From Selenomonadales bacterium (GTDB lineage Bacteria > Bacillota > Negativicutes > Sporomusales > UBA7701): a stretch of 64,000 nt of DNA. A model generated the notes under the pieces. That model was not told where the DNA came from. It saw nothing but the letters and a program-made list of their open reading frames with translations, and ran no database searches. The translations under genes and the position numbers were made by a program. Positions 1-64,000 of this stretch are shown one piece after another. Within the stretch, counting starts at the first letter, position 1. Every line of letters starts with the position of its first letter. Location of the stretch: NCBI GenBank assembly GCA_029975165.1, contig JARKPR010000035.1, forward strand, positions 1 through 64,000, in the 5' to 3' direction.

Positions 1-1
1 C

Positions 2-145
2 ACGCTGATAAGCGAGCTGGCGGCAAGGGTGAAGAGGAAGGAGATCACTCCGGAGAAGGCAGGGGAGATGCTGGCTAAGCCGTGCATCTGCGGGGTGTTC
101 AATCCCGAGCGCGCCGCCGCGCTTATCCAGGAGTTCGTCGATTAA
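2..145 (+). CDS. C-terminal fragment of an unidentified protein
   Basis: The first bases form an open frame that enters from outside the window and ends at a TAA at 143-145. It gives 47 residues ending in ALIQEFVD. The only distinctive element is a C-I-C pair in the sequence KPCICGVFNPERAA, which might bind metal or be redox active. I do not recognise the family. The frame is charged and helical at its start and has no frameshift, so it is probably the true end of a functional gene. It stops 35 bases before the decayed transporter that follows. Confidence 0.5.
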   Translation, partial: TLISELAARVKRKEITPEKAGEMLAKPCICGVFNPERAAALIQEFVD

Positions 146-180
146 CGCCGGCAGGGAAAATATTGGTGCAGGTAGAGGCC

Positions 181-754
181 ATGATGAAGAAAAGCCGCCT
201 TTTGGCCCTCGTTGTCATCTTGGCCTTGGCGCTGGCCGCCGGCTACGGGTCGTCGCAGCCAACCAAACAGGCGGCTAAGTATCCCGCCGATCGAGTTCGT
301 CGTTCCCTGCAGCGCCGGCGGCAGCGACATCATCCAGCCTGATCAATATCCCCGGCGACCCGCCGGCCGTTGCCAACTGGTCGTCGTTCGTCGCCGGCTT
401 CATCGGCTGCATACCGGGCGCCGGCACCATGACGGCCTCGTTTCTGCCGTATGTCGTGGAAAGCCGCACCGGCAAGAATAAGGAGACCAGGGCAAAGGCG
501 CGCTGGAAGGCGTCGCCGTCCCCGAGGCCGCCAACAACGCCGCCGCGGCCAGCACTTTCGCCCCATTCCTGATGGCCTTCGTCCTCACGCCCCGCCTGGA
601 GACTTCCGCCAGGCAGGCTTTCGGCATCTCCAACGGCGACCCGCTGAGTTTCATCCACAAGCCGATCGCGCTCGGGTTTCTGGCGGCCACGCTGCTGTTC
701 TTCGTGGGGGCCCCATGGCGCTGGGGATTTACCGGGCGTGGCGGCCGCAGGTAA
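181..754 (+). pseudogene. Decayed tricarboxylate transporter, tctC 5' end joined to tctA fragments
   Basis: Three frames must be stitched to read this stretch. It opens with a lipoprotein or signal-type N-terminus (MMKKSRLLALVV), followed after a frame change by PIEFVVPCSAGGSDII, the typical start of a mature TctC solute-binding protein. At about 334 the reading switches to SLINIPGDPPAV and GFIGCIPGAGTMTASFLPY, which match TctA membrane protein motifs. A further shift at about 505 gives VPEAANNAAAA, and the last piece (to 754) resembles the TctA C-terminus, with ISNGDPLSFIHKPIALGFL. Most of tctC, all of tctB and most of tctA are missing. The locus is therefore a deletion-plus-frameshift relic of a TTT family uptake system. 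Family assignment is from remembered motifs. Confidence 0.72.
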
Positions 755-854
755 ACAATGTAGCTAGCTTGCCTACCCACCCCCCTCCCTTGCGAAGGCG
801 TCCTTGCGGCGGGGCCGCGGGGCGCCTTCGTCAACTTTGGCCGGGCGCGGGAAA

Positions 855-891
855 AATCGGCGGCCGCCGGCAGGAATCGGCGGCCGCCGGC
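855..891. repeat. Two-copy 20-bp tandem repeat
   Basis: The 17-base unit AATCGGCGGCCGCCGGC occurs at 855-871 and again at 875-891, separated by AGGA. Each copy contains the palindrome GGCGGCCGCC. It lies between the decayed transporter and the amidohydrolase-type gene at 944. It could be a slippage product in very GC-rich DNA or two adjacent sites for a binding protein. Nothing decides between these. Confidence 0.6.
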
Positions 892-943
892 GCATATTAT
901 ATTCAATACACGGAAACCAGTTCGCCGGGAGGAGTAGACGGGC

Positions 944-1723
944 ATGAAAGTCGCATTGCTGCAAATGGACATCGTGCTCGGCGACGTGGCCGCCAACCGC
1001 CGCAAGGCGGCCGCCATGATCGCCGCGGCCGCGGGAAAAGGGGCGAAGCTGCTCGTTTTGCCGGAGATGTGGACGACAGGCTACAAGCTGGCCGCCATCC
1101 ACGAGCTGGCTGAGCCCGCGGACGGGCCGACGCTGGCGATGCTGCGCGCCCTGGCCAAAGACAACGCTGTGGAGATCGTCGCCGGCTCGATGGCCGAGGC
1201 GCGGGACGGCAAGGTGTACAACACCGGTTACGTAATCGACGCCGCCGGCGAGGTGGTCGCCAAGTACAGCAAGATCCACCTCATCGGCCTGATGGCGGAG
1301 GACCGCTACATCGCCCCCGGCGACGCCAAGGCCATGTTCGCGCTGAGCTGCGGCCAGGCGGGGCTGATTATCTGCTACGACCTGCGGTTTACGGAGCTGC
1401 CGCGGGCCCTGGCCCTGGCAGGCTGCCGGACGCTGTTCGTGCCTGCCGAGTGGCCGGCGTCGCGCGGGGCGCACTGGCGGACGCTGAACATCGCCCGGGC
1501 GATCGAGAACCAGATGTTCGTCATCGCCGTCAACCGGGTGGGCCGCGACGAGGGGAACGTTTATTTCGGCCATTCGCTGGTCGTCGACCCGTGGGGCGAG
1601 GTGCTGGCGGAAGGGTCGGCGGATAACGAGGAGGTGCTGGTGGCGGACGTCGACTTCGCGGCCGGGGAGGAGATCAGGCGGCGGATGCCGGTCTTCGCCG
1701 ACCGCCGGCCCCAGTATTATTGA
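944..1723 (+). CDS. Carbon-nitrogen hydrolase (omega-amidase-like nitrilase)
   Basis: This 259-residue protein has the full nitrilase-superfamily fold signature. The Glu-Lys-Cys triad is visible as the Glu in LPEMW (near residue 42), the Lys in YSKIHLIG (near 110) and the Cys in LIICYDLRF (near 146). The size and the CYDLRFTELPR block fit the omega-amidase / Nit2 branch, which hydrolyses alpha-ketoglutaramate or alpha-ketosuccinamate to the oxoacid and ammonia. That substrate is inferred from the family and not visible directly. The start follows CGGGAGGAGT at a normal distance. The gene is monocistronic: the next gene is behind a riboswitch about 370 bases downstream. It is cytoplasmic, with no signal peptide. 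Confidence 0.85.
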   Translation: MKVALLQMDIVLGDVAANRRKAAAMIAAAAGKGAKLLVLPEMWTTGYKLAAIHELAEPADGPTLAMLRALAKDNAVEIVAGSMAEARDGKVYNTGYVIDAAGEVVAKYSKIHLIGLMAEDRYIAPGDAKAMFALSCGQAGLIICYDLRFTELPRALALAGCRTLFVPAEWPASRGAHWRTLNIARAIENQMFVIAVNRVGRDEGNVYFGHSLVVDPWGEVLAEGSADNEEVLVADVDFAAGEEIRRRMPVFADRRPQYY

Positions 1724-1821
1724 GCGCGGGGTACGTGAAACAAAGAATTATCGCCGGACGCAGGAAAAAAACGGCCGGCAGCGAAAGGATTATCTAACAT
1801 AATCTAACATAATAGTGGAAT

Positions 1822-2010
1822 GATGGCCCCGGGAGAGACCGCGCAGGCGGCGCCGAAGGAGTAAAGCCTTTGTCAAACTCTCAGGCAAAAGGACCATGGC
1901 CGGACCGCCTCTGGAGAGTGCGCCCCACGGGGACGCCGCCGAAGGAGAACCCGCGAGGGTGAATCTCTCAGGTAAAAAGGACAGAGACAAAGGAGCTAAC
2001 GCTCTTTTGC
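1822..2010 (+). promoter_or_regulatory. Tandem glycine riboswitch
   Basis: Two aptamers stand side by side, at about 1826-1900 and 1907-1986. Each carries the expected landmarks: GGGAGAGACC or CTGGAGAGTGCG at the 5' side, a GCCGAAGGAG core in both copies, and CTCAGGCAAAAGGAC or CTCAGGTAAAAAGGAC at the 3' side. Downstream, AAAGGAGC (1989-1996) can pair with GCTCTTTT (2001-2008), followed shortly by nine T residues, so a terminator-type expression platform is likely. Known glycine riboswitches of this form switch on glycine cleavage genes when glycine is abundant. The gcvT operon begins 83 bases later. Confidence 0.93.
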
Positions 2011-2092
2011 CGCTGTTTTTTTTTGGACCGGCCGGGCAAATAATTATCAGCGGGCGAGAGAGCCTATATTATACCGGGGAGGGGGAAGAGCG

Positions 2093-3193
2093 ATGGCGGA
2101 AAAGACGCCTTTGTACGAAACCCATCGGCAGTACGGCGGCAAAATAGTGGAGTTCGGCGGCTGGCTGCTGCCGGTCCAGTACGAGGGCATCCTCGCCGAG
2201 CACCGCGCGGTGCGGGAGAAGGCCGGCCTGTTCGACGTGTCGCACATGGGGGAAGTGACGGTGAAGGGGCCGGGGGCGCTGGCGTACCTGCAGAAGGTGG
2301 TGACCAACGATGTCACCAAGCTGGCCGACGGCCAGGTGCAGTACACGCCGATGTGTTACCCGGACGGCGGCACGGTGGACGATGTGCTCATTTACCGCTA
2401 CGGGGCGGACGATTACCTGCTGGTGATCAACGCCGCCAATATCGCCAAGGATTGGCAGTGGCTGCAGGAGAACGCCGTCGGCGCCGCCGCGGCGCTCGAA
2501 AACGTATCGGCGGCGACGGCGGAGCTGGCGCTGCAAGGCCCGCTGGCCGAGGCCATCCTGGCGAAGCTGACGGACGCGCCGCTGGCGACGCTCGGCTATT
2601 ACCGCTTCCTGCCGTCGGCCACGGTGGCCGGGCGGCCGGCGATGGTGTCGCGTACCGGATATACCGGCGAGGACGGGTTCGAGATTTACTGCCGGCCGGA
2701 GGACGCCGCGGCGCTGTGGGAGGCAATCATGGCGGCGGGCAGGCCGCTGGGCCTGGCGCCGGCCGGCCTGGGCTGCCGCGATACGCTGCGGTTCGAAGCC
2801 TGCCTGCCGCTCTACGGCCACGAACTGTCGGCGGCCATATCGCCGGTGGAGGCGCGGCTGACCAAGTTCTTGAGCTTCGCCAAGGGCGAGTTCAACGGCC
2901 GGGCGGCGCTGGCCAGGCAGGTCGAGTACGGGCCGCCGCGGAAGCTCGTCGGCTTCGCGCTCACCGAGCGCGGCCTGGCCAGGGCGGAGTACCCGGTGGT
3001 GGCCGACGGCCGGCGGATCGGCACGGTGACGACCGGCTCGTACGCGCCGACGCTCGACAAGAACCTCGGCATGGCGCTGGTGGAAGCCGGGTACGCCAAG
3101 GTCGGCGGCAAGATCGCGGTCGAGATCCGCGGCAAGGAAGTGGCCGCCGTGATCATACCGCGCCCATTCTATAAACGAGAGGGGAAGAAATGA
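2093..3193 (+). CDS. gcvT: Glycine cleavage system T protein (aminomethyltransferase)
   Basis: GcvT transfers the C1 unit from aminomethyl-lipoyl-H protein to tetrahydrofolate and releases ammonia. The 366-residue length is normal. The N-terminal stretch with YGGKIVEFGGWLLPVQYEG and the block FDVSHMGEV are typical of the folate-binding fold, and the glycine-rich SRTGYTGEDGFEIY (about residues 186-199) is a family hallmark. The start is chosen at the ATG after GGGGAGGGGGAAGAGCG. It is the first gene of a seven-gene unit behind the glycine riboswitch, and its stop overlaps the start of gcvH by four bases, which suggests coupled translation. Confidence 0.95.
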   Translation: MAEKTPLYETHRQYGGKIVEFGGWLLPVQYEGILAEHRAVREKAGLFDVSHMGEVTVKGPGALAYLQKVVTNDVTKLADGQVQYTPMCYPDGGTVDDVLIYRYGADDYLLVINAANIAKDWQWLQENAVGAAAALENVSAATAELALQGPLAEAILAKLTDAPLATLGYYRFLPSATVAGRPAMVSRTGYTGEDGFEIYCRPEDAAALWEAIMAAGRPLGLAPAGLGCRDTLRFEACLPLYGHELSAAISPVEARLTKFLSFAKGEFNGRAALARQVEYGPPRKLVGFALTERGLARAEYPVVADGRRIGTVTTGSYAPTLDKNLGMALVEAGYAKVGGKIAVEIRGKEVAAVIIPRPFYKREGKK

Positions 3194-3582
3194 TGAATAC
3201 TCCTAAAGAGCTCAGGTACTCCAAAGACCACGAGTGGGTCAGGGTGGAAGGCAACAAGGCGACGGTAGGGATCACCGATTTCGCCCAGAGCGAGCTGGGG
3301 GACGTCGTGTTCGTCGAGCTGCCGGCGAACGGGGTGGCGGTGACCGCCGGCAAACAGTTTGCGGTCGTCGAGTCGGTGAAGGCGGTGTCGGATATCTTCG
3401 CGCCGGTTTCCGGTACGGTGACGGCGGTGAACGACGCCCTGACGGACGCGCCGGAGACAATCAACAGCGATCCGTACGGCGCCGGCTGGATAGTGGTCGT
3501 CGAACTGGCGGATCCCGGCGAGCTGGCGGCGTTGCTCGACAGCGCCGGGTACGAAAAGCTTACGGCCGAGGGAGGCCACTAA
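3190..3582 (+). CDS. gcvH: Glycine cleavage system H protein
   Basis: GcvH is the small lipoyl carrier that shuttles the aminomethyl group between P, T and L proteins. The 130-residue sequence contains the lipoylation site in FAVVESVKAVSDI, with the modified Lys at about residue 64. The N-terminus has the usual HEWVRVEGNKATVGITDFAQ. Two adjacent ATG codons (3190 and 3193) are possible starts. The first overlaps the gcvT stop. No lipoate ligase or lipoyl synthase gene is present in the window, so lipoylation must depend on genes elsewhere. Confidence 0.95.
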   Translation: MMNTPKELRYSKDHEWVRVEGNKATVGITDFAQSELGDVVFVELPANGVAVTAGKQFAVVESVKAVSDIFAPVSGTVTAVNDALTDAPETINSDPYGAGWIVVVELADPGELAALLDSAGYEKLTAEGGH

Positions 3583-3583
3583 A

Positions 3584-4930
3584 ATGACGAGAAGCTACCT
3601 GCCCCACACCGCGGTCGACCGGCAGGCGATGCTGGCGGCCATCGGCGTGGCGGCGACGGAGGATTTGTTCGCCGACATCCCCGCCGGGCTTCGCCTTGAC
3701 CGGCCGCTGGCGCTGCCGGCGGCGCTGGCCGAGCAGGAGCTGGCCCGCCACCTCCGGGACCTGGCGGGCCAGAACGCCAGCCTCGGCGAGTATGCCTGTT
3801 TCCTGGGGGCCGGCGCTTACGACCACTACATCCCGAGCGTCGTCGACCATGTCATCGGCCGTTCGGAGTTCTATACCGCCTACACCCAGTACCAGCCGGA
3901 GATTTCCCAGGGCTACCTGCAGGCGCTGTGGGAGTACCAGAGCATGATCTGCGCGCTCACCGGCCTGGACGTGGCCAACGCCTCGCTGTACGACGGCGGC
4001 ACGGCTCTGGCCGAGGCGGCGATGATGGCCTGCGCGGCTACCGGCCGCCAAGAGGTCGTCGTCGCGCGGGCCGTGCACCCTCACTACCGGATCATCCTCG
4101 GCACCTATGCCGCCGACCGCGGCCTGACGGTGAAGGAAGCGCCGTTTGCCGATGGCGCGACGGGCGTGGCCGGCCTGGCCGAACTGGCGGGACCGGCGAC
4201 AGCGGCGGTGATCGTCCAGACGCCCAACTTCTTCGGCTGCCTGGAGGACGTGGCCGCCGCGGCCGAGCTGGCCCATAAAGCCGGCGCCCTGCTGGTCGTG
4301 GCCGCCGACCCTGTCGCCCTCGGTGTGTTGGAAGCGCCGGGCGCCCTCGGCGCCGACATCGTCGTCGGCGAAGGACAGCCGCTCGGGCTGCCGGTGTCGT
4401 TCGGCGGCCCCTACCTCGGCTTTTTCGCCGCGACCGAGAAGCTGATGCGCAAGATGCCGGGCCGCATCGTCGGCCAGACGACCGATTTCGAGGGCACCCG
4501 CGGCTTCGTGCTGACGCTGCAGGCTCGCGAGCAGCACATCCGTCGCGAAAAGGCGACGTCCAACATCTGCTCGAATGAGGCGCTGTGCTCGCTGGCGGCG
4601 GCCGTGTATCTGACCGCCGTGGGCCGGGAGGGCCTGCGCGAGGTGGCGGAGCTGTGCCTTAAGAAGGCCCATTACGCCCATGCGGAGCTTGTGAACCGCA
4701 AGGTCTGCCAGCCGGTGTTCGGCGCCCCCTTCTTCCAGGAGTTCGCTGTCCGTTGCGCCAAACCGGTGGCGGCGGTCAACGCCGCCCTCCGCAGGGAAAA
4801 GATCATCGGCGGCCTCGACCTCGGCCGCTATTACCCGGAACTGGCCGGCTGCATGCTGCTGTGTGTGACCGAGAAACGGACCAAGGCGGAGATCGACCGC
4901 CTGGTGCGGACGATGGAGGCGGTATCATGA
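3584..4930 (+). CDS. gcvPA: Glycine dehydrogenase (decarboxylating) subunit 1
   Basis: This 448-residue protein is the N-terminal half of the split P protein found in Firmicutes, Thermotogae and archaea. It begins YLPHT and carries the conserved [29 protein letters not shown] and [10 protein letters not shown] blocks that line the glycine and pyridoxal phosphate site. The catalytic lysine itself sits on subunit 2. The start lies one base after the gcvH stop, and the end overlaps gcvPB by four bases. The two subunits should form an alpha2-beta2 decarboxylase that loads the aminomethyl group onto GcvH. Confidence 0.95.
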
Positions 4931-6378
4931 GGAAGGCGGAGGCGCTCATTTTCGAGAAGGGCCAGCCCGGGCGGCGGGCGGTCGACCTGCCGGCCTGCGA
5001 TGTGCCGGCGCCGGACGCGGCCGCCCTCATCCCGGACGCGTACCGGCGCAAGACGCCGGCCACATTGCCGGAGGTCAGCCAGCTTGAGCTGATGCGCCAC
5101 TACACCGCCCTGTCGCGGCGGACGTTCGGCGTGGATACGGGGTTCTACCCCCTCGGCTCGTGCACGATGAAGTACAACCCCAAGATCAACGAGGATGCTG
5201 GCCGGCTGGACGGCTTCGCCGCCCTCCATCCCCTGCAGGACGAGGCCACGGCGCAGGGCGCGCTGGCGGTCCTCGCCGCCATGGAGCAGTACCTGGCGGA
5301 GATCGCCGGCATGGACGCCGTGACGATGCAGCCGGCGGCCGGCGCCCACGGCGAGCTTACCGGCATCAAGCTCATCCGCGCCTATCATCGTCACCGCGGC
5401 GAGAACCGCACCAAGGTCATCGTCCCCGACTCGGCCCATGGCACCAATCCCGCCACCGCCGCGGTGTGCGGCCTGGAGATCGTGGAGATCAAATCCCACG
5501 CCGACGGGGCAATCGACCTGGACGCGCTGCGCGCCGCCGTCGGCTCCGACACGGCCGCCCTGATGCTGACCAACCCCAGCACGCTGGGGCTGTTCGAGCG
5601 CAACATCCGCGAGGTGGCCGCCATCGTCCATGCGGCCGGCGGCCTGCTGTACTACGACGGCGCCAACGCCAACGCCATCATGGGCGTATCCCGCCCCGGC
5701 GATATGGGCTTCGACGTCATCCACTTCAACCTCCACAAGACGTTCGCCACCCCGCACGGCGGCGGCGGTCCCGGCTCGGGGCCGGTGGGGGTGAAGAGCG
5801 GTCTCATACCCTTCCTGCCCACGCCGGTCGTCGTGGCCGCGGATGGCGGGTACCGCCTCGATTACGACCGGCCGCTGTCGATCGGCAAGGTGCTGTCCTT
5901 TTACGGCAACTTCGGCGTGATCGTCCGCGCCTACGCGTACATCAGGGCCATGGGCCCCGACGGGCTGCTGGCGGCCAGCCGGGACGCGGTGCTGAACGCC
6001 AACTATTGCCTCAGCCGGCTGAAGGAGAAGTACCATTCGCCGTTCGACCGCTTCTGCATGCACGAGTGCGTGCTGACGTCGAAGAACCAGAAGCCGTACG
6101 GCGTCAGGACGCTGGACATCGCCAAGCGCCTGCTGGACTACGGCTACCATCCGCCGACCATCTATTTCCCGCTGATCGTCGAGGAAGCGCTGATGATCGA
6201 GCCGACCGAGACGGAGAGCAAGGAAACGCTGGACGGCTTCATTGAGGCCATGCTGAAGATCGCCGCCGAGGCGGAGGAGGACGCGGCCATCGTGAAGAAC
6301 GCCCCGGCGACGACCGTCGTGGGGCGGCTCGACGAGGCGGCCGCGGCCCGCAAGCCGGTGGTGCGGTGGCAGCCGTAA
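4927..6378 (+). CDS. gcvPB: Glycine dehydrogenase (decarboxylating) subunit 2
   Basis: This is the PLP-carrying half of the split P protein, 483 residues from the ATG at 4927. The lysine that binds pyridoxal phosphate is in [17 protein letters not shown] (about residue 271). Other family blocks are [14 protein letters not shown] near residue 80 and [13 protein letters not shown] near 168. The open frame extends upstream to 4753, but that part overlaps gcvPA in another frame. The ATGA overlap at 4927-4930 marks the true start. No motif is missing, so the enzyme should be active. Confidence 0.95.
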
Positions 6379-6389
6379 AGGAGGATTTT

Positions 6390-7802
6390 ATGTACGACAT
6401 CGCGGTCGTCGGCGGCGGCCCGGGCGGCTATGTGGCCGCTATCCGCGCGGCGCAGCTCGGGGCCAAGGTGCTGCTCGTCGAGCAGGATAAGCTCGGCGGC
6501 GTGTGCCTGAACCGCGGCTGCATCCCGACCAAGACGCTGCTCAAGAGCGCCGAGCGGTGGCGCAACCTGCAAAACTGCGCCGCCTTCGGCCTGCGGGCCG
6601 ACAATATCGGCTTCGATTTCCCGGCGGTCATGGCCCGCAAGGACCAGGTCGTCGCCGGGCTGCAGGCCGGCGTCGTCCAACTCGTCGCCGGCAACGGCAT
6701 CGAGGTGCGCTACGGCGAAGCCGCGCTCACCGGGCCGGACAGCCTGGCGGTGAGCGGCCAGGCCGGGCGGGAGGAATACGCCGCCCGAAAGATAATCCTG
6801 GCGACCGGCTCGGTGCCGGCGCTGCCGCCGGTGCCGGGCGCCGATCTGCCCGGCGTGCTCACGAGCGACGCGGTGCTGGCGCTGGACGCCGTGCCCCGCA
6901 GCATGGTGGTCATCGGCGCCGGGGCGGTGGGGGTGGAGTTCGCCGCCATCTTCCGCGCCTTCGGCTGCGAGGTGACGATCGTCGAGCTGCTGCCGGCCAT
7001 CCTGCCGAGCATCGACACCGACCTGGTGAAAAGGATGGGCCTGCTGCTGCGCAAGCAGGGGATCAAGCTGCTGACCGGCGCAAAAGTGACCGCCATCCGG
7101 CCGGGAGCGGAGGGACTGACGGTCGCCGTGGCCACGGCCGACGGCACCGAGCAGGAGCTGGCGGCCGAGAAGGTGCTGGCCGCCGCCGGCCGCCGGCCGG
7201 TAGTGGACGGCCTCGGGCTGGAGGCGGCGGGGGTGGCGTTCAGCCGCAAGGGGGTCGAGGCCGACGCCCGCATGGCGACGAATATTCCCGGCATCTACGC
7301 CGTCGGCGACATAACCGGCCGCTATATGTGGGCCCACGCCGCCTCGACCGAGGGCCTGACGGCGGCTGAAAATGCCCTGGGCGGCGAGGCGGCGATGGAC
7401 TACCGGGCCGTGCCCGGCTGCATCTTCACCGAGCCCGAGGTGGCGGCCGTCGGCCTGACCGAGGCGGAGGCCGTCGCCGCCGGCCACCAAGTGAAGGTGG
7501 GGCGGTTCAACTTCGCCGCCAACGGCAAGGCCGTGTCCATGGGCGAGGCCGACGGTCTGGTGAAGGTCGTGGCCGATGCCGCCGACGGCAAGCTGCTCGG
7601 CCTGCACATCCTCGGGCCGCACGCCAGCGACCTGATAATGGAGGGGGCGATCGCCATCAGGCACGGGCTGACGGCCGAGGCGCTCGGCGCGGTCATCCAC
7701 CCGCACCCCACCCTGGCGGAAACGGTCATGGAAAGCGTGCACGCCGCCGAGGGGCGGGCCATCCATCAGATGAGGACGACACTGCGGCGGGGAGGCAATT
7801 GA
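6390..7802 (+). CDS. lpdA: Dihydrolipoyl dehydrogenase (L protein)
   Basis: A 470-residue FAD disulfide oxidoreductase that reoxidises the dihydrolipoyl arm of GcvH with NAD. Visible are the FAD-binding GGGPGGYVAAIRAAQLG at the start, the redox disulfide in GGVCLNRGCIPTKTLL (about residues 36-51), the NAD-binding GAGAVGVEFA and the C-terminal HPHPTLAE with the catalytic His-Glu pair. The start is the ATG at 6390, nine bases after AAAGGAGG. An upstream ATG in frame overlaps gcvPB and has no ribosome site. Its position between gcvPB and sdaAB points to service in glycine cleavage and not in a pyruvate dehydrogenase. Confidence 0.94.
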   Translation: MYDIAVVGGGPGGYVAAIRAAQLGAKVLLVEQDKLGGVCLNRGCIPTKTLLKSAERWRNLQNCAAFGLRADNIGFDFPAVMARKDQVVAGLQAGVVQLVAGNGIEVRYGEAALTGPDSLAVSGQAGREEYAARKIILATGSVPALPPVPGADLPGVLTSDAVLALDAVPRSMVVIGAGAVGVEFAAIFRAFGCEVTIVELLPAILPSIDTDLVKRMGLLLRKQGIKLLTGAKVTAIRPGAEGLTVAVATADGTEQELAAEKVLAAAGRRPVVDGLGLEAAGVAFSRKGVEADARMATNIPGIYAVGDITGRYMWAHAASTEGLTAAENALGGEAAMDYRAVPGCIFTEPEVAAVGLTEAEAVAAGHQVKVGRFNFAANGKAVSMGEADGLVKVVADAADGKLLGLHILGPHASDLIMEGAIAIRHGLTAEALGAVIHPHPTLAETVMESVHAAEGRAIHQMRTTLRRGGN

Positions 7803-7803
7803 C

Positions 7804-8478
7804 GTGCGCGGCCTGTTCGACATCGCCGGGCCGATCATGGTCGGCCCGTCCAGTTCCCACACCGCCGGCGCCGTCCGCCTGGGGGCCATGGCGAGGATCA
7901 TCCTCGGCGAGCCGCCGGTAGCGGCGCACATCAAGCTGCACGGCTCGTTCGCCCAGACCTACCGCGGCCACGGCACCGACAAGGCGCTGGTCGGCGGCCT
8001 GCTGGGCTTCGCGCCTGACGACGAACGGATCAGGGAGGCCCTTTCCCTCGCCGCCGGGCAGGGTCTGAAATTTACTTTTTCCACCGTCGACCTGCCGGAC
8101 GTGCACCCCAACACCGCCGTCCTCGTGCTGACCGGGGCGTCGGGACAGACGCGGCAGGTAGTGGGGGCCTCGGTCGGCGGCGGCAACATCGTCATCACCC
8201 GCATTGACGGGTACCCTGTGCGGGTGACCGGCCAGTACCACACCCTGATCACCATCCACGACGACAAGCCGGGAGTGATCGCGGTGGTCACCCGCAAGCT
8301 GGCCGACGAAGGCGTAAACATCGCCTTCATGCAGGTGTCCCGCCGGGAGCGGGGCGAGGAGGCGCTGATGGTCATCGAGGCCGACGAGGCCATTCCGGCG
8401 GAAGCGATACCGACGATCCGGGCCGTGGCGGCCATGAAAGCGGTGTTGGCCGTGCCGGCGCTGGGAGGGAGCGTATGA
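7804..8478 (+). CDS. sdaAB: L-serine dehydratase, iron-sulfur type, beta subunit
   Basis: Beta subunit (224 residues) of the oxygen-labile [4Fe-4S] serine dehydratase, which deaminates L-serine to pyruvate. The N-terminal FDIAGPIMVGPSSSHTAGAVRLG is diagnostic. The last 75 residues (ITIHDDKPGVIAVVTRKLADE onwards) form an ACT domain that may bind serine. The start is a GTG one base after the lpdA stop, and the end overlaps sdaAA by four bases. Placement behind the glycine cleavage genes implies that serine made by serine hydroxymethyltransferase (not in this window) is converted to pyruvate when glycine is plentiful. Confidence 0.94.
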   Translation: MRGLFDIAGPIMVGPSSSHTAGAVRLGAMARIILGEPPVAAHIKLHGSFAQTYRGHGTDKALVGGLLGFAPDDERIREALSLAAGQGLKFTFSTVDLPDVHPNTAVLVLTGASGQTRQVVGASVGGGNIVITRIDGYPVRVTGQYHTLITIHDDKPGVIAVVTRKLADEGVNIAFMQVSRRERGEEALMVIEADEAIPAEAIPTIRAVAAMKAVLAVPALGGSV

Positions 8479-9362
8479 GCAGCATCCGCAATTTCGGCGA
8501 ATGGATTCTGCGGGCGGAGACGTCCGGGACGACGCTGGCGGCCGTGATCGCCGAGCAGGAGAGCCGGCACGCCCAGCGGCCGGTCGCCGCCGTCCGCGCC
8601 GACATGGCCCGCAACTGGCAGGTGATGCGCGAGGCCATCGCCGCCGGGCTGGCGAACGGCGGGAAATCGCCCAGCGGCCTGGTGGGCGGCGACGCGCGAC
8701 GCTATTTCGTCCGGATCGCCGCCGGCCGGACGCTGGCTGGCGACAGCGCCGCCAAGGCGATCGCCTACGCCCTGGCCGTCAGCGAAGTCAACGCCTGCAT
8801 GGGACGGATCGTCGCCTTCCCCACCGCCGGTTCGTGCGGCATCGTGCCGGGGGCGGTGGTGGCGGCGGCCGAGGCGCGAGGCTATAGCGAGGAGGCGGTC
8901 ATCGACGGGCTGCTCACCGCCGCGGGCGCCGGCATGATAATCGCCGAGAACGCCTCGATCTCGGGCGCCGAGGCCGGCTGCCAGGCCGAATGCGGCGCCG
9001 GGGGCGCGATGGCGGCGGCGGCCCTCGTCCAGATGGACGGCGGCACGCCGCGCCAGGTAGGGATGGCGGTCGCCCTGGCGCTGAAAAATTCCCTGGGGCT
9101 GGTGTGCGACCCGGTGGCCGGGCTGGTGGAGGTGCCCTGCGTGCGGCGGAACGCGTTCCACGCCGTGCAGGCCCTCGTGGCCGCCGACATGGCGCTGGCC
9201 GGCGTGGAAAGCGCCATCCCCGTCGACGAGGTCGTCGACACCATGCGGCAGATAGGGCTGTCCATGCCGGCCAGCCTGAAGGAAACCTCCCAGGGCGGCC
9301 TGGCGAAAACGCCCACAGGGCTGGCCATCCAGCGCCGCCTGTTTACCGAAGATAAGGGATAA
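8475..9362 (+). CDS. sdaAA: L-serine dehydratase, iron-sulfur type, alpha subunit
   Basis: Catalytic alpha subunit (295 residues) of serine dehydratase. Conserved cysteines that hold the [4Fe-4S] cluster are in TAGSCGIVPG (about residue 120), GAEAGCQAECGAG (about 168-172) and LVCDPVAGLVEVPCVRRN (about 211-223). Serine-binding glycine- and serine-rich loops are also present. This is the last gene of the riboswitch operon: a strong hairpin with a T run follows directly. The enzyme needs anoxic conditions, which fits an anaerobe. Confidence 0.94.
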   Translation: MSSIRNFGEWILRAETSGTTLAAVIAEQESRHAQRPVAAVRADMARNWQVMREAIAAGLANGGKSPSGLVGGDARRYFVRIAAGRTLAGDSAAKAIAYALAVSEVNACMGRIVAFPTAGSCGIVPGAVVAAAEARGYSEEAVIDGLLTAAGAGMIIAENASISGAEAGCQAECGAGGAMAAAALVQMDGGTPRQVGMAVALALKNSLGLVCDPVAGLVEVPCVRRNAFHAVQALVAADMALAGVESAIPVDEVVDTMRQIGLSMPASLKETSQGGLAKTPTGLAIQRRLFTEDKG

Positions 9363-9365
9363 AGA

Positions 9366-9390
9366 AAGAAGGCCTAATGGCCTTCTTTTT
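9366..9390. terminator. Bidirectional terminator between convergent sdaAA and the minus-strand gene
   Basis: The stem AAAGAAGGCC pairs with GGCCTTCTTT around a TAAT loop and is followed by TTTTT on the plus strand. On the minus strand the stem is preceded by coding sequence. The last five codons and stop of the minus-strand protein (KKEGH) are read from within this hairpin, so coding and termination signals overlap. Confidence 0.88.
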
Positions 9391-10417
9391 TGGTTGCCGA
9401 GGTGATTTCGAGCATCGGCGGCTCTTTCTTTTTGTCTGCCGGTTTGCCGCGGGCGGCCTTTTGGTCGTCGGGCGGGGTTTTCTCGACGGCCGCCGGGTCG
9501 GGGATCTTGATCTTCTCCAGCAGTTTGTCGCGGAAATAGAGGTGGTAGTTGCCGTAGCGCCATTCCTCGAGGTCCTTTTCGGGGCCTTCGGCCACTTTGG
9601 CGCTCGTTTCCGGGTCGCCCCAGCTCATGAGCACCATTTCCCGTTCCCAGCCGGGACGGATCTCGCGGGCCCTGATGAGCGGCCAGAGCTGCCCGGGCCA
9701 ATGCGGGAAGAGGGTCACGGGGTCCTGGCGGAAAAAGTTTTTCGTCACGAGGGCGGCGAAATGGACGTTGCCGTAGGCCGCCCTGCGGCCGGTCGTCGCC
9801 GCCGTCCAGACGACCGGCGAGCCGTCCTCCTGGCGGAGGTCCAGCGCGTAGGTGTCGCTGAAGGGGCCGGCGGACTTGAAGCCGGCGACGGTGAGGGGGT
9901 CGAGGTGGCCGACGGCGGGCAGCTCGGCAGGGGCGAACAGGTTGCGGTTGACCCACAAGGTGGCGCCGACAAGGGCGTTCAGTTCGCCGATCGCCTTGTT
10001 TTCGGCGGCGATCTCGCCGGCTAAGGCGAACGGCAGGGCGGCCAGCGGGCCGCCGGCCGTGTCCTTTACCCACACGGCGGTGCCGCCGGGGCCGGTAAGC
10101 TGCCAGTAATACTTCGGCTCGGCGGCGGTCGGCAGCCTGTACAACCCGCTCATGACGAAAGTCTGCCCGGCGAGCTTGCGGCCGAGGGCAAGCTGGTCGA
10201 CGCCGCTCATCTCTTCGCCCGGTTGCCGGAAGAGGAGCAGGTAGCTGGCGGAGGCGTAGAGCTTGGCGGGATAGATTGTCGCTTGCTGGCCGATCCAGGC
10301 GGCCTTTCCCGGCCAGGGCGCCACGGCCGCCGGGGCTTGCCCGGGGCCGGCCGCGGCCGGCAAGGCCGGGGAGAGGACGGCCGACATTATGATGAGGACG
10401 ATTAGCAGCTTATTCAT
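9374..10417 (-). CDS. Secreted protein of unknown function
   Basis: This 347-residue protein starts MNKLLIVLIIMSAVLSPALP and has a clear Sec signal peptide with a likely cleavage after PAAAG. The mature part has no cysteine and is rich in Ala, Pro and Trp, with a lysine-rich C-terminal tail. I recognise no domain. The middle section (AEPKYYWQLTGPGGTAVWVKD, about residues 99-119) reads like a small beta-rich module, and the C-terminal third contains YGNYHLYFRDKLLEKI. The start at 10417 is preceded by a GGCGGTGG ribosome site. An ATG six codons upstream has none. It stands alone, convergent with the glycine operon. Confidence 0.7.
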   Translation of the reverse strand: MNKLLIVLIIMSAVLSPALPAAAGPGQAPAAVAPWPGKAAWIGQQATIYPAKLYASASYLLLFRQPGEEMSGVDQLALGRKLAGQTFVMSGLYRLPTAAEPKYYWQLTGPGGTAVWVKDTAGGPLAALPFALAGEIAAENKAIGELNALVGATLWVNRNLFAPAELPAVGHLDPLTVAGFKSAGPFSDTYALDLRQEDGSPVVWTAATTGRRAAYGNVHFAALVTKNFFRQDPVTLFPHWPGQLWPLIRAREIRPGWEREMVLMSWGDPETSAKVAEGPEKDLEEWRYGNYHLYFRDKLLEKIKIPDPAAVEKTPPDDQKAARGKPADKKKEPPMLEITSATKKEGH

Positions 10418-10608
10418 CGCACCACCGCCTGACAAGATTTCGTATCCGCCTTATTGATTCGACAGGCGGAGAGTTTCCCCTGCGACCGGCATCGGGGACC
10501 CGGTTGCTAGTAGTAAAGAAAATCTTTTTATTAGTCACGATGGGCGCTGCCATAGTGACGTGTTCCGACAAATTTTGTAATTATTTGTCGATGAACGCGG
10601 ACGGTGGC

Positions 10609-11820
10609 TCAGGAGAATTTTCCGCCGCCCGTGGGCATGCTGCGGACGAGCATGACGCCGCCGGCCACGGCGGCGAACAGCAGGGCCGACAGCCAGAATA
10701 CGGACGGGATGCCGAGGTACACGGCCAACACGCCGCCGCTTAAGGGCCCGAGGACGATGCCCAGCTGCATGGCGGTGGTGGTGACGCCGTAAGCGACGCC
10801 GCGCTTGCTTTCGGGAATGAGGAAGTAGATGATGGCGTTGACGGTGGGCAGCATGGCGCCGAGGAAAAAGCCGCTGACCGCCCGCATGCCGCCGAAGAGG
10901 AAGACGTTGTCGGCGGCGGCCTGGGCGGCGAAGCAGACGGCCGACAGGGCGGCCGCCGTAACGAGGACGGTCCGGTGGCTGAGGCGTTTGCTGATGTTGC
11001 CCATGGCGGCGGCCGCGACGGCGCTGGTCAGCCCGGCGGCGGCGATGATGGCGCCCGAGGCGCTGGCGATGTAGGTGAGGCCGGGGGACAGGACCTGGAC
11101 GTAGATGGGCAGGAGGGGGGCGATGATCATCATGGCGAACTGGACAAGGAACTGGATGGCCAGGGTGATGCCGAGGCCGGGGATGACGAGGATGGAGCCG
11201 ATCTCGCGCCAGATGGGCTTTTTGGCGGCGGCCGGCGCCGGAGTGAAGCGTTCCACGACCGCCAGGCGGATGATGAAGAGCGACAGGAGGCAGAGCAGGC
11301 CAAAGGCTATGAACGCCCAGCGGTAGCCGAAGTGGTCGGAGATTATGCCGCCGAACATCGGGCCGAAGGCGCTGCCGGCGATCATGGCCGTCTGGAAAAT
11401 GCCGAGGGTGGAGGTGATCTGCTCGGGCGGGCTGATGGAGGTGACGAGGGCGAGGGCGGCGGCGGTGAAGCCGCCGAACACGCCCTGGATGAGGCGGAGA
11501 AAGAGAAGCTGGTTGACGTCGGCCACGAAGCCCATCAGGACCATGACGACGAAGAAGGCGAACATGACCCGCACCACCAGCATTTTGCGGCCGTGGCGGT
11601 CGGCGAACGCGCCCCAGTAGGGCCCGGCGATGGCGGCGGTCAGCGGGGCGGCGCCCATGAGGATGCCGGACCACACCTCCGCTTCTTCGAGGCTGGTTAT
11701 GCCGAGGTCATTCACGTACAGGGGCAGAAAGGCCATGACGCCGGTGATTGCGCCCATGCCGGCTAGCTGGGCGAACCACAGGGCGGCGAGACTTCTTTTC
11801 CATTCAGGCAACGTTGACAT
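10609..11820 (-). CDS. MFS drug-type efflux transporter
   Basis: This 403-residue protein has about twelve hydrophobic segments. The motif after the second helix, GAFADRHGRKMLVVR, is the major facilitator loop 2-3 signature. The helix 5 region has SAFGPMFGGIISDHFGYR, which resembles the antiporter motif of the 12-helix DHA1 drug family. The gene is monocistronic, with a TATAAT-like element on the minus strand at 11853-11858. Substrate cannot be told. The region downstream of its stop (10418-10608) contains only an imperfect hairpin near 10536-10561. Confidence 0.85.
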   Translation of the reverse strand: MSTLPEWKRSLAALWFAQLAGMGAITGVMAFLPLYVNDLGITSLEEAEVWSGILMGAAPLTAAIAGPYWGAFADRHGRKMLVVRVMFAFFVVMVLMGFVADVNQLLFLRLIQGVFGGFTAAALALVTSISPPEQITSTLGIFQTAMIAGSAFGPMFGGIISDHFGYRWAFIAFGLLCLLSLFIIRLAVVERFTPAPAAAKKPIWREIGSILVIPGLGITLAIQFLVQFAMMIIAPLLPIYVQVLSPGLTYIASASGAIIAAAGLTSAVAAAAMGNISKRLSHRTVLVTAAALSAVCFAAQAAADNVFLFGGMRAVSGFFLGAMLPTVNAIIYFLIPESKRGVAYGVTTTAMQLGIVLGPLSGGVLAVYLGIPSVFWLSALLFAAVAGGVMLVRSMPTGGGKFS

Positions 11821-11944
11821 GGGACACCTTCCTGAGTAGTGAGGATAATCCTATTATAGCAAATAACGGCTGCCGCAACCCTATGTATACATGAATTATT
11901 ATGGTTAACCGCCTTGCCAGCGGGGGGATAGCTTGATAAAATAA

Positions 11945-12050
11945 AACGAGGGTCTCTGTTTTATTATCTGGTACTAGAATCTGAAGTAAAATCGGAGGTG
12001 GGATACGGTTCCGGTGCTACCTGACACCGTGCATCACTAAATAGAGCAAA
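11945..12050 (+). promoter_or_regulatory. Structured 5' leader of terC, class not identified
   Basis: The 100 bases before terC are compact and can fold. CGGTG (12012-12016) pairs with CACCG (12025-12029) around the loop CTACCTGA, and a purine-rich AATCGGAGGTGGGATACGG segment precedes it. TerC genes are often controlled by the manganese-sensing yybP-ykoY element, but I cannot match its conserved loops here. I therefore call only a candidate structured leader. Confidence 0.3.
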
Positions 12051-12068
12051 ACAAAGGAGTACAAAAAA

Positions 12069-12761
12069 ATGGAGTTCTTAGGCGCACTATTAGGAATCAT
12101 GATGGTGAACATCGTGCTTAGCGGGGATAACGCCGTGGTGATCGCGCTGGCGAGCCGCGCCCTCCCCCCGAAGCAGCAGAAGATGGCCATCCTGTGGGGT
12201 AGTGCTGGGGCGATAGGGCTGCGGGTGATATTGACAGTCGTAGCGGTTGTACTTTTGCATATCCCCTATGTACAGTTTTTCGGCGGCGTGCTGCTTGTCT
12301 GGATAGCCGCCAAGCTGCTGCTGGAAGACGGCAGCGGCGAGAATGTCGAAGCCGCCGGGTCGCTGTGGAAAGCGGTCAAGACAATCATCATCGCCGATAT
12401 AGTCATGAGCCTGGACAATACGCTGGCCATCGCGGCGGTCGCCAAGGGCGACTACCTCCTGCTCGGCCTCGGTCTGGCGCTGAGCATTCCCTTGATCGTG
12501 TTCGGCAGCCAGATCATCATCAAGATCATGGACCGGTTCCCGGTCATCGTGTACGCCGGGGCCGGCCTGATCGCATGGACGGCGGGCGAGATGATGCAGG
12601 GCGACAAATTGATGGCCGGTTTCGCCGGGCTGGTGCCGTCCTGGCTGCTGCCGGCGCTGATCACGGCTGCGGTCGTCGCCGTCGGGATCTGGCACAACAA
12701 GCACCGTAAGCCGCAGGAAGAAGACGTGCAGGAATCGGCCGCCAAGCATCATATGGGCTGA
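12069..12761 (+). CDS. TerC family integral membrane protein
   Basis: A 230-residue membrane protein with about seven hydrophobic segments. The TerC hallmarks are acidic residues within helices: LSGDNAVVIALAS (about residues 17-29) and DIVMSLDNTLAIAAVAKGD (about 113-131). Members of this family are proposed to export or insert metals, particularly manganese, to exported metalloenzymes. The start follows AAAGGAGTACAAAAAA. A Rho-independent terminator follows, so it is a single-gene unit. A leader that may be regulatory precedes it. Confidence 0.88.
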   Translation: MEFLGALLGIMMVNIVLSGDNAVVIALASRALPPKQQKMAILWGSAGAIGLRVILTVVAVVLLHIPYVQFFGGVLLVWIAAKLLLEDGSGENVEAAGSLWKAVKTIIIADIVMSLDNTLAIAAVAKGDYLLLGLGLALSIPLIVFGSQIIIKIMDRFPVIVYAGAGLIAWTAGEMMQGDKLMAGFAGLVPSWLLPALITAAVVAVGIWHNKHRKPQEEDVQESAAKHHMG

Positions 12762-12776
12762 AATGGGTTAAGACGG

Positions 12777-12803
12777 CCGGGGCGCACATGCGTCCCGGTT
12801 TTT
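12777..12803 (+). terminator. Terminator of terC
   Basis: CCGGGGCGCA (12777-12786) pairs with TGCGTCCCGG (12789-12798), followed by TTTTTCGTTTTT. It sits right after the terC stop. Confidence 0.85.
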
Positions 12804-12931
12804 CGTTTTTATAGAGAATCAACGCCTGCATCAGGCGGACAGCCGGGGCTAATAATATAGGTCTGCAGGACAGGGAAAGGCGGGCAGGCGGCGAATATAG
12901 TAACCATAGTTTGCTAGCGGAGGGTGAAACC

Positions 12932-14908
12932 ATGCCGAAGGCGGCGCCAAAGGCGCGAAAATCGATCGCCGTCGCGATGTTCATGTTGTTGGCGGCTATT
13001 GTCGTGCTGTTCGGCCGCATCGCCTGGGTGCAGTTCGTCGAGGGAAGCGAGCTGGCGGAAAAGGCCCGCACGCAGCTCCGCGACAATAAGCTGCTGCAGT
13101 CGCCGCGGGGGACGATCTACGACCGCAGCGGCCGGGAACTGGCTATCAGTAGTCTGCGCAAGTCGCTGTACGTTAATCCCCGCGAGCTTAACAAGGATCC
13201 GGTGGCGGTGGCGACCAAGCTGGCGCCCATCCTCGATATGCAGATGGAGACGGTGCGCGACCGGCTGATGGCGGGGGGCAGCTTCGTATGGCTTAAGCGG
13301 ACGCTGGAGCCGGAAGCGGCCCAAAAGGTGATCGACCTGGCGAAGGCGGAGAATATCCGCGGCCTGGATTTCATCGAGGAGAGCAAGCGCTATTATCCCA
13401 ACGACAGCCTGGCGGCCCAGGTGCTGGGCTTCGTCGGCACGGACGACGTGGGGCTGAGCGGCCTGGAAATGGCGCTGGACAAGACGATCAAGGGCGAGCT
13501 GGTCAAGCAGGCGGTGGACACCGACAGCTACGGCATCCCCATCCTGGGGTCGAGCGTGATGTTCAAGCCGGTCAAGCAGGGCAAGAGCGTGTTTCTGACT
13601 ATCGACAGCACCATCCAGTTCATCGTCGAGCAGAGCCTGGACAAGGTCATGGCGCGGACGCACGCCAAGTCGGCGACCGTCATCATCATGAACCCGCACA
13701 CGGGCGAGATCCTGGCGATGGCGTCCAGGCCGGGCTTCGATCCCAACAGGTTTTACCGCTATGGCGCCGGCGACTGGAAGAATCGCGCGATATCGGCCAT
13801 TTACGAGCCCGGCTCGACCTTCAAGGCGGTGGTGGCGGCCGCTGCCCTGCAGGAGAAGGCGGTCGGCGTCAACGAACGGTTCGTGGACAAAGGCTTCATC
13901 GAGGTGTCGGGCCGCCGGATCAAGAATTGGAGCGGCGACAGCTACGGCAATGTTCCGCTGATCGACGTGATCAAGAATTCGATCAACACCGCCTTCGTCC
14001 AGATCGGCCTGCGGCTGGGGGCGGAGCGGCTGAACAGCTACGCCCGCGCCTTCGGGTTCGGACAAGCCACCGATATCGAGCTGCCTGGCGAGGAAGAGGG
14101 GCTGCTGTTCAACACCAAGAATATGCGGGCTTCCGACGTGGCCACGATGGCCATCGGCCAGAGCATCGCCGTGACCCCGCTGCAGCTGGTGACGGCAGTG
14201 GCGGCGATCGCCAACGAGGGCGTCCTGCTCAAACCGTACATCGTCAAGGAGATATACAATGCCGACGGTTCGCTGGCGGCGGCCACGCCCACCCAGCGCG
14301 TCAGGCAGGTGATCAGCCCCGACACGGCCAAGTTGCTGTCCGGCCTGCTGGAGAAGGTTATCAGCGAAGGCGGCGGCAAGCGGGCGGCGGTCAGGGGCTA
14401 CCGCTTCGCTGGCAAGACGGGGACGGCCGAGCGGCTGAAGGAGAGCGGCGGCGGCTACGAAGCCGGGCGCTATATCGCCTCGTTCGTCGGCTTCGGACCG
14501 GTGGAGGATCCGCAGGTGGCCGCCCTGGTGGTCATCGACGATCCGGTGGGCGATTATTACGGCGGCGAGATCGCCGCCCCGGTGTTCGGCGAGATCATGA
14601 ACCAGGTGATGCGCTATCTTACCATCCGGCCGCAGAATGCCGCCGAGTTCACCGTCATACCGGCGCCGGCCCATGCCGCGGCCAATACCGGGCAGAAACC
14701 GGCGGCGCCGGCCGCGAAGCCGGGGCCGGGCAAGGTGGCCGTGCCGAGCGTGCTCGGCCGGAGCATCCGCGACGCAGGCGATATTATTACCGGCGCAGGG
14801 CTGGTTTTCGTGCCGTCGGGCAGCGGCGTGGCGGTGCGGCAGAGCGTGCCGCCAAACGGGATCGTCAACCTCGGCGCGGAAGTGACCGTGTATTTCGAGT
14901 CCAGGTAG
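12932..14908 (+). CDS. Penicillin-binding protein, SpoVD/FtsI-like class B transpeptidase
   Basis: A 658-residue class B PBP. Near the N-terminus there is one membrane helix (AVAMFMLLAAIVVLFG), then the non-catalytic dimerisation domain starting SPRGTIYDRSGRELA. In the transpeptidase domain the three catalytic motifs are STFK (about residue 302), SIN (about 351) and KTG (about 495). The final 60 residues form a single PASTA domain (VPSVLGRSIRDAG). That layout, one C-terminal PASTA, matches the sporulation enzyme SpoVD more than vegetative FtsI. It lies outside any visible division cluster. The chosen ATG has GGAGGGTGAAACC in front. Confidence 0.88.
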   Translation: MPKAAPKARKSIAVAMFMLLAAIVVLFGRIAWVQFVEGSELAEKARTQLRDNKLLQSPRGTIYDRSGRELAISSLRKSLYVNPRELNKDPVAVATKLAPILDMQMETVRDRLMAGGSFVWLKRTLEPEAAQKVIDLAKAENIRGLDFIEESKRYYPNDSLAAQVLGFVGTDDVGLSGLEMALDKTIKGELVKQAVDTDSYGIPILGSSVMFKPVKQGKSVFLTIDSTIQFIVEQSLDKVMARTHAKSATVIIMNPHTGEILAMASRPGFDPNRFYRYGAGDWKNRAISAIYEPGSTFKAVVAAAALQEKAVGVNERFVDKGFIEVSGRRIKNWSGDSYGNVPLIDVIKNSINTAFVQIGLRLGAERLNSYARAFGFGQATDIELPGEEEGLLFNTKNMRASDVATMAIGQSIAVTPLQLVTAVAAIANEGVLLKPYIVKEIYNADGSLAAATPTQRVRQVISPDTAKLLSGLLEKVISEGGGKRAAVRGYRFAGKTGTAERLKESGGGYEAGRYIASFVGFGPVEDPQVAALVVIDDPVGDYYGGEIAAPVFGEIMNQVMRYLTIRPQNAAEFTVIPAPAHAAANTGQKPAAPAAKPGPGKVAVPSVLGRSIRDAGDIITGAGLVFVPSGSGVAVRQSVPPNGIVNLGAEVTVYFESR

Positions 14909-14920
14909 GAGGTGGCCCGC

Positions 14921-16645
14921 ATGGCGGATAAACAGGAACTGGCACGGATCTTCGCCGATATCGCCATGCTGCTGACGTTGAAGGGGGACAACCCTTTCAA
15001 GATCAGGGCGTATGAAACCGCGGCGCGGATCGTGGAGGAGCTTGACGGCGACCTGGCGGATTTCGTCGCCAGCGGCCGGATGGACGCGACCAAGGGCGTA
15101 GGCCAGGCCATCGGCCAGAAGATCCGCGAGTATGTTGATACCGGGCGTTTGGCGTATTACGACGAGCTGAAGGCGTCGGTGCCGGCCGTGCTGTTCGAGC
15201 TGGTGAAGATCCCCGGCCTGGGCCCGAAGAAGGCGCTGCAGCTCCACGAGCAGTTGGACATAAACTCGGTGGGCGAGCTGGAGTACGCCTGCCGCGAGAA
15301 CCGGCTGGCGACGCTGCCCGGGTTTGGCGCCAAAACGCAGGAGCGCATCCTGGCCGGCATAGAATATGTGAAACGGTTCCAGGGGCAGTTCCTGCTGGCC
15401 GACGCCTGGCCGCTGGCGGAGAAGATCGCCGCCCTGCTCGGCGCTCAGCCGGGGGTGGCGGCCGCGGCCGTGGCCGGCAGCATCCGCCGCCGCAAGGAGA
15501 CGGTGAAGGACATCGACATCGTTACCGCGGCGGCCGAGCCGGCGTCGGTGGCGGCGCATGTCGTGACCCTGCCGGGGGTGGAAAAGGTTATCGGCCAGGG
15601 ACCGACGAAGACGAGCGTGCAGCTCGCGAACGGCATGAATATGGACGTGCGCGCCGTGCGGCCGGAGGAGTTCGCCGCCGCGCTTCACCATTTCACCGGC
15701 AGCAAGGAGCACCATGTCCGCTTGCGGGGCCTGGCCAAGGACAAGGGGCTCAAGATAAACGAGTACGGTATCGAAACGACGGCCGGGGAACGGCTGCCGG
15801 TCGCCGACGAAGCGGCGTTCTACTGCGCGCTGGGCCTGGCCTACATCGAGCCCGAGCTGCGCGAGGATACGGGCGAGGTCGAGGCCGCCGCCGCCGGCAC
15901 CCTGCCGGCGCTGGTGACCGCCGGGGATATCCGCGGCGTTTTCCACCTGCACACGACTTTTTCCGACGGCAGCGCCACGCCGGCGGAGATGGCGGCCGCC
16001 GCCCGGGAACGGGGCTGGGGGTACCTGGGGGTGACGGACCACAGCCGCACGGCGGTGTATGCCCGCGGCCTGCGGCTGGAGACGGTGGCCGAGCAGCGGC
16101 GCGAGATCGAGCGGCTGAACGCCGCCGCACCCGGCTTCACGATTTTCGCCGGCATCGAGTGCGATATCCTCGCCGACGGTTCGCTCGACTACCCGGACGA
16201 GGTACTGGCCGGCTTCGATTTCGTCATCGCGTCCGTGCATTCCGCCTTCCGCCAGAGCGAGGCCGATATGACGCGGCGGATAATCAGGGCGATGGAGAAC
16301 CGCTATGTCGGCGCCATCGGCCACCCCACAGGCCGGATACTGCTGGCCAGGGACGGCTATGCCGTGGATCTGGCGGCGGTCATCGCCGCGGCGGCGGCCA
16401 CGGGCACGGTGGTCGAGATCAACGCCAGTCCCTACCGCCTCGATCTCGACTGGCGCTGGTGCCGCAAGGCCAAGGAGGCGGGCGTGATGCTGACGATCAA
16501 CCCCGATGCCCACGCGCCGGAAGAGCTCGATTACGTGCAATACGGCGCGGCCGTGGCCCGCAAGGGCTGGCTGACGGCAGCCGACATCGTCAACACGCGG
16601 CCGGCGGCGGCGGCGCTGGCCCTGCTAAGGCGTAAAAGAAATTAG
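14921..16645 (+). CDS. polX: Family X DNA polymerase / 3'-5' exonuclease
   Basis: PolX is a repair polymerase with a C-terminal PHP nuclease domain. The 574-residue protein shows helix-hairpin-helix segments (KIPGLGPKKALQLHE and TLPGFGAKTQERI, about residues 92-143), the nucleotidyltransferase aspartates in VKDIDIVTAA, and a PHP domain from about residue 340 with HLHTTFSDGS, GVTDHS, GIECDI, HSAF and the terminal NPDAH metal ligands. Its start follows AGGAGGTGGCCCGC, 12 bases after the PBP stop, so the two may be co-transcribed. Function is gap filling and end processing in base excision repair. Confidence 0.93.
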   Translation: MADKQELARIFADIAMLLTLKGDNPFKIRAYETAARIVEELDGDLADFVASGRMDATKGVGQAIGQKIREYVDTGRLAYYDELKASVPAVLFELVKIPGLGPKKALQLHEQLDINSVGELEYACRENRLATLPGFGAKTQERILAGIEYVKRFQGQFLLADAWPLAEKIAALLGAQPGVAAAAVAGSIRRRKETVKDIDIVTAAAEPASVAAHVVTLPGVEKVIGQGPTKTSVQLANGMNMDVRAVRPEEFAAALHHFTGSKEHHVRLRGLAKDKGLKINEYGIETTAGERLPVADEAAFYCALGLAYIEPELREDTGEVEAAAAGTLPALVTAGDIRGVFHLHTTFSDGSATPAEMAAAARERGWGYLGVTDHSRTAVYARGLRLETVAEQRREIERLNAAAPGFTIFAGIECDILADGSLDYPDEVLAGFDFVIASVHSAFRQSEADMTRRIIRAMENRYVGAIGHPTGRILLARDGYAVDLAAVIAAAAATGTVVEINASPYRLDLDWRWCRKAKEAGVMLTINPDAHAPEELDYVQYGAAVARKGWLTAADIVNTRPAAAALALLRRKRN

Positions 16646-16646
16646 G

Positions 16647-16672
16647 CCGGGAAACGGCAGATTATTTCCCGG
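16647..16672 (+). other. Perfect 8-bp stem hairpin after polX
   Basis: CCGGGAAA (16647-16654) pairs with TTTCCCGG (16665-16672). There is no T run behind it, so it is a weak or Rho-assisted terminator, or an RNA-stabilising stem, between polX and the hydrogenase maturation genes. Confidence 0.5.
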
Positions 16673-16699
16673 AAATATCCCTGCGGGCGGAGGAAGACG

Positions 16700-17164
16700 A
16701 TGGGACGGACGGTGGTCGTCGGGTTTGGCAATCTACTCATGGGCGATGACGGCGTGGGCGTTCATGTGGTGCGGGCGCTGGCCGGCCGGGCTTTGCCGGC
16801 CGGGGTGGAGCTGGTGGACGGCGGGGTGGCTTCGCTGGAAGTGCTGGGCGCGCTGCGCGGCGCCGCCCGGGTCGTGATCGTCGACGCCCTGACCGGCGGG
16901 GGCGAGCCGGGGGCCGTATACCGGCTCACGCCGGCCGACCTCGGCCCCGCATCCGCAACTCCCGGTCTGTCGCTGCACGATTTTTCCCTGCCGCAGGCGC
17001 TCGCGCTCCTGGCCCGAACCGGTCCGCTGCCGCCGATCGTCATCTTCGGCGTGGAGCCGGCCGCGATGCAGACGGGGCTGGAGCTGTCGGCGCCGGTGGC
17101 GGCGGCCGCTCTGCGGGTCGCCGACCTTGTCGCCGCGGAAGTGCGGGGTGGCGCCGATGCATGA
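16700..17164 (+). CDS. Hydrogenase maturation protease (HycI/HyaD type)
   Basis: This endopeptidase trims the C-terminal tail of a NiFe hydrogenase large subunit after nickel insertion. The 154-residue size and GFGNLLMGDDGVG, with the nickel-sensing Asp near residue 16, the second Asp in VIVDALTGGG (about 62) and the His in LHDFSLPQAL (about 94) all fit. It overlaps hypA by eight bases. No hydrogenase structural genes are in the window, so its client is encoded elsewhere. Confidence 0.88.
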   Translation: MGRTVVVGFGNLLMGDDGVGVHVVRALAGRALPAGVELVDGGVASLEVLGALRGAARVVIVDALTGGGEPGAVYRLTPADLGPASATPGLSLHDFSLPQALALLARTGPLPPIVIFGVEPAAMQTGLELSAPVAAAALRVADLVAAEVRGGADA

Positions 17165-17498
17165 AATGGCAATCGCCCAGGGTATTCTGGACATCGCGCT
17201 GACGGCGGCGGCCGAAAATGGCGCGGCCGCCATTGTCCGCATCAAGCTGCAGGTGGGGGCGATGACCGAGGTCGAGCCGGAGGCGCTCACCTTCTGCTTC
17301 GCCGCCCTGGCGGCCGGGACGGCGGCGGCGGACGCCAGCCTCGAGGTGGAGGTGACGCCGCTCGTCGGCCGCTGCCGGGATTGCGGGCGCGAGTTCAGGG
17401 TGGAGCGGTTCCGCTTTCTCTGCCCGGCGTGCGGGTCGGCGGCGGTGGAGATAATTTCGGGACGGGAACTGCGGGTGGAGCATCTGGAGGTGGAATAG
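17157..17498 (+). CDS. hypA: Hydrogenase nickel-insertion protein HypA
   Basis: HypA is a nickel and zinc metallochaperone for NiFe hydrogenase. The start at 17157 gives MHEMAIAQG, where the initial Met-His-Glu is the known nickel site. An upstream ATG in frame would hide that motif. The zinc site is CRDCGREF and LCPACGS at about residues 72-75 and 88-91. Length is 113 residues, normal for the family. Overlaps on both sides (protease and hypB) indicate a tight operon. Confidence 0.93.
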   Translation: MHEMAIAQGILDIALTAAAENGAAAIVRIKLQVGAMTEVEPEALTFCFAALAAGTAAADASLEVEVTPLVGRCRDCGREFRVERFRFLCPACGSAAVEIISGRELRVEHLEVE

Positions 17499-18172
17499 TG
17501 GAAATAAAGGTTATGGCCAACATCCTCGACAAGAACGACCAACTGGCCGCCGAAGTGAACGCGCACCTGTCGCGCCGCGGCATTTTTACACTCAACCTGC
17601 TGGGCTCGCCCGGCTCGGGCAAGACGGCGCTGCTGGAGCGGACGATCGCCGCCCTCAAAGACGAACTGAAGCTGGCGGTGATCGAGGGCGACCTGTTCAC
17701 CGACAAGGACGCCGCCCGCATCGCCCGCCAGGGCGTGCCGGTGGTGCAGATCAACACCGGCGGCGGCTGCCACCTCGACGCCAACATGGTCAAGGGCGTG
17801 CTCGCCAGCCTCGACCTCGACGGCCTCGACCTGCTGATAATCGAAAATGTCGGCAACCTCGTATGCCCGGCCGAGTTCAATATCGGCGAGGACGCGAAGG
17901 CGACCGTGCTGAGCGTCACCGAGGGCGAGGACAAGCCGCTCAAATATCCGCTGGTCTTCAAGCAGGCCGGCGCGGTCGTGGTGAACAAGATCGACCTGCT
18001 GCCCTATACCAGCTTCGATCTTGCGGCCGCCACCGAGGACATTGCCAGCATCAACCCGCAAGTCGCCATTTTTCCGGCGTCCTGCCGCACCGGCGAGGGC
18101 CTGGAGGGCTGGTACGGCTGGCTGCGGGCGCGGGTGGCGGCCAAAAAGGCCGCGGCCGCGAAAGGGGAATGA
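17498..18172 (+). CDS. hypB: Hydrogenase nickel-incorporation GTPase HypB
   Basis: HypB is the GTPase that partners HypA in nickel delivery. From the GTG at 17498 the protein has 224 residues beginning MEIKVMANIL. The P-loop is GSPGSGKTALLE (about residues 38-49), the switch region EGDLFTDKDAARI follows, and NKIDLLPY is the guanine-specificity motif. The metal-binding GGGCHLDANMV block is present. There is no N-terminal histidine-rich or CxxCGC extension, so it lacks the high-affinity nickel store of E. coli HypB. The start overlaps the hypA stop by one base. Confidence 0.92.
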   Translation: MEIKVMANILDKNDQLAAEVNAHLSRRGIFTLNLLGSPGSGKTALLERTIAALKDELKLAVIEGDLFTDKDAARIARQGVPVVQINTGGGCHLDANMVKGVLASLDLDGLDLLIIENVGNLVCPAEFNIGEDAKATVLSVTEGEDKPLKYPLVFKQAGAVVVNKIDLLPYTSFDLAAATEDIASINPQVAIFPASCRTGEGLEGWYGWLRARVAAKKAAAAKGE

Positions 18173-19350
18173 CGATGCTGGCATTGACCGGCGGCACGGT
18201 GCTGACGATGGCGGGGCCGGCCATCGCCGGCGGCACGGTGCTGGTGGACGGCGGCAAGATCGTGGCCGTGGGCCGGCATGTGGCGGTGCCAACGGCGGCG
18301 ACCGTCATCGACGCGACCGGCCGGGTCGTCACCCCCGGCCTGATCGACGCCCACACCCATTTGGGCGTGTACACCGAAGCCTACGACTGGGCCGGCGAAG
18401 AGGTCAACGAGACCAGCCGGCCGACGACGCCGGAGATGGACGTCGTCGACGCCATCAATCCCGACGACATCGGCCTGGCCGACGCCGTGGCCGGAGGAGT
18501 GACGACGGTCATGGTCGCCCCCGGCAGCGCCAACCCGGTCGGCGGCCAGTGCACCGTCATCAAGACCCGCCGCCGCCCGGCGGTGGAGGCGATGATCCTC
18601 AAGCGCCACGCCGGCCTAAAGATCGCTTTCGGGGAGAACCCGCGGCGGGTTTACGGCGGCGACCAGAAAAAAGCCCCCGTCACCCGCATGGCGACCGCCG
18701 CCCTGGTGCGGGAGACGCTGCTGAAGGCGAAGGACTATCTGGCGCGGGCCGGCGAGAAGGACTGGAAGTTCGACCTCGGCCTGGAAGCGGTCGGCCGGGT
18801 GCTGAAAGGAGAGATGCCCCTCCGCGCCCACGCCCACCGAGCGGACGACATCGTCACCGCGCTCAGGATCGCCGCCGAGTTCGCTGTGGACGTCATCATC
18901 GAGCACGCCACCGAGGGGCACCTGATCGCCGAGCTGCTGGCCGAGCGGCAGGCCAAGCTGGTGGTGGGGCCCAACCTCACGACCCGCAGCAAGCTCGAGC
19001 TCAGGGACCGCAGCTTCGCCGCCCCGGCCATTTTGGCCGCCCAGGGGGTCAAGTTCGCCCTGATGAGCGATCACCCCGTGCTGCCGGCCGCCTTTCTGCC
19101 CGTCTACGCCGGCCTGGCGGTGCGGTTCGGCCTGGCCGAGGAGCAGGCGCTACGGGCGATCACGGCGGAGGCGGCCGGCCTTCTCGGCGTCGGCGACCGG
19201 GTGGGCAGCATCGCCCCCGGCCTGGACGCCGACCTGGTGGTGTGGGACGGGCCGCCGCTGGCGTTGACTTCCCGGCCGCGGCTGGTGCTGGTCGACGGGG
19301 CGGTGGGCGAAGTGGACGCCGCCCAGAAGATCGCCGCCTGGCAAGGATGA
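18169..19350 (+). CDS. Amidohydrolase, imidazolonepropionase-like subgroup
   Basis: A metal-dependent hydrolase of 393 residues. The binuclear metal site begins with GLIDAHTHLGVY (about residue 60). Later ligands are in LRAHAHRADDIV (about 220), EHATEGHLI and LMSDHPVLPAAF. The C-terminus has the usual second half of the beta sandwich (GSIAPGLDADLVVWDG). The ATGA overlap with hypB puts it in the hydrogenase maturation operon, which has no obvious biochemical link. COG1228-type enzymes act on cyclic amides or peptides, but this substrate is unknown. Confidence 0.82.
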   Translation: MTMLALTGGTVLTMAGPAIAGGTVLVDGGKIVAVGRHVAVPTAATVIDATGRVVTPGLIDAHTHLGVYTEAYDWAGEEVNETSRPTTPEMDVVDAINPDDIGLADAVAGGVTTVMVAPGSANPVGGQCTVIKTRRRPAVEAMILKRHAGLKIAFGENPRRVYGGDQKKAPVTRMATAALVRETLLKAKDYLARAGEKDWKFDLGLEAVGRVLKGEMPLRAHAHRADDIVTALRIAAEFAVDVIIEHATEGHLIAELLAERQAKLVVGPNLTTRSKLELRDRSFAAPAILAAQGVKFALMSDHPVLPAAFLPVYAGLAVRFGLAEEQALRAITAEAAGLLGVGDRVGSIAPGLDADLVVWDGPPLALTSRPRLVLVDGAVGEVDAAQKIAAWQG

Positions 19351-19418
19351 AGCGGTAAAAGCTATTGGCCTGCGGTCAAACCGGCCGCGGGCTATGTTTT
19401 TTTTTGCTGGAAACATAT

Positions 19419-19488
19419 ATTGCCTATCCGGAATAAATAGTTGCCGCTATTGGAAACTATTTATTCCAATAATTATTGCAAATAGGCA
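19419..19488. repeat. Nested inverted repeats upstream of ald
   Basis: GGAATAAATAGTT (19430-19442) is a perfect inverted copy of AACTATTTATTCC (19455-19467), with a 12-base spacer. Outside it, TGCCTAT (19421-19427) mirrors ATAGGCA (19482-19488), and between lies the self-palindrome AATAATTATT. The array is AT-rich in very GC-rich DNA and sits about 85 bases before alanine dehydrogenase. It is either a large hairpin ending the upstream operon or a regulator-binding site for ald. Confidence 0.65.
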
Positions 19489-19571
19489 TTTTGCTGACCC
19501 GCGGCGTTGGCGCGATATTTGCATGAGTAGGAGATAGCGACGTCCAATCGTGGATAACGGAGGAGATAACG

Positions 19572-20690
19572 ATGATTATCGGGGTAGCGAGGGAGATCAA
19601 GAATAACGAATACAGGGTGGCTCTCACGCCGGCCGGCACCGAGACGCTCAAGGCCGCCGGCCATACCGTGCTTGTCGAGGCCGGCGCCGGCGCCGGCAGC
19701 GGTCTTGCCGACGCCGCCTACGAGCAGGCGGGGGCCGAGATAATCGCCGACAAGAAGAAGTTATTCGACCGCGCCGAGATGATAATGAAGGTCAAGGAGC
19801 CGCTGGCGCCGGAATACGACCTGTTCCACAGCGGGCAGATCCTTTTCACCTACCTGCACCTGGCGCCCGAGCCCGAACTGACCAAGGCGCTGCTTGCCAA
19901 GAGGGTGGTCGGCATCGCCTACGAGACCATCGAAGGGCCGGGCGGGTCGCTGCCGCTGCTGGCGCCGATGAGCGAGGTGGCCGGCCGGATGTCGGTCCAG
20001 ATCGGCGCCCAGTTCCTCGAAAAGCAATGGGGCGGCAAAGGCATCCTCCTCGGCGGCGTGCCGGGGGTCGAGCCCGCCCAGGTTGTCATCATCGGCGGCG
20101 GCGGCGTCGGCACCAACGCGGCCAAGATGGCGGCCGGCCTGGGGGCGAGGGTGACGATCATCGACAAATCGATCGAGAGGCTCAATTATCTCGACGACCT
20201 GTTCGCCGGCCGCGTGGCGACCATCATGGCCAACAGCTACAACATCGCCTGCTGGGTCCGCAAGGCCGACCTGCTCATCGGCGCGGTGCTGCTGCGGGGA
20301 GCCAAGGCTCCGAAGCTGGTCAGCGAGGCGATGGTGAAGACAATGGAGCCGGGTTCGGTCATCGTCGACGTCGCCATCGACCAGGGCGGCTCGGTGGCCA
20401 CCATCGACCGGGTTACCACCCACAGCGACCCAATCTACGTCAAGCACGGCGTCATCCATTACGCGGTGGCCAATATGCCGGGGGCGGTGGCCCGCACGTC
20501 GACATTCGCGCTCACCAACGCCACCGCCGACTACGCGCTGGCGATCGCCAACAAAGGCTACAAGCAGGCGGTCAGGGATAATCCTGGCCTGGCCAAGGGG
20601 GTCAACGTCGCCGACGGCAAGGTGACCTACAAGGCGGTGGCCGACGCGCTAGGGCTGGAGTATACGCCGCTGGAAGAGGTATTAAGTTAA
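19572..20690 (+). CDS. ald: Alanine dehydrogenase
   Basis: Ald interconverts L-alanine and pyruvate plus ammonia with NAD. The 372-residue protein starts [20 protein letters not shown], the classic beginning of this family. The catalytic Lys is in [13 protein letters not shown] (about residue 74), the His in [12 protein letters not shown] (about 96), and the NAD fold has [17 protein letters not shown] (about 175). The start follows GGAGGAGATAACG. It is a single gene with an inverted-repeat array upstream. Together with serine dehydratase it lets the cell balance pyruvate, alanine and ammonia. Confidence 0.94.
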
Positions 20691-20710
20691 ATAGCGTATC
20701 GTTCGATAAT

Positions 20711-20739
20711 AAGGGAGGGGCAAAATTAGCCCCTCCCTT
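20711..20739 (+). terminator. Strong hairpin after ald
   Basis: AAGGGAGGGGC pairs perfectly with GCCCCTCCCTT around AAAATTA. The tail is AGCAATTG, not a T run, so termination efficiency is uncertain, but position right after the ald stop supports this role. Confidence 0.6.
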
Positions 20740-20833
20740 AGCAATTGTTGGTAGGAAATTTGCCGAACGGTGTCGAAGAATATAACAACTTGTCATGTAT
20801 ATTCCGGACAGCGTAGGTCAAAGGAGTGGCGAC

Positions 20834-21604
20834 ATGGCCAGAAGACGCGGCGCCGGCGGTGGCGGCGGAGGCGGCGGCCACGATGCGGCCGGCATGATGC
20901 GATGGTTGCTGACTTATTCCGACCTCATTACCCTGATGATGGCCTTTTTCGTCATCATGTACGCCATGAGCAAGGCCGACGTGGCGAAGTTCAACGCGCT
21001 GAAAAGCTCGCTGGCGGTGGCCTTCCGGACTGACGGCTCGGCTTCGAGCCTCATTTATAACCAGCAGGGCACCCAGCCTGTCGAGCAAGCCATCAGCGTG
21101 GACAGCAGGAGGGATGCGGAGGATTTCCAGGATATCATCCGCAAGGTCCAGGCCAGCATCCAGGACCAGCGGCAGGTGGCGTTCATCGTCGACGAACGCG
21201 GGCTGACGGTGCGTTTCCTTGATAATATCCTCTTCGACAGCGGCAGCGCCGGACTTCGTGCCGAGGGGCACGCAATGCTCGACGCCGTCGGCATGGCGCT
21301 GAAGAACTCGACGCGCTACGTGCGGGTGGAGGGGCATGCCGACAATTTGCCGATCAATACGGTGCAGTTTCCCTCCAACTGGGAGCTTTCGGCCGCCCGC
21401 TCGATAGCGGTGACGCGGTATCTCGTCGACAAGCACGGCGCTGATCCCCGCCGCCTGTCGTCGCTGGGCTACGGAGAGTTCAGGCCGCTGTACCCCAACA
21501 CCACGGACGAAAACCGGGCCAAAAACCGCCGCGTGGATATCGTCATCCTGCGCACCGAACGGGCCGGCGGCGAGATCGGCGCCCCCGAGATAATCAAACG
21601 CTGA
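20834..21604 (+). CDS. motB: MotB-like flagellar stator / OmpA-family protein
   Basis: The 256-residue protein has a glycine-rich cytoplasmic start (GGGGGGGGHDAAG), one membrane helix with the proton-carrying Asp in LLTYSDLITLMMAFFVIMYA (about residues 28-47), and a C-terminal OmpA peptidoglycan-binding domain with VEGHADNLPINT and NWELSAARSIAVTRYLV. It therefore anchors a stator to the wall. No motA is adjacent, which is unusual. The next gene is cheR. The start has AAAGGAGTGGCGAC. It could instead serve a non-flagellar stator. Confidence 0.85.
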   Translation: MARRRGAGGGGGGGGHDAAGMMRWLLTYSDLITLMMAFFVIMYAMSKADVAKFNALKSSLAVAFRTDGSASSLIYNQQGTQPVEQAISVDSRRDAEDFQDIIRKVQASIQDQRQVAFIVDERGLTVRFLDNILFDSGSAGLRAEGHAMLDAVGMALKNSTRYVRVEGHADNLPINTVQFPSNWELSAARSIAVTRYLVDKHGADPRRLSSLGYGEFRPLYPNTTDENRAKNRRVDIVILRTERAGGEIGAPEIIKR

Positions 21605-21619
21605 ATACGCGGAGGCAGA

Positions 21620-22399
21620 ATGGTACAAGACGACTGGGAAATCTTCAAGCAGCAGCTGTTCGCCAAATCGAGCATCGACCTCAACCAGTATAAGCCCGCC
21701 CAGATGCAGCGCCGGATCACCAATTTGATGAACCGCCACGGGGTCGCGACCTTCACGGCCTTTTTCAAGCTGCTCGAAAAAGACGCCAAGCTCTACAAAG
21801 ATTTCATCGATTATCTCACCATCAACGTCACCGAGTTCTTCCGCACGCCGGAAAAGTTCGTCGAGCTCGAGGACAAGGTTATTCCCGAACTGCTGAAACG
21901 CAGCCCGTACCTCAACATCTGGAGCGCGGGGTGTTCGACCGGGGCCGAGCCGTATTCGCTGGCGATGATTTTGCTCGACAGGGCCCCGTCCGCCCGCCAC
22001 CGCATCCTGGCGACCGACCTCGACATAGAGATGCTGGCCAAGGCCAAGCAGGGGGTTTACACGGCCGGTGAGCTTAAGAATATCCCCCCGGCCAGGATAG
22101 CGAAGTATTTCGCCGCCAAGGGGGACAGCCGGGCCGTAAAGGACGAAGTCAAGGCGCTGGTGGAGTTCCAGCGCCACAATCTCCTGCTCGACAGGTTCGA
22201 GACCGGGTTCGATCTTATCCTTTGCCGCAACGTGGTCATCTATTTCACCGAGGAAGCGAAGGATGCGCTGTACCGGCGGTTCTTCACCGCCCTCAAGCCG
22301 GGCGGGGTGTTTTTCGTCGGCGGCACCGAAGCGATCCTCAACTTCCGCGATATCGGCTTCCAGCATTACCTGCCCTTCTTCTACCGCAAACCGCTATAG
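21620..22399 (+). CDS. cheR: Chemotaxis protein methyltransferase CheR
   Basis: CheR methylates glutamates of chemoreceptors using S-adenosylmethionine. The 259-residue protein has the N-terminal all-alpha CheR_N region (residues 1-70) and the methyltransferase domain with WSAGCSTGAEPYSLAM (SAM motif, about 95-110), ATDLDIEMLAKA and LILCRNVVIYF (about 194-204). It lies 15 bases after motB and overlaps the convergent D,D-carboxypeptidase by six bases. No other chemotaxis gene is visible. Confidence 0.92.
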   Translation: MVQDDWEIFKQQLFAKSSIDLNQYKPAQMQRRITNLMNRHGVATFTAFFKLLEKDAKLYKDFIDYLTINVTEFFRTPEKFVELEDKVIPELLKRSPYLNIWSAGCSTGAEPYSLAMILLDRAPSARHRILATDLDIEMLAKAKQGVYTAGELKNIPPARIAKYFAAKGDSRAVKDEVKALVEFQRHNLLLDRFETGFDLILCRNVVIYFTEEAKDALYRRFFTALKPGGVFFVGGTEAILNFRDIGFQHYLPFFYRKPL

Positions 22400-23554
22400 C
22401 ACGCCCCAGCCCGCCAGCATGCGGAAGGTGCGGAGCAGGCCGTGGAGGAAGGTTTTTAGGGGCGTGCGCTCGCCGACCTCGCGGCTGGCGACGACGTCGA
22501 CCGTTTTCACCGCCTTGTCGCCGATGAAAAAAACGAGCTCGCCGATTTTCTGGCCCTGGTATACCGGGGCCTTTAGCGTTTTCGGCAGGTCGGCCTCGAC
22601 CGTGACCTGCGCATAGTCGGCGGCGGCGACGACGAGGGCGGCGGGGGCGGCGGCCACCGCGTCGACGGTGTCCTCAAGGCCGCTTTCGACAGGCATGGTG
22701 GCGATTAGGGCGCCCTGCTCGGCATAGTCGTACAGGTCGTAATTGTCGAAGCCGTACTTGAGGAGCTGCATCGAATCATACCAGCGGGCGTGGTCGTGGA
22801 GGACGACGGCAATCAGCCGGTGGCTGCCGCGGGTGGCGCTCGACACGAGGCAGGGGCCGGCTTCGTCGGTTGTGCCGGTTTTGACGCCGTCCGCCTCCTC
22901 GAGCATCCAGAGCAGCCTGTTGGTGTTGCGCAGGTTGAGGTCCTGTTCGCGGCCGCGGCGGTCCTGCCACTCGATGCTGATCTCCTTGCTGCTGACGAGC
23001 GCGGCGAAGGTCGGGTTGGTGAGCGCATGGCGGGCGAGGAGGGCCAGGTCGTGGGCGGTGGTATAGTGACCGGCGGCGCTGAGGCCGTGGGGATTGCGGA
23101 AATGGCTGGCGGTGGCGCCCAGGTCGCGGGCCCGGAGGTTCATCTGCTCGACGAAGGCTTCGGTGGAGCCGGCCAGGTGTTCGGCGATGGCGACGGCGGC
23201 GTCGTTGCCGGACCGCAGCAGCAGGCCGGCGACGAGTTCGCGCAAAGAGAGGACCTGGCCGGAGTACAGGTGCATGGACGACCCCCTGGTCGCGGCCGCC
23301 CGCAGACTGACGCGGACAGACTCGTCAAGCCGCCCGCTCTCGATGGCGAGGATGGCGGTGACGATTTTGGTGGTGCTGGCCGGAGCGTTGTTTTCACGGC
23401 TGTTTTTTTCGAACAGCACTTCGCCGGTGGCGGCGTCCATGAGGATGGCCGCCCGCGCTTTGACCGGGGGCGGGGCGCACATCGCCGGCGCGGCCGCTAG
23501 CAGCAGGCCGGCGAGCGCGGCGAAGAGGGCTAGTGTCCTGCGGAGCCTTGCCAT
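22394..23554 (-). CDS. D-alanyl-D-alanine carboxypeptidase (DacF/DacA family)
   Basis: A low-molecular-weight penicillin-binding protein of 386 residues that trims the terminal D-Ala from peptidoglycan stem peptides. A signal peptide (MARLRRTLALFAALAGLLLAA) is followed by the catalytic S-x-x-K in PASTTKIVTAIL (about residue 60), SGN in LLRSGNDAAVAIAE (about 115) and KTG in GVKTGTTDEAG. The C-terminal beta domain is present, but no amphipathic anchor helix is obvious. The start at 23554 has GGGAGGAACGT in front on the minus strand. Sporulation DacF is a possible orthologue. Confidence 0.9.
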   Translation of the reverse strand: MARLRRTLALFAALAGLLLAAAPAMCAPPPVKARAAILMDAATGEVLFEKNSRENNAPASTTKIVTAILAIESGRLDESVRVSLRAAATRGSSMHLYSGQVLSLRELVAGLLLRSGNDAAVAIAEHLAGSTEAFVEQMNLRARDLGATASHFRNPHGLSAAGHYTTAHDLALLARHALTNPTFAALVSSKEISIEWQDRRGREQDLNLRNTNRLLWMLEEADGVKTGTTDEAGPCLVSSATRGSHRLIAVVLHDHARWYDSMQLLKYGFDNYDLYDYAEQGALIATMPVESGLEDTVDAVAAAPAALVVAAADYAQVTVEADLPKTLKAPVYQGQKIGELVFFIGDKAVKTVDVVASREVGERTPLKTFLHGLLRTFRMLAGWGVL

Positions 23555-23708
23555 GACGTTCCTCCCGTGCAAATTATTACATTATATTGCCGGCGGCGGC
23601 GGTTCATTCCGGCGGCGGCGCATCCGGCAAAACCGATTGACGCGGCGGCAGGATTTTGTCGCCCCGCACCGTATTCTAAATAGTATCATGGTATGAGAGG
23701 GGCGATTC

Positions 23709-24890
23709 ATGATGATTAAAACTGATCCGCTGGTGATGATCCCGGGGCCGACGCCGGTGGCCGAACCCATCCGCCAGGCGATGGCTACCCAGACATACGG
23801 CCATACTTACGGCGGATTCGTGAAAATTTACAAAGAATGCCTGGCCGGCCTGAAAACGATTTTCCAGGCCGAGCAGGTGATCGTGGTCGGCGGCGCCGGT
23901 ACGCTGTCGATGGAAATGGGCCTGATCAACACGGTGCGGGCCGGCGAAGAGATCCTCGTCGTCACCCACGGCGTGTTCGGCGACCGCTACGCCTTGGTGG
24001 CCAAGGCGCTCGGCATCAAGGCCGACGTTTTGAGCTGCCCGGTGGGGCAGCGCGTGCCGCTGGCCGACATCAAGGCCAAGCTGGCGGCGAAGAAGTACGC
24101 GGCGATCACCCTGACCCATGTGGACACTTCCTCCGGCGTCATGGCTCAGCCGCAGGAAGTCGGCGAACTGGCCAAGCAGTATGGCACGCTCTTCATCCTC
24201 GACGGCGTGTGCGCCTCGGCCGGCATCCCCGAGCCGATGAAGGACTGGGGCGTGGATGTCCTCGTGACCACCTGCCAGAAGGCCTTCGGCACGCCGCCCG
24301 GCCTGACGATGGTGGCGCTGGGCGCCAAGGCGCTCGCCAGGCGCGAGGAACTGGGCACGGTGCCGACCTACTACAGCGACTGGAAGAACTGGCTGCCGAT
24401 CATGGATAACCCCGGCCTGTATTTTTCCACGCCGCCCGTCAACCACATCGTGGCCCTCAACGAGTCGGTGAAAATCATCCTCGCCGAAGGCCTGGAGAAT
24501 CGCTACGCCCGCCACGAGCGCATCGGCCGCAGCGTGCGGGCCGGCCTGGCGGCCATTGGCATCAAGTCGGTAGCCGGACCCGAGGCTGTAGCGCCGACCC
24601 TGACGGTGGCCTACTACCCGGCAGGGGCGGACTGCGCCGCCTTCCGGGCCAAGATGGAGGATTTCGGCGTCGTCGTCGCCGGCGCGCTCGGCGAAATCAA
24701 GGGCAAGGCCTTCCGCATCGGCCATATGGGCAATATCTGCATTACGGAAATCGTCAAGACACTGTCGTCCGTGGAGCGGGCGCTGAACGCCGTGGGCGTG
24801 CCGGTCCAATCCGGCGCCGCCGTCGGCGCGGCCTGCGCCGAATGGGACAAGGGCGCGGCGGCCGCCTGCGCGTGCGGCTACAATAAGTAA
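23709..24890 (+). CDS. Class V aminotransferase (alanine/serine-glyoxylate type)
   Basis: A PLP enzyme of 393 residues. The opening MIPGPTPVAEPIRQAM is typical of the alanine-glyoxylate / serine-glyoxylate / PucG group. The Schiff-base lysine is in VTTCQKAFGTPPGL (about residue 196). GGAGTLSMEMG and DGVCASAGIP are the cofactor-phosphate and substrate loops. The C-terminus ends in a short cysteine-bearing tail (GAACAEW, AACACGY), which is not usual for the family and may be lineage-specific. A glyoxylate acceptor would feed glycine to the riboswitch-controlled operon, but substrate is inferred only from the family. Confidence 0.87.
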   Translation: MMIKTDPLVMIPGPTPVAEPIRQAMATQTYGHTYGGFVKIYKECLAGLKTIFQAEQVIVVGGAGTLSMEMGLINTVRAGEEILVVTHGVFGDRYALVAKALGIKADVLSCPVGQRVPLADIKAKLAAKKYAAITLTHVDTSSGVMAQPQEVGELAKQYGTLFILDGVCASAGIPEPMKDWGVDVLVTTCQKAFGTPPGLTMVALGAKALARREELGTVPTYYSDWKNWLPIMDNPGLYFSTPPVNHIVALNESVKIILAEGLENRYARHERIGRSVRAGLAAIGIKSVAGPEAVAPTLTVAYYPAGADCAAFRAKMEDFGVVVAGALGEIKGKAFRIGHMGNICITEIVKTLSSVERALNAVGVPVQSGAAVGAACAEWDKGAAAACACGYNK

Positions 24891-24901
24891 TTAGAAAACT
24901 T

Positions 24902-24976
24902 GGCTTCACCAAGCCTTGGCGCAGGCGGAGCCATAGTTGCACTTATGCCTATCGGAAAATAGGAACTTTCCGATAG
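24902..24976 (+). other. Two hairpins in the pucG-type gene 3' region
   Basis: GGCTT pairs with AAGCC (24902-24915). Further on, CTATCGGAAA (24949-24958) pairs perfectly with TTTCCGATAG (24967-24976). Neither has a T tail. They precede a true terminator and could protect the transcript end or belong to a small 3'-derived RNA. Confidence 0.45.
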
Positions 24977-24983
24977 ACCGCCG

Positions 24984-25014
24984 CAAGGCCGGGGGATAAC
25001 CCCGGCCTTGTTTT
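24984..25014 (+). terminator. Terminator after the class V aminotransferase
   Basis: CAAGGCCGGGG (24984-24994) pairs with CCCCGGCCTTG (25000-25010), followed by TTTT. Confidence 0.88.
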
Positions 25015-25047
25015 ACGCTTGCCGGGGCCGTTTATCGCCGGTCCCCT

Positions 25048-25440
25048 TTAATTGGGTTTATAAGGCTTGAGATTTTGCCATTGATTTTCTATCTGTCTGT
25101 CATACCGCCTGATCGTTGCCGTGCGTTCGTTGCGCAGGGCCTGGATGCTGCCGAGGATGGTCTGGTCGAAGGCGAAGACCTTGCTCTTGGGAACGGTGAC
25201 GGGCTGGGCGTATTCCCTGAGGCGGGTGGCGGCCTTGATGTTGACCTTGCCTTCTTTGACGACCACTGCGGGCTCCAGCATGTCCGATCCTTCGTAGCGG
25301 TGGATGAGGCAGTCGGGCTCCAGGCGGTCGATGACGTTCTTGCCGGCGCCGTCGCACACGATGGCCGCGCCGCAGCCGGCGCAGGCCGCGGCGTCGGCAG
25401 CCAGCCAGGAGTGGCAGTTGGCGCATACGATTCCTTCCAT
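25048..25440 (-). CDS. Small zinc-ribbon protein of unknown function
   Basis: A 130-residue soluble protein. The first 30 residues hold four cysteines in CANCHSW and CAGCGAA, spaced as in a zinc ribbon. A fifth Cys follows at VCDGAG. The rest is charged, with a basic segment LRNERTATIRRYDRQIENQW near the C-terminus that may bind nucleic acid. I know no named family. The gene has AGGCGGAGGTGTAATC before its ATG. It lies alone between the aminotransferase and the first T-box and is transcribed towards the aminotransferase. Confidence 0.7.
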   Translation of the reverse strand: MEGIVCANCHSWLAADAAACAGCGAAIVCDGAGKNVIDRLEPDCLIHRYEGSDMLEPAVVVKEGKVNIKAATRLREYAQPVTVPKSKVFAFDQTILGSIQALRNERTATIRRYDRQIENQWQNLKPYKPN

Positions 25441-25564
25441 GATTACACCTCCGCCTGCTAGTTTGCCCCTGACCGGCCGGGCGTATTAGGCCGCCAGGGA
25501 AATTTGTTGACAACGGCGCGTCCGGTCTGGTATACTCATGCCAAATACATAACATTACAATCGA

Positions 25565-25833
25565 TGACCAGGAAGAGTACACATGGCAAGAGGGTCACAG
25601 CGAGCCGACGGTAGTGGGAGGTCGGCACTGCTCGACATGTCGAATGGGCCTGGGAGATACGGTCCGAGCCGCGCAAGCGGGGTAGGCGCCGTCGGGTCCT
25701 CCCCCGTTAGCGGGAGGCGGGTATCGGAGCTGCGCTCCCGTACCATGTAAAGCTGGGCCGTTTCGACGGCCAATTAGGGTGGCACCGCGGGTTAACCCCT
25801 CGTCCCTTCACCGGGATGAGGGGTTTTGTATAT
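25565..25833 (+). promoter_or_regulatory. T-box leader 1, probably tryptophan-specific
   Basis: Stem I closes with CCAGG (25567-25571) and CCTGG. Its internal loop has AGAGTA on the 5' side and CGAATGGG on the 3' side, the loop E plus specifier arrangement. The likely specifier after GAA is TGG (tryptophan). The T-box sequence AGGGTGGCACCGCGGG is near 25776-25791. The terminator ACCCCTCGTCCC / GGGATGAGGGGTT (25795-25825) precedes TTTTGTATATTTT. Uncharged tRNA-Trp should allow read-through into ecfA. A one-base shift of the specifier would read glycine, so the codon is not certain. Confidence 0.85.
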
Positions 25834-25853
25834 TTTCGGCGGGAGGCTTGGCG

Positions 25854-26726
25854 ATGGCGGCGATAGTGTTCGACGATTTCAGCTACGCATACGACGGGAC
25901 CACGAAAGCGCTCGACGGCATCCGCCTTGAGGTGGCTAAAGGGTCGTTCACCGTGGTCGCCGGCCCGAGCGGCGCGGGCAAGACGACGCTGTGCCTGGCG
26001 GCGTGCGGGGCGGTGCCCCATTACTTCGGGGGCAGCATGGCCGGCGCCGTGCGGGTGGCCGGGGTGGACACCGCGGCCGGCAGTATGGGCGACATCGCCG
26101 CTCATGTGGGCACGGTGCTGGAGGACTACGAAAGCCAGTTGGTAACGATGACGGTGGCCGAGGAGGTCGCCTTTACGCTGGAAAACCGCGGCATGAAGCA
26201 CGAAACGATTGCCCGGCGGATCGGCGAAGTGCTGGCGCAAGTGGGGCTGGCCGGCCTCGAGGACCGCGAGGTGGGCGCGCTGTCCGGCGGCCAGAAGCAG
26301 CGGCTGGCTATCGCCGCGGTGCTGGCCACCAGGCCGGGCATCCTGGTGCTGGACGAACCGGCCTCCGCCCTCGATCCGGAAGGGGCGGAGGAACTGTACG
26401 CCCTGCTCGCCGGCCTCAACCGCGAAACCGGCATGGCGCTGCTGGTGGTGGAACACGATCTGGCCAGAGTGCTGGCGTATGCCGACCAGATGGTGGTGCT
26501 GGCCGGCGGCCGGGTAGCCTGCCAGGGACGGCCGGAAGACGTACTGCCGGCGATGTGGCGCCAGCCCGGCCTGGCCGCAATGGTGCCGCCCCTGTGGCAG
26601 ATCAAGCTCGGCTTGGAGGAAAAGCTTGACGAAAGCTTCGCCGCCTGGCGGAACGAGGAAGAGGCGGCGGCGGAACTGGGCGGCTTCATCGCCGCCCGTC
26701 GCCGGGGAGGCGAGAAAAGTGCTTGA
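25854..26726 (+). CDS. ecfA1: ECF transporter ATPase, EcfA1-type
   Basis: ATP-hydrolysing subunit of an energy-coupling-factor vitamin or amino acid importer. The 290-residue protein has Walker A GPSGAGKTTL (about residues 36-45), the signature LSGGQKQRLAIAA (about 143-155), Walker B ILVLDEPASALD and the switch His in VVEHDL. The start at 25854 is the ATG after GGGAGGCTTGGCG. Earlier ATG codons in frame lie inside the T-box terminator. It overlaps the second ATPase and together with it drives the shared T protein. Confidence 0.92.
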   Translation: MAAIVFDDFSYAYDGTTKALDGIRLEVAKGSFTVVAGPSGAGKTTLCLAACGAVPHYFGGSMAGAVRVAGVDTAAGSMGDIAAHVGTVLEDYESQLVTMTVAEEVAFTLENRGMKHETIARRIGEVLAQVGLAGLEDREVGALSGGQKQRLAIAAVLATRPGILVLDEPASALDPEGAEELYALLAGLNRETGMALLVVEHDLARVLAYADQMVVLAGGRVACQGRPEDVLPAMWRQPGLAAMVPPLWQIKLGLEEKLDESFAAWRNEEEAAAELGGFIAARRRGGEKSA

Positions 26727-27543
26727 GATCGACAAGGTGACTTTTTGCTATAGACAGGGCGAATACGCCGTCCGAGAGGCCAGCCTGAAGGTGGCGGACG
26801 GCGAATTCGTGGCCGTGGCCGGACGGAACGGCAGCGGCAAGACCACCCTGACCCGCCTGGTGATGGGGCTACTGCAGCCGACGGCCGGCGGGATAATGCT
26901 GGACGGCCGCTGCACGGCCGGACGACCGACCGCGGAGATCGCCCGCCAGGTCGGCTATGTCTTCCAGAACCCCGACAGGCAGATCTTCCGCGATACGGTG
27001 GCCGAGGAGGTGGCCTACGGCCCCGAGCAGCTCGGCTGGGCCGCCGAGGCCGTGCGGGCGGCGGTGGCCAAGGCCCTTGCCGCCGCCGACCTCGCCAAGC
27101 TGGCCGGCGCTTACCCGCGGTCGCTGGCCAAGGGCCAGAAGCAGCGGCTGGCCATCGCTTCGGCGCTCGTCCTGGCGCCCCGCCTGCTCATCCTCGACGA
27201 ACCGACCAGCGGCCAGGACGCGCAGGAGAAGGCGGCGCTCATGGCCCTGCTGACAGAGCTGAACGCCAAAGGGACGGCTATCCTGCTGGTGACCCACGAC
27301 ATGGAACTGTTGGCCCGCTACGCGCGGCGGGCGGTGGTGCTCGCCGGCGGCCGCGTGGTTTATGACGGCGGCGTGCGCGCGCTGTTCGCCGGCGGAGCGG
27401 CCGTAGACGGCTGGGGCCTGCGGGAACCGGCGGCCGCGAAAGTGGCCCGCGGGCTGAAGACCTTTGGCTTTGCGACCGAGGCGATTATGCCGGAAGAACT
27501 GAACGGGGCGATTTGCCGGGCGGGAGGGAAAGCTTATGCGTAG
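26719..27543 (+). CDS. ecfA2: ECF transporter ATPase, EcfA2-type
   Basis: Second ATPase of the ECF module, 274 residues from the GTG at 26719 (ribosome site GGGGAGGCG). Walker A is GRNGSGKTTLTR, the signature is SLAKGQKQR, with Ala-Lys instead of the usual Ser-Gly, and Walker B is LLILDEPTSGQD. A modified signature is common in one of the two ECF ATPases, so this is probably functional. It overlaps ecfA1 and ecfT, so all three should be made in fixed ratio. Confidence 0.92.
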   Translation: MLEIDKVTFCYRQGEYAVREASLKVADGEFVAVAGRNGSGKTTLTRLVMGLLQPTAGGIMLDGRCTAGRPTAEIARQVGYVFQNPDRQIFRDTVAEEVAYGPEQLGWAAEAVRAAVAKALAAADLAKLAGAYPRSLAKGQKQRLAIASALVLAPRLLILDEPTSGQDAQEKAALMALLTELNAKGTAILLVTHDMELLARYARRAVVLAGGRVVYDGGVRALFAGGAAVDGWGLREPAAAKVARGLKTFGFATEAIMPEELNGAICRAGGKAYA

Positions 27544-28216
27544 GACGGCGCCGTTGACCAAGCTGGCGGTGGTGCTGCTGGTGTCGCTGTGGGCGATGCT
27601 GCTCGAATCCGCGGCCGCCCTGGGGGCGGTGGCCGGGCTCCTGCTGGCGCTGTTCGCCGCGTCAAGGGTGCCGGCCGGCAGCTACAAGGCGTTGGGCGGC
27701 CTGGGGCTTTTCGCCCTCGCCCTGGCGGCCATGCAGTACGCCCTGGGGGCGGAGGCCGAGTTTTCCCTCGTGGTCGGCCTGCGTATGGCGACCATGACCG
27801 GCCTGTTCATCCTCCTCCTGGCCACGACCCGCGTCCAGGACCTGACCGCCGCCCTTGCGCGGCAGCTGCGCGTCCCGTACGAATATGCCTTCATGGTGAC
27901 GGCCTCGCTGCGGTTCATCCCCGACCTGCTGACCGAGATCAAGGCCGTGCAGGAGGCCCAGGCCTGCCGGGGCTACGCCGGCGGGGGGAGCGTGACGCGG
28001 CGGCTGAAGAATTATCTCACAATTGTCCAGCCGCTGGTGCTGCGCTCGGTGGCCCGCTCGGAGACGATGGCCATGAGCATGGAGCTGCGGGGGTTCGGCA
28101 CCGGCCGGGCCGGCAGCTACGGCACCAGCATCGCCCTCGGCGGCCGCGACTACCTGGCGCTGGCCGCCCTGGCCGCAGGCACGGCCGGCGTAGTTGCGGC
28201 GAGGTTTTATATGTAA
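27536..28216 (+). CDS. ecfT: ECF transporter transmembrane protein EcfT
   Basis: The 226-residue T component links the ATPases to the substrate-binding S protein. It has about five hydrophobic segments and the cytoplasmic coupling helices with the ARG-type motifs. VQEAQACRGYAGGG (about residues 138-151) and AMSMELRGFGTG (about 180-191) are the two X-R-G segments that contact the ATPases. Start overlaps ecfA2 by eight bases. The operon ends here and a second T-box begins 40 bases on. Confidence 0.92.
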   Translation: MRRTAPLTKLAVVLLVSLWAMLLESAAALGAVAGLLLALFAASRVPAGSYKALGGLGLFALALAAMQYALGAEAEFSLVVGLRMATMTGLFILLLATTRVQDLTAALARQLRVPYEYAFMVTASLRFIPDLLTEIKAVQEAQACRGYAGGGSVTRRLKNYLTIVQPLVLRSVARSETMAMSMELRGFGTGRAGSYGTSIALGGRDYLALAALAAGTAGVVAARFYM

Positions 28217-28255
28217 GGATAGCGGGTTGCCGAAAAGTTAATCTTTAAACATCGA

Positions 28256-28512
28256 TGATCGGGAGTAGTACCCATACTGGAGAGTCCCAGCGAGCCGGCG
28301 GCGGTGGAAGGCCGGCACAGCTCGGTATGGCGAATGGACCCGGGAGATACGGCCCGAGCCGCGTACGCGGGGTAGGCGCCGTCGGCATTCCCCCGTTAGC
28401 GGGAAGCAGGTATCGGAGTTCACTCCCGTACCTGGCGAAGCGAGCCGCTGCGGCGGCTAAATTGGGTGGCACCACGGGTAAGAACCCGTCCCTTACCGGG
28501 GACGGGTTTTTG
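28256..28512 (+). promoter_or_regulatory. T-box leader 2, probably tryptophan-specific
   Basis: It is a clear relative of leader 1. Stem I base CGGG (28260-28263) pairs with CCCG, with AGTAGTA opposite CGAATGGA, so the proposed specifier is again TGG. The T-box motif GGGTGGCACCACGGGT is at 28464-28479. The terminator AACCCGTCCC (28483-28492) pairs with GGGGACGGGTT (28498-28508) and is followed by a T run. The two leaders share long identical blocks such as GGGAGATACGG and GGGGTAGGCGCCGTCGG, which points to duplication. Confidence 0.87.
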
Positions 28513-28542
28513 TGTTTGTAAAAAAGTGAAAGGGGAATAAAA

Positions 28543-29127
28543 ATGGAAACGAGAGAGAACCAGGAACTCGTCAAGATGGAGAAAACAGGCGGCAAGACCA
28601 GAGGCGTGGCCGTGACGGCGCTCCTGCTGGCCATCGGCGTGATACTGCGGCTCGTCAGCCCCAGCATCGCCGGCATAACCCCCAACTGGCTGATCGCCAT
28701 GTATTGCCTCGCCATCCTCCTCGTCAGGCCGGGGCTGAAGCAGTCGGCCGGCATCGGCCTGGTGGCCGGGGTGGTCTGCATGGTGACGTCGAAGGCCATC
28801 TTCCCGTACGCCAACCTGCTCAGCGAGCCGGTGGGAGCGGTGGCCTGCGCCCTCGTCGTCAGCCTCACCGACCGGGTGAAGATTTTCGGCCTCACCCTCC
28901 AGCCGGCGGTGAGCACCTTCATCGGCACGCTTGTCAGCGGCTTCGTCTTTATCACCGTGACGAAAATCGTCATGAGCGTCCCGCTGCAGGTATACCTCTA
29001 CGGCATGCTGCCGGTGGTGCTGACAGTGGGGGCGGTCAATTGCGCCGTCGCCCAGGTGCTGTATTACCCGGCGGCGAAGCTGTTCGCCGGCCGGTTGGCC
29101 GCGGCGCCGAAGGAGGAGCAGGCATGA
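28543..29127 (+). CDS. TrpP-like ECF substrate-binding (S) component
   Basis: This is a 194-residue membrane protein with about five or six helices and no ATPase or T motifs. The pattern ALLLAIGVILRLVSPSIAGITPNW, short loop, MYCLAILLVRPG resembles the B. subtilis tryptophan transporter TrpP. The ECF genes upstream and the T-box with a proposed tryptophan codon both fit tryptophan as the substrate. That assignment is inference, because S components are hard to classify by sequence alone. The N-terminus carries about 20 extra charged residues. It overlaps the ligase gene by four bases. Confidence 0.75.
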   Translation: METRENQELVKMEKTGGKTRGVAVTALLLAIGVILRLVSPSIAGITPNWLIAMYCLAILLVRPGLKQSAGIGLVAGVVCMVTSKAIFPYANLLSEPVGAVACALVVSLTDRVKIFGLTLQPAVSTFIGTLVSGFVFITVTKIVMSVPLQVYLYGMLPVVLTVGAVNCAVAQVLYYPAAKLFAGRLAAAPKEEQA

Positions 29128-30419
29128 TCTGGAACGCTACGATGGAAAAGGCCGGCCGGACGGAGATGGAGGAACTGCAGCTCACCCGCCTGCGCCAGGT
29201 CGTCGACCGGGTATACCACAACGTGCCCTCCTACCGGGCCAGGATGACGGCGGCAGGGGTCAAGCCGGACGACATCCGTTCCCTCGCCGACATCGCCAGA
29301 CTGCCCTTCACCACTAAGCAGGATATGCGGGAGGCTTATCCATACGGGCTGCTGGCCGTGCCGATGAAGCAGGTCGTCCGGATACACTGCTCGAGCGGGA
29401 CGACGGGCCGGCCGACAGTAGTGGCCTATACGCGCCACGACCTGGCCGTGTGGGCCGAGGTGCTGGCCCGTACGCTGGTGGCCGGCGGGCTGTCGGATTC
29501 GTCGGTATTTCAGGTGGCGGTCAACTACGGGCTGTTCACCGGCGGGCTCGGCTTCCATTACGCCGCCGAACTCGTCGGCGCCTCGGTCGTGCCCATCTCC
29601 GGCGGCAACACCGCCCGGCAGGTGATGCTGATGAAGGATTTCGGCACGACGGCGATGATCATCACCCCGTCGTACGCGCTGCACGTGGCCGAGACGATGC
29701 GGGAGATGGGCGTCAGGCCGGCGGATACGGCGCTGCAGTCAGTCTTCTGCGGCGCGGAGACCTGGTCGGACCGCATGCACGACCAGATCGAGGAGACTTA
29801 CGGCGTCAAGGCGTATGACGTGTACGGCCTGAGCGAGATCATCGGGCCGGGCGTGTCGTGCGAGTGCTCGGCCCACGACGGGCTGCACATCCAGGAGGAC
29901 CACTTCTACATCGAGATCGTCGACCCGGAAAGCGGCGAAGTGCTGCCGGAAGGGGCCAAGGGCGAAGTGGTCATCACCACCCTCACCAAAGAAGGCATGC
30001 CGATGATCCGCTACCGCACCCGCGACCTCTCCGCCCTGCGGCGCGGCCGATGCGCCTGCGGCCGCACCCAGACCCGCATGGACAGAGTGGTGGGCCGGAG
30101 CGACGACATGCTCATCATCCGTGGCGTCAATATCTTCCCTTCCCAAGTCGAAGACGTGCTCCTCGGTTTAGGGGAAACGGCGCCCCATTACCAGCTGCTC
30201 GTCGAACGGGAAAGCGCCCTCGACATGTTGACCGTGATGGTCGAAAAGGCCGACGGAATAGACGGGACGCCCGACGCGACGCGCGCCGCCGAGCGCAAGA
30301 TACAGGACATGTTGAAGGCCGCAACCGGCCTCAGCCCGCGGGTACGTCTCGTGCCGCCGAAAACCATCGAAAGGAGCGAAGGCAAGGCGAAGCGGGTTAT
30401 CGACAGGCGGGCGATGTGA
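29124..30419 (+). CDS. paaK: Phenylacetate/arylacetate-CoA ligase
   Basis: AMP-forming ligase of 431 residues in the PaaK family. The P-loop-like HCSSGTTGRPTVVAYT is at about residues 88-103, the adenylate-binding VYGLSEIIGPGVSCEC near 234-249, and MIRYRTRDLS follows. The C-terminal AMP-binding domain with RSDDMLIIRGVNIFPSQVED is intact. The ATGA overlap with the TrpP-like gene places it under T-box 2. That suggests a substrate linked to tryptophan, such as indole-3-acetate, instead of degradation of phenylacetate. No paa ring-cleavage genes are near. Confidence 0.88.
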   Translation: MIWNATMEKAGRTEMEELQLTRLRQVVDRVYHNVPSYRARMTAAGVKPDDIRSLADIARLPFTTKQDMREAYPYGLLAVPMKQVVRIHCSSGTTGRPTVVAYTRHDLAVWAEVLARTLVAGGLSDSSVFQVAVNYGLFTGGLGFHYAAELVGASVVPISGGNTARQVMLMKDFGTTAMIITPSYALHVAETMREMGVRPADTALQSVFCGAETWSDRMHDQIEETYGVKAYDVYGLSEIIGPGVSCECSAHDGLHIQEDHFYIEIVDPESGEVLPEGAKGEVVITTLTKEGMPMIRYRTRDLSALRRGRCACGRTQTRMDRVVGRSDDMLIIRGVNIFPSQVEDVLLGLGETAPHYQLLVERESALDMLTVMVEKADGIDGTPDATRAAERKIQDMLKAATGLSPRVRLVPPKTIERSEGKAKRVIDRRAM

Positions 30420-30521
30420 TAGCTCGCAAATTAGTGCCCCTTCCCCGTCATTATTAAAACTTTCCTGCTGCCGACGACTGGATTATGCTCCGCCGTTGTG
30501 ATATAATATTGCTTGTCTTAG

Positions 30522-30596
30522 GGGGCATTAGCTCAGCGGGAGAGCGCTTGACTCACATTCAAGAGGCCGCTGGTTCGAAACCAGCATGCCCCACCA
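30522..30596 (+). tRNA. tRNA-Val (anticodon CAC)
   Basis: Cloverleaf: GGGGCAT acceptor pairs with ATGCCCC, the D arm is GCTC/GAGC, the anticodon stem CTTGA/TCAAG encloses CTCACAT, the T arm GCTGG-TTCGAAA-CCAGC follows, and ACCA is encoded. A TATAAT box is at 30502-30507, with only a weak -35. A strong terminator follows. Confidence 0.96.
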
Positions 30597-30601
30597 GGAA
30601 A

Positions 30602-30642
30602 CACAAGGCTTCGCAGGTTCAGACCTGCGAAGCCTTTTTGTG
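30602..30642 (+). terminator. Terminator of tRNA-Val
   Basis: CACAAGGCTTCGCAGG pairs with CCTGCGAAGCCTTTTTGTG around TTCAGA. The T run lies inside the lower stem. Confidence 0.9.
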
Positions 30643-30678
30643 TTTCGATGCCTAAATTTATGCCCTACAGATTTTTAA

Positions 30679-30733
30679 GAGACTATCCCGGATTTTATAA
30701 ACCTCCAAGTTGGTGTAAAATAGGAGCACCAAC
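30679..30733. other. Possible insertion-sequence scar and small inverted repeat
   Basis: The AT-rich stretch at 30679-30703 looks like terminal sequence of a mutator-type (IS256 family) element, from memory only. Next to it, GTTGGTG (30709-30715) is an inverted copy of CACCAAC (30727-30733). No transposase or second end is visible. The inverted repeat may alternatively serve the following gene. Confidence 0.25.
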
Positions 30734-30818
30734 GTGCAAAGCGGTGGGATATGGCGAGTAGTATGTTGGCCTTCAGTGTAAAAAAGTCACAGGGTGTTTA
30801 TGACAGGAGTGGGGATAC

Positions 30819-32000
30819 ATGACAGAGATAAATGCCCAGAATATCAGGCTGTTTCGCTTGTACACGCATCATCTGGATGTGGGGCGTGAAAAGAGGTGCA
30901 TCCCCGAAATCGTAGGTGCTTGCGGGATGCAAAATACCCCGCCCGGTGCGTGGGAAACCGCTCTGTTTAACCGTGTTCCTGATTGCAGCCTTGCGGATAT
31001 GAACTCGCTTCTTTACTCGGAAAAATCGCTCTTGCAGGCGTGGAGCTTCCGTGGCGCGCCCGTGGTGTTCCCTGTCGGTGAAAGCGATGCCTTTCTGTCC
31101 GCACTCGTTCCCGGGGACAATGAGGACTGGATTTACACCCAGGGGATTGCGGGGGCTCTTGAGTTTTTACAGATGCCCTTTGATGAACTGCTGGACAAAC
31201 TAAAACAGGTTATGCCATTGCTGGATGATAAAACCATAGAAAGTAAAAGTGCCCTTGACCAGACATTAGCGGAATGGATGTTACCGCTGTTGCCCTTTGA
31301 AAAACGAGATTTGTGGAACAGCCCCTCCATGTACGGAGCGCCCGACCGGCAGACAGTTGGCGGGGCGGTGGTGTCTTTCCTGCTGCGGCCATGTGCCTTC
31401 TTAGGGTTGGTGGTATTCGGGGAACGCGTCGGCATCAGTCCTGCCTTTACCTCCTACAAGGGCTGGCTGGGGCAGCTGCTTAAGCCTGGTGAGGACGCGG
31501 CAAGAAAGTTGGCGCGGAAGTTCCTGCACTGCTATGGCCCCACTACCGCTCGCGCTTTCGCGAGTTGGCTGGGCTGTTCGGAAAAGCAAGCGCGGCGCAT
31601 GTGGGAATCTGTTTCCGAGGCAATGGAGCCGGTCAAGGCATGTGGGAAGGGGGTCTTTATTTTATCTGACGACAAGGACTTGCTGTGTTCTCCACCCTCC
31701 CTACAAAGGGAATTGCTCCTTCTCGGTGGCCATGATCCGTACCTCGACCAGCGTGACCGGCATATCCTATTGGGCAACAAGGTGCTTCATAAACAGGTTT
31801 GGAAAACGATAACCAATCCGGGGGCCATTTTGCGGTATGGCGAAATTGTTGGCATTTGGACAAGCAAAAAGAAGGGTAAGGGCATAGAAATCAAAATGAC
31901 CTTGTGGAACTATGCATCTGCTGCAAAACAAAAGCTCTATGACTTGGCCGAGGGATACGCCGCCTTCCGGCAGCAAAAACTGATGAAGATTGAGTTATAG
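30819..32000 (+). CDS. AlkZ-like winged-helix DNA glycosylase family protein
   Basis: The 393-residue protein fits the winged-helix family (HTH_42, COG3214) that includes AlkZ and YcaQ, enzymes that excise bases from DNA crosslinks. Visible family features are the N-terminal RLFRLYTHHL, IVGACGMQNTPPGAWETAL (compare the QaQ block of the family), RGAPVVFP, and the tail with GEIVGIWTSKKKGKGIEIKMTLW. The exact catalytic QxQ is not intact, since I see MQNT, so activity is uncertain. Base composition is lower in GC than the left-hand genes. Its position beside tRNA-Val and an integrase remnant suggests it came by transfer. Confidence 0.7.
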   Translation: MTEINAQNIRLFRLYTHHLDVGREKRCIPEIVGACGMQNTPPGAWETALFNRVPDCSLADMNSLLYSEKSLLQAWSFRGAPVVFPVGESDAFLSALVPGDNEDWIYTQGIAGALEFLQMPFDELLDKLKQVMPLLDDKTIESKSALDQTLAEWMLPLLPFEKRDLWNSPSMYGAPDRQTVGGAVVSFLLRPCAFLGLVVFGERVGISPAFTSYKGWLGQLLKPGEDAARKLARKFLHCYGPTTARAFASWLGCSEKQARRMWESVSEAMEPVKACGKGVFILSDDKDLLCSPPSLQRELLLLGGHDPYLDQRDRHILLGNKVLHKQVWKTITNPGAILRYGEIVGIWTSKKKGKGIEIKMTLWNYASAAKQKLYDLAEGYAAFRQQKLMKIEL

Positions 32001-32217
32001 CTGCGTTTTGCTGGCCTTTTCACCAGTAGACCGCCGAAAAATTTTGAGCCAAGTTGCCTGAAGCGGAATAACAGCTATAAGTCGTCGGGGGATGGAAGCA
32101 TTAAGCGTCTGAGCGGCCAACTTTTTGGACTTCTCGACAACATGGGCATACGTTGTCAGTAGTTAAAACCGTATGGCTATCGTACTATGCCCTAGGCGCT
32201 CCTGAACGATTTTAGGT
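31997..32217 (-). pseudogene. Tyrosine recombinase (integrase) C-terminal remnant
   Basis: On the minus strand the frame reads PKIVQERLGHSTIAIRF, then a stop, then LLTTYAHVVEKSKKLAAQTL. The first piece contains the conserved LGH box and the second the catalytic Tyr in TTYAHV, the two end signatures of phage-type integrases. A small insertion with an in-frame TAA splits them, and the N-terminal two-thirds of the gene is missing. The remnant abuts the stop of the AlkZ-like gene. It supports past insertion of a mobile element near tRNA-Val. Confidence 0.78.
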
Positions 32218-32327
32218 CGCTCGTTCCTTGCTGCCGGAACCACTACCCATCTGAAACGACTGACGGGAACACAAAAAACAAGCCCCGCCGGCCGTTTTGT
32301 GGCGGCGGACGAGGTCTACAACCCGAA

Positions 32328-32352
32328 CGGCACCGGCATATTGCCGGTGCCG
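32328..32352. other. Perfect hairpin downstream of panB
   Basis: CGGCACCGGCA (32328-32338) pairs with TGCCGGTGCCG (32342-32352) around TAT. No T run is present on either strand. It lies in the 198-base gap between the integrase remnant and panB, where I see nothing else. Confidence 0.5.
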
Positions 32353-32415
32353 TGTCATGTATTTGCCCATTGACCCCGATGTCCGCCGCTAATAATAGTT
32401 ATATGCGATGAAATT

Positions 32416-33282
32416 TTACTTTTTCAAGCCAGCTTCCAATTCAGCGAACAGCTTTGTAAATTCGGCAGGATCGCCGGAGATGCTGTATTTGTGCTCAGGT
32501 GCCGGAAAGGACCCCTCTTTCACTTCTTTGACGAAGTGGGCGAGGCCCTGCGTGGCAACACCCGCGATGTCGGCATATTTCTTTGCGAACTTCGGTTTGA
32601 ACGCTTCAAACATACCCAACGCATCGCCTACGACCAATACCTGGCCGTCCGTATCGGCGCCGGCGCCGATGCCGTACACGGGAATCGGCAGAATCTTGTG
32701 GATGAATGCGCCGACTTCTTCCGGAATGCCTTCCAGCAGGATCGCGCGCGCTCCCGACTCATAAACAGCGATCGCATCCTGAATCACGGCCCGTGCGCTG
32801 TCGGCCGTGCGCCCCTGCGCTCTGAAGCCGCCCATGGCAGCCGAGCTTTGGGGCGTCAGTCCTACGTGCCCGAAAACGACGATACCCGCCCGGGAGATCG
32901 CCTTGATTACATCCGCCACGGCCACGCCGCCTTCCAGTTTGACGGCGTCCATGTCGGCTTCCTTAAGAAAACGGACTGCATTGCCGACGGCATCCTCCAC
33001 ACTTTTATGGTAGGATCCAAACGGCATATCGCCGATGATGTATGTATTGGGAGCACCCCTGCGCACAGCCTGGCAAGCGTTGATGCACATATCCATCGTT
33101 ACCGGGACGGTTCCCTGAAACCCGTAGACGACCATACCCATGGAATCGCCTACCAATATCATGTCCATTCCGGCCTTTTCCGCATACGATGCGAAAGGAT
33201 AGTCATACGCGGTCATCCAGGCAACCTGTTCACCTTTTTCCTTCATTTTGTAGAGGTCCAGGATTGTTTTTTTCTGAGCCAT
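32416..33282 (-). CDS. panB: 3-methyl-2-oxobutanoate hydroxymethyltransferase
   Basis: PanB adds a C1 unit from methylene-tetrahydrofolate to ketoisovalerate, the first step to pantothenate. The 288-residue sequence holds MTAYDYPFASYAEKAG, the metal-binding LVGDSMGMVVYG (about residues 42-53), GDMPFGSY and VKLEGG, as well as GHVGLTPQ and LEGIP near 178. The gene stands alone without panC or panD and is divergent from a LysR regulator, which is unusual for a biosynthetic gene. A role tied to ketoacid metabolism is possible. Composition is less GC-rich than the left-hand genes. Start has TTAGGAGGGAATGTT in front. Confidence 0.92.
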   Translation of the reverse strand: MAQKKTILDLYKMKEKGEQVAWMTAYDYPFASYAEKAGMDMILVGDSMGMVVYGFQGTVPVTMDMCINACQAVRRGAPNTYIIGDMPFGSYHKSVEDAVGNAVRFLKEADMDAVKLEGGVAVADVIKAISRAGIVVFGHVGLTPQSSAAMGGFRAQGRTADSARAVIQDAIAVYESGARAILLEGIPEEVGAFIHKILPIPVYGIGAGADTDGQVLVVGDALGMFEAFKPKFAKKYADIAGVATQGLAHFVKEVKEGSFPAPEHKYSISGDPAEFTKLFAELEAGLKK

Positions 33283-33360
33283 AACATTCCCTCCTAAACT
33301 TTTTGTGATTTGCCTTCTTAGCCCTTAATAACCCTGGAAACCATTGGATTGTCTATGTTC

Positions 33361-33568
33361 AGTATACTATATTACTTTAAATAAAAGTAATTCAATATTT
33401 TCGCCTATAAGGTGAAAAAAATTCATCTATAAACCAGAAGCACATATCGTCAACAGGAGAAGTATTGCCATTTGCCGCAAGGCTAGTATACTATATTGCC
33501 ATAGATAAAAATGGTTCAACTTGTTTGCTGATACAGTAAAAAAAATTCATCGATAAACCGGAGGCGCT
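33361..33568. repeat. Duplicated upstream region between panB and the LysR gene
   Basis: Two imperfect copies, 33361-33441 and 33485-33568, lie 124 bases apart. Shared blocks in order are AGTATACTATATT, ATAAAA, TTCAA, AAAAAAATTCATC and ATAAACC, at equal spacing. The second copy ends in the ribosome site GGAGGCGCT of the LysR gene, and the first ends in AGAAGCACAT followed by ATCGTCA, a ghost of the same start region. It is therefore a tandem duplication of promoter or operator plus leader. Confidence 0.82.
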
Positions 33569-34459
33569 ATGTCATTAATCAGCTATGGAATATTCGATGC
33601 CGTCGTCAAGCACGGAAGCTTTCTGCGCGCATCCGAGATGCTGAAAATCTCGCCATCGGCAGTCAGTCATTCCATTGCGAAATTGGAAGAAACGATTGGC
33701 TTTCCGCTGTTCATTCGCGGTAAAACCGGAGTTCAACTAACGAACGGCGGCAAGGAACTTCTTCCCCATATCCGCACAATTCTTAACGAAGTTGAAAACC
33801 TGAATCAACTGGTGGCCCAATTAAACGGGCTAGAAAAAGGAACCGTAAAGGTCGGAACCATCAATAGCGTCTGCGTTAGTTGGCTACCAGAGATCATTCG
33901 CTCATATGCCAAGCTCTATCCAACGATTGAACTGCAAATTTTCCAAGGCGGTTATCAGGAAGTTGCCACCTGGATACAATCGGGAATTGTTGATATCGGC
34001 TTTCTTTCCACGTCTCACGCCCACTCGCTTGAGTTTATACCTGTCTACAAAGATCCCCTATTGTGTATCGTGCCGAAAAAATATCGCCCTTTGCATCCCG
34101 GCTATATAACAAGCAGCGATATCGAAAACCATAACTTCGTCCATCAACGCGAAGGCTATGATACCGAAACCAACGAATTTATTAGCAAACACAACTTAAC
34201 AGTACACACCCAATTCCATATCGTCGATGACCAGTCGCTTATCGCGATGGTAGAAAGCGGGTTCGGAATTTGCATTATGCCGGAACTGGTAATCAAGCAT
34301 CTGCATATTCATAATGTAGATGCCTATACCTTTAAACCGGAGGAATACCGGATACTCGGCCTAGCTTCGACCAACAAGCATTTCTTATCGCCCGCCGCAT
34401 TAAAACTGCATAGCTTTATTTTGACACACCTGGCGGAAAATAATATTAAAAATGTTTAG
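33569..34459 (+). CDS. LysR family transcriptional regulator
   Basis: A 296-residue regulator. The winged HTH is at the N-terminus (FDAVVKHGSFLRASEMLKIS, then SAVSHSIAKLEETIGFPLFIR, residues 8-50). The remainder is a periplasmic-binding-like effector domain that starts KVGTINSVCVSWLPEIIRS. It is divergent from panB, so panB is its likely target, with the duplicated segment between them as operator. The effector is unknown. Codon use is AT-richer than that of most neighbours. Hairpin 34491-34513 follows as a possible terminator. Confidence 0.9.
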   Translation: MSLISYGIFDAVVKHGSFLRASEMLKISPSAVSHSIAKLEETIGFPLFIRGKTGVQLTNGGKELLPHIRTILNEVENLNQLVAQLNGLEKGTVKVGTINSVCVSWLPEIIRSYAKLYPTIELQIFQGGYQEVATWIQSGIVDIGFLSTSHAHSLEFIPVYKDPLLCIVPKKYRPLHPGYITSSDIENHNFVHQREGYDTETNEFISKHNLTVHTQFHIVDDQSLIAMVESGFGICIMPELVIKHLHIHNVDAYTFKPEEYRILGLASTNKHFLSPAALKLHSFILTHLAENNIKNV

Positions 34460-34490
34460 CTCCACACCGTTTTCTCTCCACGCATGAAAA

Positions 34491-34513
34491 ACCACCGTCA
34501 CTACGACGGTGGT
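34491..34513 (+). terminator. Hairpin after the LysR gene
   Basis: ACCACCGTC pairs with GACGGTGGT around ACTAC, followed by TCTCCTGTT. Only weakly T-rich, but the position fits. Confidence 0.55.
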
Positions 34514-34600
34514 TCTCCTGTTATAAGGATAAGCCCCGGCCCAATACCCTATCCGCCAACACCATTCGTAAACATCACTCTTTAATATCGTCCTAGTCTG

Positions 34601-34634
34601 AGAACCTCGGGCAGACGCCCGAGGTTCTTTATTC
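34601..34634. terminator. Strong hairpin between LysR and the DUF1450 gene
   Basis: AGAACCTCGGGC (34601-34612) pairs with GCCCGAGGTTCT (34617-34628), then TTATTCT on the plus strand. It lies immediately 3' of the minus-strand DUF1450 gene and can serve both convergent units. Confidence 0.75.
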
Positions 34635-34895
34635 TCACCTTCTTGCGTCGGGGGCCGCGACCGCCCGCTCGCCGATGATGTTCTTGGCCCGCTCGAACAG
34701 TACATGACTGGTGTCGCCGCTGACAAGCTGACCGTTGGCCAGGGCGATGGCAGTCTCGGCGCACTGGCCGCATTCGCCGAGACAGGGTTCGGTGCTGATT
34801 TCGACGTTGGCAAATTCGGCCTCGGCCTTGTCGACCGCCTTGGCCATGCCCGCGTGGATGCTGAGGTTCTGTTCGCAGAACTTGAGTGTATTCAT
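34635..34895 (-). CDS. DUF1450 family small cysteine protein
   Basis: An 86-residue protein. Cysteines occur at KFCEQNLS near the start and in EPCLGECGQCAE in the middle, the pattern of DUF1450 (YuzB-like) proteins, which resemble thioredoxin-fold [2Fe-2S] ferredoxins. Start is the ATG at 34895 with GCGAGGTGCAGCC before it. Function is unknown. It may carry an iron-sulfur centre, judging only from cysteine spacing. Confidence 0.75.
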   Translation of the reverse strand: MNTLKFCEQNLSIHAGMAKAVDKAEAEFANVEISTEPCLGECGQCAETAIALANGQLVSGDTSHVLFERAKNIIGERAVAAPDARR

Positions 34896-35021
34896 GGCTG
34901 CACCTCGCATAGTGTTTTTTCTCAGGCTTATTGTAGCCGGCAGCCCCCTATTTATGCGGGGCGCCGACTAAAAACCCCCGGCGGGGCACACTATAACCAG
35001 CAAATCGTGGAGGTGTCGCCG

Positions 35022-36428
35022 ATGCTGATGAGTATGCTGCTGATGAAGATGATGGACCCCATGTTCGACGAGGCGACGGTCAAGATGCTGACCGAGGACT
35101 ACAAGGACAACCCCTTTCTGCTGGCGACAGTGGCCGAAAAATTGACCCCGCGGGGGATAATCGAAGCCGGTATCCGCGCCGAGCTGGGCACCGCGATCAG
35201 CCGGCCGCTCGGCAGCCCGGTGGTGCTGTCGCCGTGGAACAAAATCCTCCTGAGCCCCCGCCAGCTTTTCGAGCTGCCGACCCGCAGCACGCTGGAGATA
35301 AGCACGCGCACCGTCATCGGCCCGCGGGCCGCCAGGCCGCTGCTGCTCGACATCCCCATCCTCATCACCGGCATGTCCTACGGCGGCTCGCTCAGCCTGC
35401 GGATGAAGACGGCGCTGGCCAAGGGAGCGTCGCTGGCCGGGACGGCCACCAACACCGGCGAATCGGCGGTAACCGACGAAGAAAGGGGCAGCGCCAAGCT
35501 GCTCATCGGCCAGTACCACCGCGGCGGCTGGCTGAGCGGGTCCGAGCAGCTCGACCGGCTCGACGCCATCGAGATCCAGCTCGGCCAAGGCGCCTGGGGC
35601 GGGGCGGTCGAAGAGCCGATCGCGCACGACAGCATCGGCGAGCACCTGCGGCGGGCCTGGAGGCTCGAAAAGGGCCAGGATACGGCCATCAACGCCCGCA
35701 TGCCCGGCAAGGAAAACACCCGCGACATCGTCAAGATGGTCAACGCCATGAAGCAGCAGTATGATGTGCCGGTGGGGGTGAAGATTGCCGGCAGCGACTA
35801 CATCGAATACGAGCTGGCGGTCATCGCCCAGACCGACGCCGACTATATCGTCATCGACGGCTCGGAAGGCGGTACCTCAGCCGCTCCGCCCACCCTCGAA
35901 GACGACCTCGGCCTGCCGACCCTCCATTCGCTCGTGCGGGCGGTGGACTGGCTTATCGACAACGGCCTGCGGGAGCGCTTCTCCCTCATCATCGCCGGCG
36001 GCCTGGTCACGCCGGGCCACTTCCTCAAAGCCTTGGCCCTCGGCGCCGACGCCGTCTACATCGGCACCGTCGCCCTCATGGCCGCCCTACAGAGCCAGGT
36101 CGTCAAGGTGCTGCCGCAGGCGCCGCCCGCGCAGCTCGCCCTCTACGACGGCAAAATGAACGACAAGGTCGACATCGACAAAGCGGCCAAGCATCTGGCC
36201 AACTTCCTGCAATCCTGCGCCATCGAGATGAAGCTGGCCGTCCAGGCGGTCGGCAAGAACGCCCTCAGCGAACTGGCGCGCAGCGACCTGGTGACGGTCG
36301 ACAAAGACCTGGCCGAATTCGCCGGCATCCATTACGCCGGCAGCCCTCGCCGTGGAGAGCTGTCTGGGGAGCGCCCCGCCGGCCGGGAAGCGCCGGCGCG
36401 GGAGGCCGGCCAGCCGGCATGGCAATAG
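35022..36428 (+). CDS. FMN-binding glutamate-synthase-like protein
   Basis: The 468-residue protein matches the FMN/TIM-barrel domain of glutamate synthase (COG0069). ILITGMSYGGSLS, GTATNTGESAVTDEE, QLGQGAWGG, VKIAGSDYIEYE, IDGSEGGTSAAPP and AGGLVTPGHFLKALALGADAVYIGT occur in the expected order. Only one cysteine is present (LQSCAIEMK), so the [3Fe-4S] site of GltB is absent, and there is no glutaminase domain. It may be an oxidoreductase with another amino donor or substrate, such as the GlxD or MgsC groups. The ATG at 35022 has TGGAGGTGTCGCCG before it. A long tail rich in Arg, Pro and Gly follows residue 450. Confidence 0.85.
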   Translation: MLMSMLLMKMMDPMFDEATVKMLTEDYKDNPFLLATVAEKLTPRGIIEAGIRAELGTAISRPLGSPVVLSPWNKILLSPRQLFELPTRSTLEISTRTVIGPRAARPLLLDIPILITGMSYGGSLSLRMKTALAKGASLAGTATNTGESAVTDEERGSAKLLIGQYHRGGWLSGSEQLDRLDAIEIQLGQGAWGGAVEEPIAHDSIGEHLRRAWRLEKGQDTAINARMPGKENTRDIVKMVNAMKQQYDVPVGVKIAGSDYIEYELAVIAQTDADYIVIDGSEGGTSAAPPTLEDDLGLPTLHSLVRAVDWLIDNGLRERFSLIIAGGLVTPGHFLKALALGADAVYIGTVALMAALQSQVVKVLPQAPPAQLALYDGKMNDKVDIDKAAKHLANFLQSCAIEMKLAVQAVGKNALSELARSDLVTVDKDLAEFAGIHYAGSPRRGELSGERPAGREAPAREAGQPAWQ

Positions 36429-36438
36429 ACGGCACAAA

Positions 36439-36465
36439 AAAACCCGGGTGCATACCCGGGTTTTG
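36439..36465. terminator. Bidirectional terminator
   Basis: AAAACCCGGGT pairs with ACCCGGGTTTT around GCAT, with A and T runs on both flanks, between the convergent glutamate-synthase-like gene and corA. Confidence 0.9.
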
Positions 36466-36470
36466 TATCG

Positions 36471-37418
36471 CTACAGCAGGCCCTTGCGCCACAGGCCGAA
36501 GGCGCTGAGGCCGGTGGTGACGGCGATAATAATCGACACATACGCGAAACCGTTGTTTTCACCGAAGGGGACATCCACATTCATGCCCCAGAAGCTCGAG
36601 ATCATCGTCGGAATGGCCAGGATAATCGTCACCGAAGCCAAAAACTTGATGACCATATTCAGGTTATTGGAAATAATCGAGGTGAAGGCGCCCATCATGC
36701 CGCTCAGCACGTGGCCGTACATCTCGACCATCTCGATGGCCTGTTTATTCTCGATGATGACATCCTCCAGCAGATCCTCGTCTTCTTCGTACATAGTGAT
36801 GAGATGCTGGAGCTGCTGGTTGGAACGCAGCCGCAGCAGCTTTTCGAGCACGATGCCGTTGGAGCGCAACGAGGCGGTGAAATAGGTGAGGCCCTTCTGC
36901 AATTCGAGCAGCTGGAAAATCTCTTCGTTTTTCACCGACCGGCGTAGGTCGCGCTCGATCTCGTCGGTGCGGCGGTTAATCTGCTTGAGATATTTCAAGT
37001 ACAGGGTCGCCGATTTATAAAGAATCTGGAAGAGGAAGCGCGTCTTTTTGTAAGTCGAGAAGGCGCGCGGCCCCTCGGCGGCGAACTCCTCCAGCACCTG
37101 ATGCTTTTCCAGGCAAACCGTGATAAAATAGTCCTTGGTCAGCACGATGCCGAGCGGCAGGGTGTCGTAGCCGTCCTGGCCCCGCAGGATGGGGGCGTTG
37201 GTGATGACCAGGGCGAAGTTTTCCTCGATCTCTACCCGGGAACGTTCCTCTTCGTCCAGCGCCGCGCGCAGGGCGTCGGCCGGCACGCCGGTAAGCGCGG
37301 CTACCGCGGACAACTCTTCGGCGCCGGGGCTTGTCAGGCTCAGCCACGCGCCCTTTTCGACCGCCGCCAGGGAAAGTACGCGCAGCGCCTCGCAGTTCGT
37401 CTTATAAATGCGCAGCAT
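36471..37418 (-). CDS. corA: CorA family divalent cation channel
   Basis: A magnesium (or cobalt/nickel) channel subunit of 315 residues. Two C-terminal helices flank the signature FWGMNVDVPFGENN (about residues 275-288), where GMN is the selectivity filter. The last residues LWRKGLL form the usual basic tail. The N-terminal cytoplasmic domain is normal length. The start at 37418 has AAAGGAGGGAGCAGCC before it. No magnesium leader was recognised. Confidence 0.92.
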   Translation of the reverse strand: MLRIYKTNCEALRVLSLAAVEKGAWLSLTSPGAEELSAVAALTGVPADALRAALDEEERSRVEIEENFALVITNAPILRGQDGYDTLPLGIVLTKDYFITVCLEKHQVLEEFAAEGPRAFSTYKKTRFLFQILYKSATLYLKYLKQINRRTDEIERDLRRSVKNEEIFQLLELQKGLTYFTASLRSNGIVLEKLLRLRSNQQLQHLITMYEEDEDLLEDVIIENKQAIEMVEMYGHVLSGMMGAFTSIISNNLNMVIKFLASVTIILAIPTMISSFWGMNVDVPFGENNGFAYVSIIIAVTTGLSAFGLWRKGLL

Positions 37419-37698
37419 GGCTGCTCCCTCCTTTGCGTCGGGAAACACGCCAGCCTATCTTGCCGGACAACGGGCAAGAAAAGCGGATATTTCCCCGTAT
37501 TCTCTTGCTACAGACTGTATAAGATGTCTAGATGGGTCTATATCCATATTTCTCACCCGCCTTCCCCTGGGAGCCGTTTTTCTCTTAAACTATACCCCCG
37601 CGGCGGTGAGAAGTCAATACTGCGGCACCTTTATATTTTTTCCCGGCGCCGGCCTCTTTACAAGGAGCGCCGCGGCCAAAATTGCCAGCAGGCCTTTA
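37419..37698. other. Intergenic stretch without recognised genes
   Basis: Between corA and the tRNA-Ser promoter I see no conserved open frame or hairpin worth calling. It presumably holds the corA promoter. Confidence 0.5.
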
Positions 37699-37727
37699 TT
37701 GACACGGCAGGAGCCTTTTGTTATAAT
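37699..37727 (+). promoter_or_regulatory. Consensus sigma-70 promoter of the tRNA-Ser genes
   Basis: TTGACA (37699-37704), 17-base spacer, TATAAT (37722-37727). Both hexamers are perfect, as expected for stable RNA. Start would be near 37734. Confidence 0.9.
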
Positions 37728-37745
37728 ACAATATGTGCCGGACAC

Positions 37746-37833
37746 GGAGGGGTGTCCGAGTGGTTTATGGAGCTGGTCTTGAAAACCAGTGATCCCGCAA
37801 GGGACCGTGGGTTCGAATCCCACCCCCTCCGCC
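37746..37833 (+). tRNA. tRNA-Ser (anticodon TGA)
   Basis: GGAGGGG acceptor pairs with CCCCTCC. The anticodon stem CTGGT/ACCAG encloses CTTGAAA. A long variable arm (GATCCCGCAAGGGACC) identifies serine, and CCA is encoded. Confidence 0.96.
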
Positions 37834-37876
37834 ACGCGTATCTGGCGGCGGGATCATGTTTGGCATCGTTCGTCAC

Positions 37877-37967
37877 GGAGTGGTACTCAAGTGGCTGAAG
37901 AGGACGGTTTGCTAAATCGTTAGTAGGGGTAACCCTAGCGAGGGTTCAAATCCCTCCCACTCCGCCA
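37877..37967 (+). tRNA. tRNA-Ser (anticodon GCT)
   Basis: GGAGTGG acceptor pairs with CCACTCC. The anticodon loop TTGCTAA, the long variable arm TAGTAGGGGTAACCCTAGC and encoded CCA are present. It is co-transcribed with the preceding tRNA-Ser, and the accessory D-amino-acid region begins just downstream. Confidence 0.96.
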
Positions 37968-37980
37968 CACATAAGGCAGC

Positions 37981-38016
37981 AGGCTCTCACCCGGAAACGG
38001 GGCGAGAGCCTTTTTG
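37981..38016 (+). terminator. Terminator of the tRNA-Ser pair
   Basis: AGGCTCTC pairs with GAGAGCCT, with an inner CCG/CGG stem, followed by TTTTTGT. Confidence 0.9.
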
Positions 38017-38163
38017 TACGCCAGGTGGGATATTTAGGCGGGTAAAAATAAATGCAACCTTGAAGAGGCTGCTTCATTCGTTACAATTTTAGTAGTACCT
38101 TCCGCTTATATTGCCACCGTGCTAGGCATGAGGAGGGCAACTTTGGCGTTAGCCTGACGGAAG

Positions 38164-38247
38164 CCAATTTTGGATGAAACATTTGAGTGTGATTTTTACT
38201 TCCGTAGAGAGGGGACTATGTCCTTTTGTTTCCCGACCAGTTTAGAA
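38164..38247 (+). repeat. Dispersed repeat copy A, ahead of the D-amino-acid operon
   Basis: This 84-base segment aligns, with roughly three-quarters identity and only single-base gaps, to 52615-52702 upstream of tRNA-Sec. Shared blocks are CCAATTTT, GATGAAA, ATTTG, TTACTTCC, GAGGGGAC and TTTAGAA. A weak sigma-54-like relic (TTTCCATAAAAATGCA at 38270-38285) follows here, where copy B is followed by a perfect one. I see no gene in 38017-38485 apart from these signals. Confidence 0.75.
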
Positions 38248-38324
38248 TGTTCAAAATGGGCACTCATATTTCCATAAAAATGCAGGTTGCCAAAACGGCA
38301 TTTTTTAACAGACTGAAAGGCAAC

Positions 38325-38369
38325 TTGACAAAGCATACCGAGAGTAGTAAAATTTTGTATCATATACAA
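38325..38369 (+). promoter_or_regulatory. Sigma-70 promoter with overlapping operator-like palindrome
   Basis: TTGACA (38325-38330), 17 bases, TAAAAT (38348-38353). Overlapping the predicted start is the perfect inverted repeat TTGTAT-CAT-ATACAA (38355-38369), a form seen in GntR-type operators. It would drive the D-amino-acid operon but is followed at once by a terminator. Confidence 0.75.
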
Positions 38370-38377
38370 TAACAGGC

Positions 38378-38414
38378 AAAGAAGCCGTGTCAAGCACTTG
38401 ACAGGCTTCTTTTT
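38378..38414 (+). terminator. Terminator immediately downstream of the operon promoter
   Basis: AAAGAAGCC pairs with GGCTTCTTT and, above a single bulged G, TGTCAAG with CTTGACA, ending in TTTTTT. It begins about 18 bases after the predicted start and 70 bases before the first gene, so it may act as an attenuator. Confidence 0.85.
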
Positions 38415-38485
38415 TATTGGTCAAATGCCTGATTCTTGCGGTTGATCTTTCCGGAGACGACATTGGCAACGGAGGAGCGCTGGTA

Positions 38486-40069
38486 ATGTACGATGTAATC
38501 GTCGCGAACGGGGAAATTATTGACGGTAGCGGACGCGAAGCGTTTTGCGCCGACATAGGAGTAAAAAAAGGAAAAATTGTCGCAATAGGCCGACTTAATG
38601 AACAGGAAGCCTTGGACCGGATCGATGCGTCCGGATTGACCGTCTCGCCCGGGTTTATAGATATTCATTGCCATTCGGACGCACTCCTGTTCAAAACTCC
38701 GCACGATGTCGCCAAAATATTGCAGGGCGTTACGACGGAGATCATCGGTAACTGCGGTTTGTCGGCCGCTCCCGTGAACCCGGAGACATTGGAATTATTA
38801 AAGAAATACACGGCGGCGATTTTTGCCGAAGGCAATTTGGCCTGGGATTGGCACTCTACAGGGGAGTTTCTTGACCGCCTTGAAAAGACACAACCGCTCG
38901 GGAACGTCGTTTCCCTGGTCGGACATGGCACCGTCCGCATCGCCGTCATGGGCTTCGATAATCGCGACCCCAATGCCTCGGAATTGGCGCAAATGAAATA
39001 CCTGGTGAAGGAAGCCCTGAGCGAAGGCGCTTTCGGCTTGTCGAGCGGCTTGATTTATCCTCCCGGCGTGTTTAGCGCGACGCCGGAAATGGTGGAGCTA
39101 TGCCGCCCGGTCGCGGAAGTGGGCGGGCTCTATGCAACCCATATGCGCAATGAAGGGACGTGGTTGATCGAGTCTGTCGAGGAAACGATTCAGGTAAGCC
39201 AACAAACGGGAGTAGCCGTGGAAATATCGCACCACAAGGCCGCAGGGCGGGCGAACTGGGGCAAGGTCGACCGAAGCTTGGCAATGATGGCGCAGGCCCG
39301 CGACCGGGGCGTTGACATCCATTGCGACGTATATCCCTATATTGCCTCTAGCACTGTTCTGGGAGCGCTCCTGCCGCCGTGGGCCCAGGAGGGCGGCACC
39401 GGAGCAATGCTGCAGCGCCTGGCTGACCGCGCCTGCAGAAGGCGAATGACGACGGAATTTACGACAGGGCTCCCGGGGTGGGACCGTTTTGCCACGGGCG
39501 ACAACTGGGAGAGCATCGTTATCGCTTCCTGCGGCGTCAACCACGATTGGGAAGGGGAAACCATCGCTTCGCTGGCGGCGCGGCGTGGCCAGGAACCGGC
39601 GGAGGCCCTATTCGATATATTGCTGGCGGAAAACGGGGATGTTTTGATGATGGCTTTTGTGATGTGCGAGGCGGATGTGGCGACGGTGTTGCGCCATCCT
39701 TTGGCCATGGTGGGGTCGGACGCCATCCCCAGCGCCGGAAACCCCCACCCGCGGTTTTATGGGACCTTTCCCCGCATCCTGTGCAAATACGTGCGGGAGG
39801 AAAAAATATTGACACTGCCTGAGGCTATACGCAAAATGAGTGCCCTGCCGGCCCAAAAGCTCGGCTTGAAAGACCGGGGTCTGATACAGGTGGGCCTGGC
39901 TGCGGATATTGCCGTTTTTGACAAAATGTCCGTGACTGATAGGGCGAAATACGATGACCCTTGCCATTATGCGTCCGGGATGGACACGGTTATGGTCAAT
40001 GGCCGGGTTGCCGTGCGCAAAGGCCGGTTTACGGGCGAACTGGCCGGCCAAGTATTGCGTCGCGCGTGA
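38486..40069 (+). CDS. N-acyl-D-amino-acid deacylase 1
   Basis: A 527-residue amidohydrolase of the D-aminoacylase family, which releases free D-amino acids from N-acyl forms. The metal ligands appear in FIDIHCHSDALLF (HxH, about residues 61-73), the bridging Cys in IGNCG (about 97), and further His in VGHGTVR, ATHMRNEG and ISHHKAAG. The C-terminal MVGSDAIPS carries the catalytic Asp. The start at 38486 follows GGAGGAGCGCTGGTA. It is the first gene of an eleven-gene operon and one of three paralogues in it. Confidence 0.9.
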   Translation: MYDVIVANGEIIDGSGREAFCADIGVKKGKIVAIGRLNEQEALDRIDASGLTVSPGFIDIHCHSDALLFKTPHDVAKILQGVTTEIIGNCGLSAAPVNPETLELLKKYTAAIFAEGNLAWDWHSTGEFLDRLEKTQPLGNVVSLVGHGTVRIAVMGFDNRDPNASELAQMKYLVKEALSEGAFGLSSGLIYPPGVFSATPEMVELCRPVAEVGGLYATHMRNEGTWLIESVEETIQVSQQTGVAVEISHHKAAGRANWGKVDRSLAMMAQARDRGVDIHCDVYPYIASSTVLGALLPPWAQEGGTGAMLQRLADRACRRRMTTEFTTGLPGWDRFATGDNWESIVIASCGVNHDWEGETIASLAARRGQEPAEALFDILLAENGDVLMMAFVMCEADVATVLRHPLAMVGSDAIPSAGNPHPRFYGTFPRILCKYVREEKILTLPEAIRKMSALPAQKLGLKDRGLIQVGLAADIAVFDKMSVTDRAKYDDPCHYASGMDTVMVNGRVAVRKGRFTGELAGQVLRRA

Positions 40070-40191
40070 CGCCTCGCATTTGGACAAAAAGGGTGTACTT
40101 GGCGTAGCAAAGGCGCTTGCTGCAGACGGATCACGTCTTGCGGTAAGCGCTGTGTCATTTTTAGATGCTGGAAAACAAAGGGGATGCTATT

Positions 40192-41778
40192 ATGTACGAC
40201 ATTCTAGTCAGAAACGGTCATGTCATCGACGGTTGCGGCAATCCTTGGTACCGGGCCGATATCGGCATCGTAGGCGGCAAGGTGGCCCGGATAGGCAATC
40301 TGCAAGACGCCGCGGGGGCGGAAACGATCGATGCCGGCGGCCGGGCGGTAGCGCCGGGGTTTATCGACATTCACTGTCATTCCGATGTCTTGGCGCTTAA
40401 AGAACCAAGAGAGATCGGCAAAATTCTGCAGGGAGTCACGACAGAGGTAGTGGGCAATTGCGGCAGTTCGGTAATACCGGTCAATCCCCAGCGGTTGCCG
40501 CAGTACCTGAAACAGGCGTCGCCGACCTTCCGGGACAGTTCGGTGAAATGGGATTGGCAGAATGTCGGCGACTATCTGAATAGAATAGACGAGCACCGCA
40601 GTATCGGCAATGTGGCTACCTTGGTCGGGCATGGCATGCTGCGGATAGCCGCCATGGGCTTCGACGATCGCCAACCCACCGGCGAAGAGCTGCGCGAGAT
40701 GAAGGCACTGGCTGAACAAGCCATGGAGGAAGGGGCCTTCGGCTTATCCAGCGGCCTGATCTATCCGCCGGGGATCTTCAGCCAGGAAGCGGAAATGGTC
40801 GAATTATGCAAGACTGTGGCAGGCAAAGGGGGATTCTATGCCACCCATATCCGCAACGAGGGAGATTGCCTGCTGGAATCCGTCGCCGAAGCGATCCGGG
40901 TGGCGGAACAGGTGGGCATCCCCTTGCAGATAGCGCACCATAAGGCTGCCGGACGCCCGAACTGGGGAAAGCCCGAAAAAACGCTGGCCATGATGGAGGA
41001 GGCAAGACAACGCGGCCTGGATGTAACGTGCGATGCTTATCCGTACATCGCCGCCAACACCTCCCTGCGCACGCTGTTGCCGCCCTGGATGCACGACGGG
41101 GGTGTGGCAATGCTGCTGGCGCGGCTGCGCGATCCCGCCGTGCAGGCGCGGGTCCGGCGCGAAATCGCCGAGGGGCTGCCCGGGTGGGAGAACACGGCCC
41201 AGACATCGGGCTGGGGCGGCGTATTGCTGGCCTACTGCCCGGCGAATGCGGCCTATGAAGGGAAAACGCTTCAGGAGATCGCGGCTTTGGAGGGCGAGGA
41301 CCCGGTCGACGTTCTGTTCAGGATTGTCTTGTCGGAAAACGGGCTGGCGCTGATGAACACTTTTCTGATGACGGAAGACGATGTAAAAACAATTTTGCGC
41401 CATCCGCTGTCCATGGTCGGTTCCGATGCGATTCCCAGCACCGGTAAACCCCATCCGCGCTTTTACGGCACGTTTCCCCGCGTGTTGAGCAAATATGTCC
41501 GGGAAGAAAGGATCATGTCCCTCCAGGAAGGCGTGCGGAAAATGACTTCCCTGCCGGCGCAGAAACTGGGATTGCAGGACAGGGGCGTGCTGCGGGAAGG
41601 CGCGTGGGCGGACCTGGTCGTATTCGACCCCGCCCGTATCGCGGATAAGGCGACGTTTGCCGAACCGGCCCAATATCCGGAAGGGATTGAAAGTGTTCTT
41701 GTCAACGGCGTGACCGCCGTCAGGAGGGGACAGTATACAGGCAGCCTTAGCGGAAAAAGCCTGCGGCGCGGACGCTAG
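40192..41778 (+). CDS. N-acyl-D-amino-acid deacylase 2
   Basis: Close paralogue of the preceding gene (528 residues) with all motifs: FIDIHCHSD, VVGNCG, VGHGMLR, ATHIRNEG, IAHHKAAG and MVGSDAIPS. Long identical stretches such as EEGAFGLSSGLIYPPG show recent duplication, but substrate-pocket parts differ, so the two may act on different D-amino acids. The 122 bases between the two genes carry no recognisable gene. Start chosen at the ATG after AAAGGGGATGCTATT. Confidence 0.9.
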   Translation: MYDILVRNGHVIDGCGNPWYRADIGIVGGKVARIGNLQDAAGAETIDAGGRAVAPGFIDIHCHSDVLALKEPREIGKILQGVTTEVVGNCGSSVIPVNPQRLPQYLKQASPTFRDSSVKWDWQNVGDYLNRIDEHRSIGNVATLVGHGMLRIAAMGFDDRQPTGEELREMKALAEQAMEEGAFGLSSGLIYPPGIFSQEAEMVELCKTVAGKGGFYATHIRNEGDCLLESVAEAIRVAEQVGIPLQIAHHKAAGRPNWGKPEKTLAMMEEARQRGLDVTCDAYPYIAANTSLRTLLPPWMHDGGVAMLLARLRDPAVQARVRREIAEGLPGWENTAQTSGWGGVLLAYCPANAAYEGKTLQEIAALEGEDPVDVLFRIVLSENGLALMNTFLMTEDDVKTILRHPLSMVGSDAIPSTGKPHPRFYGTFPRVLSKYVREERIMSLQEGVRKMTSLPAQKLGLQDRGVLREGAWADLVVFDPARIADKATFAEPAQYPEGIESVLVNGVTAVRRGQYTGSLSGKSLRRGR

Positions 41779-41820
41779 GCTGGCTGTTGAGAAATAAAAA
41801 CAACAATGGGAGGTTTTGAA

Positions 41821-43386
41821 ATGACACGAAACAAGATCATGGTTTTCCTGACGGCGCTGATTCTCGTCTTCGCCGTCGGCTGCGGCAGTTCCCAGCCCCC
41901 GGCCTCCTCGGACGCCGGCAAAGGCGCCAAAAAAGACCTGAAAGTAGCGCTCACGGCAGCGCCGCCGACGGTCGACATGCACAAGACCACGGCCACCGTG
42001 ACCCAGCAGGTGGGCTGGCACATCTTTGAGTACCTGGTGACTTTGGATGCCAATTACAATGTAGTGCCGTCCCTGGCGGCAAAAATCGAGATCAGCCCTG
42101 ACGGGAAAACCTTTACCTTTCCCCTGCGCGAAGGCATCAAGTTTCATAACGGCAAAGACCTGACGGCGGACGATGTTGTGGCATCGCTGCTGCGCTGGCG
42201 AAAATACTCCACCATCGGGCGGGCCGTAGTAGCCCCGGCGACCATTACCGCCAAAGACAAAAATACCGTTGTCATCACGTTGCCCAAACCGTCCAGCGCG
42301 CTGCTGCCCGCCTTGGCCTATCCCTCCCAGGGCGCCGTTATCATGCCGAAAGAGATTATAGACGAAGCCGGAGACAACAATGTCAAAGAACTTATCGGCA
42401 CCGGCCCGTTCCAATTTGTCGAGTGGAAACAAAACCAATATATTCATGTGAAAAAATATGCCGGCTATAAGACGGCGCCGGGACCGACCAGCGGCCTGTC
42501 GGGGAAAAAGGAAGCCCTGGTGGAAAATATTTTCTTCTACCTCGTCCCCGATCCGGCAACCCGGGTGGCCGGCCTGCAGTCCGGCGAATACGACACGGCT
42601 GAAGGTTTGCCCACGGACAGCTATGAAACCCTGAAGAACGACCCCAACATCAAAGTATCGGTCAACAAGCCTTCAAGTTATATCTCGATGATCTTCAACA
42701 CCAAGAGCGGTTTATTCGCGGATGTCAAAAAACGTCAGGCCGTTAATGCGGCCATCGACTCCGAGTCGGTGATGAAAGCCGTGGCCGGAACGCCGGAATT
42801 CTACGAGCTCAATCACGGCCTGGTCTTCAAAGAGCAGATCTGGTATGTCGACAGCGGCAAGGAAAAATATAATCAAAAAAATCCTGAGTTGGCGAAAAAG
42901 CTGCTGGCCGAGGCCGGCTACAACGGCGAACCGGTCACCATCATCACCACGCGGGACTATGACTATATGTACAAAAGCGCGGTGGTGCTAAAAGACACTC
43001 TGGAGAAAATCGGCATGACGGTCAACCTCGAAGTGTACGACTGGCCGACGGTGCTCAGCAAGCGCGGCAACGACAAGCTGTGGAACGTCTTCATTACCGG
43101 CTTTTTGATCACCGTAGAACCGTCGCAGACCTTGTACCTGGATTCGCGGTTCAAATGGGCCGGTTGGTATAGCAATCCGCAGATGGACGCCTTACTGGAC
43201 GAAATGCGCGAGGCTCCCAATCTGGAGCAGGCCAAGAAGGTCTTCGAAAAAGTCCAGACGCTCTATTGGGACGAGGTGCCGGTCATTAAATTCGGCAACC
43301 TGCACCAGTTCTTCGCCGCCCGCAAGAACATAAAAGGCGCGCAGTATTTCTGCGACAAGCAGTTCTGGAATACCTCGGTCGAGTAG
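41821..43386 (+). CDS. Dipeptide/oligopeptide ABC transporter, substrate-binding lipoprotein
   Basis: The 521-residue protein is in the SBP_bac_5 family. The signal peptide ends in a lipobox (FAVGCGSS), so the mature protein is anchored to the membrane by its Cys at residue 20. After it come KVALTAAPPTVDMHKTT, the family sequence FPLREGIKFHNGKDLTADDVV (about residues 101-121) and the C-terminal lobe. Given its neighbours, N-acyl-D-amino acids or D-amino-acid-containing dipeptides are the likely cargo. That is inference from context. Confidence 0.9.
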   Translation: MTRNKIMVFLTALILVFAVGCGSSQPPASSDAGKGAKKDLKVALTAAPPTVDMHKTTATVTQQVGWHIFEYLVTLDANYNVVPSLAAKIEISPDGKTFTFPLREGIKFHNGKDLTADDVVASLLRWRKYSTIGRAVVAPATITAKDKNTVVITLPKPSSALLPALAYPSQGAVIMPKEIIDEAGDNNVKELIGTGPFQFVEWKQNQYIHVKKYAGYKTAPGPTSGLSGKKEALVENIFFYLVPDPATRVAGLQSGEYDTAEGLPTDSYETLKNDPNIKVSVNKPSSYISMIFNTKSGLFADVKKRQAVNAAIDSESVMKAVAGTPEFYELNHGLVFKEQIWYVDSGKEKYNQKNPELAKKLLAEAGYNGEPVTIITTRDYDYMYKSAVVLKDTLEKIGMTVNLEVYDWPTVLSKRGNDKLWNVFITGFLITVEPSQTLYLDSRFKWAGWYSNPQMDALLDEMREAPNLEQAKKVFEKVQTLYWDEVPVIKFGNLHQFFAARKNIKGAQYFCDKQFWNTSVE

Positions 43387-43425
43387 GAACCACAACGATA
43401 AGCGGTAAGGAGGTGACCCTGCTCG

Positions 43426-44373
43426 ATGGTGAAATACATCTTCAAACGAATCTGTTACTTGTTGCCGGTGCTGGCCGTAGTTGCCATCGTCGACTTCGTG
43501 ATAATCCATTTGACGCCGGGTGACCCGGCAGCGGTTATGCTCGGTTCCGACGCCACCGATGCGGATCTGGCCAAGTTGCGTGAGCAACTTGGCCTCAACC
43601 TCCCCATCTACGTTCAGTTCGGTCGTTGGTTATGGGGAGTACTGCATGGCAACCTGGGCTGGTCGATATTCATGGACATGCCCGTTTCCACCGCCATCTG
43701 GCAGCATTTGGGACCGACCGTTTCCCTGACCATTCTGGCGGAAGTCATTGCCATTGCAGTAGCGATCCCTCTCGGCGTTGCGGCGGCTGCCAACCGGGGC
43801 ACCTGGCTGGACCAGCTTTTTATGACATTGGCGCTGTTGGGGATTTCCATCCCCAGCTTCTGGATCGGCCTGAACTTCATTCTACTGTTTGCCGTCAAGC
43901 TGGGATGGTTTCCGGCGGCCGGTTACCAGCCGTTATCGAGCGGTTTGGTCAACCATCTGAAATATTTGATCATGCCGGCCGTCTCGCTCGGCATCATGCA
44001 GGGGGCGCTGATTGCCCGGATGACCCGTTCCTCGTTGCTGGAGGTGCTGAATGAGAACTACATCCGCACTGCGGAAGCAAAAGGGCTGAAGTATTGGGTG
44101 ATAATTTTTAAACATGCCTTGCGCAATGCGTTTATTCCGATACTCACCGTTATTGGCTTGACCTTTGCCGTATTGATAGGCGGCGCAGTCGTGACGGAGA
44201 CGGTGTTCAACATTCCCGGCATCGGCAAGCTGGTGGTAACCGCCGTTCTGCGCCGCGACTACGCGGTCATTCAAGGGGCGATCCTTATGACGGCCACGGC
44301 CTATGTGCTGATCAACCTGGTGATTGATCTGCTGTATGCCCTGATAGATCCGCGGGTACGGTTGTCCAAGTAA
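43426..44373 (+). CDS. ABC transporter permease, DppB type
   Basis: A 315-residue inner membrane permease with six helices. The N-terminal LPVLAVVAIVDFVIIHLTPGDPA is typical of DppB/OppB. The EAA loop, which contacts the ATPase, is ENYIRTAEAKGLKYWVIIFKHALRNA (about residues 205-230, given here only in part as EAKGLKYW). A ribosome site AAGGAGGTGACC precedes the start. Confidence 0.92.
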   Translation: MVKYIFKRICYLLPVLAVVAIVDFVIIHLTPGDPAAVMLGSDATDADLAKLREQLGLNLPIYVQFGRWLWGVLHGNLGWSIFMDMPVSTAIWQHLGPTVSLTILAEVIAIAVAIPLGVAAAANRGTWLDQLFMTLALLGISIPSFWIGLNFILLFAVKLGWFPAAGYQPLSSGLVNHLKYLIMPAVSLGIMQGALIARMTRSSLLEVLNENYIRTAEAKGLKYWVIIFKHALRNAFIPILTVIGLTFAVLIGGAVVTETVFNIPGIGKLVVTAVLRRDYAVIQGAILMTATAYVLINLVIDLLYALIDPRVRLSK

Positions 44374-44402
44374 CTGTGCCCGTCATGAAAGGAGGGAGTT
44401 GC

Positions 44403-45299
44403 GTGGATATCGCAGCAAACGCCATTCTCAAAAAAAAGACGAACTTTCTGGAATCGATTCGCCGGAATATCGTAGTGCGGCGCTTTATGTCCAATCGTCT
44501 GGCAGTGACAGGCTGCGCGCTGTTGACGATCATCTTTTTGATGGCAATATTCGCGCCGCTGCTGGCGACACAGCCGCCATTGGAGATGAAAGTCACCGAT
44601 CGCTTGAAAGCGCCGAGCGCGGCTTACTGGTTCGGCACTGACGAATTCGGCCGCGATGTTTATAGCCGGGTGGTTCACGGCAGCCGCATTTCCATCAGCG
44701 TCGGCTTATCCGTGGTTGTCATCTCCTCGGTGTTAGGGCTGGTATTGGGCCTGTACTCGGCGTATTACCGCCATCTTGACAACTTAATCATGCGTGTGGT
44801 CGACGGCCTGATGGCCTTTCCGGCAGTGCTGCTGGCAATCGCCATCATGGCGGCATTGGGGCCGAAAGTCGAAAACGTCATCATTTCCATTAGCGTCGTT
44901 TATATTCCTACCGTAGCCCGGACGGTCCGCTCGGCCGCGCTGGTAGTCCGCGAGCAGACTTATATCGAAGCCATACAGGCCTTGGGGGGCAAACCCTGGC
45001 GCATAATCTGGCGCCATATTGCGCCTAACTGCATGTCGCCGCTCATCGTGCAGGCCACGTTTATCTTCGCCTATGCAGTCATCATCGAGGCTTCGCTCAG
45101 CTTCCTGGGGGCAGGCACACCGCCGCCCCAACCCAGCTGGGGCAATATTCTCAGCGACGGCCGCACCTTGATCCGACAGGCGTGGTGGATTATGGTGTTT
45201 CCGGGGATCGCCATTGTCATGACCGTCCTGGGCCTGAACCTCATCGGCGACGGCCTGAGAGACCTGCTTGACCCACACACGAACAAGGCCAAAAGCTGA
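44403..45299 (+). CDS. ABC transporter permease, DppC type
   Basis: Second permease, 298 residues from the GTG at 44403, which has AAGGAGGGAGTTGC before it. An ATG 27 bases upstream has no such site. The N-terminal segment SNRLAVTGCALLTIIFLMAIF is the OppC_N domain. FGTDEFGRDVYSRVVHG and the coupling loop IEAIQALGGKPWRIIWRH are family hallmarks. It forms the channel with the DppB-type subunit. Confidence 0.92.
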   Translation: MDIAANAILKKKTNFLESIRRNIVVRRFMSNRLAVTGCALLTIIFLMAIFAPLLATQPPLEMKVTDRLKAPSAAYWFGTDEFGRDVYSRVVHGSRISISVGLSVVVISSVLGLVLGLYSAYYRHLDNLIMRVVDGLMAFPAVLLAIAIMAALGPKVENVIISISVVYIPTVARTVRSAALVVREQTYIEAIQALGGKPWRIIWRHIAPNCMSPLIVQATFIFAYAVIIEASLSFLGAGTPPPQPSWGNILSDGRTLIRQAWWIMVFPGIAIVMTVLGLNLIGDGLRDLLDPHTNKAKS

Positions 45300-45329
45300 A
45301 CAAGGCCGGAAGCGAAGAAGGTGATACGA

Positions 45330-46331
45330 ATGAAAAAGCAGCCATTGCTGGAAGTGCGAGACCTTAAAACCCGGTTTTCCACCGAAACCGGGCTGGTGAC
45401 CGCTGTCGACGGCGTCTGTTTTCAGATATACTCGGGTGAAACCGTGGGCTTGGTCGGCGAGTCCGGCTGCGGGAAGAGCGTGACCTCCTTATCCATTCTC
45501 CGCCTTTTCGGCAAGCACAGCGGGACCCGGCTGGAAGGGAAAATCCTCTTTGAAGAGCGTGATCTGCTGACCGTGCCGCTGGACGAAATCCAGACCATTC
45601 GCGGCAATAAAATCTCGATGATTTTTCAAGACCCCATGACCTCGTTAAATCCGGTATATACGGTCGGCGACCAGATAGCCGAATCCATCGTCTTGCATCA
45701 GAAGCTGGACCGGAAGCAGGCGTTGGCGAAAGCGGTGACCATGCTGGAATTGGTGGGCATCCCGTCGCCGGAAAGCCGCATCCACGACTATCCTCATCAG
45801 CTATCCGGCGGGATGCGTCAGCGGGTCATGATTGCCATGGGCTTGGCCTGCCAGCCGAAATTGCTTATCGCCGACGAACCGACCACTGCCCTCGACGTGA
45901 CGATTCAGGCGCAAATCCTTGAGCTGATGCAGAAACTGCAGTGCGAACTGAACATGGGCATAATCCTTATCACCCACGATCTCGGCGTGGTCGCGGAAGT
46001 CTGCGACCGGGTGCTGGTCATGTACCTGGGGCAAATCGTGGAAGAATGTCCGGTCGAGGTATTGTTCGACAATCCGTTGCATCCATATACCTGCGGACTG
46101 ATCCGCTCCATTCCTTCGATGGCTACCAACCGGCGGGAAGAATTGCACGTCATTGCGGGCATGGTGCCATCCCTGTACCATGTGCCTGCAGGCTGCCATT
46201 TTGCTCCCCGTTGCCCGTATGCCGACGCGCAATGCGGCAATCCGCCCGAACTGGTGACGATAGATGCCGAGCATAAGGTGCGTTGCTGGCATCCGGGGGC
46301 GAGGGCATCCGGCGAAAGGAGGTTGGCCTGA
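45330..46331 (+). CDS. ABC transporter ATPase, DppD type
   Basis: A 333-residue ATPase. Walker [13 protein letters not shown] (about residues 39-50), Q-loop [11 protein letters not shown], signature [16 protein letters not shown] (about 153-168), Walker [13 protein letters not shown]. The C-terminal oligopeptide/dipeptide extension with [15 protein letters not shown] is present and in this family can bind an iron-sulfur cluster. Start at the second possible ATG after AGAAGGTGATACGA. One-base overlap with the next ATPase. Confidence 0.92.
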
Positions 46332-47314
46332 TGGCTACGCAAGCGGCGCCTTTAGTGGAAGTCGAACAGCTGGTCAAATATTTTCCGGTCAGCAAGAATT
46401 ATTTCGATCTGCGCGTGGTCAAAGCGGTCAACCGAATTTCCCTGTCGATCCGCGAGGGCGAAACATACGGGCTTGTGGGAGAATCGGGTTGCGGCAAGAG
46501 TACGACCGGCCGGTTGATCTTGCGGCTGATCGAACCCACCGCAGGCGAAGTGCGGTTTCAGGGAAAGAATGTGTTGAAGCTTGCCAATGAAGAATTGCGT
46601 AAGGTTCGCCAGGATATGCAAATAGTGTTTCAGGACCCGTTTTCGGCCCTGAATCCACGGATTCGGGTCGGATCAGCCATCAAAGAGACCATGGATATTT
46701 TCGAAATTGGTCCCCCAAATGACCGTAAAGCTCGGACATACGATATTTTGGACAAGGTGGGGCTGCAAAAGGACCACTACGACCGCTATCCGCACGAGTT
46801 TTCCGGCGGGCAGCGGCAGCGTGTCGTGTTGGCGCGGGCGTTGGCAGTAGGGCCGAAGTTCGTGGTTTGTGACGAGCCGGTTTCCGCGCTGGACGTTTCC
46901 ACCCAGTCGCAGATCATCAACTTGCTCGAAAAACTGCAGCGTGACCTGAAACTTACCTATTTGTTCATCGCCCACAATTTAAGTGTCGTGAGACATATCT
47001 CCGACCGGATCGGGGTCATGTACCTTGGCCATCTGATGGAAGAAGCGGCAACAGACAATTTGTTCGCGCGGCCGTTACACCCCTATACGCAGGCGCTGCT
47101 GTCGGCCATTCCCCACCCAAACCCCCGTCACAAGCGCAAACGGGTGGTCTTGTCCGGGGATGTCCCGTCGCCGTTAAACCCGCCGACAGGCTGCGTATTT
47201 CACACCAGATGCCCCATCGCCGTGGGCGCCTGCCGGGATACCGTGCCCGTTTTGCATCAAGTCGCTCCCGGCCATAATGTGGCCTGTCATAAAGTTCACG
47301 AATGGAATATTTAA
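46331..47314 (+). CDS. ABC transporter ATPase, DppF type
   Basis: Partner ATPase, 327 residues. Walker [16 protein letters not shown]-loop [11 protein letters not shown], signature [16 protein letters not shown], Walker [13 protein letters not shown] and the C-terminal [17 protein letters not shown] cysteine region. Start at 46331 overlaps the DppD-type stop (TGATG). With the four genes before it the importer is complete. Confidence 0.92.
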
Positions 47315-47331
47315 AATAGGAGATGAGGTTT

Positions 47332-48186
47332 TTGAAAGCATTGGGGCTTTATGACGGCAAAATCGTCGACAAGGACCAGCCCGTCATTTGCATCGAAGAC
47401 CGGGGCTACCAGTTTGGCGACGGCGTGTACGACGCCTGGATGATACTCAACGGGAAACACTTTTTACGCAAAGAACATCTGGAACGCTTCGAGAGGAGCT
47501 GCAAGCTCCTGGACATCGAACCCTGCTATACCACGCAGGAAATCGAGGCGTTCAGCGATTTGCTGCTGCAGCAGTCCGGCATTGACATGGGGATGATGTA
47601 TTTCCAATGGACCCGGGGCTGGCAATCGCCGCGGTCCCATATCATCGCGCCCGGCGTCCGGCCGATATTGAGCGGGTCGATCTCGCCCTGGACACCTAAA
47701 CCGGCCGAGTTTTGGACCCAAGGTTGCAAAACCATGTTTTACCCCGACGAGAGGCAGCATTTTTGCAATATTAAAACCCTGAACCTTCTGGGCAGCATAC
47801 GGGCGATCAATGCCGCCGCCCAAGCGGGGTGCTACGAAATTATCTTCGTGCGTGAAGACGGCGGCCGGAAGTTTGTCACCGAAAGCGCCCACAGCAATTG
47901 CCACGCAGTGATGGACGGCGTCATCCACACCGCGCCGCTGGGCAATCTCATCCTGCCGGGGATCACGCGCGGAGTGGTCCTGAGGATCGCCGGCGAGCTG
48001 GGTATTCCGGTCGTGGAGGAATTTTGCACCCCCGAGTTTTTCCTGAATGCGGATGAGGTGTTTGTGTCGGCTGCCAGCGGCATCGTGCCGGTGGGCTGGA
48101 TCGGCGATAAAAGGATCGGCCAAGGGCCGGGGCCGGTATTCTCGCGGATAAACGCCGTATATCTGCAAATGATCGAAAACAACTGA
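47332..48186 (+). CDS. dat: D-amino-acid transaminase (class IV aminotransferase)
   Basis: PLP enzyme of the D-alanine / branched-chain fold IV family, 284 residues from a TTG start. The ATG at 47323 is unusable because the ribosome site AGGAG touches it. TTG at 47332 lies nine bases after AGGAG and gives KALGLYDGKIV, the normal family start. Motifs are EDRGYQFGDGVYDA (about residues 18-31), the Schiff-base Lys in NIKTLNLLG (about 145) and the phosphate-binding TRGVVLR. It probably moves the amino group of D-amino acids to 2-oxoglutarate or pyruvate. A gene for aminodeoxychorismate lyase would look similar, but context favours D-amino acids. Confidence 0.83.
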   Translation: MKALGLYDGKIVDKDQPVICIEDRGYQFGDGVYDAWMILNGKHFLRKEHLERFERSCKLLDIEPCYTTQEIEAFSDLLLQQSGIDMGMMYFQWTRGWQSPRSHIIAPGVRPILSGSISPWTPKPAEFWTQGCKTMFYPDERQHFCNIKTLNLLGSIRAINAAAQAGCYEIIFVREDGGRKFVTESAHSNCHAVMDGVIHTAPLGNLILPGITRGVVLRIAGELGIPVVEEFCTPEFFLNADEVFVSAASGIVPVGWIGDKRIGQGPGPVFSRINAVYLQMIENN

Positions 48187-48227
48187 TAGCCCAAAGGCGG
48201 GCCATTCTGACCATACAGAGGGATGAT

Positions 48228-49853
48228 ATGCTGGCGATAAAGATTATAAAGGGAAAAATTGCCGACGGCTCGGGACAAGCCTGTTATTCGGCGGATATCG
48301 GCATCAGTGGCGACCGTATCGCAGCGGTGGGCGACCTTTCAGCCGCTCCGGCCCGCGAGACGGTGGACGCCAGTGGCAAAATAGTCGCGCCCGGCTTCAT
48401 CGATATGCATACCCATTCGGACTTATCGGTTCTCTACGACCCGCACGCCAACAGTAAAATCTATGACGGTGTCACAACCGAAGTCGTCGGGAACTGCGGG
48501 ATCGGCGTGGCGCCGATAGCCGAGCCCAACCGGCAGCTGCTGGTCGATTATCTCGGCACGCGCATGATCGGCAACCTTCCCGTCGAGATCGACCTGCAGT
48601 GGTCGTCGCTGGCCGAATATCTGGCGTATGTCGATGCCCATCCGCCGGCGGTCAATGTCACGGCCCTGTTGGCCCAAGGCGCCGTCCGCATCGCCGTGAT
48701 GGGCTTCGAAAAAACCGCGCCGAGCGAAGCGCAGCTTGCGGCAATGCAGGCCCTGGTCCGGGCCGGCATGAGCGACGGCGCTGTCGGGTTCAGCACCGGG
48801 CTGATCTATATGCCGGGCGAATTTTCCCGGACCGCCGAACTGACCGCGGTAACCCGGGAAATAAAACCCTGGAACGGCGTTTACGTTACCCATATCCGCA
48901 ATGAAAGCGACGGGGTGTTTGCCGCGCTGGACGAGGCGCTGGCCATCGGCCGCGATGCCGGCGTACCTGTGCATATCTCGCATTTGAAGCTCGGCGGTAA
49001 GGCTGTCTGGGGGCGCGCGGCGGAATTGCTGGGAAAAATCGAGGCCGCCAACGCTGCGGGAGTGGACACGTCGTTCGACCTGTATCCGTATACGGTCGGG
49101 ATGACAGGGTTGGCGGCCTGCATGCCGCCGTGGGCCTTCGCAGGCGGGGTGGGCGAACTGATCGGCCGGCTGCAGGACAAAGCTATGCGGCTGAAGATCC
49201 GGGACAGCATTGAAACCGGCATCCCCGGCTGGCAGAACATGGCCAAGGCGGCGGGTTCATGGGATAAAATCGTCATTACCACCGTCATGGGGGAAGAGCA
49301 TAAGCGCCTGGAAGGCAAGAGCGTCGCAGAGATGGCCGCGTTACAGGGGAAAGATCCGTATACGGCGATTTTTGACCTGTTGGTCGCGGAAAAAGGGCGG
49401 GTGCTGATCGTGACCCATATGATGGCGGAAGAAGATGTGGCCGCATTCATCCGCCATCCTTCGGCGATGATCGGCTCGGACGGCATGAGCGCCTCCACGG
49501 AAGGCCTGATGTCTTTCGGGCGTCCCCATCCCCGCGCCTTTGGTACGCGCGCCAGGGTATTGGAGAGGTATGTCCGGGAACAAAAGCTGCTGAGTATTGA
49601 AGAAGCGGTCAAAAAGATGTCGTACCTGCCGGCGGCGCGGCTTGGCCTGGAGCGGCGCGGCCTGCTCAAAGAAGGCTACTATGCGGATATCGTTGTGTTC
49701 GATCCTGAAACGGTGCGGGGCAAAGCCACCTTTGCCGATCCCAAGCAATATTCCGTCGGCTTTAATGCGGTCATCGTGAATGGCAAACTTGTTTTGAAAA
49801 ACGGCGTGCACCAGGAGGTATACGGCGGGAGGGTGCTGAAAAGGGCAATATGA
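48228..49853 (+). CDS. N-acyl-D-amino-acid deacylase 3
   Basis: Third D-aminoacylase-type protein, 541 residues, more distant than the first two. FIDMHTHSDLSVL (HxH, about residues 60-70), VVGNCGIG, THIRNESDGV, ISHLKLGGKAVWG and MIGSDGMS carry the metal and catalytic residues. The second His of the 'HHK' site is Leu here (ISHLK), as in many D-glutamate-type or dihydropyrimidinase-like members, so its specificity probably differs from that of paralogues 1 and 2. Ribosome site GAGGGATGAT. Confidence 0.88.
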   Translation: MLAIKIIKGKIADGSGQACYSADIGISGDRIAAVGDLSAAPARETVDASGKIVAPGFIDMHTHSDLSVLYDPHANSKIYDGVTTEVVGNCGIGVAPIAEPNRQLLVDYLGTRMIGNLPVEIDLQWSSLAEYLAYVDAHPPAVNVTALLAQGAVRIAVMGFEKTAPSEAQLAAMQALVRAGMSDGAVGFSTGLIYMPGEFSRTAELTAVTREIKPWNGVYVTHIRNESDGVFAALDEALAIGRDAGVPVHISHLKLGGKAVWGRAAELLGKIEAANAAGVDTSFDLYPYTVGMTGLAACMPPWAFAGGVGELIGRLQDKAMRLKIRDSIETGIPGWQNMAKAAGSWDKIVITTVMGEEHKRLEGKSVAEMAALQGKDPYTAIFDLLVAEKGRVLIVTHMMAEEDVAAFIRHPSAMIGSDGMSASTEGLMSFGRPHPRAFGTRARVLERYVREQKLLSIEEAVKKMSYLPAARLGLERRGLLKEGYYADIVVFDPETVRGKATFADPKQYSVGFNAVIVNGKLVLKNGVHQEVYGGRVLKRAI

Positions 49854-49893
49854 CAGGTCATCCGGCGCTGACGCTTATTGAGGGGGAGAAACG

Positions 49894-51216
49894 ATGCAGG
49901 AAAAAACCATAAAAGGCCTTACGCGCAGCGACTGGGTTAGGCAGCATCCCCAGCTCGAAGATGTCATCGCCACCAGGGAGACACTGTGGATAAATCCGGC
50001 TTACGGCGCCGGCGTTGCCCCGGCTATACGGACAATGGGGCTGGCCGATGTCGAGGCTGCCGAGCGGCGGCTGGAGCGCTTCGCCCCCTATATTGCCAAA
50101 GCCTTCCCGGAAACGGAAGGCGCGCAGGGGATCATCGAATCGCCGCTGGTCGCGATCCCCGGCATGCAGCGGGCAATGGAACATCTTTACGGGCGGCGTA
50201 TTCGCGGCCGGCTGTGGGCGAAATACGACAGCCACCTGCCGATCGCCGGTTCGATCAAGGCGCGGGGCGGCGTTTATGAAGTGCTGAAGCTTGCGGAACG
50301 CCTGGCCATCGGGCAGAAACTGCTGCAGGAGACGGACGATTACGGCATAATCGACAGCGAACCTTTCCGGAAGCTTTATGGCCGGTATTCCATCGCCGTC
50401 GGTTCCACCGGCAATCTCGGGCTAAGTATCGGCATAATCAGCGCCAGGCTGGGCTTTAAGGCGACCGTCCATATGTCGGCGGACGCCAAGCAATGGAAGA
50501 AAGACCTGCTCCGCGCCAAGGGCGTAAACGTCGTCGAGTATGATGCGGATTTTACCCGGGCGGTCGCTGCGGGCCGGGAGCAATCGGCGAAAGAAGCCAA
50601 CAGCCATTTTATCGACGATGAAAACTCGCAGGACTTATTTCTGGGCTACGCTGTGGCGGCGATCAGGCTAAAACGTCAATTGGCCGCAAAGCGGATTGCC
50701 ATCGATGAGCGGCATCCCCTGCTGGTCTATCTGCCGTGCGGCGTCGGGGGCTCGCCCGGGGGCATCGCTTTCGGCCTGAAGCTTATCTTCCGGGAAAACG
50801 TTCATTGCTATTTCGCCGAACCTACCCACGCTCCCGCCATGATGCTCGGCCTGATGACCGGGCTGCATGACGAAGTCTCCGTGCAGGATTTCGGCATCGA
50901 CAATGCCACGGAGGCGGACGGACTGGCTGTGGGCCGCCCGTCCGGCTTCGTGGGGAAAAACGTGGGGCCCATCATCCGCGGAGTATATACGGTCGCAGAC
51001 GAGGAGCTGTACCGGCTGCTGCGCCTGCTGGCCGACACCGAGAACGTGTTCCTGGAGCCATCCGCCCTGGCGGGTTTCGCCGGCCCGGTCCGCGTGGAAA
51101 ATGTTGCGGACGGAGCGGTCCATATCGCCTGGGCGACCGGCGGAAGCATGGTCCCGCCGGACATCATGGATGCCTTTTACCAAAGGGCTGCCTTTTGCGG
51201 TGATGTTACATCGTAA
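49894..51216 (+). CDS. dsdA: D-serine ammonia-lyase
   Basis: DsdA converts D-serine (and more slowly D-threonine) to pyruvate and ammonia. The 440-residue length matches E. coli DsdA. The PLP lysine is in [15 protein letters not shown] (about residue 120), the phosphate loop is [13 protein letters not shown] and the C-terminal part has [13 protein letters not shown]. No dsdC-type regulator or dsdX permease is near. The dipeptide transporter supplies substrate instead. Start has GGGGGAGAAACG. Confidence 0.94.
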
Positions 51217-51251
51217 ATATTCAATGTCGCCGGAAGAATAGGAGGAGTGGC

Positions 51252-52271
51252 ATGAGTTCACCCAAAGTTGTGGAAATGGCAGAGCTTTTGGATCAGCTAA
51301 TCAATACGGATATATCCGGCCGAGGGGTTATCAGGCCGCTGCATGCTGCGGCCAGAAAACTGCTCGATAAACCTATGACCTTGGCCGCCGCGGAGTTATT
51401 GCAAACCGCCGTTGCGCCGGAGAAGCCGGTGATCATCGCTACCGGCTGGGTCGACCAGCCTCTGGTGGCCCCCGGCTGCGGCGAGTCGGACGGTCCTCCG
51501 GGGGCGGTCCTTCTAGCGCGTGCGCTACGGGTGTCTTTAAAGGCTTTGCCGATTATTCTCGTGGACGAATGCCTTGTCGAAGGAATGAAAAAGATTGCCC
51601 GCGCCGCCGGCTTTCAATGCGTGCCCCCGGAACATCTCCGCTATTCCGTCGAGCTGAATAAAATGATAACCCTTTCGATCCTCCCCTTTCCCGTCGACCC
51701 GGAAGAGGCGAAAATAGAAGCGGCCAGGATGATCGAGAAATTCGGCCCGGCAGCCTGCATTGCCATTGAGCGCGGCTCGATGAACGACGCCGGCGTGATC
51801 CACAACATGGCCGGGCGGGACACCGGAGAAACCATGGCCAAGCTGGACTATCTGTTCAGGGAGGCGCGGCGTAACGCCATCCCTACCATAGGCATCGGCG
51901 ACGGCGGCAACGAAATCGGCATGGGTAATATCGCCGAAGCCATTCGCGACCAAATACCTTACGGCAAAAAGTGCCAATGCCCGTGCGGCGCCGGTTTGGC
52001 GCCCTCGACCAACGTCGATGTGCTGGTCACGGCCACGATCTCCAATTGGGCCGCCTATGCCATAACGGCCATGCTGGGCGCTCTCACGGGAGCAGATGTG
52101 ATAAATACTGCGGAAAGGGAAAAAGAAGTCCTGTCCGCCACGGCCGGCGCCGGCTTTCATGACCCGATCGCCGGCTCAGTCACGCCGAGCGTCGACGGCT
52201 GCCGCGCCGAAGTGCAGCTGGCCATGGTATCCTTGATACGGGAAATCGTCGTTCAACGACAGAAAGGGTAA
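51252..52271 (+). CDS. D-glutamate cyclase (DUF4392 family)
   Basis: The 339-residue protein fits DUF4392, whose vertebrate member turns D-glutamate into 5-oxo-D-proline. Conserved pieces are ATGWVDQPLVAPGCGESDGPPGA, PAACIAIERGSMNDAGVIHNM, GIGDGGNEIGMGNI and NWAAYAITAMLG (near 257-268). These are from my memory of the family. It closes the D-amino-acid operon: transaminase, D-serine lyase and this enzyme cover the major free D-amino acids of cell walls. A terminator follows. Confidence 0.85.
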   Translation: MSSPKVVEMAELLDQLINTDISGRGVIRPLHAAARKLLDKPMTLAAAELLQTAVAPEKPVIIATGWVDQPLVAPGCGESDGPPGAVLLARALRVSLKALPIILVDECLVEGMKKIARAAGFQCVPPEHLRYSVELNKMITLSILPFPVDPEEAKIEAARMIEKFGPAACIAIERGSMNDAGVIHNMAGRDTGETMAKLDYLFREARRNAIPTIGIGDGGNEIGMGNIAEAIRDQIPYGKKCQCPCGAGLAPSTNVDVLVTATISNWAAYAITAMLGALTGADVINTAEREKEVLSATAGAGFHDPIAGSVTPSVDGCRAEVQLAMVSLIREIVVQRQKG

Positions 52272-52326
52272 AAAATTTCGATTTGGGTCACTGGGGATGC
52301 TCCTACTTAAAATGGTAGCAAAATAT

Positions 52327-52370
52327 GCAGGCCTCGTCTGCGGAAACCGGCTGACGGGGCCTGCTGTTTT
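52327..52370 (+). terminator. Terminator of the D-amino-acid operon
   Basis: GCAGGCCTCGTC (52327-52338) pairs with GACGGGGCCTGC (52353-52364), then TGTTTTGT. Confidence 0.85.
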
Positions 52371-52408
52371 GTATAAGAATGCAGGCAGCTGCAATCTGCT
52401 TTTTTCGG

Positions 52409-52589
52409 TAAGCTGCGCCACGCTTCCAAGGGCTACGATAACTTTAGGCCGCACGAGTGCCATCTCCCCGTCCAGCCAGTTCATGGCGCAGAAGCGGCCC
52501 TCATCGACCGTCGGTGTCCGGTTGCCCTTGGCCATAGGGCTGAAAGTCCAGTAGATGATCAAGGTCTGCAGGGTGTACAAGAAGAGCAA
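52409..52589 (-). pseudogene. Uracil-DNA glycosylase (family 4/5-like) fragment
   Basis: On the minus strand a frame reads SPMAKGNRTPTVDE, then WLDGEMALVRPKVIVALGS. In family 4 uracil-DNA glycosylases the corresponding block is CRPPxNRTPTxEE ... LxxEIxLxRPKVIVALG. Only this internal piece is left. The N- and C-terminal catalytic parts are gone, and beyond the motif the frame runs into the operon terminator. It marks a genome junction between the D-amino-acid operon and the tRNA-Sec locus. Confidence 0.75.
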
Positions 52590-52614
52590 TCTTCGCGTTT
52601 AGATCGGCGGACCC

Positions 52615-52702
52615 CCAATTTTCGATGAAATATTTGCGCGGGATTCTTACTTCCGGTAGGGAGGGGACCACGCTTTTCTTTCTTTCTCTACCAATTTTAG
52701 AA
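52615..52702 (+). repeat. Dispersed repeat copy B, upstream of tRNA-Sec
   Basis: Partner of 38164-38247. It ends 46 bases before the -24 box of the sigma-54 promoter, at a distance suited to an enhancer site for a sigma-54 activator. CTTCC-GGTA-GGGAG can fold into a small stem in this copy. Whether it is a protein-binding site or part of an RNA is undecided. Confidence 0.72.
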
Positions 52703-52747
52703 AACAGATGGCCTGCTGACCCACATATACGACAGCGCTTTGCTATG

Positions 52748-52763
52748 GCATAAAACTTGCAAA
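52748..52763 (+). promoter_or_regulatory. Sigma-54 promoter of tRNA-Sec
   Basis: TGGCAT-AAAAC-TTGCA has GG (52749-52750) and GC (52761-52762) separated by exactly ten bases, the -24/-12 geometry of RpoN promoters. The predicted start is near 52774, only about five bases before the tRNA-Sec 5' end. No sigma-70 promoter is evident in this stretch. Confidence 0.8.
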
Positions 52764-52778
52764 TAAAATTATGTATGG

Positions 52779-52872
52779 GGGCGGATGGGGCCTGGTGGCT
52801 TCTGCGGTCTTCAAAACCGTTTCGTGGCGTTAATCCGTCATGGGTGGGTTCGATTCCTACACGCTCCCGCCA
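52779..52872 (+). tRNA. selC: tRNA-Sec (selenocysteine, anticodon TCA)
   Basis: A 94-base cloverleaf. The anticodon stem GCGGT/ACCGT encloses CTTCAAA. The long acceptor GGGGGCGG faces ACGCTCCC (seven pairs plus a terminal mismatch). A very long variable arm (TTCGTGGCGTTAATCCGTCATGG), the T arm GTGGG-TTCGATT-CCTAC and encoded GCCA are present. The TCA anticodon reads UGA, in line with four in-frame UGA codons in the genes that follow. Confidence 0.93.
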
Positions 52873-53018
52873 CCTGCAAAAAACGAATAGGGCAAGAGAT
52901 GCCGCCTAACTAAGGTCATAGCCCCTCTGCGCTATAAAGGTTTTGCCTACCGAGCGGCGAAATCATATCTAGGGGAGAGCCATTCCAGGACGGCTAATCT
53001 TTCATTAAGGAAGTCGTA

Positions 53019-54701
53019 ATGATGATTGAAAAAGAAGTTCAAGCTATTCTCTTAGATAGAATCAAGGAAGGGATTGTCGCTCTCGATTCCTCCGGAAGAA
53101 TAGAATCTCTCAACAAGTCGGCCGACTTAATGCTGACTAAGTCCCAAAAGACCATTGTCGGGAGCGATTTTTCCACGATAGTCAATCTGGATCTGCGGCA
53201 GTGCCTAATTAGCGGGAACTTCACATCTGTTCAAGGGAAAAAGCTCAAAGTTGCTGAAACGGTTATCAGGGTCGACTGTGTGCCCCGATATGACGGCAGC
53301 GAGTGTACAGGAGTAACGCTTGTCCTGAACGATATAACGGAAATAAGGCAGATTGCGGAAGATCTGGGGCATGCCAAGGAAGAAAAGGCCAGACTGGAAA
53401 GCTTCCTGAATTTATTGGATGAGGCGGTTATAATCACTGACGCCTGGGGAAAGATTACCGGCGTAAATCAGGCGGTTTACGCATATGAAGAAAAGGCGAA
53501 CAGCTTCATCGGGAAAAAAATAACGGACATTTTGGACGATCAGATCGAATTCCCCGTTTTATCAGCCAACAGTGTTGTCAGATGGAAGAGGGAGGATGGG
53601 AATTTTATCGTCGGGGTCATAATTCCCATGCGCTTCTTGAACCGCATCATCGGTTATGCGGTCAGGTTTCAGAAAAGCGACAGTCGCAATCCAACGGATG
53701 AAATCGCCGGCGAATACCTGTACAAGGCCGGGGAGGTTTCCCAGCAGGCGCAGTACTGCTTGAGCGATATCATCGGACAGAGCAATGCCATCCGCAATTT
53801 GAAGACGATGGTCAAAAAAATTGCCCAGACAAAGTCGGCCATCATGATCGAAAGTGAAAGCGGTACCGGCAAGGAGCTGTTTGCGCACGCGATCCACAAT
53901 CTAAGCCCCCGGGCAACCTTCCCCTTTGTTAAACTAAACTGCGCCGGACTGCCGGATACGTTGCTGGAGTCCGAGTTGTTCGGCTATGGCGAGGGAGCGT
54001 TCACCGGCGCGAGAAAGGGCGGCTATAAAGGGCGCTTCGAACTGGCGCACAACGGGACGCTGTTTCTGGACGAAGTGGGGGAAATGCCCTTATCGATGCA
54101 GGCCAAGTTTCTCCGCGTATTGCAGGAGCAAGAGATTCAACGCCTGGGAGACGAGAAAACCAGGAAGGTCGATGTCCGCATTATCTGCGCCACTAATCAG
54201 GATTTATGGTCCCTTGTCAAGCGTAAGCAATTCCGGGAGGATTTGTACTACCGGCTCAATGTCGTCAAATTAGCCATACCCCCGCTCCGGGAAAGGCGCG
54301 AAGACATTAAACCGTTGGTTCTGTCACTGATCCGCAAATACTCGCAGGAATTCCAGAAAAAGGTTACCGGCATATCGCCGGATGTATACGCGGCCCTGGT
54401 CAATTATGATTGGCCCGGTAACGTCAGGGAACTTAACAATGCCATTGAAGCGGTTTTCAACATTGTCGACAACGAAATCATCGAGCTGCATCACCTTCCA
54501 GCCCGCTTCGCTTCGCCGCAAATAGTGCGTTATAAGGCTTCGGGCACGCTGGAAAGTTACTTGCTGGAATGCGAAAAGGAAGCCGTGACCCTGGCCTTGA
54601 AAAATGCCGGCGGCAATAAGATCCAGGCCGCCAAGATCCTCGGTATTTCAAGAGCGGCATTGTATCGTAAATTAAATTGTTTTGACGGTACGCCGGTTTA
54701 G
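53019..54701 (+). CDS. Sigma-54-dependent transcriptional activator with PAS domains
   Basis: A 560-residue enhancer-binding protein. Residues 1-120 and 125-240 look like two PAS sensor domains (GIVALDSSGRIESLNKSA and AVIITDAWGKITGVNQAV starts). The AAA+ domain runs from about 250 to 480, with Walker A ESGTGKELFA (about 279), GAFTGA (about 325, the sigma-54 contact) and LFLDEVGEMP. A Fis-type HTH (NKIQAAKILGISRAALYRKL) ends the protein. It belongs to the group of PrdR/RocR-like amino acid regulators and very likely controls the three sigma-54 promoters nearby. It is GC-poor relative to neighbours. Confidence 0.92.
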   Translation: MMIEKEVQAILLDRIKEGIVALDSSGRIESLNKSADLMLTKSQKTIVGSDFSTIVNLDLRQCLISGNFTSVQGKKLKVAETVIRVDCVPRYDGSECTGVTLVLNDITEIRQIAEDLGHAKEEKARLESFLNLLDEAVIITDAWGKITGVNQAVYAYEEKANSFIGKKITDILDDQIEFPVLSANSVVRWKREDGNFIVGVIIPMRFLNRIIGYAVRFQKSDSRNPTDEIAGEYLYKAGEVSQQAQYCLSDIIGQSNAIRNLKTMVKKIAQTKSAIMIESESGTGKELFAHAIHNLSPRATFPFVKLNCAGLPDTLLESELFGYGEGAFTGARKGGYKGRFELAHNGTLFLDEVGEMPLSMQAKFLRVLQEQEIQRLGDEKTRKVDVRIICATNQDLWSLVKRKQFREDLYYRLNVVKLAIPPLRERREDIKPLVLSLIRKYSQEFQKKVTGISPDVYAALVNYDWPGNVRELNNAIEAVFNIVDNEIIELHHLPARFASPQIVRYKASGTLESYLLECEKEAVTLALKNAGGNKIQAAKILGISRAALYRKLNCFDGTPV

Positions 54702-54867
54702 ACGGAAAACCGGAAAAAGGCAGAATAATCAGTACGCTTGCTGTATTAAAACCGAGAAATGTATCGTAGTTGAGAACAGCTGAAGCAAGTCTTGAATTAG
54801 CTGATGTTTGTGACGATTTTCTCATACGACGTCTACAAAATGAGAAGAGAGTAACGTTCTGCGATCG
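54702..54867 (+). promoter_or_regulatory. Upstream activating region of the grdE-like operon
   Basis: GAGAAATGTATCG (54754-54766) resembles GAGACGTGTATCG (59913-59925) upstream of the second reductase promoter (11 of 13 bases) and lies about 135 bases before the -24 box in both orientation and spacing similar to that site. TTCTCAT and ATGAGAA form an additional inverted repeat near 54820-54848. These are candidate binding sites of the PAS activator. Confidence 0.6.
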
Positions 54868-54899
54868 GCTCATGTGCACGGACATGGGCTTTTTTATTT
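54868..54899 (+). terminator. Terminator of the activator gene
   Basis: GCTCATGT (54868-54875) pairs with ACATGGGC (54882-54889), followed by TTTTTTATTTC. It sits directly before the sigma-54 promoter. Confidence 0.88.
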
Positions 54900-54915
54900 C
54901 GGCATGAAACTTGCT
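54900..54915 (+). promoter_or_regulatory. Sigma-54 promoter of the grdE-like / grdB operon
   Basis: CGGCAT-GAAAC-TTGCT has GG (54901-54902) and GC (54913-54914) ten bases apart. Predicted start is near 54926, leaving a 110-base leader without obvious structure before the grdE-like gene. Confidence 0.78.
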
Positions 54916-55036
54916 TTAAGGTTTATCATGCTCAATGTGTATGCTTATCCGGAAGGCATCGCTGCCAGCAAGCGCAAGGGGGGGATGGCAAAAACCATTC
55001 ATGATCGCGATAAAGTGAAAGGGGGAAAAGTTCGGC

Positions 55037-56299
55037 ATGCGTTTGCAGAAGCTCTACTATGACATCGAGAACGTGGTTTTTGACGCTAAAACTTATCTTG
55101 ACGGACATTCGCTGCATATCAACAGAGACGAATTAATCGAGACGGTCGCCGATAAACGGTTCGCCGACATTACTATCGGCTTGGCGATTCCCGGGGAAAG
55201 TTGCCGGATTATGAATCCGGGAGACATCGTGCAGCCGACCCTTCGCCTGGAGGATGAAAAGGCTACGTTTCCGGGCGCCCAGGGCGAAATGCGCCGGGCC
55301 GGAAACGGAAAAACCATAGCGTTGCGCGGCGTCGCCGTCGCGGAAGTGTGCGAGCGGTTCCTTTCTTTGGGCTGCTTCCTCGATATGTCGGGCCCTGGAG
55401 CGGAACACACGCCTTTTTCCGAAACGATCAATATTTGCATCGACCCGACACCGGCCGCAGGCGTCGAACTGAACGATTACCTGGAGGCTTTGAAGGCGGC
55501 GTCGCTTAAAGCGGCTGCTTATCTGGCCAAGGCGGCCAAAGACCATACGCCCGATGCGGTCGAGGAGTTCGCGTTGGAGCGGGAGGGTCTGGAGGGCTTG
55601 CCCAGAGTGGCCTATATCTTCCAGATATTCAACCATGCGCCGTATACCGACACTCTGCTGTACGGCGACAGCGGCTTGTCGATGCTGCCGGTCGTGGTCC
55701 ATCCGAACGAGATTCTGGACGGCGCGCTGGTAAATCGGGACTATGGCCAGATTTCCAACGCCGATCCGACATTCGTTTATCAGAATCACCCGATGATTCT
55801 CGAGCTTTACCGGCGGCACGGCAAGGATGTCAATTTTGTCGGCGTCGTGGTGTCCAATACGCCCCACGTCGTCACCGACAAGAACAGGAACGCGATGCTG
55901 GCCACGGGATTGGTCAAGTACACCTTGAAAGCCGATGCCGTCATCATCACGAAAGAGGGGGGCGGGCATCCCCAGGTCGATATCGCCCTCATCTGCGACG
56001 ATTGCGAGGGGCTGGGCGTAAAGACGGCCATCCTCATTTCCGAATTCCTGTCGCCGAGCAATGCTACGGATGAGACGGTGCTTTTTACGACCAAAAATGC
56101 CGATGCCATGGTAGCCGCCGGCTGCCTGGAGTTTATGATCTTCCCTCCCATGGAAAAAGCTATCGGCGGCATCAAGATCGCCAACCCCGGGTCGACGGCT
56201 TTTTGCGACCCGCACGAGGCGTTCCGGCACAGGATCAAGAGCATCAGGGGCGGGATGAGCCAGTTGGGCGGCCTGCTGTACACTTCGATGAAGTATTAA
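55037..56299 (+). CDS. Component B alpha-type subunit (GrdE/GrdG/GrdI-like), atypical
   Basis: A 420-residue protein of the glycine/sarcosine/betaine reductase component B proprotein family. Blocks such as DITIGLAIPGESCRIMNPGDIV (about residues 44-65, in part) and HPMILELYRRHGKDVNFVGVVVSN (251-274, in part) fit. In known members a Cys in the middle is turned into a pyruvoyl group during self-cleavage. Here no Cys lies between residues 134 and 320. The stretch that I align to the cleavage site reads DGALVNRDYG. The protein may be uncleaved, may use Ser, or may act differently. It precedes the selenoprotein subunit by 36 bases. Confidence 0.78.
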   Translation: MRLQKLYYDIENVVFDAKTYLDGHSLHINRDELIETVADKRFADITIGLAIPGESCRIMNPGDIVQPTLRLEDEKATFPGAQGEMRRAGNGKTIALRGVAVAEVCERFLSLGCFLDMSGPGAEHTPFSETINICIDPTPAAGVELNDYLEALKAASLKAAAYLAKAAKDHTPDAVEEFALEREGLEGLPRVAYIFQIFNHAPYTDTLLYGDSGLSMLPVVVHPNEILDGALVNRDYGQISNADPTFVYQNHPMILELYRRHGKDVNFVGVVVSNTPHVVTDKNRNAMLATGLVKYTLKADAVIITKEGGGHPQVDIALICDDCEGLGVKTAILISEFLSPSNATDETVLFTTKNADAMVAAGCLEFMIFPPMEKAIGGIKIANPGSTAFCDPHEAFRHRIKSIRGGMSQLGGLLYTSMKY

Positions 56300-56335
56300 C
56301 TACCAGGTAATCGAGAGCAAAGGAGGAGCAGAGGC

Positions 56336-57619
56336 GTGGCGAAAAAGATCAGGATAGTCCATTATATCAACCAATTCTTCGGCCAGTATGGCGGCGAAGA
56401 TGCGGCGAGTATGGGTATTGTGGTCAAAGAAGAAATGGTCGGCCCGGGCAAAGGCCTGGCAGCCGCTCTGGGCGACCGGGCGGAAATCGTGGCCACCGTA
56501 ATCTGCGGCGACAACCACATCGCCGAACGTTTGGAAGAAGTCACGAAGGAAGTAGTAGATATCATCGAAAAGTATAAGCCCGACCTGGTGTTCGCCGGTC
56601 CGGCCTACGGCGCCGGCCGCTACGGCGTTGCCTGTGGCTCGGTGTGCGCTGCGGTCCAGAAACGGCTGGGTATACCCGCGGTGACGGCGCAAAATGAGGA
56701 AAATCCCGGGGCGGACATTTTCAAGAAAGAGCTATATATCATCAAGACTGGCACCAACGCCAGGACCATGGCCGACGACACCAAGAGAATAGTCGCGCTG
56801 GGCTTGAAGCTGTTGGCCGGCGAATTTATCGGCAGCCCGGAGGACGAAGGCTATATAACGCGCGGGCTGGCCAGGAACGTGAAATCGCCGAAAAGCTCGG
56901 CCGAGCGCATCGTCGATATGCTGCTGGACAAATATCACGGCCGCCCGTTCAAGACCGAGGTGCCGATCCCTTCGCATGAAGCGGTGCCAGCTACGCCGGC
57001 CATCAAGGATCTGGCCAACGCAACGGTGGTATTGGTGACTGACGGCGGTTTGTACCCGGCAGGCAATCCCGACAGAATGCCGTCGCAAAATGCCGATACA
57101 TTCCGCTCGTACTCCATCGAGGGTAAGGATGAGCTCAAGAAAGGGGACTATATCGTCTGCCATAACGGCTATGACCCCAGCTTCGTCCTGGCCGATCCCA
57201 ACCGCCTGGTGCCCGTGGACGCGATGCGGGAGCTGGTTAAGGACAAGGTCGTCGGCAAGATGCACGAGTATTACCTGGCCACGACCGGCCTGATAACCAC
57301 GATCGCCAACAGCAAAAAGACGGCGCAGGCGATGGCGGAATATATCAAGGACCACAATATCGACGCCGCCATCCTGACCTCGACCTGAGGCTCCAGCACT
57401 CGCTGCGGTGCAGTGATTTCAAAAGAGCTTGAAAAAGCGGGCATTCCCACAGTTCAGGTTTGCAATATGACCCCTGTTGCCAATTCGGTCGGGACGCCGC
57501 GTATTTCGCCGTCGGCCAGCATCAAATATCCTTTCGGGGCACCCAGTTTGCCGGTGGATGAGGAAAAAGAGGAAAGGGTCATGATGCTGCGCGACGCCCT
57601 GGGGTATCTGACAAAATAA
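56336..57619 (+). CDS. grdB: Component B selenoprotein subunit (GrdB/GrdF/GrdH-like), UGA read as Sec
   Basis: GTG start after AAGGAGGAGCAGAGGC gives 427 residues if UGA at 57386-57388 (codon 351) is decoded as selenocysteine. The region ILTST-U-GSSTRCGAV aligns with the active site of GrdB, whose Sec is also near residue 350, and the following VGTPRISPSASIKYPFG agrees with the family C-terminus, so UGA is not a stop. In the canonical protein the Sec is followed by G-T-C, giving a Sec-Cys pair. Here it is G-S-S. A hairpin with stem GCAC/GTGC just after UGA is a plausible bacterial SECIS. Substrate: unknown. Confidence 0.86.
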
Positions 57620-57675
57620 CATCCTGTCAGCAATAGGAGTTACGGCAAAATGAATTGCGGGAGATGAATAGGACG

Positions 57676-59118
57676 ATGGCTGAAGTTGTCAAGAAAGACT
57701 TGGCACCTACCCCCAAGAAGAAAAATTTGCAGGGTGTGATCGGCGCCGTTGTCGGGATAATTCTGGGCGTGCTGATCGCCGTCATACCGCCGCCCGCCGG
57801 ACTTACGCCCCAAGCCATGCAAGCTGTCGCCATTTTGGTCTGGGGCCTTAGCTATTTCTCGTTCAAGGTGATGCCGGAGTATTTGATCGCACTTCTGATG
57901 TGCGTACTGTGGGCAGGCTTTAAAGTAGTACCTTTCGGTACGGCGTTCGCTTCGTTCCAGGGTACGACCTGGTGGCTGGTGGTCGGGGTGATGGGCATCG
58001 GCATCGCCGTGAAGAAGAGCGGCCTGCTCGGCCGCACGGCTCTGTTGGCAATGCAGCTCTTCCCGCCCACTTTCAGGGGGCAGGTGCTTTCCATGCTGAC
58101 GGTCGGCACGGTGATTGCGCCCTTGATGCCCAGCACTACGGTAAAGATCGCGATTGCCGGGCCGATAAGCGTCGGTATTGCCGAGTATCTCGGCTTCAAA
58201 AGGCAGAGCAACGGGCTGGCCGGGCTGTTCATGTCCATGTACATGGGGTTCTCCGTAAACGGCACGCTGTTTCTGAGCGCATCGTTTTTGAGCTACATGA
58301 TGCTCGGCGCTCTGCCGGCCGCCACGCAGGCCCAGTTCACCTGGCTCAACTGGACCCTCATGATGATTCCCTACGGCATAGTTCTGCTGATCGGTTCTTA
58401 TTTCGCCGCTGTCATGCTATACAAACCGGAAGAAGAAAAAACGGTCAATAAGGACTTTATCACCGCGAAGATTGCGGCCCTCGGCCCCATAAGCCGGGAC
58501 GAGAAAATTACCCTCATAATCCTGCTGATATCGCTCTGCTTCTGGATCACCGAATCGTTCCACCACATTTCTTCCACGCTGGTTGCGCTGGTGGCGATGT
58601 CCGCCCTGATAATATGCAAGGTTTTCGGGCGGACCGAGTTCCAGAACGATCTGGGATGGGGCCTGCTGGTAATGCTCGGCGGGCTGCTGAACATCGGGCC
58701 CGTCATGCACGGCGTCCATCTGGACAAGTGGATCGGCAGCGTCCTGAGCCCCTATCTCGGCCAGATCGTTTCCCAGCCATACTTATTCGTGGCGGTATTG
58801 GCCATTCTTATTTATCTGGCCCGGTTCGTCATCGACCTGGCCGCCGGCATCACGCTCTTTACCGTCGTTCTGATACCGATCGCGCAGCAGGCCGGGATAA
58901 ACCCGTGGGTCGTAGGCATGATATCCTATGTCTCGTGCTGCATCTGGAACCTTTATTATCAGAACGGCAACTTCCTCGTCGCGTTTTCGGTCATCGGCGG
59001 CGAGGATACCGTGCCGTACAGCAAAACGGTCAGGATGTCTATGGCCTATATGGTTATATCGATTATCGGCCTATGGGTCAGCGTGCCTTACTGGCAACAT
59101 TTCGGCCTGATACCGTAA
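57676..59118 (+). CDS. DASS-family (SLC13-like) anion:sodium symporter
   Basis: Polytopic membrane protein, about 480 residues from this ATG. TTG 57655 and ATG 57664 are alternatives. About 11-12 hydrophobic segments are interrupted by SNT-like elements, here MPSTTVKIAIAGPISVGI (about residue 155) and the C-terminal half with NGNFLVAFSVIGGEDTVPY. These resemble the substrate loops of divalent-anion transporters that move di- or tricarboxylates and sulfate. It lies between component B genes and the Sec-DsbA, so its cargo is likely the reductase substrate or product. That is inference. Glycine, sarcosine and betaine, by contrast, use other transporter families. Confidence 0.82.
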   Translation: MAEVVKKDLAPTPKKKNLQGVIGAVVGIILGVLIAVIPPPAGLTPQAMQAVAILVWGLSYFSFKVMPEYLIALLMCVLWAGFKVVPFGTAFASFQGTTWWLVVGVMGIGIAVKKSGLLGRTALLAMQLFPPTFRGQVLSMLTVGTVIAPLMPSTTVKIAIAGPISVGIAEYLGFKRQSNGLAGLFMSMYMGFSVNGTLFLSASFLSYMMLGALPAATQAQFTWLNWTLMMIPYGIVLLIGSYFAAVMLYKPEEEKTVNKDFITAKIAALGPISRDEKITLIILLISLCFWITESFHHISSTLVALVAMSALIICKVFGRTEFQNDLGWGLLVMLGGLLNIGPVMHGVHLDKWIGSVLSPYLGQIVSQPYLFVAVLAILIYLARFVIDLAAGITLFTVVLIPIAQQAGINPWVVGMISYVSCCIWNLYYQNGNFLVAFSVIGGEDTVPYSKTVRMSMAYMVISIIGLWVSVPYWQHFGLIP

Positions 59119-59154
59119 GTTGTCGGTACAGTATAAAGAACGCGAGTTTGTCCG

Positions 59155-59185
59155 GCCTCCGGGGAGCGCATGCTCTCCCGGAGGC
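59155..59185 (+). terminator. Hairpin after the DASS gene
   Basis: GCCTCCGGG (59155-59163) pairs with CCCGGAGGC (59177-59185), with an inner AG/CT extension. No T run follows. It may lower transcription into the next gene or mark a processing point. A TATAAT at 59228-59233 could start a separate transcript. Confidence 0.5.
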
Positions 59186-59270
59186 TCCGGTATGTTCGGC
59201 ACGCTACCATGACGGGATATTTTCCAATATAATTAATATATACTTACGAAGCGGGCGCGAGGAAACGGCG

Positions 59271-59873
59271 ATGCTTGTGCGGATAAGCGTTTTTTCCGAC
59301 TATGTCTGACCATATTGCTATATCGGCAAAGGTATTGTCGATGAACTGAAAAAAGAATACGCGATTACGGACGAGTGGATCGGTCTGGAGATTCACCCTG
59401 AGACTCCGCGGCAGGGGATGCTGTTGCGCGAGCGCTATCCGGGACGGGATATGCAGGCGACATATGAAGGCTTACGCCGGTTGGGAGCGCCGTATGGGCT
59501 GACATTCGTCGACCGGCCGATACTGGCCAATTCCCGCATCGCGCTGGAAGCGGGCGAATTCGCCAGGGACAACGGCCTCTTCGCGCCGTTCCACGGGGAA
59601 ATTTTCAAGCGGTATTTTGCGCTTGGCGAGAATATCAGCCAACCGGTGGTAATTTTGCAGGTTGCCAAAGATATCGGGCTCGATATACGCGAGCTGGCGA
59701 CAGCGCTGGAAGAATTCCGCTACGCCGGCCGGCTGCAGGCCGCCCAGCAATTGGCGGCATCGCTGGCGATTTATAATGTACCGACATTTATTGTCAACGG
59801 CCGGCACAAGATCGTCGGTACTCCGCCGCTGGACGAATGGCGAAAGCTTTTATCCGCCGTGGCGGATGAGTGA
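59271..59873 (+). CDS. DsbA/FrnE-like thioredoxin-fold selenoprotein with UPYC active site
   Basis: The ATG at 59271 follows CGAGGAAACGGCG. Reading TGA at 59307 (codon 13) as Sec gives the start MLVRISVFSDYV, then U-P-Y-C, then YIGKG, exactly where DsbA/FrnE relatives have C-P-x-C-Y-I-G. The remainder has the usual inserted helical domain and PTFIVNGRHKIVG (cis-Pro, about residues 177-189). It is 200 residues. No signal peptide is present, so it acts in the cytoplasm. The bases after UGA can form a small stem (TTGC/GCAA with a TATATCG loop) suitable for SECIS. It may reduce or isomerise a thiol or handle the reductase intermediate. Confidence 0.85.
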
Positions 59874-59899
59874 AGGCCAACGGGCGGCGGACACGAATT

Positions 59900-59927
59900 A
59901 TGTCTCGAAAACGAGACGTGTATCGCA
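59900..59927 (+). promoter_or_regulatory. Candidate enhancer site before the grdA operon
   Basis: GTCTCG-AAAA-CGAGAC is a perfect inverted repeat, continuing into GAGACGTGTATCG (59913-59925), the motif shared with 54754-54766. It is about 123 bases before the -24 box, in line with a binding site for the PAS activator. Confidence 0.6.
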
Positions 59928-60014
59928 AGGGAGATGAAGAAAGTTGCTTGCGAGGCGTTTGCGGAGATACATCGGTGCCGGCAAAATGCAGCGTTGGTAA
60001 GGGTTCTGCTATTG

Positions 60015-60046
60015 GCCCATGCCTCTAGACATGGGCATTGCTGTTT
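60015..60046 (+). terminator. Terminator ahead of the second reductase promoter
   Basis: GCCCATG (60015-60021) pairs with CATGGGC (60030-60036) and is followed by ATTGCTGTTTT. The arrangement hairpin, T-rich tail, sigma-54 box is the same as at 54868-54915. Confidence 0.72.
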
Positions 60047-60062
60047 TGGCATGGAGTATGCA
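60047..60062 (+). promoter_or_regulatory. Sigma-54 promoter of the grdA operon
   Basis: TGGCAT-GGAGT-ATGCA has GG (60048-60049) and GC (60060-60061) ten bases apart. The first T of the -12 element is A. Predicted start is near 60073, about 92 bases before grdA1. Confidence 0.72.
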
Positions 60063-60164
60063 TGTATTCTCTCATGTGAATGGCAATCGCCGGACTGGTC
60101 AGAGCAGAGCGTTTTTTGGTTTTGGTTACCGTACGCAGAAATAATCGCACTGAGGGGGATAAAG

Positions 60165-60653
60165 GTGGATTTTAAGAACAAGAAGGTCATCGTACTTGGC
60201 GAAAGCGACGGTATACCCTCGGGAGCCATCGCCCCGTGCGTGCAGGCGGCGGGCGGAGAGGTGGTTTTCCAGACAACCCAGTTCTTTGTCTGAACGGCCT
60301 GGGGGGCGATGGACCTGGAGGATCAGTGGGCAATTCTGAAGGTAATCCGTAAGCACGGGACAAACGAGCTGATCGTCATACTCGGTTGCCCGAATACCGA
60401 ATGCGCGGAATTGCACGCCGAAACGATGATTGCCGGCGATCCTTCGTTTGCAGGTCCGTTGACCGGAGTCCAGTTGGGGCTCCCCGTTTATCACGTCATG
60501 GAGGCCGAAGTCAAGAACCAAATCCCGAAAGATGCCTATCAACAGTATTTGAAGGGATTTGAACCAGCTTTTGACGAGGACGAATTTTCTCAGCTCATGA
60601 AACTGATCAGGGCAAAATACACGGCCAATAATCATAGGGGCAACGGATATTAG
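60165..60653 (+). CDS. grdA: GrdA-like selenoprotein 1, atypical active site
   Basis: From the GTG after GAGGGGGATAAAG, with UGA at 60291 as Sec43, it gives 162 residues of selenoprotein A. This protein carries the carboxymethyl-selenoether intermediate from component B to component C. MDFKNKKVIVLGESDGIPS, the active-site TAWGAMDLEDQ after the Sec and AGDPSFAGPLTGVQLGL are clear GrdA marks. The usual C-F-V-U is F-F-V-U, so the resolving Cys is missing. Two other differences, LGCPNTECAEL (extra cysteines) and a longer C-terminus, set it apart from GrdA 2. Its task may be specialised. Confidence 0.87.
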
Positions 60654-60702
60654 CAAACCTGCCCGCAACAAAGGAGCAGGGCCCCTCTGAGAGGAGAATG
60701 GT

Positions 60703-61632
60703 ATGCAGGAATACGACATTATAGTTGTCGGCGCCGGCCCGGCCGGCTTGACCGCGGCGATTTACGGCGCCCGCAGCAAGAGAAAGACGCTGATAATCGA
60801 GAAACTGGCCGCCGGCGGGCAGGCGGCGACCACCGAAGAGATAGAGAACTATCCCGGATTCCCTAAAGGGATTACGGGTCCCGAATTGGCGGCGATGATG
60901 GCCGAGCAGGCGAAGCATTTCGGCGCCGAGCTGCTGGCCGCCAAGGTGCAAGGCCTGGTCATCGACGGAGCCCGGCGCATCGTAAAGACCAATAAAGGGG
61001 ACTTCCGGGCCCCGGTCGTTATAATCGCTTCCGGCGCAGCCCCGAAGCTGCTCGGCTGTCCGGGAGAACTGAAGTTCAGGTCGCGTGGCGTTTCCTACTG
61101 CGCCACCTGCGATGCGGCGTTTTACGAAGAAGCGCAGGTCATGGTGGTGGGCGGCGGCGACGCCGCCGTGGAAGAGGCGCTGTATCTTACCAAGTTTGCG
61201 GATAAAGTAACGCTTGTCCACCGGCGCGACAGCCTGCGGGCGGCGAAGATAGCCCAGGAGAGGGCCAAGGACAATCCCAAGCTGGAAATCGTTTGGAATA
61301 CCGTGGTCGAGGAGATCGAGGGCGGAGACATGGTGGAAAAAGTCGTCCTCAAAGATGTCGTGAGTGGCGGTAAGCGCACCGTGCCTATCGACGGGGTTTT
61401 CATCTATGTCGGCACCGAGCCGAACACCGACTGGCTCGGCGGCTTTGTCGAGACCGATGGCCAGGGGTATATTCTCACCGACGAGAATATGAGAACGAAT
61501 TTGCCTGGCGTGTATGCAGTCGGCGACATCAGAAAAAAACCGCTGCGGCAGGTAATTACCGCCGCTGCCGACGGCGCCGTCGCCGCCGTTCATGCCGAGA
61601 AATACCTAGAAGACCAACTGCATTCCGTGTAA
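60703..61632 (+). CDS. trxB: Thioredoxin reductase
   Basis: FAD/NADPH enzyme of 309 residues that reduces the operon's thioredoxin. FAD motif GAGPAGLTAAIYGARS (about residues 10-25), redox disulfide in YCATCDAAF (about 133-141), NAD(P) fold GGGDAAVEEALYL and YAVGDIRKKPLRQ are all present. The start follows GAGAGGAGAATGGT. In amino-acid-reducing anaerobes trxB and trxA are standard neighbours of grd genes and supply electrons to component A/B. Confidence 0.95.
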   Translation: MQEYDIIVVGAGPAGLTAAIYGARSKRKTLIIEKLAAGGQAATTEEIENYPGFPKGITGPELAAMMAEQAKHFGAELLAAKVQGLVIDGARRIVKTNKGDFRAPVVIIASGAAPKLLGCPGELKFRSRGVSYCATCDAAFYEEAQVMVVGGGDAAVEEALYLTKFADKVTLVHRRDSLRAAKIAQERAKDNPKLEIVWNTVVEEIEGGDMVEKVVLKDVVSGGKRTVPIDGVFIYVGTEPNTDWLGGFVETDGQGYILTDENMRTNLPGVYAVGDIRKKPLRQVITAAADGAVAAVHAEKYLEDQLHSV

Positions 61633-61654
61633 GCAGCGAAAGGAGGTGAGACTG

Positions 61655-61987
61655 ATGGCCGGATTAATCGAAGTAAACAAAGATAATTTTGACCAGGAGG
61701 TAAAAGAAGCCAATCTCCCTGTTTTGGTCGACTTTTGGGGCCCCAAATGCGTTCCCTGCATGGGTCTCATGCCAGCCGTCGAGGAGATTGCCGCCCGCTA
61801 TGCCGGGAAGATGAAATTCTGTAAGGTCAACACTGCGGAAAATCGCCGCTTGGCGATCCAGCAAAAGGTGCTGAGCCTTCCCACCTTCTTGTTCTACAAG
61901 AATGGTGAGCTGGCCGACCAATTGCAAGGCGAGTTCGGGCCGGAGGAAATAGAGGCGAAGATTAAAGCGATGCTAGGGCTTAATTAG
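61655..61987 (+). CDS. trxA: Thioredoxin with CVPC active site
   Basis: 110 residues. FWGPKCVPCMGLMPAVEE puts the redox site C-V-P-C at about residues 32-35, instead of the usual C-G-P-C. I recall a similar motif in thioredoxins of glycine-reducing bacteria. The cis-Pro is in LSLPTFLFYKNGE. Start ATG at 61655 follows AAAGGAGGTGAGACTG. It should reduce the Sec-Cys centres of the reductase complex. Confidence 0.93.
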   Translation: MAGLIEVNKDNFDQEVKEANLPVLVDFWGPKCVPCMGLMPAVEEIAARYAGKMKFCKVNTAENRRLAIQQKVLSLPTFLFYKNGELADQLQGEFGPEEIEAKIKAMLGLN

Positions 61988-62023
61988 TATAGCCGACGCT
62001 ACGGAGAATTGGAGGTGGATAAC

Positions 62024-62491
62024 GTGTCTATTTTAGCAGGGAAAAAAGTCATCATCATGGGCGACCGGGACGGTATTCCCGGGCCAGCTATCGCCGAATG
62101 CGCCAATAGCGCCGGCGCCGATGTCGTCTTCGTCACGACCGAATGCTTTGTCTGAACGGCGGCAGGCACGGTGGATCTGCAGAACCAGGCCCGGATCAAA
62201 GAATTGACCGAACAATACGGCGGCGAAAATATCGTGATGCTGCTCGGCGGTGCCGAGCCTGAAAGCGCCTCGATTGCCGCCGAAACGGTCACAGTAGGTG
62301 ATCCGACCTTCGCAGGTCCGCTGGCAGGAGTCTCGTTGGGACTCAAAGTGTATCATGTCGTGGAACCGGAGATTAAGGCTGAATTTGACCCCAAGGTATA
62401 CGAGGAACAGGTGGCGATGATGGAGATGGTTTTGGATGTAGACAATCTCGTCGCCGAAGTAGCGAAAATGCGCCAGGAAGGAAGCAAATAA
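62024..62491 (+). CDS. grdA: GrdA selenoprotein 2, canonical
   Basis: 155 residues if UGA at 62153 is Sec44, the classical position for selenoprotein A. C-F-V-U-T-A-A-G is intact, preceded by [20 protein letters not shown] and followed by [24 protein letters not shown] start with TTGGAGGTGGATAAC in front. It lies between trxA and grdC. Unlike grdA1, it should be fully functional for component C transfer. Two grdA genes in one operon suggest division of labour. Confidence 0.95.
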
Positions 62492-62512
62492 GGAAGTAAG
62501 TATCGGTCATGG

Positions 62513-62543
62513 CCACCGTCGTCGATGCTATCGGCGACGGTGG
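62513..62543 (+). other. Intercistronic hairpin between grdA2 and grdC
   Basis: CCACCGTCG (62513-62521) pairs perfectly with CGACGGTGG (62535-62543). No T run. It may stabilise the abundant grdA transcript or lower grdC expression, as component A is needed in excess. Confidence 0.65.
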
Positions 62544-62580
62544 GTGATTATCTTGTTGGAGCAACGGAGGTCGTCATATC

Positions 62581-64000
62581 ATGCCTGTTGTCAAAGGGGT
62601 AGGCTATTCGTTGATTCACGCCCCGAATATCCTTTACCATAACGGCACCACCCAGACCAGCGAACGCAAAAAGAACCCCCAATCCGAATATCTCGCCAAA
62701 TTGGCCAATCACTTGCGTAGCTACGAAACGGCGCTGGCGTATGCCCCCAATCAGGTTTATATCGGCAACATCGGCATGGACGAACTAAGGTCCATCCCCC
62801 GCCCCTGGTACTCCTCTCCGGTTGCCAAGGCCGACCGGTTTGGCCCCTATGGCGAGATCATGCCGGAGGACGAATTTTACGGCCTTATTAAAATAGCCGA
62901 TTCTTTCGACCTCGTCCGGCTCGAGGCTGAGTTTTCGGCTGCGGTCAAGGCAAAGCTGGCCAGGCACCGCTATCTTGGCAATGAACTGATTAAGCGCTTA
63001 TCCGACGGCAAGGAACTGGCCCAGATCCAAAAACTGGTGGATGATCAGGGCGCAGAGGGACTCTTTATAGCCGGGCGACTGGTGGGCTGTGTGCGCTCGG
63101 CTCATGAAATAGACGAAAACTTATCCGCCCATGTCATGCTCGAAAATCTGGTGACGAAAGCATCCTCGCTTTTGCCGCTTTTCTATCTGCTAACAACGGC
63201 TGGCGCAAAACCGGCCGATATCGACTATATCATTGAGTGTTCGGAAGAAGCTTGCGGCGACATGAACCAGCGCGGCGGCGGCAACTTCGCCAAGGCGATC
63301 GGCGAACTGGCCGGGCTGGTCAACGCGAGCGGCAGCGATGTCCGCGGTTTCTGCGCCGGTCCTGTCCATGCCATATTACAGGCCGCATCCCTGGTAAAGT
63401 CCGGGGTATTTAAGAATGTCGCCGTTGTCGGCGGCGGCTCGGCCGCCAAGCTGGGCATGAACGGCAAAGACCATGTGAACAAAAACCTGCCGGTCCTGGA
63501 AGATATGCTGGGAACTTTTGCGCTGCTCATCGCCGCGGATGACGGCTTCAATCCCGTGATTCGCCTCGACGTGGTCGGCAAGCACAATATCGGCACAGGA
63601 TCTTCGCCGCAACAGGTAATGACGGCGCTGGTGGCCGAGCCGGCAGCCAAGCTTAACCTGAAATTGGGCGACATCGACCACTTCTCGGCCGAAATGCAGA
63701 ATCCGGAGATTACCGAACCTGCCGGAGCCGGTAACGTGCCTGAGGCCAATTACAAAATGATCGCCGCCCTGGCCGTAATGGCCGGCGAAATTGCCAGAGG
63801 CGAAATCCTCCAGTTTGTCGAAAAGCATGGCTTAATAGGCTTCGCCCCGACACAGGGCCATATACCGTCCGGAGTGCCGGCGCTGGGATACTTCCGCGAC
63901 CAGATCCTTGCCGGCCGGGCCAAGACCTGCATGCTTATCGGCAAAGGCAGCCTGTTCCTCGGGAGGATGACGAACCTGTTCGACGGCCTGTCGCTTGTCA
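62581..64000 (+). CDS. grdC: Glycine reductase complex component C, GrdC subunit (partial)
   Basis: ATG after AACGGAGGTCGTCATATC opens a frame that runs off the window end (473 residues seen). It starts VVKGVGYSLIHAPNILYHN and includes EEACGDMNQRGGGNFAKAIGE and FCAGPVHAILQAASLVKSG, which mark GrdC, the thiolase-like subunit of component C that releases acetyl phosphate from the selenoprotein-A-bound intermediate. PTQGHIPSGVPALGYFRDQ is another family block. The partner grdD is expected just outside the window. Confidence 0.92.
   Translation, partial: MPVVKGVGYSLIHAPNILYHNGTTQTSERKKNPQSEYLAKLANHLRSYETALAYAPNQVYIGNIGMDELRSIPRPWYSSPVAKADRFGPYGEIMPEDEFYGLIKIADSFDLVRLEAEFSAAVKAKLARHRYLGNELIKRLSDGKELAQIQKLVDDQGAEGLFIAGRLVGCVRSAHEIDENLSAHVMLENLVTKASSLLPLFYLLTTAGAKPADIDYIIECSEEACGDMNQRGGGNFAKAIGELAGLVNASGSDVRGFCAGPVHAILQAASLVKSGVFKNVAVVGGGSAAKLGMNGKDHVNKNLPVLEDMLGTFALLIAADDGFNPVIRLDVVGKHNIGTGSSPQQVMTALVAEPAAKLNLKLGDIDHFSAEMQNPEITEPAGAGNVPEANYKMIAALAVMAGEIARGEILQFVEKHGLIGFAPTQGHIPSGVPALGYFRDQILAGRAKTCMLIGKGSLFLGRMTNLFDGLSLV

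Follow-up and report, generated by a model that had tools for sequence, protein, structure and literature searches.

We propose that the 64-kb stretch of DNA analysed here (the window, taken at its full length) carries a dedicated second tRNA-Sec gene, which is likely to be read by the sigma-54 RNA polymerase from a promoter-like site at positions 52746-52761. The site, TGGCAT-N5-TTGCA, has the TGGCA and TTGC elements of a sigma-54 promoter at GG-N10-GC spacing, with GG at 52747-52748, GC at 52759-52760 and ten bases between them; its orientation and distance fit the tRNA gene, and it lies outside every reading frame of at least 150 amino acids. An earlier note on this DNA, made from the sequence alone, had described these letters, their exact geometry and a start about five bases before tRNA-Sec; letters and geometry are confirmed, and the start, at 52772, 5 bases 5' of tRNA-Sec, is a prediction. 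The sigma-54 activator gene that the same note had placed downstream of the tRNA is also real, its product having PAS, AAA+ sigma-54 interaction and Fis-type domains. The features of the region are as follows.

52740-52769, + strand: weak sigma-70-like element TTGCTA-18-TAAAAT with 9 of 12 consensus bases, overlapping the sigma-54 site
52746-52761, + strand: sigma-54 (-24/-12) promoter-like site TGGCATAAAACTTGCA before tRNA-Sec, an exact match to TGGCAYNNNNNTTGCW
52772 (+/-1), + strand: predicted transcription start from the sigma-54 site, placed from the -12 C at 52760
52777-52872, + strand: second tRNA-Sec gene, anticodon TCA, CCA encoded (ARAGORN, Rfam, fold)
53019-54701, + strand: sigma-54 activator with PAS domain, AAA+ sigma-54 interaction domain with GAFTGA, and Fis-type HTH
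54819-54846, + strand: inverted repeat TTCTCAT-N14-ATGAGAA, which may be an enhancer for the promoter on the grdE side
54867-54890, + strand: hairpin resembling a terminator, 3' of the activator gene (1 seen, against 0.6 expected from shuffles)
54900-54915, + strand: second sigma-54-like site CGGCATGAAACTTGCT, which precedes the GrdE-like gene and shares GGCATNAAACTTGC with the tRNA site
55037-56299, + strand: GrdE/GrdG/FarE-like protein B subunit (FarE 264.5 bits, GrdG 253.3 bits, both under cut-offs)
56336-57619, + strand: GrdB/GrdF-like selenoprotein B (TIGR01918), in-frame UGA at 57386-57388
57655-59118, + strand: DASS/Na-sulfate-symporter family transporter (Pfam PF00939, 146.5 bits)
60047-60062, + strand: possible third sigma-54-like site TGGCATGGAGTATGCA before the first grdA, weak, with 1 mismatch, near-matches being at chance level
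60165-60653, + strand: first copy of GrdA-like selenoprotein A, with UGA at 60291-60293
60703-61632, + strand: thioredoxin reductase (TIGR01292, 383.1 bits, above cut-off)
61646-61987, + strand: thioredoxin (NF047697, 134.6 bits, slightly under the cut-off of 140)
62024-62491, + strand: second copy of GrdA selenoprotein A, with UGA at 62153-62155 and 175.3 bits for the portion that follows it (cut-off 130)
62581-63999, + strand: GrdC, reductase complex component C beta (770.7 bits, cut-off 450), extending past the end of the window

The gene at 52777-52872 belongs to the tRNA-Sec family by its TCA anticodon, its long variable arm and its Rfam RF01852 score of 71.9 bits, above the gathering score of 47. 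Its predicted fold, at -42.1 kcal/mol, comprises acceptor, D, anticodon and T arms as well as a long variable arm; 5 of 200 shuffles fold equally well. The 560-residue product of 53019-54701 carries the AAA+ domain with GAFTGA and the Fis-type HTH of a bacterial enhancer-binding protein; its nearest named family is PrdR (NCBIfam NF041552), at 440.3 bits and so below the curated cut-off of 795. Three UGA-bearing selenoprotein genes, the GrdB-like gene and two grdA, lie downstream of tRNA-Sec. The first of them encodes a GrdB-type selenoprotein B, with a TIGR01918 score of 458.8 bits against a cut-off of 65.45 and the in-frame UGA, whereas the two halves of the first GrdA, searched separately, scored 41.2 and 97.3 bits, each under the cut-off of 130. 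The transporter at 57655-59118 scored 150 bits against the NCBIfam DASS model, under the cut-off of 198.6. For the GrdE-like protein the closest named family is FarE of the fluoroacetate reductase FarE/FarB (PMC10838667), from which it differs in that its score against NCBIfam NF053623 (264.5 bits) is far under the family cut-off of 675.

On the upstream side of the tRNA is a D-amino-acid cluster that encodes a peptide ABC transporter ATPase, a D-amino-acid transaminase-like protein, an amidohydrolase, D-serine ammonia-lyase and a D-glutamate-cyclase-like protein. Between this last gene and the tRNA, on the - strand, lies a remnant-like frame (52179-52589) with a weak match to uracil-DNA glycosylase (24.4 bits). 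The window also holds a glycine riboswitch aptamer and two T-box leaders (1820-1906, 25555-25810 and 28246-28496, respectively).

We then asked how often such a site would be expected by chance. The exact motif, TGGCAY-N5-TTGCW, has a single occurrence in the 64-kb window; over the whole 4.19-Mb genome there are 25, compared with 2 matches to a reversed control, so that most such sites in the genome are unlikely to be due to chance. A tRNA lies directly downstream of one of the 25, namely that at 52746-52761; at another (L058) a tRNA-Leu lies about 800 bases upstream of the site. Placement relative to reading frames took in 24 of the 25 and left out L071, which is at a contig end. When the 100 bases upstream of the tRNA were shuffled with dinucleotides preserved, all 11 constrained sigma-54 positions were matched in 16 of 20,000 shuffles (0.08%). 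Furthermore, the string GGCATNAAACTTGC common to the tRNA site and the site at 54900 occurs at these two places alone in the window (expected 0.00). A matrix built from the 24 other genome sites gave the site at 52746 a score of 19.6 bits, against 15.4-23.8 (median 20.5) for the 24 themselves under leave-one-out, and in a set of 40 distinct selC upstream regions that includes the window's, the runner-up to the window's reached 5.7 bits. There is some circularity in this comparison, since those same fixed letters had served to select the 24 sites.

Looser forms of the motif behave differently. With up to two mismatches to TGGCAY-N5-TTGCW, the window holds 40 matches where 50.7 are expected; these are no commoner than chance, and so carry no meaning. 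One further sigma-54-like sequence, TGGCGCGATATTTGCA, lies at 19508-19523 on the + strand, one mismatch from consensus and at 16.3 bits. The bare GG-N10-GC geometry stressed in the earlier note occurs within 100 bases upstream of 9 of 39 other selC genes, which makes geometry alone unselective, and the fuller TGGC-N7-TTGC occurs upstream of none of the 39. That near-matches in the window stand at chance level would suit a reading in which the motif is accidental, has no promoter role, and the tRNA is read from further upstream. We regard this as very improbable, however, given the 25 genomic matches against 2 for the control and the twin site before the GrdE-like gene.

The same upstream bases hold another candidate. 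The earlier note had seen no sigma-70 promoter here, and in this it was mistaken, for the element TTGCTA-18-TAAAAT, with 9 of 12 consensus bases, overlaps the sigma-54 site. A similar count over 39 other selC upstream regions gave 34 scores of 8-10, three of 11, one of 7.5 and one region without a candidate; the window's element is no worse than these, and so has to be reckoned with. One reading would have the tRNA transcribed constitutively by the main sigma factor from this element, starting at about the first tRNA base, with the -24/-12 letters a coincidence. The consensus count, a usable spacing, an end 7 bases before the tRNA and the comparable scores of those 34 regions are all in line with such a promoter, which would also account for expression of the activator gene. 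Yet a score of 9 of 12 is reached by 3414 of the 20,000 shuffles (17%) of the same 100 upstream bases, compared with the 16 that match the sigma-54 letters, and those letters recur nearly unchanged before the GrdE-like gene; we therefore consider purely constitutive reading unlikely.

It is also conceivable that both promoters are active, the weak sigma-70-like element providing basal tRNA-Sec and activator and the sigma-54 site providing induction. This would be a compatible form of the sigma-54 explanation, and we hold it to be possible rather than probable. An activator needs some basal expression, and one that depended solely on its own sigma-54 promoter would be unable to initiate its own synthesis, a problem that the weak sigma-70-like element could solve. 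The two elements overlap, and no other 9-of-12 promoter was found before the activator; against this, the sigma-70 element is weak and of a kind common by chance. TTGCTA-18-TAAAAT may thus supply a basal level of transcription.

The preferred reading, transcription of the tRNA gene from the sigma-54 site, would ordinarily call for an enhancer (UAS), whose usual distance from sigma-54 promoters is about 80-200 bp upstream. Nothing upstream of the tRNA significantly matches the inverted repeat TTCTCAT-N14-ATGAGAA, and a comparison of the two promoters gave no common enhancer sequence of significance, as 51 of 500 shuffles equalled their local alignment. For PrdR, a repeat TGT-N10-12-ACA has been reported (PMC6615313); it does not occur upstream of tRNA-Sec. 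The missing enhancer site speaks against the preferred reading. Between the tRNA and the activator gene, the 146 bases of the + strand contain no terminator-like hairpin and no 9-of-12 sigma-70 match; as no terminator was found there, read-through from the tRNA into the activator is probable.

The window copy is one of two tRNA-Sec genes in this genome, a draft assembly with 96% completeness and 4% contamination. A distance of 62 kb separates it from the other, which is on the same contig (C3:114974-115066, 75.5 bits), and the presence of both on one contig argues against contamination as the source of either. A third match above the tRNA-Sec family cut-off on that contig, at 37746, was rejected as a tRNA-Ser (ARAGORN). 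The two copies are identical at 86 of 97 aligned positions. The nearest match to the window copy (92 of 97) is the sole tRNA-Sec gene of the same-genus genome G002, and at acceptor-stem position 4 the window copy shares a G with the other aligned family members, A being the base in most genomes of the order; together, these features suggest that it arose by duplication inside the family and is not of foreign origin. Upstream of the other copy, the sequence resembles the corresponding regions of its genus relatives, is unrelated to that of the window copy and contains no sigma-54-like site. The tRNA itself therefore does not impose the sigma-54 motif, and in this one genome a sigma-54 promoter-like site is predicted to point at the second tRNA-Sec.

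Several observations concern the completeness and the surroundings of these genes. Two tRNA-Sec copies (E 1e-10) were found in one of five genus genomes, the window's, and another of the five, a draft of 87% completeness, has none. In the draft assembly selB was not found, whereas it scores above cut-off in 4 of 5 other family genomes; matches of 183-189 bits, taken as EF-Tu, occur in G001, G004 and G005 and are missing as well in the window's genome, G002 and G003, so that we read the selB gap as an assembly fault and not as loss of the pathway. The window's genome (G000) has two matches to the sigma-54 DNA-binding domain (C2:9737-10213 and C37:69044-69517). They may represent two rpoN genes, or else they point to contamination. 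Immediately downstream of the other tRNA-Sec (L009 10243-11651, contig C3) are a TniQ gene and a frame that matches TniB weakly, placed as if a Tn7-like element had targeted selC. In L011, repeats of about 12 bases (AAATGTCAGAGT, 8.5 copies, 1375-1476) precede the tRNA-Sec at 1501, and similar repeats were seen by eye before selC in L001, L010 and L012, there downstream of a TATAAT-like box; these repeat-bearing selC genes (L001, L010, L011 and L012) are the other selC genes of the genus.

Second copies of tRNA-Sec are not confined to this genome. They were found in five further genomes of the 28 in the order (G011, G017, G018, G019 and G022) and in 7 of the 380 genomes of the class, the window's genome and G341 included. 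A GrdE-like gene is found within about 9-16 kb of the second copy in G017, G018, G019 and G022; in the two genomes whose neighbouring genes were annotated, G022 and G011, the second copy is accompanied by betaine transporter and SelB genes, and in G011 by SelD too. TGGC-N7-TTGC is absent from the 100 bases upstream of all five other second copies of the order. A second tRNA-Sec near reductase or selenium genes thus recurs in the order, and the sigma-54 site is seen only in the window's genome. Within 100 bases upstream of four of the five second copies of the order (L028, L030, L032 and L037; not that of G018) lies a palindrome, TTGTCGACAA, a possible repressor operator.

This recurrence bears on a further reading, in which the sigma-54 promoter is real and serves the activator only, the tRNA in its leader being a stray duplicate that adds nothing. 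The presence of a full tRNA-Sec elsewhere in the genome and of no detectable terminator between tRNA and activator would be expected on such a reading. The window copy is, however, intact and folds well, its variable-arm differences from its nearest relative are, on our reading of the alignment, partly paired changes, and second copies in reductase or selenium surroundings recur across the order; this reading is in our view quite unlikely, and we continue to favour a sigma-54 promoter that serves the tRNA.

We also searched for relatives of the whole arrangement. Of the 380 class genomes, none but its own matched the GrdE-like protein at E of 1e-80 or better; of the 28 genomes of the order, seven matched at 1e-50, the best outside its own genome having 33% identity. 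A search by peptide patterns in a collection of 84,980 genomes, from which the window's own genome may be left out, returned 35 stretches, none of which encodes a relative. No relative with the same cluster was found in the order, class or 84,980-genome searches.

The upstream motif was likewise sought before selC in the 84,980 genomes, in a scan that required the anticodon-stem letters TTCAAANCC, which are absent from 9 of 27 aligned selC genes of the order and make the scan incomplete. It returned 20 stretches with TGGC-N7-TTGC, 13 of them with a tRNA-Sec by ARAGORN (L075, L077, L078, L079, L081, L083, L085, L088, L089, L090, L092, L093 and L094), and none of the 13 has the TGGCAY letters. 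Seven of the 13 have an upstream stretch in common, which by eye is the end of a protein gene; in L085, TGGCA is followed by G and TTGC by C. A looser scan of 398 phylum genomes found the window's selC and one more match (G723, L117), in which ARAGORN detects no tRNA. Across these scans, a tRNA-Sec with what appears to be its own sigma-54 site inside a selenoprotein cluster is a single case in one genome.

Among the closest parallels are sigma-54-controlled reductase genes. In Sporomusa sphaeroides KIAC, the available part of PMC12456013 reports 24 SigL promoters with the mapped motif TGGCA-N6-TTGC, several of them in a 58-kb betaine(-reductase) cluster that holds selenocysteine-incorporation genes. 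TGGCA-N6-TTGC promoters in a grd cluster are thus common to that strain and the window; the strain differs in that a separate grd-selAB cluster is SigA-dependent, and that part of the report names no tRNA-Sec promoter (PMC12456013). TGGCAT forms are also included in the SigL promoter table of Clostridioides difficile, as far as given in the part of PMC7438776 consulted. The PrdR- and SarR-controlled sigma-54 operons of Clostridiales (prd, grdGF), as portrayed in the relevant sections of PMC6615313, likewise combine a sigma-54 promoter, a local activator and Stickland-type reductase genes; unlike these operons, the window has a tRNA-Sec gene with a sigma-54-like site of its own. The main text of that regulon study contains no occurrence of tRNA or selC (PMC6615313), and the same is true of the main text of a Geobacter sigma-54 study (PMC2725144).

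As for tRNA-Sec genes read by sigma-54, we found no report in the open-access literature, which is weak evidence of absence. The RpoN site between nac and asnV in E. coli is best assigned to nac. This site, with asnV being a tRNA-Asn gene, resembles the present one in lying beside a tRNA gene and differs in lying between divergent genes, according to the available part of PMC8743547. Two tRNA-Sec genes differing by compensatory changes have been described in eight bacterial genomes (PMC5330540, in the part available). Those genomes are similar to the window's in having two non-identical, structurally sound tRNA-Sec genes each; they differ in that the copies are adjacent in one operon or belong to two complete operons, and promoter type is not discussed in that part of the report (PMC5330540). 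Where selC is nested in or overlaps selB, tRNA-Sec supply could similarly be tied to other Sec genes, the coupling there being by overlap and not by a sigma-54 promoter, as set out in the available parts of PMC8124441 and PMC13188914.

From the parts and their order we infer how sigma-54 use, co-transcription, a ligand and a benefit might fit together. The PAS domain of the PrdR-like activator would sense the substrate of the GrdB-type reductase, and the ligand-bound activator would open both sigma-54 promoters, on the tRNA side and on the GrdE-like side. The 5-base leader would be trimmed, and extra tRNA-Sec made alongside the selenoproteins. The transcript would probably continue from the tRNA into the activator gene, giving positive autoregulation, with a basal level coming from the weak overlapping sigma-70-like element or from another activator. 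More specifically, and with a little less than even confidence, we suggest that tRNA-Sec and its own activator share one transcript, that processing frees the activator mRNA, and that the resulting loop raises tRNA-Sec, the activator and the three selenoprotein genes.

The gene is probably best viewed as an inducible top-up source of tRNA-Sec, perhaps co-transcribed with the activator. The proposal in the earlier note that tRNA-Sec supply is inducible holds up as far as the site, its twin, the activator and the rpoN-type genes are concerned, and has to be narrowed in two respects. Since the genome carries another tRNA-Sec, the window copy could only top up the supply and not be its sole inducible source; and as the sigma-70-like element overlaps the site, control may not be purely enhancer-dependent.

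Genes for tRNAs are regarded as housekeeping genes that are read by the main sigma factor. If the proposed reading is true, one selenoenzyme cluster would have a dedicated tRNA gene under enhancer-dependent control, and, if that gene is switched on only through the activator, supply of the 21st amino acid would prove to be adjustable at the level of transcription, cluster by cluster. That second copies near reductase or selenium genes recur in the order with different upstream sequence suggests that there may be a supply bottleneck when reductases are induced. From the sequence of this one genome, we predict that the supply of tRNA-Sec may rise with the demand of the cluster's selenium enzymes.
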